A stretch of DNA of 44,192 nucleotides. Source: Phycisphaerales bacterium (lineage in GTDB: Bacteria; Planctomycetota; Phycisphaerae; Phycisphaerales; SM1A02). Below are positions 1 through 44,192 of the stretch, piece after piece (position 1 is the stretch's first letter; every line of letters begins with the position of its first letter). The stretch lies in contig DTSO01000011.1 of the NCBI GenBank assembly GCA_012965315.1, forward strand, positions 1 to 44,192, in the 5' to 3' direction. A program made the position numbers and the translations under genes. The notes beneath the pieces were generated by a model, which saw only the letters and a program-made list of their open reading frames with translations, did no database searches and had not been told where the DNA came from.

Positions 1-1
1 C

Positions 2-2038
2 CAACGTCTTGGGGATATTTTTGGCAATCCACACGTTGCAAATCTTGGCAGAACACAGGATGCATTGGACGCTTATGTTCGTGCTGAAAATGTATTGCTA
101 CATGCCGATACTGTTCCAGAGAGTGCTTTTGCAGAATTAAAGAAGCGGTTTGCTGATATGTACGTCGTTGAGGGCGATTTAGATAAAGCACTTCAAACAT
201 ATATAGAAGCGAAGGAACGAGCGCAACAACCAGAGTCTCAGTTTCTTTCTGCCGAAATAGATGGAAGAATTGCCTCTGTTATACATGCTTCAGGTAAAAC
301 TGGCGAAGCAACGGTGTTACTACGCAAAGCCGTCAACGGCTTGCAAATTCCTACTAATGGCGAAGAAACGATAGGCATAGTTCGTCTAATGTATCAACTT
401 GGAGAACTTGAAAAAGCATCTGGTAGAGCAGGGGATGCCGCAGAATTATTCGCAAATGCCAAACGTTTACTGACAGAATTCACAGCGGTAAATGCTAACA
501 ATCAATCAGCCCAAGAACTTCTTGCGGAAATTCAGTTGCAACTTGGCGAAGCGCTCTTTTTAATTGGGGATGTTGAAGAAGGTATTTCGTTGTTAAAAGA
601 ATCAACAGAGTTGCATCTACAATTAACCCAAAACGATCCGTTTAATATTCATTTGCAGGATAAACTTGCAAGAACTTTTATTCGGCTTGCAATTGCACTC
701 TATTCAGATGGGCAAGTAGAAAAATCACTTAAATCTTGTGATAACGCGATTGCAATTTGCAGAAAAGCGATAGCGAACTATGACAGTAGAACAGCGAAAG
801 TATTGCTTGCTAAAGCACTTCTTCATTTAGCGAATATTGAATTACAAAAAGTGGCTCCAGAAAGAGCCGTTGTTGCCCTTGAAGAATCTCTAGATTTGTT
901 AGGTTCAGTTTCAAACGAAGGAGCTCTAGACAAATCTCTAGTTGTAATTTCGGCAACAGTGGCTGCGGAATTAGCGGAAGCAATTGGTAAAGTTTCTGGT
1001 GACCCTCTCGTGGTAGTGGAATCTATGTTGCCAAGTTTAGAACTTCTTCAATCTTTGTCCGATTCAAACCCTGACAATATTGCATTGAAGGGGACAATCA
1101 TCAATGTGTATATCGTGATTAGAACGAGATACATGGATGCAGGCAAATTGGAAGAAGCGCTCGCATACAGTATTCAAAATGTTGAAAACGCAAAAGAATA
1201 TTTAGATTTAAACCCGACTGATAGCAGAGCAAGGCGAACTGTCTCAGTAACTATTGGCCACGTTGGGGAAATTCAATCTAGGCTTGGAAGGCATGAAGAA
1301 GCGAGAGTTAATTTCGACAGATCTATTCTTCTGTTAGAGGAATTAATTCAGTCAGCACCGAATGATGCGAAACTTTTAAGAAGTTTGTCCTTCCGATATT
1401 CGACAGTTGGCGACTTATTGCGTAGGCAAGGCGAATATCAAAATGCGCTGAACTATTATCTTTCGTCAAAAGGAATAGATGGAACTCTTGTAGAACTTGA
1501 GCCGTCGAACATTGGCTGGTTGCAGGATTTAGCAATAAGCAATCAACGTATTGCTGATACGTATGTCAGTTTGCAGAAACCAATACTTGCGATTCGCTTT
1601 TTTATTGAAGCGATTTCATGCACGGATGTGATGCGTAGTATTGAGCCAGACTCTGCTCATGTATCTCGTATAGCAATCGCGACTGAGGGCAGATTTGCTG
1701 AGTTTGTTTTTGCAGATGGAGATTTTTCTCTTTCATTAGAAGTTGGAATTAAGTTACGAGATCGCTCAATGCAACTTAGGCAAAGCACTGGTGATCGCCC
1801 GTATGACAGAACATTATGGACTTCAATGGAAGCGCTTGTTGGACGATCATATTTTGAATTGGCATTGAATAGTACACTCGAATATCGAGATATTCAGTTA
1901 CAAAACGCTCTTGATTCACTTAGCAATGCAATTGTATTACTGCAGGAAATGGAATCTGAAGGAACAGCTCAATCGTACAACGTAAAGTTATTGGTTGACA
2001 CTCAAGAAGTGAAAAAGCAAGTTCTATTAGCACAGTAA
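2..2038 (+). CDS. C-terminal TPR region of a Ser/Thr protein kinase-like protein (5' truncated)
   Basis: The reading frame is open from base 2, so the gene begins outside the window; the first in-frame start candidate (TTG at 65) is not needed. The first visible residues (RLGDIFGNPHVANLGRTQDA) match a segment that in planctomycete and acidobacterial eukaryote-like Ser/Thr kinases lies just after the kinase domain, at the start of a long tetratricopeptide array. The rest of the protein (about 670 residues) is helical with repeated TPR-like patterns such as GEALFLIGDVEEGISLLKES and LGRHEEARVNFDRSI. No kinase catalytic motif is inside the window, so the kinase assignment rests on this junction only. 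The TPR part would serve as a protein-binding or sensing arm. A strong hairpin terminator lies downstream at 2252-2284. Confidence 0.7.
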   Translation, partial: QRLGDIFGNPHVANLGRTQDALDAYVRAENVLLHADTVPESAFAELKKRFADMYVVEGDLDKALQTYIEAKERAQQPESQFLSAEIDGRIASVIHASGKTGEATVLLRKAVNGLQIPTNGEETIGIVRLMYQLGELEKASGRAGDAAELFANAKRLLTEFTAVNANNQSAQELLAEIQLQLGEALFLIGDVEEGISLLKESTELHLQLTQNDPFNIHLQDKLARTFIRLAIALYSDGQVEKSLKSCDNAIAICRKAIANYDSRTAKVLLAKALLHLANIELQKVAPERAVVALEESLDLLGSVSNEGALDKSLVVISATVAAELAEAIGKVSGDPLVVVESMLPSLELLQSLSDSNPDNIALKGTIINVYIVIRTRYMDAGKLEEALAYSIQNVENAKEYLDLNPTDSRARRTVSVTIGHVGEIQSRLGRHEEARVNFDRSILLLEELIQSAPNDAKLLRSLSFRYSTVGDLLRRQGEYQNALNYYLSSKGIDGTLVELEPSNIGWLQDLAISNQRIADTYVSLQKPILAIRFFIEAISCTDVMRSIEPDSAHVSRIAIATEGRFAEFVFADGDFSLSLEVGIKLRDRSMQLRQSTGDRPYDRTLWTSMEALVGRSYFELALNSTLEYRDIQLQNALDSLSNAIVLLQEMESEGTAQSYNVKLLVDTQEVKKQVLLAQ

Positions 2039-2065
2039 GAAATGTACTCACGGGCAAATAAAAGA

Positions 2066-2099
2066 ACCGCAGCGATGGAGAAGAGAAACACGCTGCGGT
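2066..2099 (-). terminator. Possible second terminator hairpin
   Basis: A 9-bp perfect stem (ACCGCAGCG at 2066-2074, CGCTGCGGT at 2091-2099) encloses a 16-nt loop. Read on the minus strand it is followed by a T-rich stretch (TTCTTTTATTT). It would back up the 2252-2284 terminator for transcripts coming from the minus-strand gene at 2304-4229. The long loop makes this tentative. Confidence 0.35.
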
Positions 2100-2251
2100 C
2101 CAAGAATTGCCACCTGATCAGCACCCCACTAACCCTTCCCGAAAATCCCGTAGGGCTCGATGAAAACGAAACAAAGTTCCGCTTCATACTGCTATATGCG
2201 TCAAAATTGGATTCATGACAAAAATTTTAAGAATTTTTATATAAACGCAAA

Positions 2252-2284
2252 AAAACGCCCTTTATTATCAATAAAGGGCGTTTT
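2252..2284. terminator. Bidirectional rho-independent terminator
   Basis: A perfect 14-bp inverted repeat (AAAACGCCCTTTAT at 2252-2265, its complement at 2271-2284) with a 5-nt loop, A-tract on the left and T-tract on the right. It sits between the convergent kinase/TPR gene (plus) and the choice-of-anchor-B gene (minus), so it can serve both. Confidence 0.85.
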
Positions 2285-2303
2285 GAATGTGAGCTATTTT
2301 CGA

Positions 2304-4229
2304 TTATTGAATCGTTAGTGTACCTGTACCCGTCGCACCTTGCCATCCACCAATGCGGATGTAGTAGGTATTGCCAAGGGTTACAGGAACGGAAACTTCA
2401 GAATAGTACGACTGGCAATTGTTACCGTTGCCCGTGGCATCACCGTTACAAGCAATTTGATTTGAGCAAGTATCTTCGTACACCGCCATTGAAGTGTCGT
2501 AACTGGATGAATCGCAGGTAGTAATTAGCGCATCACCTGAAAATTCTGCTTCCCAGATAAACCATACGTCCGGGGAGTTGTTCCAATTCATATATGTGCC
2601 TGAACATTGTGATTCGTCTGGCGCAGGGCTTGAGGGAGTTGCTGAGCTAGTATCAAAGTTGTTGGGGCCAAGTTGGGCAACAACGGCATTGTTGCATTCA
2701 TCTCCTGCCCCAGGGCAATTTGTTGTGGCACAAGTTGTAGAATCACCAGCGTAGTAGCCAGCAATTGCAGCACAATTAGCGGGCGAAAGCTCTGTGCAAG
2801 AACCATCGCTAGCACAGCATGCACCCGTAATAATACATTCAGAATCCCAGACTCCAACAAGTTGAAGGAGATCTGAAACATCTACACAACAAGAACCATC
2901 GATGTCTCCCGTTGGTCGGAATGTACCATCTCCACAAACGCCCCAGTTTTCGATTATCGAAAGAACATCTCCAACACCAATAATTCCATCGCCATCTATG
3001 TCATCGGCACAAGCACCAAGCGGGTCATTGCATGGATCTGGAATACCAATTTCCCAAACAAATAATCCACGTTCAATGTCACTACCGATAATTGTTCCGC
3101 TATCAAAGTATGGGAAGCAACTCCAAAGACCATTGAAATTTGCTGAATTATTTTCTGGATATGTATCATAGAAAGCAATCATCGGAGGATTGACAGGGTC
3201 AACAGCAAGGTCAAACACACGAAGGCCACTGGTGTAATTTGCTTCGTAAAGAATGTTTCCTTTGATGTATAAATTATGATCAATTGAGTTAACGCCCCAG
3301 CCGAAATCGCCAACCATAACTGGGTTATTGATATTAGTTATTTGAATAACTCGAGTTGTAGCGATGTAGTCTAATTCATCGTTGATATAAACATACTCAT
3401 TGTTTGGGCCAACCCATCCTTGGTGGCAGTAATTTAGACCACTGTAGGTAGTTTGGGAAACGGTAAACATATTTGATTTATTTGTAACATCAACAATGTA
3501 CAAGCCCGAGCCACCCGCGAAACCGAAACAAATTTGACGTCCAGCGTAAGGTCCGCTCGTGTACGTGATAATTTGCGCGTCGTGAAAGGAAGGGCTGTTT
3601 GATTGCGAACCTGCAAAGGTTGGGTACCTAGGGTCAGTAAGATCGAAAGCGATAAGACGACCACCATTTGTATTGCCTGCAACGATGTATAGAAAACCGC
3701 TTGTCTCATCTACAGCAATATTATGTGCAGAACTTATTCCACCCGTGGTTAATCGTTGTACAAGTGAAACAACACCGCTGTCCACATTAGCAAGATCAAT
3801 AATATCAATACCGCCACTACTTTCGTTTGATACGTACGCTACATCTTGATACACCTTAATGTCAGCCCATAAACTTCCACTGTGTGTAATTGAACCAATA
3901 ATTATTGGGTTAGTAGGGCTCGTTACTTCAACAATGGAGACTTTATTATAAAGACCCATGATGGCGTACTCTCTACCGCTTGGTGAGGTGTATCCCCAGC
4001 AATCGTTTCCGTTGCTTGGGTTGCCAAAAGCTCCAAGGTCTAACCATGATTTAAGTATGACATTATCAAAAGTAAATCCTAAAGAACGGTCAATGCCAGT
4101 TTTGTTTTGCTTGCTATTTATTTGCAACTTCCCTTTTGCGTATGTAGGAGCAAAAGATTGCGCGTTACTCTCGTTTAGAGGAAGTAACGGCGTAATAATA
4201 GCCCCAGCAATTAGTAGTGTTCGAATCAT
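2304..4229 (-). CDS. Secreted choice-of-anchor-B / LVIVD-repeat protein with dockerin-like segment
   Basis: A 641-aa exported protein. Residues 1-24 are a signal peptide ending NESNAQS. Residues about 50-390 follow the choice-of-anchor-B pattern of LVIVD-type beta-propeller repeats: CWGYTSPSGREYAIMG, VSIVEVTSPTNP, IDIIDLANV, SSAHNIAVDE, LYIVDVTN. Two Ca-binding dockerin-like loops follow (DIDGDGIIGVGDVLSIIENWG, then DIDGSCCVDVSDLLQLVGVW), then a Cys-rich CCASDGSC segment and a C-terminal beta-sandwich of the PPC type with paired cysteines. Here the dockerin-like part is internal rather than terminal. A purine-rich GGACAGAAAG precedes the ATG. It is last in a three-gene minus-strand group with 4310-6646 and 6643-8319. 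Role: probably surface or extracellular; substrate unknown. Confidence 0.8.
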   Translation of the reverse strand: MIRTLLIAGAIITPLLPLNESNAQSFAPTYAKGKLQINSKQNKTGIDRSLGFTFDNVILKSWLDLGAFGNPSNGNDCWGYTSPSGREYAIMGLYNKVSIVEVTSPTNPIIIGSITHSGSLWADIKVYQDVAYVSNESSGGIDIIDLANVDSGVVSLVQRLTTGGISSAHNIAVDETSGFLYIVAGNTNGGRLIAFDLTDPRYPTFAGSQSNSPSFHDAQIITYTSGPYAGRQICFGFAGGSGLYIVDVTNKSNMFTVSQTTYSGLNYCHQGWVGPNNEYVYINDELDYIATTRVIQITNINNPVMVGDFGWGVNSIDHNLYIKGNILYEANYTSGLRVFDLAVDPVNPPMIAFYDTYPENNSANFNGLWSCFPYFDSGTIIGSDIERGLFVWEIGIPDPCNDPLGACADDIDGDGIIGVGDVLSIIENWGVCGDGTFRPTGDIDGSCCVDVSDLLQLVGVWDSECIITGACCASDGSCTELSPANCAAIAGYYAGDSTTCATTNCPGAGDECNNAVVAQLGPNNFDTSSATPSSPAPDESQCSGTYMNWNNSPDVWFIWEAEFSGDALITTCDSSSYDTSMAVYEDTCSNQIACNGDATGNGNNCQSYYSEVSVPVTLGNTYYIRIGGWQGATGTGTLTIQ

Positions 4230-4309
4230 TTCTTTCTGTCCTTTTCTTTATAATTATGCTCAATAAACGGCTATATGCCAATTGTATTAAGGTGATTACT
4301 TTGAATTAA

Positions 4310-6646
4310 CTAAGGGCAAATACCCCAGTTTCCTATTGCGATGAGCAAATCGCTTACAGCAACAATACCGTTGCCATCAATGTCTGCAGTTGGGTCAGAA
4401 GTACCCCACGCTGCAATGATTGTAAGCAAGTCGCTGACGGCAACACTGCCATCATTATCTAAGTCCCCAACGCATGCTGTGATACACACGATGAGTTCAA
4501 GTTGAAAATTATCGATACCAGCTTCAACAATACTCGCAGGCGAATTATCCTCTGCGACAAATGCAACCCTCATTTGCGATGTTGGCAAAATGAAGTTGCT
4601 AATTGTAAATTGAATTGTTTCCCAACTTGAATTTGTACTACTTGTTTGATGGACTAAGGTCCAAGTTGAACCATCGTCATTACTAATATAGGTTGTAAGC
4701 GCATCAGAGTTTTGGCTGTCAAAGAACCAGCGAGCGTAGGAAATTACGCCATTAGTTCCAGCAACATCAAGAACAGGTGAGATAAGGGTTGTGGAACCGC
4801 CATCAACATCTGCGGAACCTGCTGAACCGCCTACTGCTCCATTTTGAGTTACAAAGCAGAGAACATTTTGTGTTCCACCAGTTGCGTCATCTTCTGGCGC
4901 AGCCATAACTGAATTGAAAATAGTTCCGTTTGGATCGACTCGTTCCCAAGCGCCAGTGGTAAGCCCTGCGCTGTTAGTGATAGACCAATTTGAAACATCA
5001 TTTTCCATTTCGTCTCGGAAGATGATTTCTGTACCGTCACCAACGGTAACGCCGTACCAACCGTTTGGCGGGTCGAGGTATGTGCCACCAGTAACAAGTG
5101 ATGCAGAAATATAGAATTCTAACTCTGTTGCACAATCTCCAGCAGGTAATGCTGCTTGGAATAGGTTCTTTCCAGTTGGTGTGAGTGGGTACTGCGTAGT
5201 AATTCCATTTTCTCGTATATATATTTTGGCAGTAGAAGTATTTATTGCACCACCGCCTACAACTTGCATGCTAACTGTGAAGTTGTAATTTTGGTTCGGT
5301 GGAATAAATCCTGGTAGCCCCGCTGGATAGGAAAAAATAACACCTGATGGGGAATCTTGAATCCAAACCTCAGTGGAATCGCAACGGCCAATGACTAAAT
5401 CCAACCAACCGTCACCATTGATGTCAAAGACAGCTACGTCGTGAACGCCTTGAAGTTCTGCGTTACTAATGCCAACGGATTGTTCAGAAAGAGTTATGTT
5501 CGGAGTGTTGCCAAGGTTTCTGTAAATGTGTGTGTTTCTTGAACATCCTGAAATATCAACGTCGATGTCCGTAACGATAACGTCTTGATGACCATCGTTG
5601 TTTAAGTCACGAATGATTGCGTTACCGCCGAAACCGTCACTGTTTTCAAGAGTGACCGCATCAAAATTCGCAAAACCATCGCCACCATTTCCGGTGTTTA
5701 GATAGTAGGTATCAGAGCCATCGTCAACTACAACAAGATCCATTCTACCGTCGCCGTTTAGATCGCCAACAGTAACAAAATAAGGAGCGCGTTGGTCGAC
5801 AATGTCGTACCCCGAAAAGACGCCTTCATTATTTGGGTCGTTGTATGTAATAGCAACATGTTGTGGAGCGTTTAATGATGTTTGCTTTACAACGTCTGGT
5901 ACACCATCACCATTCATGTCAGCAATGCTGCTTGCAGCACCGAATGCAGATTCGAGCATTTCGCTCGTCATTCGTTGCGTGCTTTCGTCTGCAAAAAATG
6001 CATTGCCATCGTTGATGAGTAAACGATTGTTGTAATCAAAAATTTGAGTTCCACCACTGTCGTAGTCGCCGAAGTACAAATCGGGAAAACCATCACCGGT
6101 TAAATCGCCTATTGCAAGTGAACAAAATCGAGGACCAGCGGTAGCATGCATTTCTGGAATACGATTGTTTTCAAAGCGTAATCCCTGCCAGATGCCATCA
6201 ATTTCACCTAAGTTCATATAAACGCGAGGGTGCGAAAGAACTTTTGTTGTGTTATCAGTTAGCGTTGTTACGGTGACCATGTCCAGCCAACCGTCAAGGT
6301 TTAAGTCATGTAATACAACATCGCGGTCATTTGTAGGGGTAAGGAATCCGTTGTCGCCTTTAACATCAGTTGCCGTTGCATATTCAGAGGTTCTGTCAAC
6401 TAAATTTCCACCTTCATTCATGAAGATGATGTTGATATCCCGGCCTGTTGAAGTGAATGGTTCTTTTCGAACACAAACAAGGTCAATGTCTCCATCGAGG
6501 TCAAGGTCTCCCCAAGCATAATCTTTTTCTTGGGTGTCAGAAGTTCCAACTGCAGGGTCACAAACTAAGCGTGTGCTCGTTTCATTTGTGAAGTTTCCAA
6601 AGCCACCAGCGAGAATTAATTGCGATAGTAAAATTTGTGTAATCAT
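4310..6646 (-). CDS. Secreted FG-GAP/VCBS-repeat protein with C-terminal dockerin-like tag
   Basis: A 778-aa exported protein. The start chosen is ATG at 6646, which overlaps the stop of the upstream di-heme gene as ATGA and begins directly with a hydrophobic signal (MITQILLSQLILAGG); a longer in-frame start at 6664 lies inside the upstream gene. At least seven FG-GAP/VCBS calcium-binding blades are visible: GDLDLDGDIDLV, HDLNLDGWLDMV, GDLTGDGFPDLY, ADMNGDGVPDVV, GDLNGDGRMDLV, RDLNNDGHQDVI, FDINGDGWLDLV. They form an integrin-like beta-propeller. A jelly-roll-like domain (EMENDVSNWSI region) follows, and the protein ends in two dockerin-like loops (GDLDNDGSVAVSDLLTIIAA and DIDGNGIVAVSDLLIAIGNW) flanked by cysteines. 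Function unknown; adhesion or polymer binding are guesses. Confidence 0.85.
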   Translation of the reverse strand: MITQILLSQLILAGGFGNFTNETSTRLVCDPAVGTSDTQEKDYAWGDLDLDGDIDLVCVRKEPFTSTGRDINIIFMNEGGNLVDRTSEYATATDVKGDNGFLTPTNDRDVVLHDLNLDGWLDMVTVTTLTDNTTKVLSHPRVYMNLGEIDGIWQGLRFENNRIPEMHATAGPRFCSLAIGDLTGDGFPDLYFGDYDSGGTQIFDYNNRLLINDGNAFFADESTQRMTSEMLESAFGAASSIADMNGDGVPDVVKQTSLNAPQHVAITYNDPNNEGVFSGYDIVDQRAPYFVTVGDLNGDGRMDLVVVDDGSDTYYLNTGNGGDGFANFDAVTLENSDGFGGNAIIRDLNNDGHQDVIVTDIDVDISGCSRNTHIYRNLGNTPNITLSEQSVGISNAELQGVHDVAVFDINGDGWLDLVIGRCDSTEVWIQDSPSGVIFSYPAGLPGFIPPNQNYNFTVSMQVVGGGAINTSTAKIYIRENGITTQYPLTPTGKNLFQAALPAGDCATELEFYISASLVTGGTYLDPPNGWYGVTVGDGTEIIFRDEMENDVSNWSITNSAGLTTGAWERVDPNGTIFNSVMAAPEDDATGGTQNVLCFVTQNGAVGGSAGSADVDGGSTTLISPVLDVAGTNGVISYARWFFDSQNSDALTTYISNDDGSTWTLVHQTSSTNSSWETIQFTISNFILPTSQMRVAFVAEDNSPASIVEAGIDNFQLELIVCITACVGDLDNDGSVAVSDLLTIIAAWGTSDPTADIDGNGIVAVSDLLIAIGNWGICP

Positions 6647-8319
6647 AATTGGCAAAGTCCCCAATTTCCTACAATATAAAGAAGGTCAAGAACATCAACA
6701 GCACCGTCGCTGTTGAAATCAGCATTACAATTAGTGCAAGGTCCCCAAACATTAATGAGCAAAAGTAAATCGCTAACTGCGATTGTGTTGTCATTGTCTA
6801 AGTCGCCAACGCAAAGTTGGCAACTGTCAAGAATGCCATCGTTATTGCTATCAACTTCTCCGAGAAGAATGTCAAGCATGTCCGCAACGCCGTTACCGTT
6901 GCAATCTGCAGGGATAGCATCAAATGCAAGAAGGAATATATCAAAGTCATCTAAATCGATATCGCCATCTTGGTCAACATCGTGAATGGCACATACATCG
7001 TCCGCTGTTACAGTACTACCGAAGCAATCTCTAAAACCAACGGTGTCGAAGTAACCGTGAAAGTCATCAAGTTCAACATCATTGTCTGCGTCACTGTCGA
7101 ATTCTGCTCTACCGAGCGAACTCAGAAAATGAATCATTAATTCTTGGTCTGCAAATGGAAGTGAAGCAAATGCTGTCGCGGAAGGCACACCTTGTGAACC
7201 AAATACGCCATGCTCTGCAATTGCGCCACGAATTCTAGAGTCAAAAGAACCTGCGGAGAATCGGCCGTCATGCCAAAGCGGGTCACGATAGGAAACACCC
7301 CATAGTGGGGGCGTTTTAAGTTGTTGACCGTTCGCGGCACCTTGAACGATTCCATCGCCTGCAAGTCCCATATCGTGAACTAAAAAATCACTGTATGGTC
7401 GGATGGCAATGTTTCGTAAAGGAATTTCAGTTTCAACCGCATTACCGGTAGTAAAACTTGGTGTATGGCAAACATTGCAACCGGTGGCATTAAAAAGTAT
7501 TTCGCCAGTCATTCCAGATTGAGGTGTCTGGGGTGGCGGGGCAAGGAATCGTTGGAAATCCGTAACTCTGTCAATAAAGTCATATCCATTTGCGTCTGGT
7601 CCGTCTTCAGGATCTAAAACAGTGTCGCAATTTGCAAGCAGAACTTCATCTCCATTTGGTGCATTGTCAAACGGGAGAAATCGATTGCTTAATCCCATTT
7701 CATTTTGGGAAGCATCAGATGAAAAAGTTAAAACTGAAGCGACTTGGGCTTTCCAACCGAAGCGGCCAACATGAAGTTCATTTGGTGGGTCTTCAAAATT
7801 AGTAACCATGTGTGCAAGACCACGTTGTGCGATTGGTTGTAAATCGCGATTTGCAAGTAGGTCCGCATCTGTAATTGCTTCAACTAATCCAAAAGCAAGC
7901 GCACTGTTCGTTACGCGTAATGAAGTCACATTTGCCTGTGGTGGAATAAATTCTGCACAAGTATCGCTTATTGCTTCTGATTGTAGAAGGGATCCTCCGA
8001 GTGAAGTTAGTGGGTCGAATCCGCCTTTTTTACCAATTGCACCAAATCTTGTAACTGTCTGAGTTCCAGCACCGCCAAGAGGGTTATTGTGGCAACTGCC
8101 ACAACTTGTTTGATTAAAAATAGGACCTAATCCACCCGCAACCGTAAGGTCTTCATTGAATGAAATTTTTCCGATATCAAAACGGGCAAGTAGTGCATTG
8201 CTAAGGGTTTGAAGTGGCTCGCCTGCTCGAGGTTGCACTGGTCCTGCCATCAGTAAAGTAGTCCCTAAGAGACAGTTTGCAAGGAAAATTGATGCAAATT
8301 GAAATTTTGAAAACGACAT
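6643..8319 (-). CDS. Secreted di-heme oxidoreductase (DHOR / cytochrome-c-peroxidase-like) with dockerin-like repeats
   Basis: A 558-aa exported protein with signal peptide MSFSKFQFASIFLANCLLGTT region. Two c-type haem sites are visible: CGSCH near residue 75 and CNVCH near residue 280. With the GRFGWKAQVASV and LWHDGRF segments they match the di-haem oxidoreductase family (DUF1111, putative peroxidases related to MauG/CcpA). From about residue 405 the protein carries a long string of Ca-binding loops: DADNDVELDDF, DVDQDGDIDLDDFDIF, DCNGNGVADMLDIL, DSNNDGILDSC, GDLDNDNTIAVSDLL, DFNSDGAVDVLDLL. It ends NWGLCQL. First gene of a three-gene minus-strand group; its stop overlaps the next start (ATGA). 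GGAG and GAGG motifs precede the ATG. The natural reductant or substrate is not visible from sequence. Confidence 0.88.
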   Translation of the reverse strand: MSFSKFQFASIFLANCLLGTTLLMAGPVQPRAGEPLQTLSNALLARFDIGKISFNEDLTVAGGLGPIFNQTSCGSCHNNPLGGAGTQTVTRFGAIGKKGGFDPLTSLGGSLLQSEAISDTCAEFIPPQANVTSLRVTNSALAFGLVEAITDADLLANRDLQPIAQRGLAHMVTNFEDPPNELHVGRFGWKAQVASVLTFSSDASQNEMGLSNRFLPFDNAPNGDEVLLANCDTVLDPEDGPDANGYDFIDRVTDFQRFLAPPPQTPQSGMTGEILFNATGCNVCHTPSFTTGNAVETEIPLRNIAIRPYSDFLVHDMGLAGDGIVQGAANGQQLKTPPLWGVSYRDPLWHDGRFSAGSFDSRIRGAIAEHGVFGSQGVPSATAFASLPFADQELMIHFLSSLGRAEFDSDADNDVELDDFHGYFDTVGFRDCFGSTVTADDVCAIHDVDQDGDIDLDDFDIFLLAFDAIPADCNGNGVADMLDILLGEVDSNNDGILDSCQLCVGDLDNDNTIAVSDLLLLINVWGPCTNCNADFNSDGAVDVLDLLYIVGNWGLCQL

Positions 8320-8376
8320 TCCTCACGCTCCTTTACAGTATATAGATACGATACCGCCCAATACTGGTTGCACAAA

Positions 8377-9150
8377 ATGTTATTCATTAAACAAATTAAC
8401 AAAACTGTCTTTTTTTGCGTTATAGGGCTTCTTTTGCTCATTATATTACTCTTTCAGCCCTCAAAGCAAGAAGTTTTGCTTGATGCTTCGCTTAAAAAGC
8501 ATTTTGGACTAATCCACGATGGAGAAACGGGCTCTGCAAGGGTACGACTCCGACAATTTATGGATAGTAATGGTGAATCATCCCAATCGTTGTTTTTAAT
8601 GGGTCTAAGTTACCACAGTGAAAAGAGATACGCCAAAGCAGTGGAGTGGCTTGAACAATCCGTGTCTACGCAAAAAGACATGTATCCACCGTCTTGGCAT
8701 TATTTAGGGTGGTCTCACTTCTATTTAGGCAATGGTGCACAAGCAAATGATGCTTTTGAGCAATATTTAGTAATTCAACCAGATGAGCCGGATACTATTT
8801 TTGCGTTGGGTTTACTCGCTATGGAAGAAGGGGAATTCGAGAGTGCTGAAGAATTGTTTGGTCGGGTTGTGCAAATCACAGCACAAAGTAGAAACCGCTT
8901 GATTCGTGCAAAAGCGAGCGCGCGCTTGGCAGATGTCCAAGTGGAGTTAGGCCGATTGGACTCGGCGATTCTTCTCTACAACGATGCACTCGGTCGTAAT
9001 CCAGATCTTTATGAAGCATGGCACCGTCTAGCAACAGTATTGCAACGAGTTGGCAGAGAAGAAGAAGCACTTACAGCTTTTAGTGAAAGTGAATCAGCCC
9101 GCAATCGAATTCGTCCAGATTTAATGCAAACAACGGAGTTTCCAGAATGA
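8377..9150 (+). CDS. Membrane-anchored TPR protein
   Basis: A 257-aa protein with one N-terminal hydrophobic helix (FFCVIGLLLLIILLF) followed by a periplasmic TPR domain. Repeat-like units include GLSYHSEKRYAKAVEWLEQS, GWSHFYLGNGAQANDAFEQY, ALGLLAMEEGEFESAEELFG and ARLADVQVELGRLDSAILLY. ATG at 8377 was chosen; a TTG at 8368 would add three residues. No clear Shine-Dalgarno is seen. The stop overlaps the start of the CRTAC1-like gene (ATGA at 9147), so the two are almost certainly co-transcribed. TPR plus CRTAC1/ASPIC neighbours are common in planctomycetes. Role probably protein-protein interaction at the membrane. Confidence 0.75.
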   Translation: MLFIKQINKTVFFCVIGLLLLIILLFQPSKQEVLLDASLKKHFGLIHDGETGSARVRLRQFMDSNGESSQSLFLMGLSYHSEKRYAKAVEWLEQSVSTQKDMYPPSWHYLGWSHFYLGNGAQANDAFEQYLVIQPDEPDTIFALGLLAMEEGEFESAEELFGRVVQITAQSRNRLIRAKASARLADVQVELGRLDSAILLYNDALGRNPDLYEAWHRLATVLQRVGREEEALTAFSESESARNRIRPDLMQTTEFPE

Positions 9151-10769
9151 AGCGCCAACTGGTTTTACTTTTGCTGTGCGGTTGTAGTGGGAATGAAACT
9201 GCTTCAAGAAATTTGCCAACAAAAGTTGACCAAAGTTCGTCTACTATTTTATTTTCTGAAATTGCTACAGATATTAAACCATCTGTTTGCGGCGCAGATA
9301 CTCCTACACAAATAATCGAAGTCAATGGAACGGGTATCGCACTACTTGATTTTGATAACGACAACGATTTAGATGTATTTGTAGTGAGTGCTTCTAATCA
9401 TCCATGTCGTTTGTATGAGAATGTTTCAAAAGATGAAATTTCTTTTGTTGAAGTTACAGATAAATTAGGGATCCAAATAGAAAGGTGGGCCAACGGTGTT
9501 GCAGTTGGCGATGTGAACGGTGATGGTTTTGACGATTTATATATCACCTGCCATGGAAGTAATGTCCTTTTGATCAATCAGCATGGTGAATCTTTCAAAG
9601 ACGAAACGGGAAAATACGGTGTTGGAGATACTGGCTGGGGAACGAGTGCTCGCTTTGGTGACTTAGACGGGGATGGTGATTTAGATTTATATGTCTGTAA
9701 TTATTTAGAATTCGATTTTGATAATCCGCCACCTCGTTCTATCTACAAAGGTAATCGTGTTCTAGGAGGGCCGCATGGTATGTTGCCAACGAGCGACATC
9801 GTCTATGAAAATGTTGACAATCGAACATTTAAAGATGTAACGAACGAATGGGGATTTGGGAATGACCCTGCCTATTCCTTAAACGTCGCAATTTTAGATT
9901 TCACTGGCGACGGTTTACAAGATGTATTTGTAGGTAACGACTCGATGTCAAATAATCTTTTTATAAATACTGGAGAGACTCCAATACGATTTGAAAACAA
10001 AGCAATTCGTTTTGGTGCAGCGACAAATGGCGATGGGGCCATGCAAGCAACAATGGGTATTGGTGTTGCAGACGTAAGTGGGAATAGTCATCCAGATATA
10101 TTTACGACTAATTTTTCAAGCGACACTAATACTTTATTGACTAATGACCAAGATGGTTATTTTAACGATCAAACAAAACGGTATGGACTTGGATTAGTAA
10201 GTCGTTCGTTTTTGGGTTGGACTTGCGGTTTTTATGATTTTGATTTAGACGGCGATGAAGATTTGTTAATCGTAAATGGGCATGTGTATCCAGAGGCAAC
10301 AATGGCAACAATGGACAGCGAAAGAGCACAGACACTTTTGTTACTTGAACGCGTTGGGAATAGATTCGTTGCAATTGAGCAAAAGAATGCGCATACAGAT
10401 CGCACGGCTGTGTTTGGTGATTTAGACAGCGATGGTGACATTGATGTGCTTATCGCACAACGAAGTGGTGCGCTACGAATTTTGCGTAATGATTTGATTG
10501 AAAAGAGAACACTTACTATTCAACTTAAGGGTAATGCTAAAAATCCAAAAGGTCTTGGCGCAAAAATTACAGTTACCTATTCTGATGGTTCTACCTCAAC
10601 GAGGTGGAATACAGATGGTTTTGGTTTTCAGTCATCTTCCTCACCGTCTCAACATTTATTTGCAAATCAGAAGGATGCCATCGAAGTCGAAGTGATTTGG
10701 CACAACAATGTGAGGCAAGTAGTGACAGAGTTAAATGAATATGAGCCAGTAATTATTACAAAACCATAA
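9147..10769 (+). CDS. CRTAC1-like FG-GAP lipoprotein with ASPIC/UnbV domain
   Basis: A 540-aa protein. The N-terminus MKRQLVLLLLCGCSGNE has a lipobox-like LCGC, suggesting a lipid-anchored protein. The body carries FG-GAP/VCBS blades with calcium loops: LDFDNDNDLDVF, GDVNGDGFDDLY, GDLDGDGDLDLY, LDFTGDGLQDVF, YDFDLDGDEDLL, GDLDSDGDIDVL. The last about 90 residues (KGLGAKITVTYSDGS, then VEVIWHNN) match the ASPIC/UnbV domain, the usual partner of FG-GAP repeats in CRTAC1-family proteins. GGAG stands 8 nt before the ATG, inside the end of the preceding gene. It ends only 7 nt from the convergent DUF1501 gene. Likely surface exposed; ligand unknown. Confidence 0.87.
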   Translation: MKRQLVLLLLCGCSGNETASRNLPTKVDQSSSTILFSEIATDIKPSVCGADTPTQIIEVNGTGIALLDFDNDNDLDVFVVSASNHPCRLYENVSKDEISFVEVTDKLGIQIERWANGVAVGDVNGDGFDDLYITCHGSNVLLINQHGESFKDETGKYGVGDTGWGTSARFGDLDGDGDLDLYVCNYLEFDFDNPPPRSIYKGNRVLGGPHGMLPTSDIVYENVDNRTFKDVTNEWGFGNDPAYSLNVAILDFTGDGLQDVFVGNDSMSNNLFINTGETPIRFENKAIRFGAATNGDGAMQATMGIGVADVSGNSHPDIFTTNFSSDTNTLLTNDQDGYFNDQTKRYGLGLVSRSFLGWTCGFYDFDLDGDEDLLIVNGHVYPEATMATMDSERAQTLLLLERVGNRFVAIEQKNAHTDRTAVFGDLDSDGDIDVLIAQRSGALRILRNDLIEKRTLTIQLKGNAKNPKGLGAKITVTYSDGSTSTRWNTDGFGFQSSSSPSQHLFANQKDAIEVEVIWHNNVRQVVTELNEYEPVIITKP

Positions 10770-10778
10770 GTTTGGTTT
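10761..10778. terminator. Small hairpin overlapping two convergent stop codons
   Basis: AAACCA (10761-10766) and TGGTTT (10773-10778) form a 6-bp stem around TAAGTT. It covers the stop codons of both converging genes (9147-10769 plus, 10777-12114 minus). It may act as a weak shared terminator; the stem is short. Confidence 0.35.
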
Positions 10779-12114
10779 ATGCACTGAACATGTTGAATTT
10801 AGTATACGATTTGCCAAGGATTGCTTTTGAATCGGCACCTAACCAATCTTCGAGAATAGCTGCGTATACTTCACGAAAGTCAGTATTGAATTTTAAATCA
10901 CCACTGTCAAGATTGGTAAGTGAAGGATGTTTTCCAAGCAAACCATTTTGAACACCGTCGCCAATCACAAACATTGGAGCCGCAGTACCGTGGTCAGTTC
11001 CACCGCTACCATTTTGTGCGACTCTTCTACCGAACTCACTGAAGACCATAGTCTTGACTTTTCCTGTATTTCCTTGTTTCTTCAAGTCTTTTTGAAATGC
11101 GTTTAGAGCGTCGCCGAGTTGTTTCATCAGATTGGAATGGCTGTTTAGTTGATTAGCATGTGTGTCAAAACCACCAAGACTCGCATAATAAACACGAGTT
11201 GGCAAATCAGCTCGAATCATTGACGCAATTAATTGTAATTGTTGTGCTAATTGTCCGTCAGGATAGTTAATCAGGGGACGTTTTGAAACTGCAGCCCGGA
11301 TTCGATCTGATGACACTTGAGCATCCAGAGATGTTCGAAGAAGGAAATCAAGTTGGCTGTCGTTGGCATTGGATTGTGAAGTTTCTTTACGATTGATGTC
11401 GCTGTACGGTTGCTCAAGATCGTCGTTGCCGATTCCGCCAGCCCATTTGAAAAGTTCTTCCGTTTCAAAATTTACGGCTTTTTGAGTTTTACCAAGGAGC
11501 GCAAGCGGGGCTTTGTTTCCGATTGCAATGGAGCCATCTGGATTTGGTTTTCCTGCACACGTGTTATCGAAATATTTACCAAGCCAACCATATCCTTGCC
11601 CACTATGATTACCGGTGTGCCAGATATCCGTTGAAGTAAAGTGAGAACGATTAGGATTTGGGTAACCAACTCCTTGGATAATTGCGGCTTGGCCATCATC
11701 AATCAGTTCGAGTAATCCGGTTAAGTTTGGATGTAAACCAAAACCATCTGCTCCTGGAATTGGAAGCGCTGTTCCAGATCCGTTGCTAGATTTTCCTGGA
11801 GCGCTAATAGCAAGTTGTGGTCTATTTTTATAGTAAGATCTGTCCCCATAAGGGATGACTGTATTCAATCCATCGTTGCCACCGCCAAGTTGTATGACAA
11901 CAAGTGTATGGTCTTCAGGAACGCCGGCTTGTGACGAGACGAGTGAACCAAGCGGAATCATGATTCCCTGCGCAGAGCGTTGCATAAACAGTGGAACGGT
12001 TGTCGCCATTGAGAGGAATGCCATGCCTTGTTGCATGAATAATCTACGGCTGTATGGATTTGTCGAACCAGTACTAGAAGTTGATTCAAATTCGTTATCA
12101 GAGTGATGTGACAT
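10777..12114 (-). CDS. DUF1501 family protein, Tat-type signal
   Basis: A 445-aa protein of the DUF1501 family, which is sulfatase-like and abundant in planctomycetes. The N-terminus has a twin-arginine-type signal (SRRLFMQQG followed by a hydrophobic stretch to MQRSAQG). Family hallmarks are VVIQLGGGNDGLNTVIPYGD, NRSHFTSTDIWHTG, YYASLGGFDTHANQ, TMVFSEFGRRVAQNGSGGTDHGTAAPMFVIG and DFREVYAAILEDWLG. AGGA stands about 9 nt before the ATG. It follows the DUF1800 gene by 11 nt on the same strand, the standard pairing of these families. Probably exported folded to the periplasm; substrate unknown. Confidence 0.9.
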   Translation of the reverse strand: MSHHSDNEFESTSSTGSTNPYSRRLFMQQGMAFLSMATTVPLFMQRSAQGIMIPLGSLVSSQAGVPEDHTLVVIQLGGGNDGLNTVIPYGDRSYYKNRPQLAISAPGKSSNGSGTALPIPGADGFGLHPNLTGLLELIDDGQAAIIQGVGYPNPNRSHFTSTDIWHTGNHSGQGYGWLGKYFDNTCAGKPNPDGSIAIGNKAPLALLGKTQKAVNFETEELFKWAGGIGNDDLEQPYSDINRKETSQSNANDSQLDFLLRTSLDAQVSSDRIRAAVSKRPLINYPDGQLAQQLQLIASMIRADLPTRVYYASLGGFDTHANQLNSHSNLMKQLGDALNAFQKDLKKQGNTGKVKTMVFSEFGRRVAQNGSGGTDHGTAAPMFVIGDGVQNGLLGKHPSLTNLDSGDLKFNTDFREVYAAILEDWLGADSKAILGKSYTKFNMFSA

Positions 12115-12125
12115 ATATATAATTC

Positions 12126-13622
12126 CTAACAGAGTTGGTATTCAGGCATCGCAGTAATTAGAGTGAGTAATCCAGTTACAGTTTCGTTATTGATTTTATT
12201 GTTTTGTGTTTTAATGTAATCTTCAAGAGTAGCTATTCGATCGTTCTCTGGTTTCTCTACATTTAAAATAGATGACAGTAAATATTTGATGGTTGTTTTT
12301 GGTGTTCTGGTTTTTCCCGCAACAAGTTGCATCGCATCAAAATGAGTACCATCGGCTTCCCATGCATTGCTATCTGGCCGTTGACCTGTAAGTAAATAGA
12401 GCAGAGTGTTTTGTCGCATAAACACGGTTGATGTATTAATCCAAGTTCTTCCGCCATCCCATCCTTTTACAGAAGGGGGAGCAAAGAGTCGTTGCCCCAT
12501 TATATCTGAAGCAACAGCAAGTGTTTGCGCCATTTTTTTCCTTTGCGGTGGATTTAATGATCGTGTAGCTTGGACTATTAATTGAACTGGACTTTTAATA
12601 ATTGCATTTCGGTTTGCTTCTTCGTAAAAATGTTGTGAAAGAAAAACCGCCTTGATGACTGGTTTTATATTCCAATCATTTTGTTTGAACTTTTTTGAAA
12701 GTGCACGGATAAATGCTTTTGAATCTGCGGTTTCGCCATGTGGCAAATCATTTACGAAGAACCGATATAATTTTTCAATGATAAAAGTGGATGCGCTTGG
12801 TCTTGTGAAAATTAAATCGATGAAATCGTCCCCGTCGAATCTTCCAGTCCTCCCGAATATCTTTTTAGTCCCAGTATCGTGAAGATTAGGACGTAATACA
12901 AAGTCGTCATCATTGACTGCGAAACCGGTTAGAGTTCGAGCGCCTTCTTTGATGTCATCTTCGCTATAACCATCACCTTCACCTAATGTGAATAATTCCA
13001 TTAACTCTCGCGCTAAATTTTCATTCGGTGCTTGTTTTTTATTTTTGTCATTGTTTAAATATTTAATCATCGCGGGGTCGTGGATGATTCCTCGGACTAA
13101 ATCTTCTTTAAAGTTACCCATTGCGTTTTTGCGAAAAAACATATTTTGCAAATACATGTGGTAACTATTTTCGATTGATCGATACCCTGTTGCAAAATGT
13201 CCATGCCAAAAAAGTGTTAGTTTTTCTTCAAGAGGTCTTGGTGTCGATACAAATCTTCGGAACCACCATTGTTCCATCTCTGCAATTTGTTTTCGATCTG
13301 CACGCTGTCTACTCTGACGTTCTTTTCTATATTGGTCAACCATTTTTTCATCGCCAGAATTGCGAGCAGCACGTATGGCAGATCGTTCGGTGGGAGTAGG
13401 TGGTTTAATGATATCTTTGTCGTAATCATCCACGTTCGGCGGGTCGGGGTCTGGTAGTTTTTTATAATTGACAATATAGTCAACGGCTTGTTCAACTCCG
13501 AGGTCAGCGAGTGCTTGGGCTTGTTGTGGTGTTCCACCAAAACCTGCTCTTTGAAGTAGATGTAGTGCGCATCTATGATCAAATTGCTTTGGATCAAGTG
13601 GTTGTAGTGAAGAAACAGTCAT
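12126..13622 (-). CDS. DUF1800 family protein
   Basis: A 498-aa member of the DUF1800 family. The start chosen is ATG at 13622, preceded by GGAG at a 7-nt spacing; a TTG at 13634 would add four residues without a better site. Family signatures are HLLQRAGFGGTPQQA, LEEKLTLFWHGHFATG, NFKEDLVRGIIHDPAMIKYL, NENLARELMELFTLGEG, LTGFAVNDDDF, GRTGRFDGDDFIDLIF and LFAPPSVKGWDGGRTWINT. There is no obvious signal peptide. It heads a two-gene unit with DUF1501, as in many planctomycetes, where the pair is thought to act together on exported substrates; the reaction is not known. Confidence 0.9.
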   Translation of the reverse strand: MTVSSLQPLDPKQFDHRCALHLLQRAGFGGTPQQAQALADLGVEQAVDYIVNYKKLPDPDPPNVDDYDKDIIKPPTPTERSAIRAARNSGDEKMVDQYRKERQSRQRADRKQIAEMEQWWFRRFVSTPRPLEEKLTLFWHGHFATGYRSIENSYHMYLQNMFFRKNAMGNFKEDLVRGIIHDPAMIKYLNNDKNKKQAPNENLARELMELFTLGEGDGYSEDDIKEGARTLTGFAVNDDDFVLRPNLHDTGTKKIFGRTGRFDGDDFIDLIFTRPSASTFIIEKLYRFFVNDLPHGETADSKAFIRALSKKFKQNDWNIKPVIKAVFLSQHFYEEANRNAIIKSPVQLIVQATRSLNPPQRKKMAQTLAVASDIMGQRLFAPPSVKGWDGGRTWINTSTVFMRQNTLLYLLTGQRPDSNAWEADGTHFDAMQLVAGKTRTPKTTIKYLLSSILNVEKPENDRIATLEDYIKTQNNKINNETVTGLLTLITAMPEYQLC

Positions 13623-13643
13623 AGTTCGCTCCAAGTATTTTGT

Positions 13644-13663
13644 AAAAGCCTGACATGGCTTTT
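13644..13663. terminator. Rho-independent terminator between copA and DUF1800
   Basis: AAAAGCC (13644-13650) and GGCTTTT (13657-13663) form a perfect stem around TGACAT, flanked by A/T tracts on both sides. It ends copA transcription on the minus strand just ahead of the DUF1800 start. Confidence 0.65.
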
Positions 13664-13671
13664 TGGGTAAT

Positions 13672-13693
13672 GCTTCGTTAGTGTAACGAAAGC
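13672..13693. other. Hairpin downstream of copA
   Basis: GCTTCGTTA (13672-13680) pairs with TAACGAAAGC (13684-13693) with a single bulged base and a 3-nt loop (GTG). It directly follows the copA stop region and precedes the 13644-13663 terminator, probably as an mRNA 3'-end stem. Confidence 0.5.
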
Positions 13694-13703
13694 AATTAAA
13701 TTA

Positions 13704-15857
13704 CTATTGCGTTTTAATACGACGTTTACGCAATTTATGTTTCAAGCGTATCGCGTTTCCAATTACCGTAATATCACTGAAACCCATCGCTGCTGCAGCA
13801 ATTAATGGCCCGTTTTCGCCTAAAAGGCCAAAAGCAGCAAGTGGAATTGCAGCGACGTTATACATAAAGGCAAAAACCAGGTTCTGCTTGATTGTCGTTA
13901 GTGCATCCTTTGCAATGTGTATCGATTCTGCGGTTGCTTCAATCCTATTTGCTGGAATAATGATTGATGCTGATTCCATCGCTACATTCGTCCCAGAAGC
14001 AATCGCTACCCCAACATCCGATGCCGCAAGAGCAGCAGCATCATTGATGCCGTCGCCAACCATCATAGACGGACGTGGAAGAGAAGAAATGATATCTGTT
14101 TTGTCAGAAGGCGAAGCTTCAGCGTGGACATTTTCTGGCTTGATGCCGACTTCTTTCGCGACTGATAGTGCAGTTTCTTTTCGGTCACCCGAGAGCATGT
14201 GAACATCGATGCCGGATGCTTGCAATTCTGCAATTGTGCTTTTCGCTTCTTTACGAATTGCATCAGTGACCGTGATGCGTCCAATTATTTTTCCGTCAAG
14301 TTCAATTTTGCAAGTTGCTGCGTCATCCCGTATAACAGTAACGTTTTTGCCATCAACAATTCCACGCACGCCAATTCCAGCAGTCGCTTCAAAGTTTGAA
14401 ACACTTGGAACGGTGATGTTGCGATTACTTGCTTCCTTTACGATTGCAGTGGCAACTGGGTGTTCACTTGGCGTTTCAACTGAAGCGGCATATTTTAATA
14501 TGTCTTCTTCAGAAAATTGGTTTTCGCTTTCAATGGTTGCAACAACTGGTTTGCCTTGCGTAAGCGTTCCTGTTTTGTCAAAAATGATAGTTACTATTTT
14601 GCCTGCGAGTTCAAGGGAACCCGCGTCTTTAACAAGGATGCCTCGTAAACTAGATTCACCTGCTGCAACCATTACAGCCATCGGAGTCGCAAGACCAAGA
14701 GCGCATGGACATGAGATAACTAAAATAGTTACAGCTGAAACAAAACCAGTTTCTATATCGCCCGCAATGACCCAGGCAATAACTGTAATAGCCGCAATTA
14801 CCAGTACAATAGGTACGAAAATGGCTGAAACTTTGTCAGCGATTCTTTGAATTCCAGCTTTGCTTGACTGTGCAGATGTGACAAGTTGAGCAATTCTTGA
14901 AATGGTTGTGTGTCGACCGTCGACGGTTGTTTCTAGAATGAGTTGGCCTGTGGTATTCATTGAACCAGCGATTAATGTATCGCCGATATTTTTTGCTATT
15001 GGTAATGGTTCGCCTGTCACAATAGATTCATCAACTTCGCTCATGCCGTCAACGACTACTCCGTCAATTGGGATACGACTTCCAGGTCGAACGAGAAGCC
15101 GTATTCCTTCGCCGACTTCGCCAGTCGCCATTTTTGTTGTGCTTCCATCTTCCGCAATTATCTCTGCGGTGTCGGGTTGCATTTTTAAAAGTTCCCGAAT
15201 AGCAGAACCTGCTTTTGCAGTTGAGGTTGCTTCAAGCCAGTGGCCTATGCTAATAATTGCAAGAAGGGCTGCCGCTTCCATGAAATACATCGGATAACCC
15301 AAGTCGTGATCGAATATTTTTTCCGATATAAAAATGAAGAGTGAAAAGAAATACGCTGATGATGCTCCAATAGTAATGAGCGTATCCATGTTCGTTTTGA
15401 AACGCTTCGCCGCTCCGATTGCAGAACTGAAGAAACCGCCTCCAACGAGAATCATAGAAGTTGTAGAGGCAAGGAACATAACCCAGGGAATCCAAGAACC
15501 CTCAATACCTAAAGAGGCGGCACTCCAGTGCAATGCCTCAAATGGTGCCCATATACTCACGCCGAGGATTGCACGGCGTTTCCAATCGCTTGCATTTTTA
15601 TTTTGCCTTGTTTCAATCTCAGTGGCAAGTTTCGAAGGGTCAATTCCTTCGTCTATAACTTCTGAAGGGTATCCAGCGTCGGTAGCTATTTTTGCAAGAA
15701 GTTCTCCGTTTAGATTATTGCCAGAAATGGTTGCGCGCCCAGTTGCAACTGCAACGGAAGAGGAAACAACGCCATCGACTGAATTGAGCGCTTTTTCAAC
15801 TGCGGAACTACATGCAGCACAATTCAGTTCATCGACTTTCAATTCAATTGTATCCAT
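13704..15857 (-). CDS. copA: Copper-translocating P1B-type ATPase
   Basis: A 717-aa heavy-metal P-type ATPase that would pump Cu(I) from the cytoplasm. It has one N-terminal HMA metal-binding domain (NCAACSS, residues about 13-19), then transmembrane helices, the actuator loop TGEPLPI, the intramembrane metal site SCPCALGLATP (CPC, typical of copper), the phosphorylation site DKTGTLTQGKP, SEHPVATAI of the N-domain, and GDGINDAAALAASDVG. Length and order are complete. No Shine-Dalgarno precedes the ATG; instead a TATCAT box ends 6 nt upstream (15864-15869), suggesting a leaderless transcript. No CopZ chaperone or copper regulator is adjacent, so control by copper is not visible. Confidence 0.93.
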   Translation of the reverse strand: MDTIELKVDELNCAACSSAVEKALNSVDGVVSSSVAVATGRATISGNNLNGELLAKIATDAGYPSEVIDEGIDPSKLATEIETRQNKNASDWKRRAILGVSIWAPFEALHWSAASLGIEGSWIPWVMFLASTTSMILVGGGFFSSAIGAAKRFKTNMDTLITIGASSAYFFSLFIFISEKIFDHDLGYPMYFMEAAALLAIISIGHWLEATSTAKAGSAIRELLKMQPDTAEIIAEDGSTTKMATGEVGEGIRLLVRPGSRIPIDGVVVDGMSEVDESIVTGEPLPIAKNIGDTLIAGSMNTTGQLILETTVDGRHTTISRIAQLVTSAQSSKAGIQRIADKVSAIFVPIVLVIAAITVIAWVIAGDIETGFVSAVTILVISCPCALGLATPMAVMVAAGESSLRGILVKDAGSLELAGKIVTIIFDKTGTLTQGKPVVATIESENQFSEEDILKYAASVETPSEHPVATAIVKEASNRNITVPSVSNFEATAGIGVRGIVDGKNVTVIRDDAATCKIELDGKIIGRITVTDAIRKEAKSTIAELQASGIDVHMLSGDRKETALSVAKEVGIKPENVHAEASPSDKTDIISSLPRPSMMVGDGINDAAALAASDVGVAIASGTNVAMESASIIIPANRIEATAESIHIAKDALTTIKQNLVFAFMYNVAAIPLAAFGLLGENGPLIAAAAMGFSDITVIGNAIRLKHKLRKRRIKTQ

Positions 15858-15863
15858 CTGTTT

Positions 15864-15869
15864 ATGATA
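15864..15869 (-). promoter_or_regulatory. -10-like box (TATCAT) for leaderless copA
   Basis: On the minus strand TATCAT is followed by six bases and then the copA ATG, so transcription would begin at about the start codon. No good -35 is visible. Confidence 0.5.
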
Positions 15870-15920
15870 CCCAACGTGGTCCTGAAGTGGCGTACAGCGC
15901 TCTGTTTTAGGCCACTCCCT

Positions 15921-15946
15921 TGGGACTGTCTCTTGTGGACCGTCTC
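15921..15946. repeat. Two degenerate GGGACTGTCTC-type units
   Basis: TGGGACTGTCTC (15921-15932) and GTGGACCGTCTC (15935-15946) are near-copies in tandem. Related units occur at 27856-27891. They may be decayed REP-like intergenic repeats; no transposase is nearby. Confidence 0.35.
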
Positions 15947-15949
15947 AAT

Positions 15950-15978
15950 TTGGAGATTTGTGGAAATGGCGGTATACT
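15950..15978 (+). promoter_or_regulatory. Sigma70-type promoter, predicted leaderless start
   Basis: TTGGAG (15950-15955), 17-bp spacer, TATACT (15973-15978). The expected start point falls at about 15985-15986, exactly the ATG of the following small gene. It probably drives that gene and possibly secA. Confidence 0.6.
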
Positions 15979-15985
15979 GTACGTA

Positions 15986-16255
15986 ATGCGAAGTGATCGT
16001 GGAACAACTTTAGCGACAATAGTAATCTTGATGTGCTGCATCGGAGGGTCAGTTAGTGCTGGCTCAATGGCAACTCATCGAGTGCTTATTCGAACAGTCG
16101 TGCAGTCGGGAAGCACTACCTATGTTGAAGTGGACACGTTTGCGGGTGATTTGGAAGTTCTTACAGTTTGGACTCCGCAGATCCTTGATGGAAATCTCCT
16201 GCCATTAGCCGATATTGATGAAATGACAAATTTGCCACCACCTTTACAAGGTTAA
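15986..16255 (+). CDS. Small secreted protein of unknown function
   Basis: An 89-aa protein. The start at ATG 15986 gives MRSDRGTT followed by a hydrophobic stretch (LATIVILMCCIGG) and SVSAGS, a clear signal peptide; the longer frame upstream runs through the promoter. The mature part is about 60 residues (HRVLIRTVVQSGSTTYVEVD, DLEVLTVWTPQIL) and ends in a proline-rich NLPPPLQG. I recognise no family. It lies 54 nt ahead of secA on the same strand and may be co-transcribed with it. A promoter with well-placed -35 and -10 abuts the ATG. Confidence 0.55.
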   Translation: MRSDRGTTLATIVILMCCIGGSVSAGSMATHRVLIRTVVQSGSTTYVEVDTFAGDLEVLTVWTPQILDGNLLPLADIDEMTNLPPPLQG

Positions 16256-16309
16256 TTGTCTTCTTTTTCGATTCATTTTTACAATTCAAACAAATATAAG
16301 AGGTGACGC

Positions 16310-19300
16310 ATGGGCGTTCCAGTCATTAGTACAGTAGGTCGTAAGTTATTCGGTAGTCGCAATGATCGTTTGGTCAAGCGCTATTTAAAATTAGTTGAAC
16401 AAGTCTCAAGCCGTGAAGCAGAGACAAGAGTGCTTACAGACGCAGAGTTGTACGCAAAAACTGCAGAGTTCCGCAAGCGAGTAGTGGACGGAGAAAGCGC
16501 TACGGATTTAATTCCTGAAGTGTTTGCAATTGCTCGTGAAGCGATGGACCGTGCTGTTGGTATTCGAAATATATTCAACCCGTTGCACGAATTCGATGCT
16601 TCGCAATTGGATGATACAACTCGTAAGTTATACGACGAAACAAAAGCAATCATTGACGCAACTGAAGACCGTAATCCGGACCGTGAGTTGCTTGGATGTG
16701 TTGAGCCAACACCGGCGTGGCAATTTGTCGACATTCCAAACGAACTGTATGAAGCTGTGCGTGCTTTGTATCCGAAATCAAAACCACCATTTCGTGCACG
16801 TCCATTTGATGTGCAATTAGTTGGTGCAGTAGTTTTGTATGAAGGCAGAATCGCAGAGATGAAGACAGGGGAAGGCAAAACTATTGTTGCGCCGCTCTCG
16901 TGTTACCTTGCTGCAATCGAAAATAAACAAGTACATGTTGTGACAGTGAACGATTATCTTGTTCAACGTGACCGCGATTGGACATTTCCATTTTTCAGAA
17001 TGCTTGGTATGACGGTTGGAGCGATACATCCCCAGCATATGCAACACCCACAATTAAAACAGATGGCTTACCACTGTGATGTTGTGTACGGAACAACAGC
17101 TGAATTTGGTTTCGATTACTTGCGTGACAACATGAAGATGAGCCCACAAGAGCAAGTGCAAAAACAACGGAACATCGCAATCGTTGACGAAGTCGACTCG
17201 ACACTTATTGATGAGGCGAGAACACCACTTATCATTTCTGGTTTAGCTCATGACGATCAACCGAGGTATGAACTGGCAGATAAACTTGCGAGGTACTTAC
17301 TTGATAAACAAAAACCTTGGGAAAAATTAGATCAAGAAGTGCAGTCGTGTTTAGTTATGATTAGTGGTCTTGAAGGCGATATTCGAAATGCGGTGGATAA
17401 AGACACGGTTCCTGCGATGAAAGAACGCATGGCTTTAGCAAAGGCAAAGTTACCTCAATTAGAAAATAACCGTAATCAGTTCACGCAATTTTACGAAATT
17501 GAGTTGGATAAGAAACGTGCGACTATTACACACGAAGGTATTGCTAAAGCTCAAAAAGAAGCGAATATTGGTTCGTTCTATGTTGGCGAAAACATGGATG
17601 TTCCTCACCTGCTCGAACAATCAATTCGGGCGCATACTGTTTACCTTCGCGACCGAGATTACATGATTGCTCCTGACGACAAAGGTGTTTTGGGTGTAAT
17701 CATTATTGATCAGAATACGGGCCGTAAAATGGTTGGCCGGCAATGGTCTGACGGTTTGCATCAAGCAATTGAGGCTAAGGAAGGCGTTGAAATTAAGCAA
17801 GAAACGCAAACGATGGCGACGATTACCATCCAAAACTTTTATAAGTTATATGACAAACTTGCAGGCATGACAGGTACCGCAGACACTGAAGCAACTGAGT
17901 TTTACGAAATTTACGGACTTGATGTTATTGTTATTCCTACAAATGTGCCAGTAATTCGAAATGACCACAACGACCTCGTATTCACAACGGCAAAAGATAA
18001 AACAAGCGCGGCAGTTGAAGAAATTTTTGCAATGTATAGAGTTGGGCGACCGACACTTGCAGGCACAACAAGCGTAGAAAAATCAAAAGAGCTTAGTGGA
18101 ATGTTAAAAAACAGATTCAACATTTCTCATGAAGTGTTAAACGCTGAACAACACGAGCGCGAATCTGAAATTGTTAAGTTCGCAGGGGAACTTGGTTCCG
18201 TTACAGTTGCTACAAACATGGCTGGTCGTGGTACTGATATTAAATTGGCTAAATTTACGCCATCGGATTTGATCGATCATTGGAAACGAACAGATCTATG
18301 CCCGCGTGATGTCACAGTGGATATGAATATAGATGACGTCACACTTAAAATTTACCGGCATATTGCAGCAAAAGAACTTGGTATTAGCAAATCAGATGTT
18401 CATTCAATGAGTGATGCGGATATTAGACGACAACTTCTTGAACATTGGTGGGCGACATGTTGCTGGTGGGTTGACGGCGATAAGGCATCTTCAATGAAAG
18501 ATGAAAAACTAATAGATGACATCGATAAAAGCGGTGCATGTATGTTGCATAAACTCCGTTTCTACGAAGGCGTTGAAGACATGGGCGGTTTGCATGTGAT
18601 AGCAACTGAGCGGCATGAAGCGAGACGAATTGATAATCAGTTGCGTGGTCGAAGTGGTCGCCAAGGTGACAAGGGCTCAACTAGATTCTTCTTGAGTTTG
18701 GAAGACGATTTGATGAAAATGTTCGCAGGCCCAAGAACTCTGCAGTTATTGAGTAAAATGGGCATGAAAGAAGGCGTGGCTATCGAGCACAGTATGCTTA
18801 CTAAAGCATTGACAAAAGCTCAACGTAAAGTTGAAGAGCGAAACTTTCTTGTTCGAAAAAATATCCTTGAGTACGACGAAGTCATGGATCACCAACGTCA
18901 TGTATTTTATGATTTGCGACAGCAGGTTTTGGAAGGCATTGAAATTCGAGAACTTATTTTCGAATACATCGAAAAAGCAGTAAATGAATCTGTATTTAGT
19001 TATTTAGACCCAACGTATTCTGCAAGTTGCATGACCGAATGGATTCGCGAAAAATTGAATATTGGTATCGAGCCAGATCGAATTGTTGGTAAAGACCGGG
19101 AAGACCTACACAAGTTAATTATCCGCGATTCTTTAGAAGAATCAATAGAAATTATTCGAGTCACAATTGGCGAATACCTTCCAGATACGATTGATCTTGG
19201 GGACGGAAAGGTTGCTCAACGTGACGAAACTACTTGGGATTATAAAGGTGCGGTCAATTGGGCAAGCGCAGTTTGGGATTGTGATATGACAATTGCAGAA

Positions 19301-20368
19301 GCAACCGACCTTGCTCGCGAAGAAATAGTTGTGCGTATTGAAGAAGCCGCAAAACAAAAAATTCTCGCAATGGATTTAGCGCCACTAGATCCTTATTTGG
19401 TTCCAGCACATGCACAAGAGGAATTAGCGACTTGGGCAAAATCGAAATTTGAGATTTCTTGTGAATCTAGTGATTTTGATGACATTGAATCAGAGGATGC
19501 TGTTGATCTTGTAATGGCCAGAGCGATGGAAGTCTATTCAAAACGAGAACGCGAGTATCCAATCGAATTCATGATTGACATGACAGGTGTTCGAATGCAA
19601 CAAGATCCTGCAAAAGCAATTGAAGGTTTTTGTCGTTGGGTGAAATTGAAATATGAACTCGATTGGACACCACAATCATTGCCATCGAATAATCCTGAAG
19701 ACTTGAAGAAGTTCCTTCTCGAAGAAGCGAACCGTTGGGACGAAGAACGATTTGAACGTCGTTCACAACGAATTGTTGATGAAAGCAACGGAGACATTGA
19801 CGGTTGGCTACAAGAGAATATGCAATTTGGTTTAACTGATTCTGAAAAAGAACAAGTTATTGAAGACCCAGTTGCAGTTACAACTTCAAAAATCAAACAA
19901 GTGCAACGAGCGGAATTAGCTCAACTTGAACGAAGTGTATTGCTTCAAATTTTTGATGGCGTATGGAAAGACCACCTCTACCAAATGGATCAAGCAAAAG
20001 AATCCATTGGCTTTAGGTCATTTAGTCAATTAGACCCACGAATTGAATACAAACGTGAAGGTGCTCGCCTGTTTGATGAAATGTTTGAACACATTCAAGA
20101 CAGAGTTAGTGATTTGGTATTTAAGGCAAGAATGCAAGTAAGCATGCCACCTGCACAACAACCGCCGAACCAACAACAACCCGCACAAGCGCAACAGAAA
20201 TCACAAGCACGACCAGCTCTTGCAAAACCAAAAGCAGCAGAGCAATCTATTCGAGCGGCGTCTGAAGCCGCAAAGTCAAGTGGTGGCGGGACGATGACGG
20301 TTGGAAGAAACGAACCTTGTCCATGTGGCAGTGGCAAAAAGTATAAGAAGTGCTGTGGAGCTAAATAG
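16310..20368 (+). CDS. secA: Preprotein translocase ATPase SecA (extended planctomycete form)
   Basis: A 1352-aa SecA, the motor of Sec protein export; usual length is 800-950 aa. Visible are FDVQLVGAVVLYEGRIAEMK with Walker A TGEGKT (about residues 185-190), the Walker B-type IVDEVDSTLIDEARTPLIIS, GMTGTADTE, TNMAGRGTDIKL, ATERHEARRIDNQLRGRSGR and SLEDDLMKMFAG. The C-terminus is a Pro/Gln-rich linker plus a zinc motif CPCGSGKKYKKCC that binds SecB or ribosomes. Extra length comes from insertions, most clearly residues about 85-155 before the Walker A region, 340-400 in the preprotein crosslinking domain, and 645-757 between AGRGTD and the GGLHVIATERH segment. GAGGTG precedes the ATG. Confidence 0.96.
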   Translation: MGVPVISTVGRKLFGSRNDRLVKRYLKLVEQVSSREAETRVLTDAELYAKTAEFRKRVVDGESATDLIPEVFAIAREAMDRAVGIRNIFNPLHEFDASQLDDTTRKLYDETKAIIDATEDRNPDRELLGCVEPTPAWQFVDIPNELYEAVRALYPKSKPPFRARPFDVQLVGAVVLYEGRIAEMKTGEGKTIVAPLSCYLAAIENKQVHVVTVNDYLVQRDRDWTFPFFRMLGMTVGAIHPQHMQHPQLKQMAYHCDVVYGTTAEFGFDYLRDNMKMSPQEQVQKQRNIAIVDEVDSTLIDEARTPLIISGLAHDDQPRYELADKLARYLLDKQKPWEKLDQEVQSCLVMISGLEGDIRNAVDKDTVPAMKERMALAKAKLPQLENNRNQFTQFYEIELDKKRATITHEGIAKAQKEANIGSFYVGENMDVPHLLEQSIRAHTVYLRDRDYMIAPDDKGVLGVIIIDQNTGRKMVGRQWSDGLHQAIEAKEGVEIKQETQTMATITIQNFYKLYDKLAGMTGTADTEATEFYEIYGLDVIVIPTNVPVIRNDHNDLVFTTAKDKTSAAVEEIFAMYRVGRPTLAGTTSVEKSKELSGMLKNRFNISHEVLNAEQHERESEIVKFAGELGSVTVATNMAGRGTDIKLAKFTPSDLIDHWKRTDLCPRDVTVDMNIDDVTLKIYRHIAAKELGISKSDVHSMSDADIRRQLLEHWWATCCWWVDGDKASSMKDEKLIDDIDKSGACMLHKLRFYEGVEDMGGLHVIATERHEARRIDNQLRGRSGRQGDKGSTRFFLSLEDDLMKMFAGPRTLQLLSKMGMKEGVAIEHSMLTKALTKAQRKVEERNFLVRKNILEYDEVMDHQRHVFYDLRQQVLEGIEIRELIFEYIEKAVNESVFSYLDPTYSASCMTEWIREKLNIGIEPDRIVGKDREDLHKLIIRDSLEESIEIIRVTIGEYLPDTIDLGDGKVAQRDETTWDYKGAVNWASAVWDCDMTIAEATDLAREEIVVRIEEAAKQKILAMDLAPLDPYLVPAHAQEELATWAKSKFEISCESSDFDDIESEDAVDLVMARAMEVYSKREREYPIEFMIDMTGVRMQQDPAKAIEGFCRWVKLKYELDWTPQSLPSNNPEDLKKFLLEEANRWDEERFERRSQRIVDESNGDIDGWLQENMQFGLTDSEKEQVIEDPVAVTTSKIKQVQRAELAQLERSVLLQIFDGVWKDHLYQMDQAKESIGFRSFSQLDPRIEYKREGARLFDEMFEHIQDRVSDLVFKARMQVSMPPAQQPPNQQQPAQAQQKSQARPALAKPKAAEQSIRAASEAAKSSGGGTMTVGRNEPCPCGSGKKYKKCCGAK

Positions 20369-20385
20369 TATTCAGTATTGAATAT

Positions 20386-21462
20386 TTAAATTTGCTTTGT
20401 CGAATAAGTGTTTCGGTCTGCGAACGCCCATGTCAACAGGACGATAACTGGCAGGACGGACAACCAAGCTTGGTTGCCGATGTATCCGACTTCGAGCAGT
20501 GGAAGTGAGAGCAACGCAACAAGTGCGAAGAGTGCAATGCGAAGCGGAGTAAATACCCGATCCGTGAGCATGAAGGTTGCGACGACTCCAGGAAATACTA
20601 GGCCGTAGAAAACGAAGAATCGTAAATAATCATCAATTGCAAGTTCAGGTGTAGTTCCTGGTCGATGTGCGATTGCGATTGCAACTAGGTAGGCAAAAAC
20701 CCCAACTGCTATGAATGGGCCTTTTCTGGAAATTGATTCGATTCGAAGACCTTCTTTTATATGGGCACTAATTGTAAAAATTGATTGCAATGCAAGGTGT
20801 AAACCAAGCAAGATGGTGAGTGCTGAAAGAATTGTGCCTTGGTAGAGGTAAGTCACCAATACCATGAGGATGAACGTGATGCCAAATATTCCAAACGAAT
20901 GTTTACTTGGCGAACATTGCAATGCTCGATGAAATGTTGGGTCAAGGTAGGGGCACAGGAAAAAACCAAATGTAGTAATTGGAAGCAACCAAATCGCGTC
21001 TTGCCATGGCAATGACCCCTGTGGGACAGTCTGAATTGGTAGCAAGGTGATTCCAAGTAGTATTGAAAAACACCAGAGCAATCCTGCTAGGACGGGCCAC
21101 AATCGGGTTGGCAAAAACGAAAGTAAACTTGCGATTACCAAAATGCCTATAGGTATCCAAATCGAAAATTCAGGTACATGCATGTTTGCGAGCATCGCTA
21201 TAAAAAATGCATGAAACGCAATCGTCACAATAGCAAAAAGGGAAATGGCAGTTTTGTATTTTTCGACTAACGCTTTCGAACGCTCTGGCGTTTTTACTAC
21301 ATACCCAAAAGCAGCACATCCGATGACGTTTGGCACTGTGAAGATTAAGAAGCCAAGCCAGCCATACCTGTGCATGAGGATGACAGGCAGAAACATACCA
21401 ATACACCATGTCCAACTGCATGTTAGATACAATCCCCAACCAACAGTTTTTAATGTTCTCAC
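20386..21462 (-). CDS. Polytopic membrane protein of unknown function
   Basis: A 358-aa very hydrophobic protein with about ten predicted membrane helices (for example CSWTWCIGMFLPVILM, FLIFTVPNVIGCAAFG, LLPITTFGFFLCPYLDP, LLSLPLLEVGYIG). It resembles the general shape of transporters but I recognise no specific family. Its start overlaps the stop of the upstream hotdog-like gene (ATGA at 21459-21462), so both are translated from one message. It ends 17 nt from the convergent secA. Confidence 0.7.
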   Translation of the reverse strand: MRTLKTVGWGLYLTCSWTWCIGMFLPVILMHRYGWLGFLIFTVPNVIGCAAFGYVVKTPERSKALVEKYKTAISLFAIVTIAFHAFFIAMLANMHVPEFSIWIPIGILVIASLLSFLPTRLWPVLAGLLWCFSILLGITLLPIQTVPQGSLPWQDAIWLLPITTFGFFLCPYLDPTFHRALQCSPSKHSFGIFGITFILMVLVTYLYQGTILSALTILLGLHLALQSIFTISAHIKEGLRIESISRKGPFIAVGVFAYLVAIAIAHRPGTTPELAIDDYLRFFVFYGLVFPGVVATFMLTDRVFTPLRIALFALVALLSLPLLEVGYIGNQAWLSVLPVIVLLTWAFADRNTYSTKQI

Positions 21463-22112
21463 TGTTGGTCGCGAGCTTTGCGTCTTGCAGCCCGATCCTT
21501 AATCATGGACTTTGGTGTGCAATGGAAAGTAATGTCACATCTTCCCACTCGAACTTCTCGGCCTTTTTTGTGGAGTGTTTGCGTAATGTCCATTGTGAAT
21601 TCAATATTGAATTCAATTCGCTCGGACATTTGATTGCTCAGTTCAGTGCTAACCGTTTCAGCATCGCGGACATTGTAAATGGCAGGACCATAACACGGGC
21701 GCAAAAATTTGTATGACATATGTTTACAAACAACAGCATAGTCACTGCCACAATGCTTGAATAAAAACATTCCTGCTGCAACTTCACTGTTGCCTAATAA
21801 GGATGCTCCTGCCATTGCGTTGTAGAAATTTCTATTCGATCGTTTGAATGGAAGCACCGCTGTGAATCGATCTCTCGAAATCCTTCGCATGGAGATGCCA
21901 CTTCTAAAAGCAAACGGAAGCCAAATTAACGAACAAACGCGGTGCCAAAAATTGTTTTTGGTACTAAGGCGAGTGATATATGCTTCAGTGCGCTCCCAAA
22001 AAGTCAATGGCTTATCCGATTGGTCATCCTTTGGGTTTTCCTCTTTCTTTTGAGGTTCCGTTGGTGTTGGATTTGCTTTGGGAGACGAAGATTTGGTCGA
22101 AGTAATGCTCAT
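21459..22112 (-). CDS. Hotdog-fold (DUF4442-like) protein
   Basis: A 217-aa cytoplasmic protein. The first about 40 residues are a polar Pro/Lys-rich tail. The core (NRNFYNAMAGASLLGNSEVA, CKHMSYKFLRPCYGPAIYNV, FNIEFTMDI, VRVGRCDITFHCTPKS) has the pattern of DUF4442 / PaaI-type hotdog thioesterases. No catalytic residue can be assigned with confidence. It overlaps by 4 nt with the downstream membrane protein gene and is divergent from the sugar isomerase gene. Confidence 0.55.
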   Translation of the reverse strand: MSITSTKSSSPKANPTPTEPQKKEENPKDDQSDKPLTFWERTEAYITRLSTKNNFWHRVCSLIWLPFAFRSGISMRRISRDRFTAVLPFKRSNRNFYNAMAGASLLGNSEVAAGMFLFKHCGSDYAVVCKHMSYKFLRPCYGPAIYNVRDAETVSTELSNQMSERIEFNIEFTMDITQTLHKKGREVRVGRCDITFHCTPKSMIKDRAARRKARDQQ

Positions 22113-22141
22113 GATGTTGTACCGAGATTGACTGCGTATTC

Positions 22142-22147
22142 TATGCT
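22142..22147 (+). promoter_or_regulatory. -10-like box (TATGCT) for leaderless start
   Basis: TATGCT ends 7 nt before ATG 22155, the likely start of the sugar isomerase-like gene. No Shine-Dalgarno is present. The upstream ATG at 22143 would lie within this box. Confidence 0.4.
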
Positions 22148-22154
22148 ATCCAGC

Positions 22155-22967
22155 ATGACCAGTCGACACATTGCAGTATGTAGTTGGAGTTTGAAGCCGC
22201 AAAACCCCATGGATTTGATTTCCGCTTGTAAAGAGTGTGAAATTGATTCAATTCAGTTGGCTTTACTACCATTACTTCATGAACCCCAATGGGAGCAATG
22301 TATTGAAATGCTTCAAGATGCGGGCATCCAAGTTCTCAGTGGAATGTTCGAAGCATCAGGGGAAGATTACACGACCCTTGAAACAATTGCGAAAACTGGT
22401 GGTTTAGCACAGGGACATATGTGGCCTTCAACGGAAGAAAATGCAAAGCAAGTTGCAAACCTCGCAAGCCAGATGCACCTTCCTCTCGTTACGTTTCACG
22501 CTGGGTTTATTCCTGAAAATGCGGGCGAAGAGCGAGAAGTTATGCTTAATCGTCTTCGAGTTCTAGCAGATATTTTTGGAAGCAAAGACATTCTGCTTGG
22601 GCTTGAAACAGGTCAAGAATGTGCGGCAAATGTTGTTAGTGTCTTAAAGGAATTATCTCATCCTTCCCTTGTTGTAAATTATGACCCTGCGAATATGATT
22701 TTGTACGGTAAGGGTAAACCGATAGAAGCAATTGAAGCGCTGCAACCTTGGGTAAAACAAGTACATATTAAAGATGCGAAACAATCTGAACAGGTTGGGG
22801 TTTGGGGAACAGAAATGCCAGCAGGTGAGGGCGATGTTCCGTGGGAAGATTTTTTGAAAGTTGTTCCTAAAGAAGTAGATTTAGTGATTGAACGCGAGGG
22901 TGGAAAAAATCGTGTTGACGACATACGGCAAGCAGCGTTTTTGCTTCGGGAATTGGGTGCATGCTAA
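22155..22967 (+). CDS. Sugar phosphate isomerase/epimerase-like TIM barrel
   Basis: A 270-aa protein of the xylose-isomerase-like / AP-endonuclease-2 superfamily. It starts MTSRHIAVCSWSLKP, with typical strand signatures LPLVTFHAGFIP, LLGLETGQE, LVVNYDPANMI, VKQVHIKDAK and VDLVIEREGG, the latter containing the metal-binding Glu, Asp, His and Glu of the fold. ATG at 22155 was preferred to 22143 because of the adjacent -10-like box; the frame runs further upstream only through the opposite-strand gene. Its end overlaps the start of the gamma-glutamyltransferase gene by 7 nt (22961-22967). The exact sugar substrate cannot be told. Confidence 0.85.
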   Translation: MTSRHIAVCSWSLKPQNPMDLISACKECEIDSIQLALLPLLHEPQWEQCIEMLQDAGIQVLSGMFEASGEDYTTLETIAKTGGLAQGHMWPSTEENAKQVANLASQMHLPLVTFHAGFIPENAGEEREVMLNRLRVLADIFGSKDILLGLETGQECAANVVSVLKELSHPSLVVNYDPANMILYGKGKPIEAIEALQPWVKQVHIKDAKQSEQVGVWGTEMPAGEGDVPWEDFLKVVPKEVDLVIEREGGKNRVDDIRQAAFLLRELGAC

Positions 22968-24586
22968 AGTGTTTACTTTTATTTGTTTGCATGTGTGGTT
23001 GCACGGTTAAACAACAAACTTTTACTGGTGGCGCAGTAGCGGCGGACCACTATTTAGCGTCGAAAGTCGGAGTGGAAATATTAAAAAAGGGTGGAAACGC
23101 AGTTGATGCAGCAGTTGCAACAAGTTTCGCATTGAGTGTTGTTCGACCTTTTTCGTGCGGTATTGGCGGGGGAGGTTTTATGCTGATTGATTCTCCAGTA
23201 ATGGAACCAGTCGCATTAAATTATCGTGAAACAGCACCTCATGGCGTTGGTCCAAATTTCTATCAAGAAAATAGCAGTCGATTTGGCGCAACTTCAGTTG
23301 GTATTCCTGGAACTGTAGCGGGCTTGTTAGCTGCACATGAACGATTCGGAGTTCTAACAAGAGAACAAGTTTTGATGCCAGCGTTACATCTTGCATCGAA
23401 AGGGTTCAAAGCAGATTCGGCTTACGTGAATGCAGTGCGATTAGCAAACAACGCATTGGGGTCTAATCCAGAATTTATATCGTTACGAATAAAACAGTCG
23501 AGTGTAGCGGTTGGGCAACAACTGGATATGCGCAATCAACATAACGCTCTGAAATTAATTATGGATTATGGTGCTGATGGTTTTTATCAGGGCAAACTTG
23601 CGGAAGCAATTGTTAGTGCAACGTCTGGTCATATTTCGATGCAAGACCTTGATACATATACACCACGATGGGAAACTCCGTTGCAAATTGCAATTGGTAG
23701 TGGAAACGTGCTCGTGTGTATGCCACCACCAAGCAGTGGTGGTGTTGCGATTGCTCAAATGATAGGATTGTTAGACCGACTTAATGCAAAACAATACGAA
23801 GGCAAGCCAGAATTTACGCAGTTACTCATTGAAGCGATGAAGCATGCATTTGCAGATCGAGCAGAGCATATGGCTGATGCAGCATTTGTTGAAGTTCCTG
23901 TTGAGCAACTTCTCAATGCAAACTATCTTGATGAATTAGCATCGAGAATTATTCTAGGAAAAACACAAAAGAGTCATGAGTATGGTTCCCATTCACCCCC
24001 ACCTGCGGATGACGGAACGAGCCACATTTGTGTAATAGATGGAAATGGCATGACAGTCTCGGTTACAGAAACAATTAACACGTCGTTTGGTTCGATGGTT
24101 ACTGTCGAACCTTTTGGTTTTATGTTGAATAATGAAATGGATGATTTTTCATCTCCAAGTGGCGAAAATGCATACGGTTTACGACAGTCGAATAAAAATT
24201 TGCCAGAGCCAAATAAGAGGCCGCTGTCGAGCATGTCCCCAACAATAGTTGAAAAGGACGGAGTGCCTATTCTAGTTCTTGGCGCTTCAGGCGGACCTCG
24301 GATTATTTCTAGCGTCGTGCAAGTATTGCTGGCTATTCTTTGGTTTGGCGATGCTCCGGCTGAAGCGCTTTCACGAAGTAGGGTGCATCATCAGTGGTTG
24401 CCAGATGTTGTTTATGTTGAAGATAAGTACCGAGACATTGCTTTAGAAAATGCGTTGAGGCACTTTGGATATTCCATTAAAGCACGAACAAACATCGGCG
24501 TTGTACAAGTTATTCAAAGCGATACAGAATATCTTAAGCCGGCTAGTGATCCTCGCAAAGGCGGCAAACCAGCAGGCTTCAATTAA
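22961..24586 (+). CDS. ggt: Gamma-glutamyltransferase, probable lipoprotein
   Basis: A 541-aa gamma-glutamyl hydrolase/transferase, which cleaves glutathione and other gamma-glutamyl compounds in the periplasm. The N-terminus MLKCLLLFVCMCGCTV gives a possible lipobox (MCGC). Family motifs: GGNAVDAAVATSFALSVVRP, CGIGGGGFMLI, ALNYRETAP, GIPGTVAGL, the nucleophile Thr at about residue 353 in DGTSHICVID where the precursor self-cleaves, FGFMLNNEMDDFS, KRPLSSMSPTIV and GASGGPRII. Both the large and small subunit regions are present. It overlaps the preceding gene by 7 nt and ends at a strong terminator. Confidence 0.93.
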   Translation: MLKCLLLFVCMCGCTVKQQTFTGGAVAADHYLASKVGVEILKKGGNAVDAAVATSFALSVVRPFSCGIGGGGFMLIDSPVMEPVALNYRETAPHGVGPNFYQENSSRFGATSVGIPGTVAGLLAAHERFGVLTREQVLMPALHLASKGFKADSAYVNAVRLANNALGSNPEFISLRIKQSSVAVGQQLDMRNQHNALKLIMDYGADGFYQGKLAEAIVSATSGHISMQDLDTYTPRWETPLQIAIGSGNVLVCMPPPSSGGVAIAQMIGLLDRLNAKQYEGKPEFTQLLIEAMKHAFADRAEHMADAAFVEVPVEQLLNANYLDELASRIILGKTQKSHEYGSHSPPPADDGTSHICVIDGNGMTVSVTETINTSFGSMVTVEPFGFMLNNEMDDFSSPSGENAYGLRQSNKNLPEPNKRPLSSMSPTIVEKDGVPILVLGASGGPRIISSVVQVLLAILWFGDAPAEALSRSRVHHQWLPDVVYVEDKYRDIALENALRHFGYSIKARTNIGVVQVIQSDTEYLKPASDPRKGGKPAGFN

Positions 24587-24619
24587 AAAGACCTCGCTAA
24601 AAGCGAGGTCTTTTTAATT
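24581..24619. terminator. Bidirectional rho-independent terminator
   Basis: A perfect 18-bp inverted repeat (left arm 24581-24598, right arm 24602-24619, core GACCTCGCT) with a 3-nt loop and A/T tracts on both sides. It separates the convergent ggt and tsf. Confidence 0.92.
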
Positions 24620-24632
24620 TGTTTGTATTTAG

Positions 24633-25421
24633 TTAGCCACCCAGGGTGTAGCGTGTAAATGCAGTAATTGAAGATCCGTCTGCAAGTAACTCTTGAATTG
24701 TTTTTGATTCATCGAGTACATATTTTTGTGCAAGTAGTGTATTTTCTTGCAAGTGCTTTCGGACTTTTCCTTCAGCCATTTTTTGCGCGATTTCTTCATT
24801 CTTGCCGGTGTCTTTTGCTTCTTGGATTGCGTCAACACGGATTTGCTCAATCTTATCAGCAGGAACATCGTCAGCAGAAATACCCATTGGGTCATGGAAC
24901 ACGATGTGTTGACAGATGCCTTTTACAGTTGTGTCGTCAAGTTCACCTTCGTATTGAAGAAGGCAAGCACGCTTGCCATCGTGGTGAATATATTGACCGT
25001 AATTACCACCAGAGTACTTAAACCCCCGTGCGTAATTCGTATTTTCGCCAGTTGTAATCCGAAGGTCATCGACCAATTTTGTAATAGCATCGCTTGCAGT
25101 AACAGCACCATCGTTAGATGTAAGTGCTAGGTCTGCAATTTTTTCAACTGCTTCAACGAAATTTTCGTTTCGTGCCGTAAAGTCAGTTTCTGTTCGCACT
25201 TCAACAATGACAGCACTGCGGTCATTTGTTGCAACACAGATTTGGCCTTCGCCAGTTGTACGCTCTGTACGAGTGTCCATCTTGCCTTTTTTAGTTTCTC
25301 GTAACCACTCTTCAGCGGCTACTGGATCACCGTTTGTTTCGGTGAGTGCTTTTTTACAATCCATCATGCCTAGGCCAGTCTTTTGACGGAGGCCCATCAC
25401 GTCTTTAGCGGTAAAACTCAT
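24633..25421 (-). CDS. tsf: Elongation factor Ts
   Basis: A 262-aa EF-Ts, the nucleotide exchange factor for EF-Tu. The start is ATG 25421 (MSFTAKDVMGLRQKTGLGMM) with GGAG 8 nt upstream; the frame continues farther upstream through the end of rpsB in another phase but that part is not homologous. Motifs: GMMDCKKALTETNGD, EWLRETKKG, VEVRTETDFTARNENF, YIHHDGKRACLL, CQHIVFHDPMGISADDVP. It lies 28 nt after rpsB, the classic rpsB-tsf operon, and ends at the shared terminator. Confidence 0.96.
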   Translation of the reverse strand: MSFTAKDVMGLRQKTGLGMMDCKKALTETNGDPVAAEEWLRETKKGKMDTRTERTTGEGQICVATNDRSAVIVEVRTETDFTARNENFVEAVEKIADLALTSNDGAVTASDAITKLVDDLRITTGENTNYARGFKYSGGNYGQYIHHDGKRACLLQYEGELDDTTVKGICQHIVFHDPMGISADDVPADKIEQIRVDAIQEAKDTGKNEEIAQKMAEGKVRKHLQENTLLAQKYVLDESKTIQELLADGSSITAFTRYTLGG

Positions 25422-25449
25422 AGTTATATCTCCGATAGTTTTACGGTGG

Positions 25450-26343
25450 TTATGATTTGTCAGCGTCGTTCGCTGATTCATTATCTTCTTGAGCGATAGC
25501 AGTTGCAGCTGAGCCAGTTGTTTCTGGTGTTGGTGCTGATTCATCTGCTTTGAATGTAGCTCGTGTTGATCGTTGACGTTTTTCTTCTAGATCAGCTGTT
25601 GCCCGTGCTTCATCTTCATCTTTCTTTTCTGCAGCAACTTCTTTTGCGCGTCGACCTTGAAGGCCAGCGTTTACTGCTTCCATTAAATCAGCAATGACAA
25701 CTTCAATTGAGCGAAGTGAGTCATCGTTGCCCGGGATAGGAACGTCAACAAGTTGTGGGTCGCCGTCTGTGTCAACAAGACCGATAGTTGGAATGCGAAG
25801 TGCTTTTGCTTCTCGCAATGCGTTTGTTTCGTTATTCGCATCGATGACAACCATGCAACCTGGCAATTTGCTCATGTTACGAATACCATCAAGGTTACGA
25901 GTAATTTTCGCTTTTTCTCGCATGAGTTGCGATGTCATTTTCTTAGAGTAAGAGTCAATTGCTCCAGATTCAACTAGATCTTCAAGTTCGTTAAGTCGTT
26001 TGAGGCGTGAACGAATGGTTGCAAAGTTTGTAAGTGTGCCACCAAGCCATCGTTCAGTAACCCAAGGCATGCCAGCTTCGCTTGCATACTTTTGAATTGC
26101 AGATTGTGCTTGTCGTTTAGTTCCAACGAAGACAACATCTTTGCCACTTGCAACAGTGTCTTGAATAAATTTTTTAGCTCGAAGAAGGCCTTTGACAGTT
26201 TCACGAATGTCAATAATATGAAGGCCGTTGCGAACACCCCAGATGTACGGTTTCATTTTTGGGTTCCAACTTGAACGGCGTTGGCCGAAGTGGATACCTG
26301 CTTCGAGCAAGTTGCTTACGATATCGTTTTTAGATTCAGACAT
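25450..26343 (-). CDS. rpsB: 30S ribosomal protein S2
   Basis: A 297-aa uS2. Conserved parts: LLEAGIHFGQRRSSWNPKMK, YIWGVRNGLHIIDI, VVFVGTKRQAQ, RWLGGTLTNFATIRSRL, VVIDANNETNALREA, IPTIGLVDTDGDPQLVDVPI. From about residue 235 there is an acidic, Ala/Glu-rich extension of about 60 residues, longer than in most bacterial S2. AGGA stands about 8 nt before the ATG. A 150-nt leader with inverted repeats precedes it. First gene of the rpsB-tsf operon. Confidence 0.96.
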   Translation of the reverse strand: MSESKNDIVSNLLEAGIHFGQRRSSWNPKMKPYIWGVRNGLHIIDIRETVKGLLRAKKFIQDTVASGKDVVFVGTKRQAQSAIQKYASEAGMPWVTERWLGGTLTNFATIRSRLKRLNELEDLVESGAIDSYSKKMTSQLMREKAKITRNLDGIRNMSKLPGCMVVIDANNETNALREAKALRIPTIGLVDTDGDPQLVDVPIPGNDDSLRSIEVVIADLMEAVNAGLQGRRAKEVAAEKKDEDEARATADLEEKRQRSTRATFKADESAPTPETTGSAATAIAQEDNESANDADKS

Positions 26344-26494
26344 GAATCGTTTCCTTTACAGCGGCACCGGCAAAATGCGTGGGCAACATTTGCACAAGGG
26401 CGCTTCAGATTTGTAATCGCGATTGATTACGAAAGAAGAATACAACTAGCCGTGAGCCCATCTCACAATAGTTGGTGCTCTAATTAGAGCGGGA
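26344..26494 (-). promoter_or_regulatory. Structured rpsB leader (candidate autoregulatory 5' UTR)
   Basis: About 150 nt between the predicted start point (about 26494) and the rpsB ATG. It holds a perfect 14-bp palindrome GCTCTAATTAGAGC (26477-26490), a nested hairpin (CAACTA 26443-26448 with TAGTTG 26469-26474, inner GTGAG 26452-26456 with CTCAC 26462-26466), and GTAATC (26413-26418) with GATTAC (26425-26430). rpsB leaders are often bound by S2 to repress translation; whether this one matches a known class is not tested. Confidence 0.5.
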
Positions 26495-26500
26495 TTGCGG

Positions 26501-26529
26501 ATTTTATACTATTTCATGTAGTATTGCAA
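26501..26529 (-). promoter_or_regulatory. Promoter of rpsB-tsf
   Basis: On the minus strand: TTGCAA (26529-26524), 17-bp spacer, TAAAAT (26506-26501). The -35 lies inside the last codons of pyrC. The 14-bp palindrome begins about 5 nt downstream of the predicted start point. Confidence 0.6.
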
Positions 26530-27833
26530 TGGTTCAGGCGGTCGCCGAGTGCTTCAAGTGCGAGATAACCATCGTAAATTGTCGCAATTGCCTTCCCTTT
26601 TACTTCCCAGCCATTAAAAGGGCAATTTCGGGCTGTTGATGCAAAAGAATCTACATGAATTGTCCATGAGAGTTTTGGGTCGATGACTGTAATGGATGCA
26701 AGATCACCAACGGTGAGTGTCCCTAGGGATGGACGGTTAATGAGCGCTGCGGGATTATTTGTCATCATTGCGAGCATTTGAGACCAATCGAGAACGCCAT
26801 CATCAATGAGTGCTTTTGCGTATAAGGCGAGCGCGCAGTCGAGACCTACTATTCCAAACGAAGCGTTTGCAAATGGCTGATCTTTTGTATGCATTGGGTG
26901 TGGAGCGTGGTCTGTAGCTAGAATTTCAATTGTGCCGTCGGCAATGCCTTCTTTGATTTGATTGATATCTTGAAGTTCACGAAGCGGGGGATTCATTTTC
27001 GCCATCGTGCCAAGGTCTCGGCATGCTTCATCTGTCAGTAGTAAATGATGCGGGGATGCCTCGCCACTAATCGGTTGGTTTTTTGCTTTTGCTTTTCTAA
27101 TCAGGTCAACACTTCCGCCACTAGAAAGATGTTGAGCGTGCCATGAAGCGCCGATGGATTCATTTAACGCAATGTCTCGTTCAATGATTGATTCTTCAGC
27201 ACCTCGAGGCCACGGTCCATAACCAAGAATTTGTTGTATTTCACCTTCGTTCATGACGCCGCCAACTGTTGTTTTTGGGTCTTGACAATGTTGCATAAAT
27301 GGAACGTTGTATTTTGCACATTGCTCTAAAACAGCGGACATCATGGCGTCATTTTCGACAACATTTCCATCATCTGTAATTGCAATGGCACCTGCTTCGA
27401 CTAGCGCTTGGATAGGCGCGATTTCATCGCCTTTGCGTCCGATGGTCGCACACGCAGTCGGTAAGACTTGGCAGAGACCATTTCGATTAGCTTCTTCGTT
27501 CGCATTTGTGATTAATTCAGGCGTATCGATTGCAGGTGTTGTGTTTGGCATGGTGCAAACAGTTGTAAATCCACCTGCAACTGCAGATTTGATTCCCGAT
27601 GATGTCGTTTCTTCATGTTTTCCATTGCTGGGTTCTCTGAAATGCACATGAATATCAAGCAATCCTGGCGAGATAATACAACCTTCGCAATCGATTACAT
27701 CGCAATCAAGTTCGCCGATTGGGGTGTCGCTTATGGATTCAATAATGCCATCGCGCAATAGGACATCCCCAGTAAAATCGTACTTTTTTGCGTTATCGAT
27801 GATTCTGCCATTTTGTAGAATGGTTGTTGCCAT
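26514..27833 (-). CDS. pyrC: Dihydroorotase (class I)
   Basis: A 439-aa dihydroorotase, third step of pyrimidine synthesis (carbamoyl aspartate to dihydroorotate). Metal-site motifs: DIHVHFREP (zinc His pair), GGFTTVCTMPNTTPAID, TDDGNVVEND (class I Asp ligand), MQHCQD, HAQHLSSGGS, ATDHAPH (catalytic Asp). The N-terminal NGRIIDNAKKYDFTGDVLLRDG and C-terminal LTVGDLASITVIDP complete the amidohydrolase beta-sandwich. No aspartate carbamoyltransferase gene is adjacent. No Shine-Dalgarno; a TAAAAT box ends 6 nt before the ATG. Confidence 0.94.
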   Translation of the reverse strand: MATTILQNGRIIDNAKKYDFTGDVLLRDGIIESISDTPIGELDCDVIDCEGCIISPGLLDIHVHFREPSNGKHEETTSSGIKSAVAGGFTTVCTMPNTTPAIDTPELITNANEEANRNGLCQVLPTACATIGRKGDEIAPIQALVEAGAIAITDDGNVVENDAMMSAVLEQCAKYNVPFMQHCQDPKTTVGGVMNEGEIQQILGYGPWPRGAEESIIERDIALNESIGASWHAQHLSSGGSVDLIRKAKAKNQPISGEASPHHLLLTDEACRDLGTMAKMNPPLRELQDINQIKEGIADGTIEILATDHAPHPMHTKDQPFANASFGIVGLDCALALYAKALIDDGVLDWSQMLAMMTNNPAALINRPSLGTLTVGDLASITVIDPKLSWTIHVDSFASTARNCPFNGWEVKGKAIATIYDGYLALEALGDRLNHCNTT

Positions 27834-27839
27834 TCGTAT

Positions 27840-27845
27840 ATTTTA
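27840..27845 (-). promoter_or_regulatory. -10-like box (TAAAAT) for leaderless pyrC
   Basis: On the minus strand TAAAAT is followed by six bases and then the pyrC ATG, with no ribosome binding site. Confidence 0.45.
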
Positions 27846-27855
27846 GCAGGTGCTT

Positions 27856-27891
27856 CTGGGACTGCGTCGGGGACTGTTTCTTTGACTGTCC
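27856..27891. repeat. Degenerate GGGACTG-type repeat units
   Basis: CTGGGACTGCGTC, GGGGACTGTTTC and TTTGACTGTCC follow each other upstream of pyrC. They resemble the units at 15921-15946. Possibly the remnant of a REP-like element. Confidence 0.35.
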
Positions 27892-27908
27892 AAGAAATAT
27901 AGCAAAAA

Positions 27909-27938
27909 AATAAGCCCCGCCAAATGGCAGGGCTTATT
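27909..27938 (-). terminator. Rho-independent terminator after the Cys-rich lipoprotein gene
   Basis: AATAAGCCCCGCC (27909-27921) pairs with GGCAGGGCTTATT (27926-27938) with one mismatch and a 4-nt loop; on the minus strand it runs into a T7 tract. Confidence 0.88.
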
Positions 27939-27958
27939 CTAATAATCAATTAGTTGAT

Positions 27959-28399
27959 TTACTGACCGCCGGTCATTGGGCAACCTGCTGGCATTGCGCC
28001 TTTTTTACCGCCCATTTTGTTGCAGCCCTTCATTGCACCCTTTTTCATGCTTGCGCAATCTGCTGGGTTACAATCCGCTGGGTTACAATCTGCTGAGTTA
28101 CTTGCACCTGCAGCAGCTGGTTTAGCTTTGCTTGAGCAACAACTTTTTGCAGCATCGCCTGCAGCAGCTGGTTTAGCTTGAGCAGCTTTTGCAGCAGCAA
28201 TTGGGCACTGTGGTGTACCTGCGAGTGGGCAATCTGCTTTTTTCGCAGCGCATGCTGCTTTATCGCAATTTGCTTTGTCGCAGTTTGTAAAGTCACATTG
28301 CGCTGCTGTAGTGGATGCATTTACTTTCTTTGATTTATTACAGCCAACAACTGCAAATCCAAGAACAGCGATTAGGGTTAGTGTTACTAAATGTTTCAT
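27959..28399 (-). CDS. Small Cys-rich lipoprotein
   Basis: A 146-aa protein of no family I recognise. Start ATG 28399 was chosen (GGAG 9 nt upstream); ATG 28405 is too close to it. MKHLVTLTLIAVLGFAVVGC is a clear lipoprotein signal (VVGC), so the mature protein is lipid-anchored. The mature part has 14 cysteines in about 127 residues, mostly in short DC/NC/AC pairs (TNCDKANCDKAACAAKKADC, NPADC repeats, SCC), with Ala/Lys/Pro-rich linkers (KPAAAG twice) and Met/Gly at the end. This could bind metal or form a disulfide mesh; that is inference. A strong terminator follows. Part of the gene is internally repetitive DNA. Confidence 0.75.
   Translation of the reverse strand: MKHLVTLTLIAVLGFAVVGCNKSKKVNASTTAAQCDFTNCDKANCDKAACAAKKADCPLAGTPQCPIAAAKAAQAKPAAAGDAAKSCCSSKAKPAAAGASNSADCNPADCNPADCASMKKGAMKGCNKMGGKKGAMPAGCPMTGGQ
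28056..28100. repeat. Three tandem 15-bp repeats within the Cys-rich lipoprotein gene
   Basis: Units at 28056-28070, 28071-28085 and 28086-28100 (consensus CAATCTGCTGGGTTA, 1 mismatch each at most) encode NSADC/NPADC blocks. A separate exact 22-bp direct repeat lies at 28107-28128 and 28158-28179 (encoding KPAAAG). Copy number may vary between strains. Confidence 0.85.
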
Positions 28400-28532
28400 T
28401 GTCATTTTCTCCAAATTAGGTGTGTTGGCTGACGTGCCGTTGTTTAAGTACTCTGAACTACTATTGTAGACAGAAAAGGGACAGAAAACAACGTTATATG
28501 TCCATATATCCGCTGTTAGAATAGAAAAGCGT

Positions 28533-29891
28533 ATGAACAGTGAAAACATTGCATCTAAACAGCAGAAAAATCGTAAAAAACTTGCGATATTTGCAAAGAA
28601 TTTACCTGATGTGCCAGGTGTATATTTAATGCGAATGAAGGATGATTTTCTATTGTATATAGGTAAAGCAAGTTCACTCCAAAAGCGAGTAGGTTCATAC
28701 TTTCTTGATTCAGCAGATTTAGGGCCTTGGAAGCAGGGGATGCTTAAAGATATTGATCATATTGAAACCATCGAATGTGAAACAGAATGGGAAGCGCTGT
28801 TGCTTGAAGCTCGACTTATTAAAGATCACCGCCCCAAGTACAACACCCTCCAACTTGACGGAAAAACATATCCATATTTAGCAATTACGATGAAGGATGA
28901 TTTTCCTGGTATTTTTGTAACACGCTCACCCGGAGATGTAGAATTTAAGGGAGCAAAATTATTTGGACCGTTTACATCCACCGGCGCATTAAATAGGTCC
29001 ATCCACATGTTGCAATCGGTGTTTAAATTTCGCACCTGTCCGTTGACTATTCTCGAAGATGATAAATCAAATGCATTTTTTCGCCCTTGTTTGTTGCACG
29101 CAATAAACCGATGTTCCGCTCCTTGTGCAAACAAAATTAGTAAGGAAGCATATCGCGAGGACATCGAAGGGTTTTTACGTTTTTTAACTTCGAAGCGCAG
29201 CGTCATGTTGCGTGAGTTGCGAGTGCGAATGGAAGAAGCATCAAAAAATAAAGAATATGAAGAGGCAGGGAGTATCAGAGACCAGATTGAAGCATTGCAA
29301 AAATTAGATGATCGGGCTTCAAACGATGTCGAGTGGCAGTCGGAAGTTACGGTGTTTGCGCAAGATCCATCAGATGGAATTCGGGCCTTGCAAAAGGCAC
29401 TTGGTGCTTCTCAAGCGATTCGATGTGTCGAAGCTTTCGACATTGCACATTTGCAAGGTGGAGAAACAGTTGGAGCAAAAGTTAGTTTTGTCGATGGCAG
29501 ACCACATAAAGATGGGTACCGAAGATACAAAATCAGAACCGCAAAGAATGACGATTACATGTCGATGCGTGAAGTTATTTCAAGAAGGTTTAGAAATGCA
29601 GGAGACGGATTAGAAATGTATCCAGATTTAATCGTCATCGATGGCGGTAAGGGTCAATTGTCAGCAGCGATGGAAGCATTCGGGCAACTGGAAAAACAAC
29701 CACCTCTTGTAATTAGTTTGGCTAAAAAGGAAGAATTGATTTATATGGTTGGAGATTGCCAGCCAATTAAACTTGGTCGAAATAATGAGGGGCTAAAACT
29801 TGTACAAGCAATTCGGGATGAAGCGCATCGGTTTGCACAACATTATCATCATTACTTAAGAAATAAAAAAACATTCGGTGATGCAAAGTGA
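28533..29891 (+). CDS. uvrC: UvrC-like excinuclease subunit lacking the C-terminal HhH domain
   Basis: A 452-aa protein; usual UvrC is about 600 aa. It makes the DNA incisions in nucleotide excision repair with UvrA and UvrB. Seen: GIY-YIG nuclease domain (PGVYLMRMKDDFLLYIGKAS, residues about 28-105), cysteine cluster (FRTC, FRPC, RCSAPC, residues 165-200), UVR/UvrB-contact motif (EEASKNKEYEEAGSIRDQIE, about 230-255) and RNase H-like nuclease (EAFDIAHLQGGETVGA, IVIDGGKGQLSAAMEA, RDEAHRFAQHYHH). It stops right after the RNase H domain, so the tandem helix-hairpin-helix is absent. No Shine-Dalgarno; TAGAAT at 28517-28522 may give a very short leader. It overlaps DUF167 as GTGA. Confidence 0.88.
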   Translation: MNSENIASKQQKNRKKLAIFAKNLPDVPGVYLMRMKDDFLLYIGKASSLQKRVGSYFLDSADLGPWKQGMLKDIDHIETIECETEWEALLLEARLIKDHRPKYNTLQLDGKTYPYLAITMKDDFPGIFVTRSPGDVEFKGAKLFGPFTSTGALNRSIHMLQSVFKFRTCPLTILEDDKSNAFFRPCLLHAINRCSAPCANKISKEAYREDIEGFLRFLTSKRSVMLRELRVRMEEASKNKEYEEAGSIRDQIEALQKLDDRASNDVEWQSEVTVFAQDPSDGIRALQKALGASQAIRCVEAFDIAHLQGGETVGAKVSFVDGRPHKDGYRRYKIRTAKNDDYMSMREVISRRFRNAGDGLEMYPDLIVIDGGKGQLSAAMEAFGQLEKQPPLVISLAKKEELIYMVGDCQPIKLGRNNEGLKLVQAIRDEAHRFAQHYHHYLRNKKTFGDAK

Positions 29892-30178
29892 AAACAATTG
29901 AACGCACTTGCAACGGGGTGAAAATAATTGTAAAAGTAGTGCCGAACGCTTCGAGAGATGAAATTTCAGGAATGATTGGAGACCGCCTTAAAGTGCGTGT
30001 GAAATCAGCACCCGAAAGCGGGAAAGCAAATAAAGCAGTTTGCGAATTAATTGCAGGTGTATTACATTTGAATGTACGGCAAGTAACAATCTGTTCTGGG
30101 AATACGAACCAAATTAAAACCGTCGAAATAAAAGACATATCAGTTACTACTGTGGCTGAAAAACTCGGTTTGAAGTGA
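29888..30178 (+). CDS. DUF167 (YggU-family) protein
   Basis: A 96-aa protein starting with GTG that overlaps the uvrC stop (GTGA). The family signature is clear: VKVVPNASRDEISGM, LKVRVKSAPESGKANKAVCE, VTICSGNTNQIKTVEI. YggU proteins are small alpha/beta proteins of unknown biochemical role. Translationally coupled to uvrC; ends 26 nt from the convergent ftsH. Confidence 0.9.
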   Translation: MKTIERTCNGVKIIVKVVPNASRDEISGMIGDRLKVRVKSAPESGKANKAVCELIAGVLHLNVRQVTICSGNTNQIKTVEIKDISVTTVAEKLGLK

Positions 30179-30204
30179 GCTGGTGGCGAACTACCGTGCG
30201 TTCT

Positions 30205-32217
30205 TTATGCAGGCGATGGAAGAGCATCATCTGATGAAGTTTCTTCCGAATCGTTTTTGCCTGATTCAGTTTCAGGTGTTGCACTTGCTTCTTGGTCGAG
30301 CAGATCACCCACGGATGTCCTGGTGATTTTTTCGCCACGCATTAGTGCTTCAAGTTCATCTGCTTGCAGGGTTTCGTATTCAAGAAGTGCCTCTGAGATG
30401 GCAACAACTTGTTCCCAATGTTCATCCAAAATTCGTTCACTTTCAGCGTACGCAGAATCAATTAGTCGTTTTATTTCTTCATCAATAATGCGCGCGGTGT
30501 CTGGGGAATAATCTTTGTCAGCAAAAATCGCTTCACGCTGAGGGTCAGGCGAATACATAACGAAGCCAAGTCGGTCAGACATTCCCCAGTCCAAAATCAT
30601 GTGTCTTGCATAACTTGTCGCCATTTGAATATCCATTGAAGCGCCACTTGAGATGTCATTGGTTTTTCGACGCTCAGCAATCCGACCACCACAAAGAACA
30701 CGCATGGATGCTTCTAAGAATTTCCGGTTGTAGAAGTAGCGATCTTTTTCAGGCAAACTAAATGTTGCTCCACCAGATTGTCCTCGTGGAATAATAGTTA
30801 CTTTGTGGACGGGGTCTGCATGCGGTAACACAAGTTGGACAACAGTATGTCCTGCTTCGTGGTAGGCAGTTGCGACTCGTTCTAGTTCTTCTACCTTTCG
30901 ACTCTTGCTTGCGCGTCCCCATCGAATTTTATCGCGGGCTTCATCAAGGTCGAGTTGTTCAACGCAATCTTTGTCAGCGAGCGTTGCAATAATTGCTGCT
31001 TCATTTATTAATGCTTCAAGGTCTGCACCACTAAACATCGGAGTGCCACGAGCAATTCGAGCTAAATCCACTGTAGGAGAGAGCTTGATTTTCTTGGCGT
31101 GTACTCCAAGAATTGCTTTTCTGCCCTCAACATCGGGCAAAGGTACTTGTACTTGTCTGTCGAATCTGCCTGGTCGAGTAAGCGCTGGGTCGAGAACATC
31201 TGCTCGGTTAGTAGCTGCCATTACAATGACTTGGTCGCTTAACTCAAAGCCATCCATTTCTACAAGAATTGCGTTGAGTGTTTGTTCTCGTTCATCATGG
31301 CCGCCGCTTGAGAATCCGCTTCCACGTTTTCGGCCAACAGCGTCAATTTCATCAAGGAAGATAATGCAAGGCGATGCCTCTTTTGCTTGTTTAAATAAAT
31401 CGCGAACTCTACTTGCGCCAACTCCAACAAACATTTCAACAAAATCTGAACCAGAAATTGTAAAGAAGGGGACGTCTGCCTCGCCAGCAATTGCTTTGGC
31501 TAGTAATGTTTTGCCGCAACCAGGTTGCCCAACAAGTAAAATGCCTCGCGGTATGCGTCCGCCTAGGCGAGAAAACTTTTTAGGATTTTTTAGGAACTGG
31601 ATAATTTCATGTACTTCTGCTTTCGCTTCGACAATCCCAGCAACGTCGTTAAACGTAATTTTATTCTCGCCTTTGACGGCAAGTTTATGTTTGGATTTGC
31701 CAAAGTTTCCAATCATTCCTCCCGCACCACCACCTCGAGCGGACCGTGAGATAAAGAAGAAAATCAAGAACAAGATGAAAATCATCGGTCCCCAACTTAG
31801 GAGGAAGTGCATGAATAAGCCACTGTCTTCGTTGACGGTTACTTTGATTTCCGCTTCCTTGAGTTGTTTTAAGTAATAACTTTTTTCGCCACTTACGATT
31901 TCGCAAAAGACTTCGGTACCTGCAGCGATGTCCGGTGCTCCAATGGGAGTGCTTTTTCCATCTGCAATTGTTGCAAATATTTTTGTGTTCTCCATCGTAA
32001 CATTGTCATCTACAAATTGATGCGATTGAGCACGAAGGAGGAAGTCATCAAACGTAGGAATTTCTTTGCCAGAACCGGTGCCATTAATTGCTCCCCAAAG
32101 CATAATGAGCACGAAGCAGATAAGCATCCAACTGAGAATTCCACGAGAAAACTTGGGTTTTGGTGTCGGGCTTTGGTTTGGATTTGGTTTGTTTTGATTG
32201 CCTGTTGGGTTTGCCAT
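30205..32217 (-). CDS. ftsH: ATP-dependent zinc metalloprotease FtsH
   Basis: A 670-aa membrane-bound AAA protease that degrades misfolded membrane and regulatory proteins. A Pro/Asn-rich N-terminal tail is followed by a first helix ([17 protein letters not shown]), a periplasmic domain, a second helix ([19 protein letters not shown]), then the AAA module: Walker A GQPGCGKT (most FtsH have GPPGTGKT), pore loop [17 protein letters not shown], Walker [36 protein letters not shown], and zinc site HEAGH. A Glu/Ser-rich tail ends the protein. AGG precedes the ATG. Two envelope genes lie upstream on the same strand with a 35-nt gap. Confidence 0.96.
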
Positions 32218-32252
32218 TTTTGAACCTGTAGTTATTTAGTATTAAATTTGTT

Positions 32253-32768
32253 TTACCAAGTTGCTTGCATTTGATCGACTATATCGGAAGCCAACTGTTG
32301 TGTAACTGCGAATTGTCCCATTTCTATCGGCTCAGATGAGGGCTGAGATGGGATAAAAAGGGCACTGCTGGAAAAGTTATCTCTACCGACGATTCGTCTT
32401 CCAGTTTGTAGGTTTTGCCATTCAAAATCAATTACTACTTTGATAAGCATTTCGTTGACTAATTTAGTTGTTCGTGAGTTACTTAGAACATTTAAATCAA
32501 CACTTTTTATTGTTCCGATAAGAATGGAATCAGCGTATTGTTCGCCAATAATTTGATAGGGCGTTCTAGTCTGAACTTCTTTGACGACTGCATCCGTGAG
32601 CATGAATTCTAAATTTCGATTCATGGTGTTGTTTTGAAAAATAGGAATGGCTACACTTTTGTACTGTTTTGCATAAAGAGACGATGACGAGTAGCCAGTT
32701 GTTGGATTACTCGCGCAACTAAAAAGCGTAAACCAAATGGTTGAAAAAACTAAAGAAAGGCGAATCAT
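32253..32768 (-). CDS. lptE: LptE-like LPS-assembly lipoprotein
   Basis: A 171-aa lipoprotein with signal MIRLSLVFSTIWFTLFSC (lipobox LFSC). The mature part follows the LptE pattern: TTGYSSSSLYAKQYKSVAIPIFQNN, NLEFMLTDAVVKEVQTRTPYQI, ADSILIGTIKSVD, NEMLIKVVIDFEWQ, ASDIVDQMQATW. LptE plugs the LptD barrel that inserts LPS in the outer membrane. The start overlaps the stop of the BamD-like gene (ATGA), linking two outer-membrane assembly functions. LptE sequences are poorly conserved, so the call rests on pattern and context. Confidence 0.75.
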   Translation of the reverse strand: MIRLSLVFSTIWFTLFSCASNPTTGYSSSSLYAKQYKSVAIPIFQNNTMNRNLEFMLTDAVVKEVQTRTPYQIIGEQYADSILIGTIKSVDLNVLSNSRTTKLVNEMLIKVVIDFEWQNLQTGRRIVGRDNFSSSALFIPSQPSSEPIEMGQFAVTQQLASDIVDQMQATW

Positions 32769-33811
32769 TTTTCCTCCTCAAAGTCGACTGCGGTGATGAT
32801 TCTGCCAAGTAATAGTTCTTGATAGATTGCATAAAGTTCGCCAACATTACTTCTAATAATTGGGGGAAGTTTCGGCATGAAATCTGGGACTAAGTGTTCA
32901 AGCGCTTCAATTGTTGCAGCGGTTTGCGAATATTTTTTTACTAAGCGCCTTACCGTGTATTCGGCTGCAATTGGATTGTTGACTTTTAAATACCACTGCG
33001 CAGTTCGTAGCATTTTTTGGCCGAGTGATTCATCTATTCTCGTTGTTAGCGCAGTGGATTCAACGATTTTTGCTAACCGCTTGTCGGTTATCTCAAGTCG
33101 ATGTAGTTCTCTTTTTGCATCAATTAGACCGGCGGAATCGAAAGCCGGCCCTCGATATGTTGCGAGTCGTGTATAAATTAATCGAGCTTTTGCTTTTTCG
33201 ATATATTCAGAAGAAGGGTAATTTTCGACAAATATTAGATACATGTCGTTTGCTAATTGCATTTTCTTTGAGCGATAATAAAGATCTGCTAGTTCAAGCG
33301 CTGCGGTTTCTGCGAGTAAACTTCTTGGTAACCGTTCTTGTATCCGTATGAATAATTCTTCGGCTTCATCTGTTGCGCTAGCGATTCGCATTCCCCAGAG
33401 AATTTTTCTAGTTCCGTGGGCAAACATTGTTGCTATTTCGAGTTCTCGTTCGTTCGCAACAATTGCAGCTTGCGTCCCGTAATAATCCCGTGCGACAATT
33501 TCATAATCAAAAAGCGATTCGTAAAAATACTTTTGAGCGAACAGCGCATCCCCATGAATTATGTGCGCTTCACCAATCAGCAGGTGTCGTTTATGGCGTT
33601 CAATCCAGATGTTTGTAAGTCGAATTGCCTCTTGGTATTTTCCCTTGGCTAAGTTCTTCGCAGCAACCGCAAGTTGCTCTTCAGGGCTTCCAGGTTCTGG
33701 TGCATTTGTTAGCACCCATTCGTCAGTTTTTTCATCTAAGACATAGGTTTCTTGGGCGTGTGCCAGTTGGCCTATTAATAGGACAAAAAGAATCATCGTT
33801 ATTCGCAACAT
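32765..33811 (-). CDS. BamD-like TPR protein of the outer-membrane assembly type
   Basis: A 348-aa exported TPR protein. Start ATG 33811 (MLRITMILFVLLIGQLAHAQ) gives a proper signal peptide; the frame extends upstream to 33919 without support. The repeats (NLAKGKYQEAIRLTNIWIER, HIIHGDALFAQKYFYESLFDYE, LADLYYRSKKMQLANDMYLIFVENYPSSEYIEKAKARL) match the BamD/YfiO pattern, in which BamD scaffolds the beta-barrel assembly machine. Unlike classical BamD there is no lipobox cysteine at the signal end. Overlaps lptE-like by 4 nt. No Shine-Dalgarno; TATCAT ends 6 nt before the ATG. Confidence 0.65.
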   Translation of the reverse strand: MLRITMILFVLLIGQLAHAQETYVLDEKTDEWVLTNAPEPGSPEEQLAVAAKNLAKGKYQEAIRLTNIWIERHKRHLLIGEAHIIHGDALFAQKYFYESLFDYEIVARDYYGTQAAIVANERELEIATMFAHGTRKILWGMRIASATDEAEELFIRIQERLPRSLLAETAALELADLYYRSKKMQLANDMYLIFVENYPSSEYIEKAKARLIYTRLATYRGPAFDSAGLIDAKRELHRLEITDKRLAKIVESTALTTRIDESLGQKMLRTAQWYLKVNNPIAAEYTVRRLVKKYSQTAATIEALEHLVPDFMPKLPPIIRSNVGELYAIYQELLLGRIITAVDFEEEK

Positions 33812-33817
33812 ATGTAC

Positions 33818-33823
33818 ATGATA
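33818..33823 (-). promoter_or_regulatory. -10-like box (TATCAT) for leaderless bamD-like gene
   Basis: On the minus strand TATCAT is followed by six bases and the ATG at 33811. The same hexamer and spacing precede copA. Confidence 0.45.
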
Positions 33824-33845
33824 ATCACGCAGAGCAATCCAAGTT

Positions 33846-33853
33846 GCCGATAA
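33846..33853 (+). promoter_or_regulatory. Sigma28-type -10 element (GCCGATAA) upstream of the flagellar operon
   Basis: An exact match to the enterobacterial sigma28 -10 octamer, 77 nt upstream of the fliO start. No TAAAGTTT-like -35 is present at the usual 11-nt distance, so this may be chance. The cognate sigma factor fliA ends this locus. Confidence 0.35.
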
Positions 33854-33865
33854 ATGGAGAAGGTT

Positions 33866-33882
33866 GCATCCATTGTGGATGC
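33866..33882 (+). other. Hairpin in the fliO leader
   Basis: GCATCCA (33866-33872) and TGGATGC (33876-33882) form a perfect 7-bp stem with a 3-nt loop; GGATGCTC is repeated at 33897-33904 and GAGC at 33891-33894 can pair with either GCTC. Possible mRNA leader structure of the flagellar operon. Confidence 0.4.
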
Positions 33883-33930
33883 TCGCAAATGAGCAAGGAT
33901 GCTCAAGATAGGTTGCCAAGGATGGCCAAA

Positions 33931-34329
33931 ATGCGCACCACCGCGTTTTATTGTTTCAGTTGTCTAATTGCATCGCTATCGGTGCGTACTTCCGGAGCAG
34001 CAGAATCAACGCCATTGCCATTGCCAAGTTCTGAAACAGCCATTTTTTCGATGGATACAGGCCTCTGGAGGGTGTTTTTAGCACTTTTAATCCTTTTTGC
34101 TGTCATTCTGATAATTCGGTGGTCAGTCCGTCGTATTACGAAAAAGGTCGGTGTTCGTGGTGACAAGGGTAAATCGATTGAGATACTTGAGCGAAAAGTG
34201 TTGGGACCAAAGCAGTCGTTGCTTCTCGTGAGAGTCTGCGGTAAAAAAGTTCTCCTTCACCAAGGGAAAGGCTCATTTACATCGCTTTGCGAAATAGAAG
34301 AAAGCGAAGAGGCGCCCTCGAATGATTAA
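33931..34329 (+). CDS. fliO: Flagellar biosynthesis protein FliO
   Basis: A 132-aa protein. Start ATG 33931 is preceded by AAGGA about 9 nt away and gives a signal-like N-terminus (MRTTAFYCFSCLIASLSVRT). One strong membrane helix (VFLALLILFAVILIIRW, about residues 46-62) is followed by the FliO-type cytoplasmic segment SIEILERKVLGPKQSLLLVRVCGKKVLLHQGKGSFTSL. FliO helps assemble the FliP ring. Its last 8 nt overlap fliP. First gene of the flagellar export operon; position matches fliO in other bacteria. Confidence 0.8.
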   Translation: MRTTAFYCFSCLIASLSVRTSGAAESTPLPLPSSETAIFSMDTGLWRVFLALLILFAVILIIRWSVRRITKKVGVRGDKGKSIEILERKVLGPKQSLLLVRVCGKKVLLHQGKGSFTSLCEIEESEEAPSND

Positions 34330-35125
34330 TTGGTCGACGCTACTGAGTGCTACCGGTATGCCGGAAAATCCAATTGCCGCTCTTGAGCAAGCGGGAGCTC
34401 TGTTGCCAGCAGGAGATGGATCACTTGGCTCTACAGTGAATATTTTGCTTTTGTTTACAGTTCTAGCTTTGGTTCCATCCATTTTAGTTCTATGTACTTG
34501 TTTTACAAGGTTTATTGTTGTGCTTGCGTTATTGCGCCAAGCACTTGGGTCGCCGATTATTCCTCCGACGCAAATTCTAATAGGTTTGAGTTTGCTTCTA
34601 TCTGTTGTTGTAATGGGTCCAACAATTGAGCAAATGTATGAGGACGGAATAAAGCCAATGATTGATGGGGACATCACAAGTAGCGAGGTTGCATGGGAGA
34701 AAACGCGCGCACCACTGCGATCATTTATGTTTGCCCAAATTGAATCTGCAGATAATTGGTCAACTGTTTACATGATGTTGAATTACCGCGGAGTAGATAC
34801 ATCAAACCCAGCAGATTTGACTCGAGAAGATGTTGATACATTGAGTCTATTGCCAGCGTATGTTTTAAGTGAACTCAAAATTGCATTTGTAATTGGTTTC
34901 AGGGTGTACTTGCCATTTTTAGTAATTGATTTATTAGTATCTGGGTTGCTCGTTTCAATGGGAATGTTGATGTTGCCTCCCGTGCTTATTTCATTGCCGT
35001 TGAAAATACTGATGTTTGTTTTAGTGGATGGATGGGCTTTGGTTGCGGGGAACTTATTGCAAAGCGTTTCAGTATCTGAACAAGTGGTGTTGATATACAA
35101 CAGCGGAATAGGGTGGTTGACATGA
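34322..35125 (+). CDS. fliP: Flagellar export gate protein FliP
   Basis: A 267-aa core gate protein of the flagellar type III export apparatus. Motifs: TCFTRFIVVLALLRQALGSP, PPTQILIGLSLLLSVVVMGP, LLPAYVLSELKIAFVIGFRV, LPFLVIDLLVSGLLVSMGML, PPVLISLPLKILMFVLVDGW. There is an N-terminal hydrophobic segment and about four membrane helices. GAGG stands about 10 nt before the ATG. Overlaps fliO by 8 nt and fliQ by 4 nt. Confidence 0.96.
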   Translation: MINWSTLLSATGMPENPIAALEQAGALLPAGDGSLGSTVNILLLFTVLALVPSILVLCTCFTRFIVVLALLRQALGSPIIPPTQILIGLSLLLSVVVMGPTIEQMYEDGIKPMIDGDITSSEVAWEKTRAPLRSFMFAQIESADNWSTVYMMLNYRGVDTSNPADLTREDVDTLSLLPAYVLSELKIAFVIGFRVYLPFLVIDLLVSGLLVSMGMLMLPPVLISLPLKILMFVLVDGWALVAGNLLQSVSVSEQVVLIYNSGIGWLT

Positions 35126-35376
35126 ATGCAACACTTGTAGATGCATTGGGTTCAGCCTTTACGCTTGTTCTCATTGTCTCTGCGCCAATTTTATTGATTG
35201 GTTTGGCTGTCAGTCTCATTACAAGTTTACTCCAAGCGATGACACAAGTTCAAGAGCAGACACTGAGTTTAGTCCCGCGATTAATGGCTATGCTCGTCGC
35301 ATTATTGTTTTTTATGAGTTGGATGCTTTCTGAAATAATTACTTTTGCAACGGAGATGTTTTCAACAGCAGCATGA
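35122..35376 (+). CDS. fliQ: Flagellar export gate protein FliQ
   Basis: An 84-aa protein with two membrane helices: ALGSAFTLVLIVSAPILLIGLAV region and LMAMLVALLFFMSWM. FliQ hallmark LITSLLQAMTQVQEQTLSLVPRL is complete. ATG 35122 overlaps the fliP stop (ATGA) with GGGTGG upstream; a GTG at 35113 would add three residues. Packs around the FliP/FliR core as the export gate. Confidence 0.95.
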   Translation: MNATLVDALGSAFTLVLIVSAPILLIGLAVSLITSLLQAMTQVQEQTLSLVPRLMAMLVALLFFMSWMLSEIITFATEMFSTAA

Positions 35377-36143
35377 GTGAGTTAACGCACACAACATTAT
35401 TCCCTCTTCTAGCTGTAATTGCTCGAATCGCTGGCCTCGCAATTATTGCGCCAGTGTTTGGTTCGCCTGCAATTCCGAAAATTGTACGTGGTGCGATAGT
35501 AGTAACACTTGGATTTTCAGCTTGGACGATGGCATCTATTGCGCCAATTCAAGAGGCGAGTTTAGTTGGGTTGAGCGTTGTGCTTGTTGGTGAATTTGCA
35601 ATCGGCGCAGCGATTGGTTTCTTTATGGCATTGCCTCTCGTTGCGGTTCAAATGGGTGGTTCAATGATGGGACAACAAATGAGCATTGCGTTACCATCGA
35701 TGCTCGATCCTGCAACTGGTGGAGAATCGGATGAACTCGGTAGAGGCTTCATGATGTTCGCGTTGGTGGGTTTTGTAGTTGTAGGTGGAATCGAACAAAC
35801 ATATCTAGCAACAGTCGGAAGTTTTTCACATCTTCCGGCGGCTTCTCTTGCAAGTCAATCAATAATCACAACACTGACTGGGTTGTTGGATGTTCTGTTT
35901 GAATTCGGATTTCGTGTTGCGCTTCCTCTTGTTGCAATCCTGATGTTGCAAACGGCTGCGTTGGCAATGGTAGCGCGCTCGATGCCACAGTTAAATATAT
36001 TTAGCGTGGGTTTGCCCTTGAGAATTCTCGTAGGTTTGATGGTGTTGGTCGCTGGTCTTGGGATCATTGGCACGATGATGTCTACTTTTATGCCGGACAT
36101 GGTGGGTTCGGTTTCAGAGTGGGCAACGGGGGTGGCTCAATGA
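35373..36143 (+). CDS. fliR: Flagellar export gate protein FliR
   Basis: A 256-aa integral membrane protein. Start overlaps fliQ as ATGA. Hallmarks: ARIAGLAIIAPVFGSPAIPKIVRG, GEFAIGAAIGFFMALPLVAVQMGG, GQQMSIALPSMLDP, FRVALPLVAILML, MPQLNIFSVGLPLRILVGL. FliR completes the FliPQR pore. Ends in a 4-nt overlap with flhB. Confidence 0.95.
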   Translation: MSELTHTTLFPLLAVIARIAGLAIIAPVFGSPAIPKIVRGAIVVTLGFSAWTMASIAPIQEASLVGLSVVLVGEFAIGAAIGFFMALPLVAVQMGGSMMGQQMSIALPSMLDPATGGESDELGRGFMMFALVGFVVVGGIEQTYLATVGSFSHLPAASLASQSIITTLTGLLDVLFEFGFRVALPLVAILMLQTAALAMVARSMPQLNIFSVGLPLRILVGLMVLVAGLGIIGTMMSTFMPDMVGSVSEWATGVAQ

Positions 36144-37150
36144 ATCGAGATCGAAGTGACGCAACACAAGAGCCAACCGTTAAACGTTTACGTAAGGCAA
36201 GAGAGGATGGGAACGTTGCGCGCTCGAATGATTTGTCAACGGTTCTCTTTTTAATCGTGGCTGTTAGCGTCATCATTGTTTGGATTCCAAAGTGTTACTT
36301 TTATATTAATGATCTACTGATTGAAAACTTGTCAGGGTCGAGTGTTGCTCCTAAAGTACTTTTAGAAAACACCGGCTGGTCATTACTTGAACTCATGGTA
36401 ATACCTTGTATCGTTCTGTTTGTTGCGTCTGTTTTTTCATGCGTATTGCAAGTAGGCGGTCTTTTTTCGCCAAGTGTTGTAACCATGCAACTGTCTCGCG
36501 TCGCATTTTCTGGTGGTAGTAAAATATTTGGTGCACGTGGTCGAATGAGTTTATTGTTTTCATTGACAAAATTGTTCCTTGCTTGTGGAGCATCTTTGTT
36601 GGTACTGTTGCATTACAAAAGCACGTTGTTGCAAGTTAGTACAGAAGGAACGATACTTGAACAAATTACTGAACTTGGTTCTGTCGCGGTCTTAGTAGTA
36701 TTCGCCGCACTTTTTGTATTGCTCGTACTTGGCTTGACTGATTTTGCATGGCAAAGGTATATATGGAAGTGCGATCTTCGAATGACTCGACAAGAAATAA
36801 TTGAAGAGCACAAAGAAAACTCAGGAAATGCAGGCAATATACGAAGGCAAACATCTTGGTTGGCAAAAAAATGTGTTAATCAAATGATTCCTTCTTTAAT
36901 TGTTGTGGGTAATAAAATTGCAGTAGCAGTGCGTTGGAATGCTATGACTATGTCTTCGCCTGTTGTTCTTGATATTTTCCAAGGTGATGAGTTTCATTCG
37001 TATTCAGAAAAATTAAATGCGGCGAATGTTGTCGAAGACAATTCCCTTGCATCAAGAATAATTAATTCAAGTGATATTGGGCTTGGCATTCCGCCTGCCC
37101 TTCATGGTGAAATTGCCTCGTTGCTAATTACGAGTAGGAGAGATACTTAA
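36140..37150 (+). CDS. flhB: Flagellar export switch protein FlhB without the NPTH cleavage motif
   Basis: A 336-aa FlhB. ATG 36140 overlaps the fliR stop; GGTGG lies 5 nt upstream. The N-terminus has the family pattern EPTVKRLRKAREDGNVARSNDL, four membrane helices follow, then the cytoplasmic linker DLRMTRQEIIEEHKE. FlhB normally cleaves itself between Asn and Pro of NPTH to switch export from hook to filament subunits. Here the segment corresponding to IVVTNPTHYAVALRW reads IVVGNKIAVAVRW (Gly257-Asn258-Lys259-Ile260): Asn is kept but Pro-Thr-His is missing, two residues shorter. The downstream switch domain (NSLASRIINSSDIGLGIPP) is still recognisable. Uncleaved FlhB would be expected. Confidence 0.9.
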   Translation: MNRDRSDATQEPTVKRLRKAREDGNVARSNDLSTVLFLIVAVSVIIVWIPKCYFYINDLLIENLSGSSVAPKVLLENTGWSLLELMVIPCIVLFVASVFSCVLQVGGLFSPSVVTMQLSRVAFSGGSKIFGARGRMSLLFSLTKLFLACGASLLVLLHYKSTLLQVSTEGTILEQITELGSVAVLVVFAALFVLLVLGLTDFAWQRYIWKCDLRMTRQEIIEEHKENSGNAGNIRRQTSWLAKKCVNQMIPSLIVVGNKIAVAVRWNAMTMSSPVVLDIFQGDEFHSYSEKLNAANVVEDNSLASRIINSSDIGLGIPPALHGEIASLLITSRRDT

Positions 37151-39225
37151 TGGGTACGGAAAACAATCGATTCGATTCTCTCATCAATGAGATTATTAAA
37201 CGTAAACACTTTTTAGTGCCAACGTTTCTTTTGGGGTTAGTTGCTGTTCTAGTCATACCGTTGCCACCTGCGTTGTTAGATATTTTTCTCGCTGCAAACA
37301 TCTCGCTCGCAGCAGTCATCTTGCTCACGACGGTGTATACGAAAAGTCCATTGGATTTTAGTGTGTTTCCCGCACTTCTCTTAATAACAACGCTTGGCAG
37401 GTTAGTTTTAAATGTGGCATCTACGCGACTTATTTTGTCTGCGGACACGCCAACCCCAGAACAAGGCGATGCAATTGCTGGGCATGTGATTGAAGCGTTT
37501 GGAACGTTTGTTGCTGGTTCAAATATTGTTGTTGGCGGAATTATATTTTTAATACTTGTTGTTGTTCAATTTGTAGTGGTTACCAAAGGCGCAACTCGTA
37601 TGAGTGAAGTTGCTGCAAGATTTACATTGGATGCTATGCCAGGCAGGCAAATGGCAATAGATGCCGACCTCTCTGCAGGGTTAATAAAAGAACGAGAAGC
37701 GACGACTCGAAGAGATGAAGTTATGCGAGAAGCAGACTTCTACGGCGCGATGGATGGTGCGAGTAAATTCGTCCGTGGAGATGCGATTGCTGGGCTTGTC
37801 ATTATCATCATCAATATTGTTGGTGGCCTTGCTGTCGGTATTTTGATGAAGGGCTGGTCAATTGTAGAAACAGCCGAGTTGTTTACTCGTTTGACTATTG
37901 GTGATGGATTGGTAAGTCAAATTCCTTCATTTTTGATTGCAATTGCAGCAGGTTTAATTGTTGCTCGAGCGGGTAATCGAACACCACTTGGAATTGAAAT
38001 TCCAAAACAACTTGTTTCACAACCGGCGGCAATCGGTTTAGTTTCTGCCTTCCTAGTGGCAATGTCGCTAACTCCATTGCCTACAGTTCCACTTTTAATT
38101 CTTGCAGTTGTATTAGCGTTGCTTTCGTGGTCTGGATACAAGCAAAAAGAAGAAGAGGCGCAAGCAGAAGCGGAACAAGAAATTGCACAAGCTGAAAAAC
38201 AGTCATCACAACCAATTAGTATTGATACCACTTTAGAATTAGAACTCGGAATGGCGTTGTTGCCACTTGCATCTCAAAACAATTCTCAAAATCTAGTGCA
38301 AAAAATGTCCGATCTTCGAGGGTCTATTGTTCATGATTTAGGAATAGTGATTCCATCAGTTCGCATCAAAGATAACTTGGCGTTGAATGCGAATACCTAT
38401 CGTTTGTACTTGAAGGGTGGGGTCGTAGCTGAAGGAGTTGTATATAAGGATAGGTATATGGTTGTTGCTGGCGAGGACATCTCAGACGACCTTGAGGGCA
38501 TTCGAGAGCGCGAACCTGTGTTTGGGTATTCGGCAGTCTGGGTAACAGAAGAAGCCATGAAAGACCTTGGGGACTTGTTTGTAAAGGCGATGGATCCCGT
38601 AACTGTAATCATGACCCATCTTTCTCACGTAGTAAAAGCACATGCATCGGAACTCCTCTCACGAGAAGACGTTTCGGTGTTAATAGAAGAGTTACGAATA
38701 AAATCACCGAGTTTAGTATCGGATGTCATTGGTGGCGAACTTTCCGTTTCGCGTTTACATCACATTATGAAAGCATTGCTTGATGAGCAAGTTCCATTAA
38801 AAGACATCGCAACAATAGTAGAGACTGCAGCGGATTATTCAGAATTGCCACTGGAAGTTTCAGTTGAACAAGTGCGTCGCGCGTTAAGGCGACAGATTTG
38901 TGCAACTGTTTCCACGCAGGGAAACAACGGCAAGCCGGTTATCCGATGCGTTTCGTTGCCCCAAGAAATTGAATTAGCGTTGGAAAATAAACACCCAGCG
39001 AGCGAAGGATTGCCTGCAGCTGTGCATCATGCCGCGCTTCCGTTAGTCGCTGAAGGATTGCCAATCGTTGTTGTTACATCAAGCGAATCTAGAAGCAAGT
39101 TTAGAAAAGAAGTCGTAAACGGTTTTGATGATATTGTCGTATTGAGTAGAGATGAAATCGTTCCAGAAGTAGAGTTGCAAATTATCGGAACGGTTAAAGC
39201 AAGTAGCACAACGAATAATTCTTGA
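37150..39225 (+). CDS. flhA: Flagellar export platform protein FlhA
   Basis: A 691-aa FlhA, which forms the nonameric cytoplasmic ring and proton-linked gate. Start shares one base with the flhB stop (TAATG); AGGAGA precedes it. Hallmarks: LDIFLAANISLAAVILLTTVY, SPLDFSVFPALLLITTLGRL, the FHIPEP region RFTLDAMPGRQMAIDADLSA, EREATTRRDEVMREADFYGA, MDGASKFVRGDAIAG, then the large cytoplasmic domain (VVAGEDISDDLEG, SHVVKAHASELLSREDV, IATIVETAADY). Length is normal. Confidence 0.96.
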   Translation: MGTENNRFDSLINEIIKRKHFLVPTFLLGLVAVLVIPLPPALLDIFLAANISLAAVILLTTVYTKSPLDFSVFPALLLITTLGRLVLNVASTRLILSADTPTPEQGDAIAGHVIEAFGTFVAGSNIVVGGIIFLILVVVQFVVVTKGATRMSEVAARFTLDAMPGRQMAIDADLSAGLIKEREATTRRDEVMREADFYGAMDGASKFVRGDAIAGLVIIIINIVGGLAVGILMKGWSIVETAELFTRLTIGDGLVSQIPSFLIAIAAGLIVARAGNRTPLGIEIPKQLVSQPAAIGLVSAFLVAMSLTPLPTVPLLILAVVLALLSWSGYKQKEEEAQAEAEQEIAQAEKQSSQPISIDTTLELELGMALLPLASQNNSQNLVQKMSDLRGSIVHDLGIVIPSVRIKDNLALNANTYRLYLKGGVVAEGVVYKDRYMVVAGEDISDDLEGIREREPVFGYSAVWVTEEAMKDLGDLFVKAMDPVTVIMTHLSHVVKAHASELLSREDVSVLIEELRIKSPSLVSDVIGGELSVSRLHHIMKALLDEQVPLKDIATIVETAADYSELPLEVSVEQVRRALRRQICATVSTQGNNGKPVIRCVSLPQEIELALENKHPASEGLPAAVHHAALPLVAEGLPIVVVTSSESRSKFRKEVVNGFDDIVVLSRDEIVPEVELQIIGTVKASSTTNNS

Positions 39226-39239
39226 TTAGGAATAAGTAT

Positions 39240-40184
39240 ATGCAAGCAGTACAAACAGACAGACAAAAAACAATTCAGTACGCAAGCTCTGTTTTGTTAG
39301 GTGAGCCACAAGACGGTTCGACAAATCGTATAGAACTTGGCATTGCAGAGATTAGAACACTAGTTGGAGAAGTGCTTGAGCATGAATCTGCAGGGAGGCT
39401 TTCTCCTACCTTTGCAAAGGCGTATAAAGTGTTAGTTTTGAATCGAGTAGAAGAGTCGCTTGCAATGGACATCCTGCAATCGCTGCGAGTGCCATCGACT
39501 ATTGAATATGAAGCATTGAAAACTATCGTGATTGAAGAGATGGTTCGACGGTTACCAAGTGCAGCCCCTCCGCCAAGCAGAGATGCTTCTAAGCCGACTA
39601 TCATCGCATTGGTGGGTCCAACAGGTGTTGGCAAGACGACAACCATTGCAAAGCTCGCAACTAAATTCAGATTGCAGCAGGGGAGAAATGTGACGATGAT
39701 TACGGCTGACACGTACAGAGTGGCAGCGGTCGATCAATTGCAGCAGTACGCAGACTTGTTTGACACACCGCTCCTTATCGCTGGAACGGCTTTGCAAATG
39801 AAAGAGTCAATCGCTTCGTGCAGAGATTCGGATATTGTGTTAATCGATACTGCGGGTAGAAGTGCAGCAGATAGAGATCGAATAGAAGAGACTGCAAGCA
39901 TACTTGAGGCAGCAAACCCAACCGAAGTTCATTTGGTTTTGTCGTCAGCAACGTCTCTCACAGCAACAAAAAGAGCAACGGAGCGATTTTCTGTAACTCG
40001 ATACAACAGGGTGATTACGACAAAAGTTGATGAAGCGGTAACAATGGGTGAAATGTTCTCAACGCTATGCACAATGCGCTCACCTTTGAGTTGGGTTACA
40101 AATGGGCAAGATGTTGCATCGCATATAGATTTGGCAAAGCCTGAAAAAATTGTTCAATCAATTTTTGACACTAACAGCCGATAA
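39240..40184 (+). CDS. flhF: Flagellar SRP-like GTPase FlhF
   Basis: A 314-aa SRP-family GTPase that helps set the site and number of flagella, often at the pole. ATG 39240 was chosen with AGGA about 8 nt upstream; a TTG at 39222 overlapping the flhA stop is possible. Motifs: GPTGVGKTTTIAKLATKF (G1, about residues 124-141), TADTYRVAAVDQL (G2), LIDTAGRSAADRDR (G3), TKVDE (G4), VTNGQDV. The N-terminal basic region is shorter than in many FlhF. No flhG (MinD-like partner) follows; the next gene is fliA after a 374-nt gap. Confidence 0.93.
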   Translation: MQAVQTDRQKTIQYASSVLLGEPQDGSTNRIELGIAEIRTLVGEVLEHESAGRLSPTFAKAYKVLVLNRVEESLAMDILQSLRVPSTIEYEALKTIVIEEMVRRLPSAAPPPSRDASKPTIIALVGPTGVGKTTTIAKLATKFRLQQGRNVTMITADTYRVAAVDQLQQYADLFDTPLLIAGTALQMKESIASCRDSDIVLIDTAGRSAADRDRIEETASILEAANPTEVHLVLSSATSLTATKRATERFSVTRYNRVITTKVDEAVTMGEMFSTLCTMRSPLSWVTNGQDVASHIDLAKPEKIVQSIFDTNSR

Positions 40185-40438
40185 CTCGTTGGTATTAAAT
40201 TAGTTGCATCGATTGGATGGCGGGGTCGATTTCTAAATAGAAACCAGCAAAAGCGCATTGTTGAGTGCAATTCGGCAGTTTTTTAGTGCCATGGGCGTTG
40301 TCATGCGCCGAATTAGTCGCAATAAAGAATGTGTTGATTTCGAGTTTTGTTGAACAAATTGTCGTTCGTAACGACTTTATGTAGTGGTCGAGTATTCGAC
40401 AGAAAAATAAAATGATGCCAAACAAACCCAACACTTCA
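40185..40438. other. Non-coding gap between flhF and the fliA promoter, rich in inverted repeats
   Basis: No convincing gene is seen. Inverted repeats: AATTCGGC (40269-40276) with GCCGAATT (40307-40314); TTTGTT/AACAAA (40346-40358); GTCGTT (40361-40366) with AACGAC (40370-40375) followed by TTTAT; GTCGA (40387-40391) with TCGAC (40396-40400). It may hold a terminator for the fli operon and operator or small-RNA structure. Confidence 0.5.
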
Positions 40439-40468
40439 TTGTCTAAACCCTACTTTCCGTGTTATAGT
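40439..40468 (+). promoter_or_regulatory. Sigma70-type promoter of fliA
   Basis: TTGTCT (40439-40444), 18-bp spacer, TATAGT (40463-40468). It predicts a start near 40475 and an 85-nt leader before ATG 40559, and excludes the upstream ATG at 40412 as start. Confidence 0.6.
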
Positions 40469-40558
40469 CCTGACAACATCGTTGCCAAGGATCGGCAGGA
40501 TGACGAAAATGGTACGTACGTTCGTGCCAAATTAGTAAATGGGTCAAGGAGTAGACCG

Positions 40559-41431
40559 ATGCCATGTGCAACAGAATTAGATAACAAAACGAAAACTGCG
40601 AAGAAGATTACAAGAAAATCTCTCAAGGGTAAGGAACCCAAGGGTCTTGATGTAATTATCCAAACACCAAACGGCGAGATGGAACTACTTGATGTTTGGA
40701 TTACATATAAGTGTGAACCGACAGTGGAGTTCCGCAATGTAATTATGGAACAATATTTGCAAGTAGTGCGGTATACCGCAGAGCGTGTGCATACAAAGTT
40801 GCCGTCCGAAGTAGATGTCGATGATTTGTATTCAGCAGGGTTGTTTGGATTAATGCAAGCAATCGATGCATACGATTTAACATTGGGTTACAAATTTGAA
40901 ACCTACTGCAGCCAGCGAATCCGTGGTGCAATTTATGACGAACTTAGAGCGATGGACTGGGTGCCGAGACTCGTTCGTTCACGAACTTCAAAAGTAGAAC
41001 GTGCTAGAAAGTCGATTGAAATGACAACTGGATTAAAAGCAACTGACGAACAAATTATTGAACAACTTGAAGTTGATACCGCAGAGTACGAAAAAATTGA
41101 TCGTGATTCTCGACCAATTATGATGACCTCATTGAATCGAAAGGCTTACGACAGCGATTCATCTAAAGAAGTACAAGAGATAGATGTCATTCGCGACCAG
41201 CGCCAAGAAAATCCTGTTACCGAACTTCAGAAACGAGACTTGCAACTTTTATTAACGAAAGGTCTCACTAGAGCCGAACGTATGATTGTCGTTCTTTATT
41301 ATTACGAAGAAATGACAATGAAAGAAATCGGTTCAACGCTCGACTTGTCAGAATCAAGAGTAAGCCAGATGCATTCATCAATTCTTGCAAGACTGAAATC
41401 TCAAATGCAACCTCGTCCAGACGAGTTTTAA
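40559..41431 (+). CDS. fliA: RNA polymerase sigma factor FliA (sigma28, FliA/WhiG family)
   Basis: A 290-aa sigma factor that would drive late flagellar genes. Start ATG 40559 has AAGGAG at a 7-nt spacing and a promoter just upstream; the open frame begins earlier but without support. A Lys-rich N-terminal extension of about 45 residues precedes region 2 (YLQVVRYTAERVHTKLP, DVDDLYSAGLFGLMQAIDAY, KFETYCSQRIRGAIYDELRA, DWVPRLVRSRTSKVE), region 3 (TTGLKATDEQIIEQL) and region 4 (GLTRAERMIVVLYYYEEMTM, KEIGSTLDLSESRVSQMHSS). The region pattern is that of FliA/WhiG, not RpoD. It lies after flhF without flhG and ends at a strong terminator. Confidence 0.92.
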   Translation: MPCATELDNKTKTAKKITRKSLKGKEPKGLDVIIQTPNGEMELLDVWITYKCEPTVEFRNVIMEQYLQVVRYTAERVHTKLPSEVDVDDLYSAGLFGLMQAIDAYDLTLGYKFETYCSQRIRGAIYDELRAMDWVPRLVRSRTSKVERARKSIEMTTGLKATDEQIIEQLEVDTAEYEKIDRDSRPIMMTSLNRKAYDSDSSKEVQEIDVIRDQRQENPVTELQKRDLQLLLTKGLTRAERMIVVLYYYEEMTMKEIGSTLDLSESRVSQMHSSILARLKSQMQPRPDEF

Positions 41432-41452
41432 TAAGTAAGTATTTCCAACTGG

Positions 41453-41486
41453 AAAGCGCCGTGATGAAAGTCACGGCGCTTTTTTT
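41453..41486 (+). terminator. Rho-independent terminator after fliA
   Basis: A perfect 12-bp stem (AAAGCGCCGTGA 41453-41464, complement 41471-41482) with a 6-nt loop and T7 tract (41480-41486). It separates fliA from the convergent HAF-repeat gene. Confidence 0.93.
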
Positions 41487-41496
41487 ATTCGTAGTA

Positions 41497-42669
41497 TTAA
41501 GTTGACCAAACAGAAATTATTGCAAGCAAGTCCGTTACGTCCACCATTCCGTCGCCATTAATATCTTCAGGGCAAATTTTGCAAGGCCCCCAAGAACCAA
41601 CAACAGCAAGAAGGTCAAGAACGTTCACCGTGCCATCACCGTTAATATCTTCTGGGATAGTTTCACTCATTGGTGTAAGTAAGTAAGAATTTTTAGTTCC
41701 ATCAACGAGTTCGACGGTGACGGCTACTTCGCCGTTACTGTTAATTCCTTTTGCACTTACGATGTTGATATACATATCAGGCACGATGTAGTTATTTAAA
41801 TCAAACATTTCGCCATCTATCCATATAAACCCGTGGGTTTCACCTGTTGCCGTTTCTGATTCTCCAACGATTACACCATTGTCGCTAATTGCATAGGCTC
41901 GGCTTTCAATTCCACCTAGCGTTCCCAAATCAATCATTCCATCCGTTAGTGTCCATTTGAACGCGTGCCAATTGCCATCGTTGATGGTCGAAAAGCCAAC
42001 AATTGTTCGATTATTATTTACGTCTCTTGCTTGTGCAGCACCGCCGCCTAAATCACCAAGGTCTGTCATTTGAGAAATGTTTCCAGAAGGGATTCCAAAT
42101 GCCCGAAGTATTCCGTCTGTGTTTCGAGAAACTCCAACAACATCATTAATCTCATTAATTGCGAACGCTTTGCTTTCTACACCACCAAAGGTTGGGATTT
42201 CATCCCAGACAGCGTCGTGTTTGATGTAGCCACGAATGTCGTTTGGTACAGCACCAGCAAAACCGACAATCCAACCGTTGTTGTTTATGTCATGTCCCTG
42301 GCTGTAATTAATAGCTGCCCATGATGGCGAACCTAAGTCGAGCATCTGTTTGCCATCCCAAAGGAATGTATGGAATTGTCCATTGTTTGCAGATGAATAG
42401 CCAACGATGTTTCCAAAGTCGTTCATTCCAAATGCCCAGCAGTATCCTCCGTTTGGATATGTCAAAGGGTGGATGTGAATGAGTTTGTTTCCATCCCATA
42501 TAAAACTGTGTAGCCCAAAACCATTCGGTGCATCTCCAATGCCCGCCACTTGTCCTGATTCATTTAAATCAGAGACGAAACAATCACCACTGCTAATACA
42601 GCCAAGATCGATGACATCGAATGGGGTTGGTGCAAGTAGTAAACTAGTAAATAGAATTGAAGTAATCAT
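41497..42669 (-). CDS. Secreted HAF-repeat protein with dockerin-like tag
   Basis: A 390-aa exported protein. A short signal (MITSILFTSLLLAP) leads to at least six HAF-type repeats of about 45 residues, each with the pattern INNNGWIVGFA / HAFKW or HTFLWDGKQMLDLG, such as DLGTLGGIESRAYAISDNGV and GMNDFGNIVGYSSA. The C-terminus has two dockerin-like loops, DINGDGTVNVLDLLAVVGSW and DINGDGMVDVTDLLAIISVW, separated by GPCKIC. AAAGG precedes the ATG. It shares the tag with the 2304-8319 genes though 33 kb away. HAF repeats are likely beta-propeller blades; function unknown. Confidence 0.85.
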   Translation of the reverse strand: MITSILFTSLLLAPTPFDVIDLGCISSGDCFVSDLNESGQVAGIGDAPNGFGLHSFIWDGNKLIHIHPLTYPNGGYCWAFGMNDFGNIVGYSSANNGQFHTFLWDGKQMLDLGSPSWAAINYSQGHDINNNGWIVGFAGAVPNDIRGYIKHDAVWDEIPTFGGVESKAFAINEINDVVGVSRNTDGILRAFGIPSGNISQMTDLGDLGGGAAQARDVNNNRTIVGFSTINDGNWHAFKWTLTDGMIDLGTLGGIESRAYAISDNGVIVGESETATGETHGFIWIDGEMFDLNNYIVPDMYINIVSAKGINSNGEVAVTVELVDGTKNSYLLTPMSETIPEDINGDGTVNVLDLLAVVGSWGPCKICPEDINGDGMVDVTDLLAIISVWST

Positions 42670-42808
42670 ATATACCTTTCATTGGGTCTGACGTATGAAG
42701 AAGGCAGGCACCAAATATTTGAGAGCGACACCATCGCCGCTATATTAAAAAGCGTTCAATTAGAATTACTCCCGCAACTAGGATGGCATATTTTTATGCA
42801 TTGTGCAA

Positions 42809-42837
42809 CAATTAATTAGCCGAGGGTTAATTAATTG
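42809..42837 (-). terminator. AT-rich hairpin at the end of the CoA-transferase gene
   Basis: CAATTAATTA (42809-42818) and TAATTAATTG (42828-42837) form a perfect 10-bp stem around GCCGAGGGT, overlapping the stop codon. No clean T-tract follows on the minus strand, so termination is uncertain. Confidence 0.4.
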
Positions 42838-43477
42838 CTGCTGAAACGAGCACTTCTGCGGATGTTTTTTCCAAAACTTCATCGATTGTGACGTCTGGTG
42901 CTAGTTCGGTGATTTCAAACCTTTTTTTCTCTTCGTTCATTTCCATGACGCACAAATCAGTAATAATCATGTCAATGCACTGCAAACCGGTGAGTGGTAG
43001 GGTGCAAGTTGGAATGAGTTTCGGGTCGCCTTTTCGTGTGACGTGGTCCATAATTACAACAACCTTGTTCACTCCAGCGACAAGATCCATGGCACCACCC
43101 ATACCTTTAATCATTTTTCCTGGAATCATCCAGTTTGCAATATCGCCTTTTTGAGAAATTTCCATCGCCCCTAGGATTGCGAGATTGATATGCCCGCCTC
43201 GAATCATTTCAAATGACTCAGCAGAAGAGAAAAAACTCGCACCTGCAACAGCAGTTACAGTTTGTTTACCTGCATTAATTAAATCAGCATCTACTTTGTC
43301 TTCCGTTGGGAATTCGCCCATTCCAAGTAGTCCATTTTCAGATTGAAGCCAAACGGTCATTCCCTCGGGGACATAATTGGCAACAAGGGTAGGCATTCCA
43401 ATCCCTAAATTGACGTAATAGCCGTCTTTGAGTTCTTGAGCGGCTCGCTTAGCAATTCCATTTCTGTCTAGTGGCAT
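42827..43477 (-). CDS. 3-oxoacid CoA-transferase subunit B
   Basis: A 216-aa beta subunit of a succinyl-CoA:3-ketoacid (or acetoacetate) CoA-transferase, which activates acetoacetate-type acids. Hallmarks: KRAAQELKDGYYVNLGIGMPTLVANYVP, SENGLLGMG with the catalytic Glu, GASFFSSAESFEMIRGGHINLAILGAMEIS, IPGKMIKGMGGAMDLVAG, IDMIITDLCVM. Length is normal. The A subunit, usually directly upstream, is absent; the upstream gene is a divergent aldehyde dehydrogenase. No Shine-Dalgarno; TATTAT ends 6 nt before the ATG. Bases 43125-43168 recur inverted at the window end. Confidence 0.92.
   Translation of the reverse strand: MPLDRNGIAKRAAQELKDGYYVNLGIGMPTLVANYVPEGMTVWLQSENGLLGMGEFPTEDKVDADLINAGKQTVTAVAGASFFSSAESFEMIRGGHINLAILGAMEISQKGDIANWMIPGKMIKGMGGAMDLVAGVNKVVVIMDHVTRKGDPKLIPTCTLPLTGLQCIDMIITDLCVMEMNEEKKRFEITELAPDVTIDEVLEKTSAEVLVSAAIN
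43125..43168 (-). repeat. 44-bp inverted repeat, copy inside the CoA-transferase gene
   Basis: Perfect reverse complement of 44149-44192. This copy lies in frame within the CoA-transferase B gene (AMEISQKGDIANWM), so it is the native location. Confidence 0.97.
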
Positions 43478-43483
43478 ATGGAG

Positions 43484-43489
43484 ATAATA
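43484..43489 (-). promoter_or_regulatory. -10-like box (TATTAT) for leaderless CoA-transferase B
   Basis: On the minus strand TATTAT is followed by six bases and the ATG at 43477. Confidence 0.45.
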
Positions 43490-43505
43490 CCACCTCTTGG
43501 TGTGC

Positions 43506-43511
43506 TAGAAT
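43506..43511 (+). promoter_or_regulatory. Extended -10 box (TGcTAGAAT) for leaderless ALDH gene
   Basis: TAGAAT with a TGn extension ends 6 nt before ATG 43518. Together with the minus-strand box at 43484-43489 it packs two divergent starts into 40 bp. Confidence 0.5.
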
Positions 43512-43517
43512 ACGGGC

Positions 43518-44192
43518 ATGACAACAACACTTACAAACCTAATTAACCATCCACTCGTTTGTGACCCTTCTGAAGCGACCCAAGATCATATTATTTCTTA
43601 TAACCCAGCAACTGGCGAACCAATTGCCGCGGTTCGACGGCAAACTACGGCGGAGTACAACGAGCAAGTTACCCGTTCACAAGCTGTTTTTAAGGAATGG
43701 AGAATGTTGCCAGCGCCAAAGCGCGGAGAAATCGTTCGCAGGATTGGTAACGCATTCCGCGCATACGAGCAACAACTCGGCGAACTTGTAACAATGGAAA
43801 GTGGCAAAATCCTCGCAGAAGGAATTGGCGAAGTAGTCGAGTGCATCGATATCTCAGATTTTGCTGTCGGTCTTTCTCGACAACTTTACGGATTGACCAT
43901 TGCTTCAGAGCGACCACGGCATGCAATGATGGAGCAATGGCAACCACTGGGAACCGTCGGAATTATTTCTGCGTTTAACTTTCCTGTTGCAGTCTGGGCT
44001 TGGAACTCAATGCTCGCAGCAGTTTGTGGAGACACAACAATTTGGAAACCAAGTGACATTACGCCTCTAACTGCAATCGCAATGATTAATGTTGCACATG
44101 AAGTAATGCGAGACCAAGATATTTTCGTCCCTGAAAATGGTGACCCGTGCGATGGAAATTTCTCAAAAAGGCGATATTGCAAACTGGATGAT
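43518..44192 (+). CDS. Aldehyde dehydrogenase, ALDH7/antiquitin-like, truncated at the window end
   Basis: The N-terminal about 205 residues of an NAD-dependent aldehyde dehydrogenase close to the ALDH7 (alpha-aminoadipic semialdehyde dehydrogenase) group: YNPATGEPIAAVRRQT, MESGKILAEGIGEVVECID, DFAVGLSRQLYGLTIASERP, WQPLGTVGIISAFNFPVAVW, WNSMLAAVCGDTTIWKPSD. The catalytic Cys and Glu would lie beyond the end. The frame stays open to the last base, but from 44149 the DNA is an inverted copy of the CoA-transferase gene, so the last 15 residues are not real ALDH sequence; residues just before (about 205-210) do not clearly match the family either. The start is supported by an extended -10 box 6 nt upstream. 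Confidence 0.85.
   Translation, partial: MTTTLTNLINHPLVCDPSEATQDHIISYNPATGEPIAAVRRQTTAEYNEQVTRSQAVFKEWRMLPAPKRGEIVRRIGNAFRAYEQQLGELVTMESGKILAEGIGEVVECIDISDFAVGLSRQLYGLTIASERPRHAMMEQWQPLGTVGIISAFNFPVAVWAWNSMLAAVCGDTTIWKPSDITPLTAIAMINVAHEVMRDQDIFVPENGDPCDGNFSKRRYCKLDD
44149..44192 (+). repeat. 44-bp inverted copy of the CoA-transferase interior at the window end
   Basis: Exact reverse complement of 43125-43168; the next base inward (44148) mismatches. It runs to the last base, so the true length is unknown. It interrupts the ALDH reading frame and probably marks a chimeric or fold-back contig end. Confidence 0.97.

Follow-up and report, generated by a model that had tools for sequence, protein, structure and literature searches.

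A putative uA_LPPP-type translation-arrest peptide gene stands before secA in nearly all regions sampled from a planctomycete order

We analyzed a 44,192-nt stretch of Phycisphaerales DNA (hereafter the window), which is contig C11 of a draft genome of 1.91 Mb and 91.7% completeness, and focused on a small gene immediately in front of secA on the forward strand (Table 1). The open reading frame at 15986–16255 (+) encodes an 89-aa product, MRSDRGTTLATIVILMCCIGGSVSAGSMATHRV...ADIDEMTNLPPPLQG, with the C-terminal end NLPPPLQG, and the secA start at 16310 lies 54 nt past its stop codon, in agreement with the original prediction of an 89-aa exported protein with this ending 54 nt before secA. LPPP occupies residues 83–86 of the 89, and three codons separate it from the stop codon. 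No Pfam family matched the protein at E ≤ 0.1, the one NCBIfam match fell far below its cut-off (12.3 versus 140 bits) and a PDB search gave nothing below E 0.25. An Rfam search returned a single match (E 0.82), whose 16.7 bits fall far short of the gathering score, 100. The divergent neighbor at 13704–15857 (−) encodes a P-type ATPase that carries a heavy-metal-associated domain at its N-terminus (Pfam), and further upstream on the same opposite strand adjacent DUF1501 and DUF1800 genes occupy 10777–13634 (−).

Table 1. Positions of the small gene, secA and associated features in the window
Feature	Position	Strand	Remarks
Promoter-like pair TTGGAG (15950–15955), 17 nt, TATACT (15973–15978)	15950..15978	+	Sequence reading; scan
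Putative uA_LPPP-type arrest-peptide gene	15986..16255	+	89 codons plus TAA; homologues before secA in 14/14 genus copies
Signal sequence MRSDRGTTLATIVILMCCIGGSVSA, codons 1–25	15986..16060	+	Hydrophobic segment; cleavage point read by eye
Predicted hairpin centered on PPP codons and stop codon	16211..16274	+	Weak here, −9.4 kcal/mol
Predicted N-L-P-P-P arrest motif, codons 82–86	16229..16243	+	Invariant in genus; codons vary
Shine-Dalgarno-like GAGGTG of secA	16300..16305	+	GAGGTGACG or a close variant precedes secA in the genus copies inspected
secA, presumed regulated gene	16310..20368	+	1352 aa; Pfam SecA_DEAD E=3e-106

The TATACT element of the promoter-like pair ends 7 nt before the ATG of the small gene, and from this position the transcript would begin at or beside the ATG in a leaderless-type start. 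The original prediction had proposed such a −35/−10 pair for a leaderless start, and a TATA[AC]T box is kept 6–8 nt before the ATG in 14/14 genus copies. A consensus scan read the site as TGGAGA-16-TATACT with 9/12 matching positions and found two promoter-like sites in the region versus 0.9 expected, so that the promoter site by itself is weak evidence. Outside the genus, a TAnnnT box lies 4–9 nt before a putative in-frame start in 13/51 other f1, 8/50 f2, 11/30 f6 and 4/12 f3–f5 members (f1–f6 being families of the same order), compared with 1–3 genomes per other frame in the control. In one genome (G009), loci L005 and L037 carry a repeat run of about GGGGTCAGACTCCTTTT directly before the promoter of the small gene.

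To follow the gene through its relatives, we compared 14 secA copies from the 13 genomes of our genus sample, the additional copy arising because one genome carries two secA versions. This genome (G005, 6% contamination) has two different secA loci (L034 and L062), each with its own LPPP peptide, and is probably a mixed bin. A homologue of the small gene precedes secA in 14/14 copies, and the proteins of the 12 other genomes are 24–96% identical to the window protein, the farthest homologue retaining 24% identity over the whole protein. Mean pairwise identity in the genus is 0.48 for residues 1–25, 0.29 for residues 26–72 and 0.43 for residues 73–81, reaches 1.0 at NLPPP and is 0.21 for the three residues that follow. 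Codons of the motif differ synonymously (for example CCA CCA CCT, CCG CCG CCT and CCT CCT CCG). This pattern of five retained residues at the end of a drifting body fits an arrest peptide and not an enzyme or a structural protein.

We next extended the comparison to 163 secA upstream regions from six families of the order (f1–f6); outside this set remained four genomes that gave no usable SecA match (G034, G035, G060 and G092) and two with SecA at contig edges (G022 and G133). An ORF of at least 50 aa that ends at most 350 nt from secA and has PPP in its last 15 residues is present in 159/163 regions, with LPPP in 136. Of the four remaining regions, two (G161 and G041) reach only 16 and 114 nt upstream of secA, respectively, a third (G164) has a fitting ORF ending in SLPPPPLA at −401, past the 350-nt limit, and the fourth (G105) has a worn form with the end DLSPPRA. 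When only regions that extend 450 nt or more upstream of secA are counted, 157/159 have a PPP-ending ORF and 135 of these place leucine directly before PPP. As controls within these secA upstream regions, 4/171 other same-strand ORFs and 9/395 reverse-strand ORFs contain PPP among their final 15 residues, and none of either contains LPPP there. ORF choice was automatic, and in one region (G029) the longest PPP ORF was taken though an ORF ending in PMPPPMA is likelier. Conservation of the C-terminal PPP and of the secA linkage, which the original prediction had named as its check, thus extends to 14/14 genus copies and 157/159 order regions.

The order members share more than the proline run. 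Their consensus leading into PPP is L-[LTIA]-[NDA]-L-P-P-P, with one to four residues after PPP in 145/157. Every proline position uses all four proline codons (at the first, CCG 69, CCC 38, CCT 36 and CCA 14 times), indicating that selection acts on the peptide. A hydrophobic segment by Kyte-Doolittle analysis is present in 157/157 members versus 33/314 other-frame translations and lies 45–134 residues (median 80) from the second proline, a spacer long enough for the segment to have left the ribosome at the stall. The gap between the PPP-ending ORF and secA is 53–318 nt, with a median of 137 nt.

Beyond the order, two families of the same class encode related endings. In family f11, 13/13 regions have a PPP end (12 as LPPP, mostly ..FRLPPP), and in family f9 a PPP end is present in 11/16 regions, with LAPP at the same place in four of the five regions that have no PPP. 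When the f9 comparison was widened to 28 genomes, 27 of which had SecA, 21 of the 26 loci inspected carried a signal-bearing ORF with APP or PPP among its final 15 residues. One of the 21 is doubtful (G207, with PPP far from the end), and five are LAPP forms that have no PPP (L288, L289, L290, L298 and L299); of the remaining five loci with neither APP nor PPP, two have under 200 nt of upstream sequence. A single f9 genus holds both LLPPPPSA (G374) and LLAPPPSA (G375). PPP-ending ORFs were found in 0/4 regions of families f13, f14 and f20 and in 0/5 genomes from other parts of the phylum.

Comparison with known arrest peptides connects the window gene to the uA_LPPP family, described as secA-upstream ORFs whose final 15 residues contain LPPP and hosted by Phycisphaerales, UBA1161 and WQYP01 in the GTDB taxonomy (Fujiwara et al. 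2024, PMC10987492). The published set comprises 52 sequences, 45 with LPPP and 50 with a signal sequence, and one homologue was tested, giving fAP values of 1 (a full stall) on B. subtilis and 0.51 on E. coli ribosomes and an in vivo index of 22.4 in B. subtilis and 1.59 (weak) in E. coli (PMC10987492). Its toeprint maps to the third LPPP codon on ribosomes that are foreign to planctomycetes, and leucine and proline substitutions weakened the arrest with B. subtilis ribosomes (PMC10987492). The window gene shares with this family a secA-upstream ORF with no annotated function, an N-terminal signal, a terminal LPPP and a spacer of more than 30 residues, the spacer in the window protein and in all 157 order members being at least 45 residues against the published criterion of >30. 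By each sequence feature compared, the window gene is a member of the published uA_LPPP family. The genus adds to the published description a leaderless-type start and a co-varying hairpin, and the word 'leaderless' has 0 occurrences in the main text of PMC10987492.

The gene resembles E. coli SecM as an exported arrest peptide before secA with a stop a few codons past the arrest site and a gap of about 54 nt, but the SecM motif FxxxxWIxxxxGIRAGP (as given in PMC10987492) is absent from the 89 residues and neither Pfam nor NCBIfam gave a SecM match, bearing out the original statement that no SecM similarity is present. The broader idea in that prediction, a SecM-like arrest peptide proposed from position and a proline run and offered purely by analogy, gains support from the conservation and from the match to the uA_LPPP family. 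RAPP-like peptides with an RQH motif, including ApdA and ApdP, are similar in their C-terminal Pro-Pro motif, stall at the third residue and placement before sec genes; their motif [RQH]-[AGD]-[PGS]-[PG] differs from that of the window protein, where leucine replaces Arg/Gln/His and proline replaces Ala/Gly/Asp, and the LAPP endings of f9 are a form between the uA_LPPP and RAPP-like arrest peptides. CruR (DUF2946) of Bordetella, as described in PMC9426467, is likewise an upstream ORF with a C-terminal stall motif that controls downstream genes, and differs in sensing copper and acting through Rho-dependent termination. In the literature available to us we found further work on LPPP arrest peptides in PMC10987492 and Starosta et al. 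2014 (PMC4176338) only; the word Planctomycetes is absent from the available text of the Sakiyama et al. 2021 survey (PMC7897499), as is PPP as a word from that of a 2025 EMBO J paper (PMC12992588).

We consider it likely that the product of the small gene belongs to the uA_LPPP family and monitors Sec by translation arrest, with the stall raising secA when SecA is limiting. According to this model, the signal sequence of the nascent peptide would engage the Sec machinery during synthesis and the ribosome reaching L-P-P-P would stall once its P site held the second proline codon, which by analogy with the published toeprint (PMC10987492) would be codon 85 (16238–16240). Brisk export would pull on the nascent chain and release the stall, whereas limiting SecA would prolong the stall and thereby increase secA expression downstream. 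Stalling by the window peptide, its release by export and the increase of secA are inferred; stalling and its site are published for one other family member, and secA induction or export-dependent release for uA_LPPP was not found in the available text of PMC10987492.

Elongation factor EF-P is encoded in the genome of the window and in 120/120 class genomes, and the LPPP motif would therefore have to work despite EF-P. In an E. coli test LPPP was a weak staller and RPPP the strongest (Starosta et al. 2014, PMC4176338). The presence of EF-P, together with retention of leucine in 135/157 members though LPPP is weak in E. coli, argues that LPPP acts here as a specific arrest motif, as opposed to simple pausing at polyproline.

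How the stall would reach secA was addressed by folding. The original prediction had looked to an RNA structure sequestering the secA start, and we compared the opening energy of this start in energy-minimum folds between native arrest regions and shuffled versions. Across 157 regions, native arrest regions hindered opening of the secA start no more than shuffled ones did (mean z 0.03, s.e. 0.09), and the anticipated structure thus received no overall support from folding. Group values differ, with f6 (0.45, n=30) and f4 (0.81, n=6) leaning towards sequestration and the own genus (−0.79) against it, and in the window's genome the opening energy is 8.7 versus 10.1 for shuffles. The PPP region contains CACCTTT, which is able to base-pair with AGAGGTG at the secA Shine-Dalgarno and does so in one minimum-free-energy fold of that genome. 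Since opening energy over the 157 regions is not above that of shuffles, we abandoned the idea that the PPP codons sequester the secA start as a general mechanism, and this computed test does not support SecM-like exposure of the secA start by hairpin melting overall. Separately, in several genus folds the secA start codon can occupy the loop of a short local hairpin, GACGC-AUGG-GCGUU (within 16300–16322 in the window, and at the equivalent place in the genus), beyond the reach of a PPP-stalled ribosome.

A different structure lies over the arrest codons themselves. The hairpin centered on the PPP and stop codons, which carries the PPP codons at its tip, has a mean z of −1.59 across the 14 genus copies and −0.64 (s.e. 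0.10) in other order members, and in the genus it co-varies, hinting at another form of coupling such as attenuation. The stall could then act on transcription, with the stalled ribosome covering the hairpin or a Rho-loading site near the stop codon so that RNA polymerase runs into secA, an account that departs from the Sec-monitoring model only in the coupling step and that we regard as possible though on balance unlikely. Terminator-like hairpins (≤ −8 kcal/mol with a U-rich tail) occur in 6/14 genus copies versus 0.5 expected from shuffles, with a mean genus energy of −7.9 versus −2.4 in shuffles, and T content is 54% in the first 30 nt past the stop codon versus 32% in the rest of the gap. 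When 3′ arms were swapped among six genus subgroups, the native pairing was the most stable of 720 permutations and 11/14 copies paired better than their own swapped mean, but 3/14 paired worse and one of the six subgroups went in the wrong direction. There is precedent in CruR, where a RAPP stall prevents Rho-dependent termination (PMC9426467). Against transcriptional coupling, the hairpin in the window itself is weak and not significant (z +0.4, matched in strength by 15% of shuffles), no consensus structure emerged when the 14 genus leaders were aligned with MAFFT and folded with RNAalifold, and outside the genus both the arm-swap effect (f1 −0.37, s.e. 0.18; f2 −0.12; f6 −0.10) and the excess of terminator-like sites (45/143 versus 32 expected) are weak.

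The neighborhood of secA in other class members brings EF-P into the same picture. Among the best-scoring 30 EF-P loci, a non-random set with none from the peptide-carrying families f1–f6, f9 and f11, efp stands directly before secA on the same strand in 20, at 18–492 nt measured to the first possible secA start; of the other 10, one has secA at 1123 nt and nine have none in the flank (one flank being 153 nt). The efp–secA pairs (L304–L307, L313–L322, L326 and L329–L333) fall in families f10, f12, f13, f18, f19, f20, f22 and f23; the genome of the window has the two genes on separate contigs. It may be chance that the peptide holds the position taken by efp in relatives, but EF-P is the factor by which PPP stalls are relieved. 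One could imagine that a leaderless LPPP stall controls secA by antitermination at the arrest-codon hairpin and not by exposing the secA start, and that the peptide replaced efp, wiring secA to both EF-P and secretion; we hold this combined scenario to be improbable.

An alternative in which the stall reads EF-P or proline-tRNA supply, secA is tuned to polyproline translation and the signal only exports the product strikes us as highly improbable. PPP is the classical EF-P-dependent motif (PMC4176338), efp precedes secA in the pairs described above, and the uA_LPPP authors raise lack of EF-P as a cause of the in vitro stall with E. coli ribosomes (PMC10987492). However, an EF-P sensor would not need the hydrophobic segment that lies far enough from the motif in 157/157 members, the leucine kept in 135/157 forms a motif that stalls weakly in E. 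coli where RPPP is strongest (PMC4176338), and the 30 EF-P loci are the top-scoring ones, with none from the peptide-carrying families. Also highly improbable is that the gene encodes an ordinary secreted protein that binds a partner through its C-terminus and stands before secA merely as an operon member, since its signal sequence is as expected for such a protein but the mature body is hardly conserved (29% in the genus; 24% in the farthest homologue over the whole protein) against five invariant residues beside the stop codon, the secA link holds across the order, Pfam, NCBIfam and PDB gave no match at the thresholds stated above, and one uA_LPPP family member stalls ribosomes (PMC10987492).

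The Sec-monitoring arrest peptide thus remains the preferred reading. The arrest circuit itself is already published (PMC10987492); what goes beyond the literature we found, as far as its available text extends, is that the gene is nearly fixed in the order, that a leaderless-type start is predicted for it, that LAPP forms occur, that the sequestration test was negative and that efp is paired with secA in relatives. Nascent-peptide feedback on secA looks near-fixed across the whole order and not patchy, with a motif unlike that of SecM, and the natural alignment of 157 members shows which residues matter, namely L-x-[ND]-L-P-P-P near the end of the ORF. These results raise the question of how stalling at PPP can persist when all the cells carry EF-P and how it reaches secA with no evident start hairpin, and the efp–secA pair in sister lineages offers a concrete handle on the relationship between PPP stalls and EF-P.
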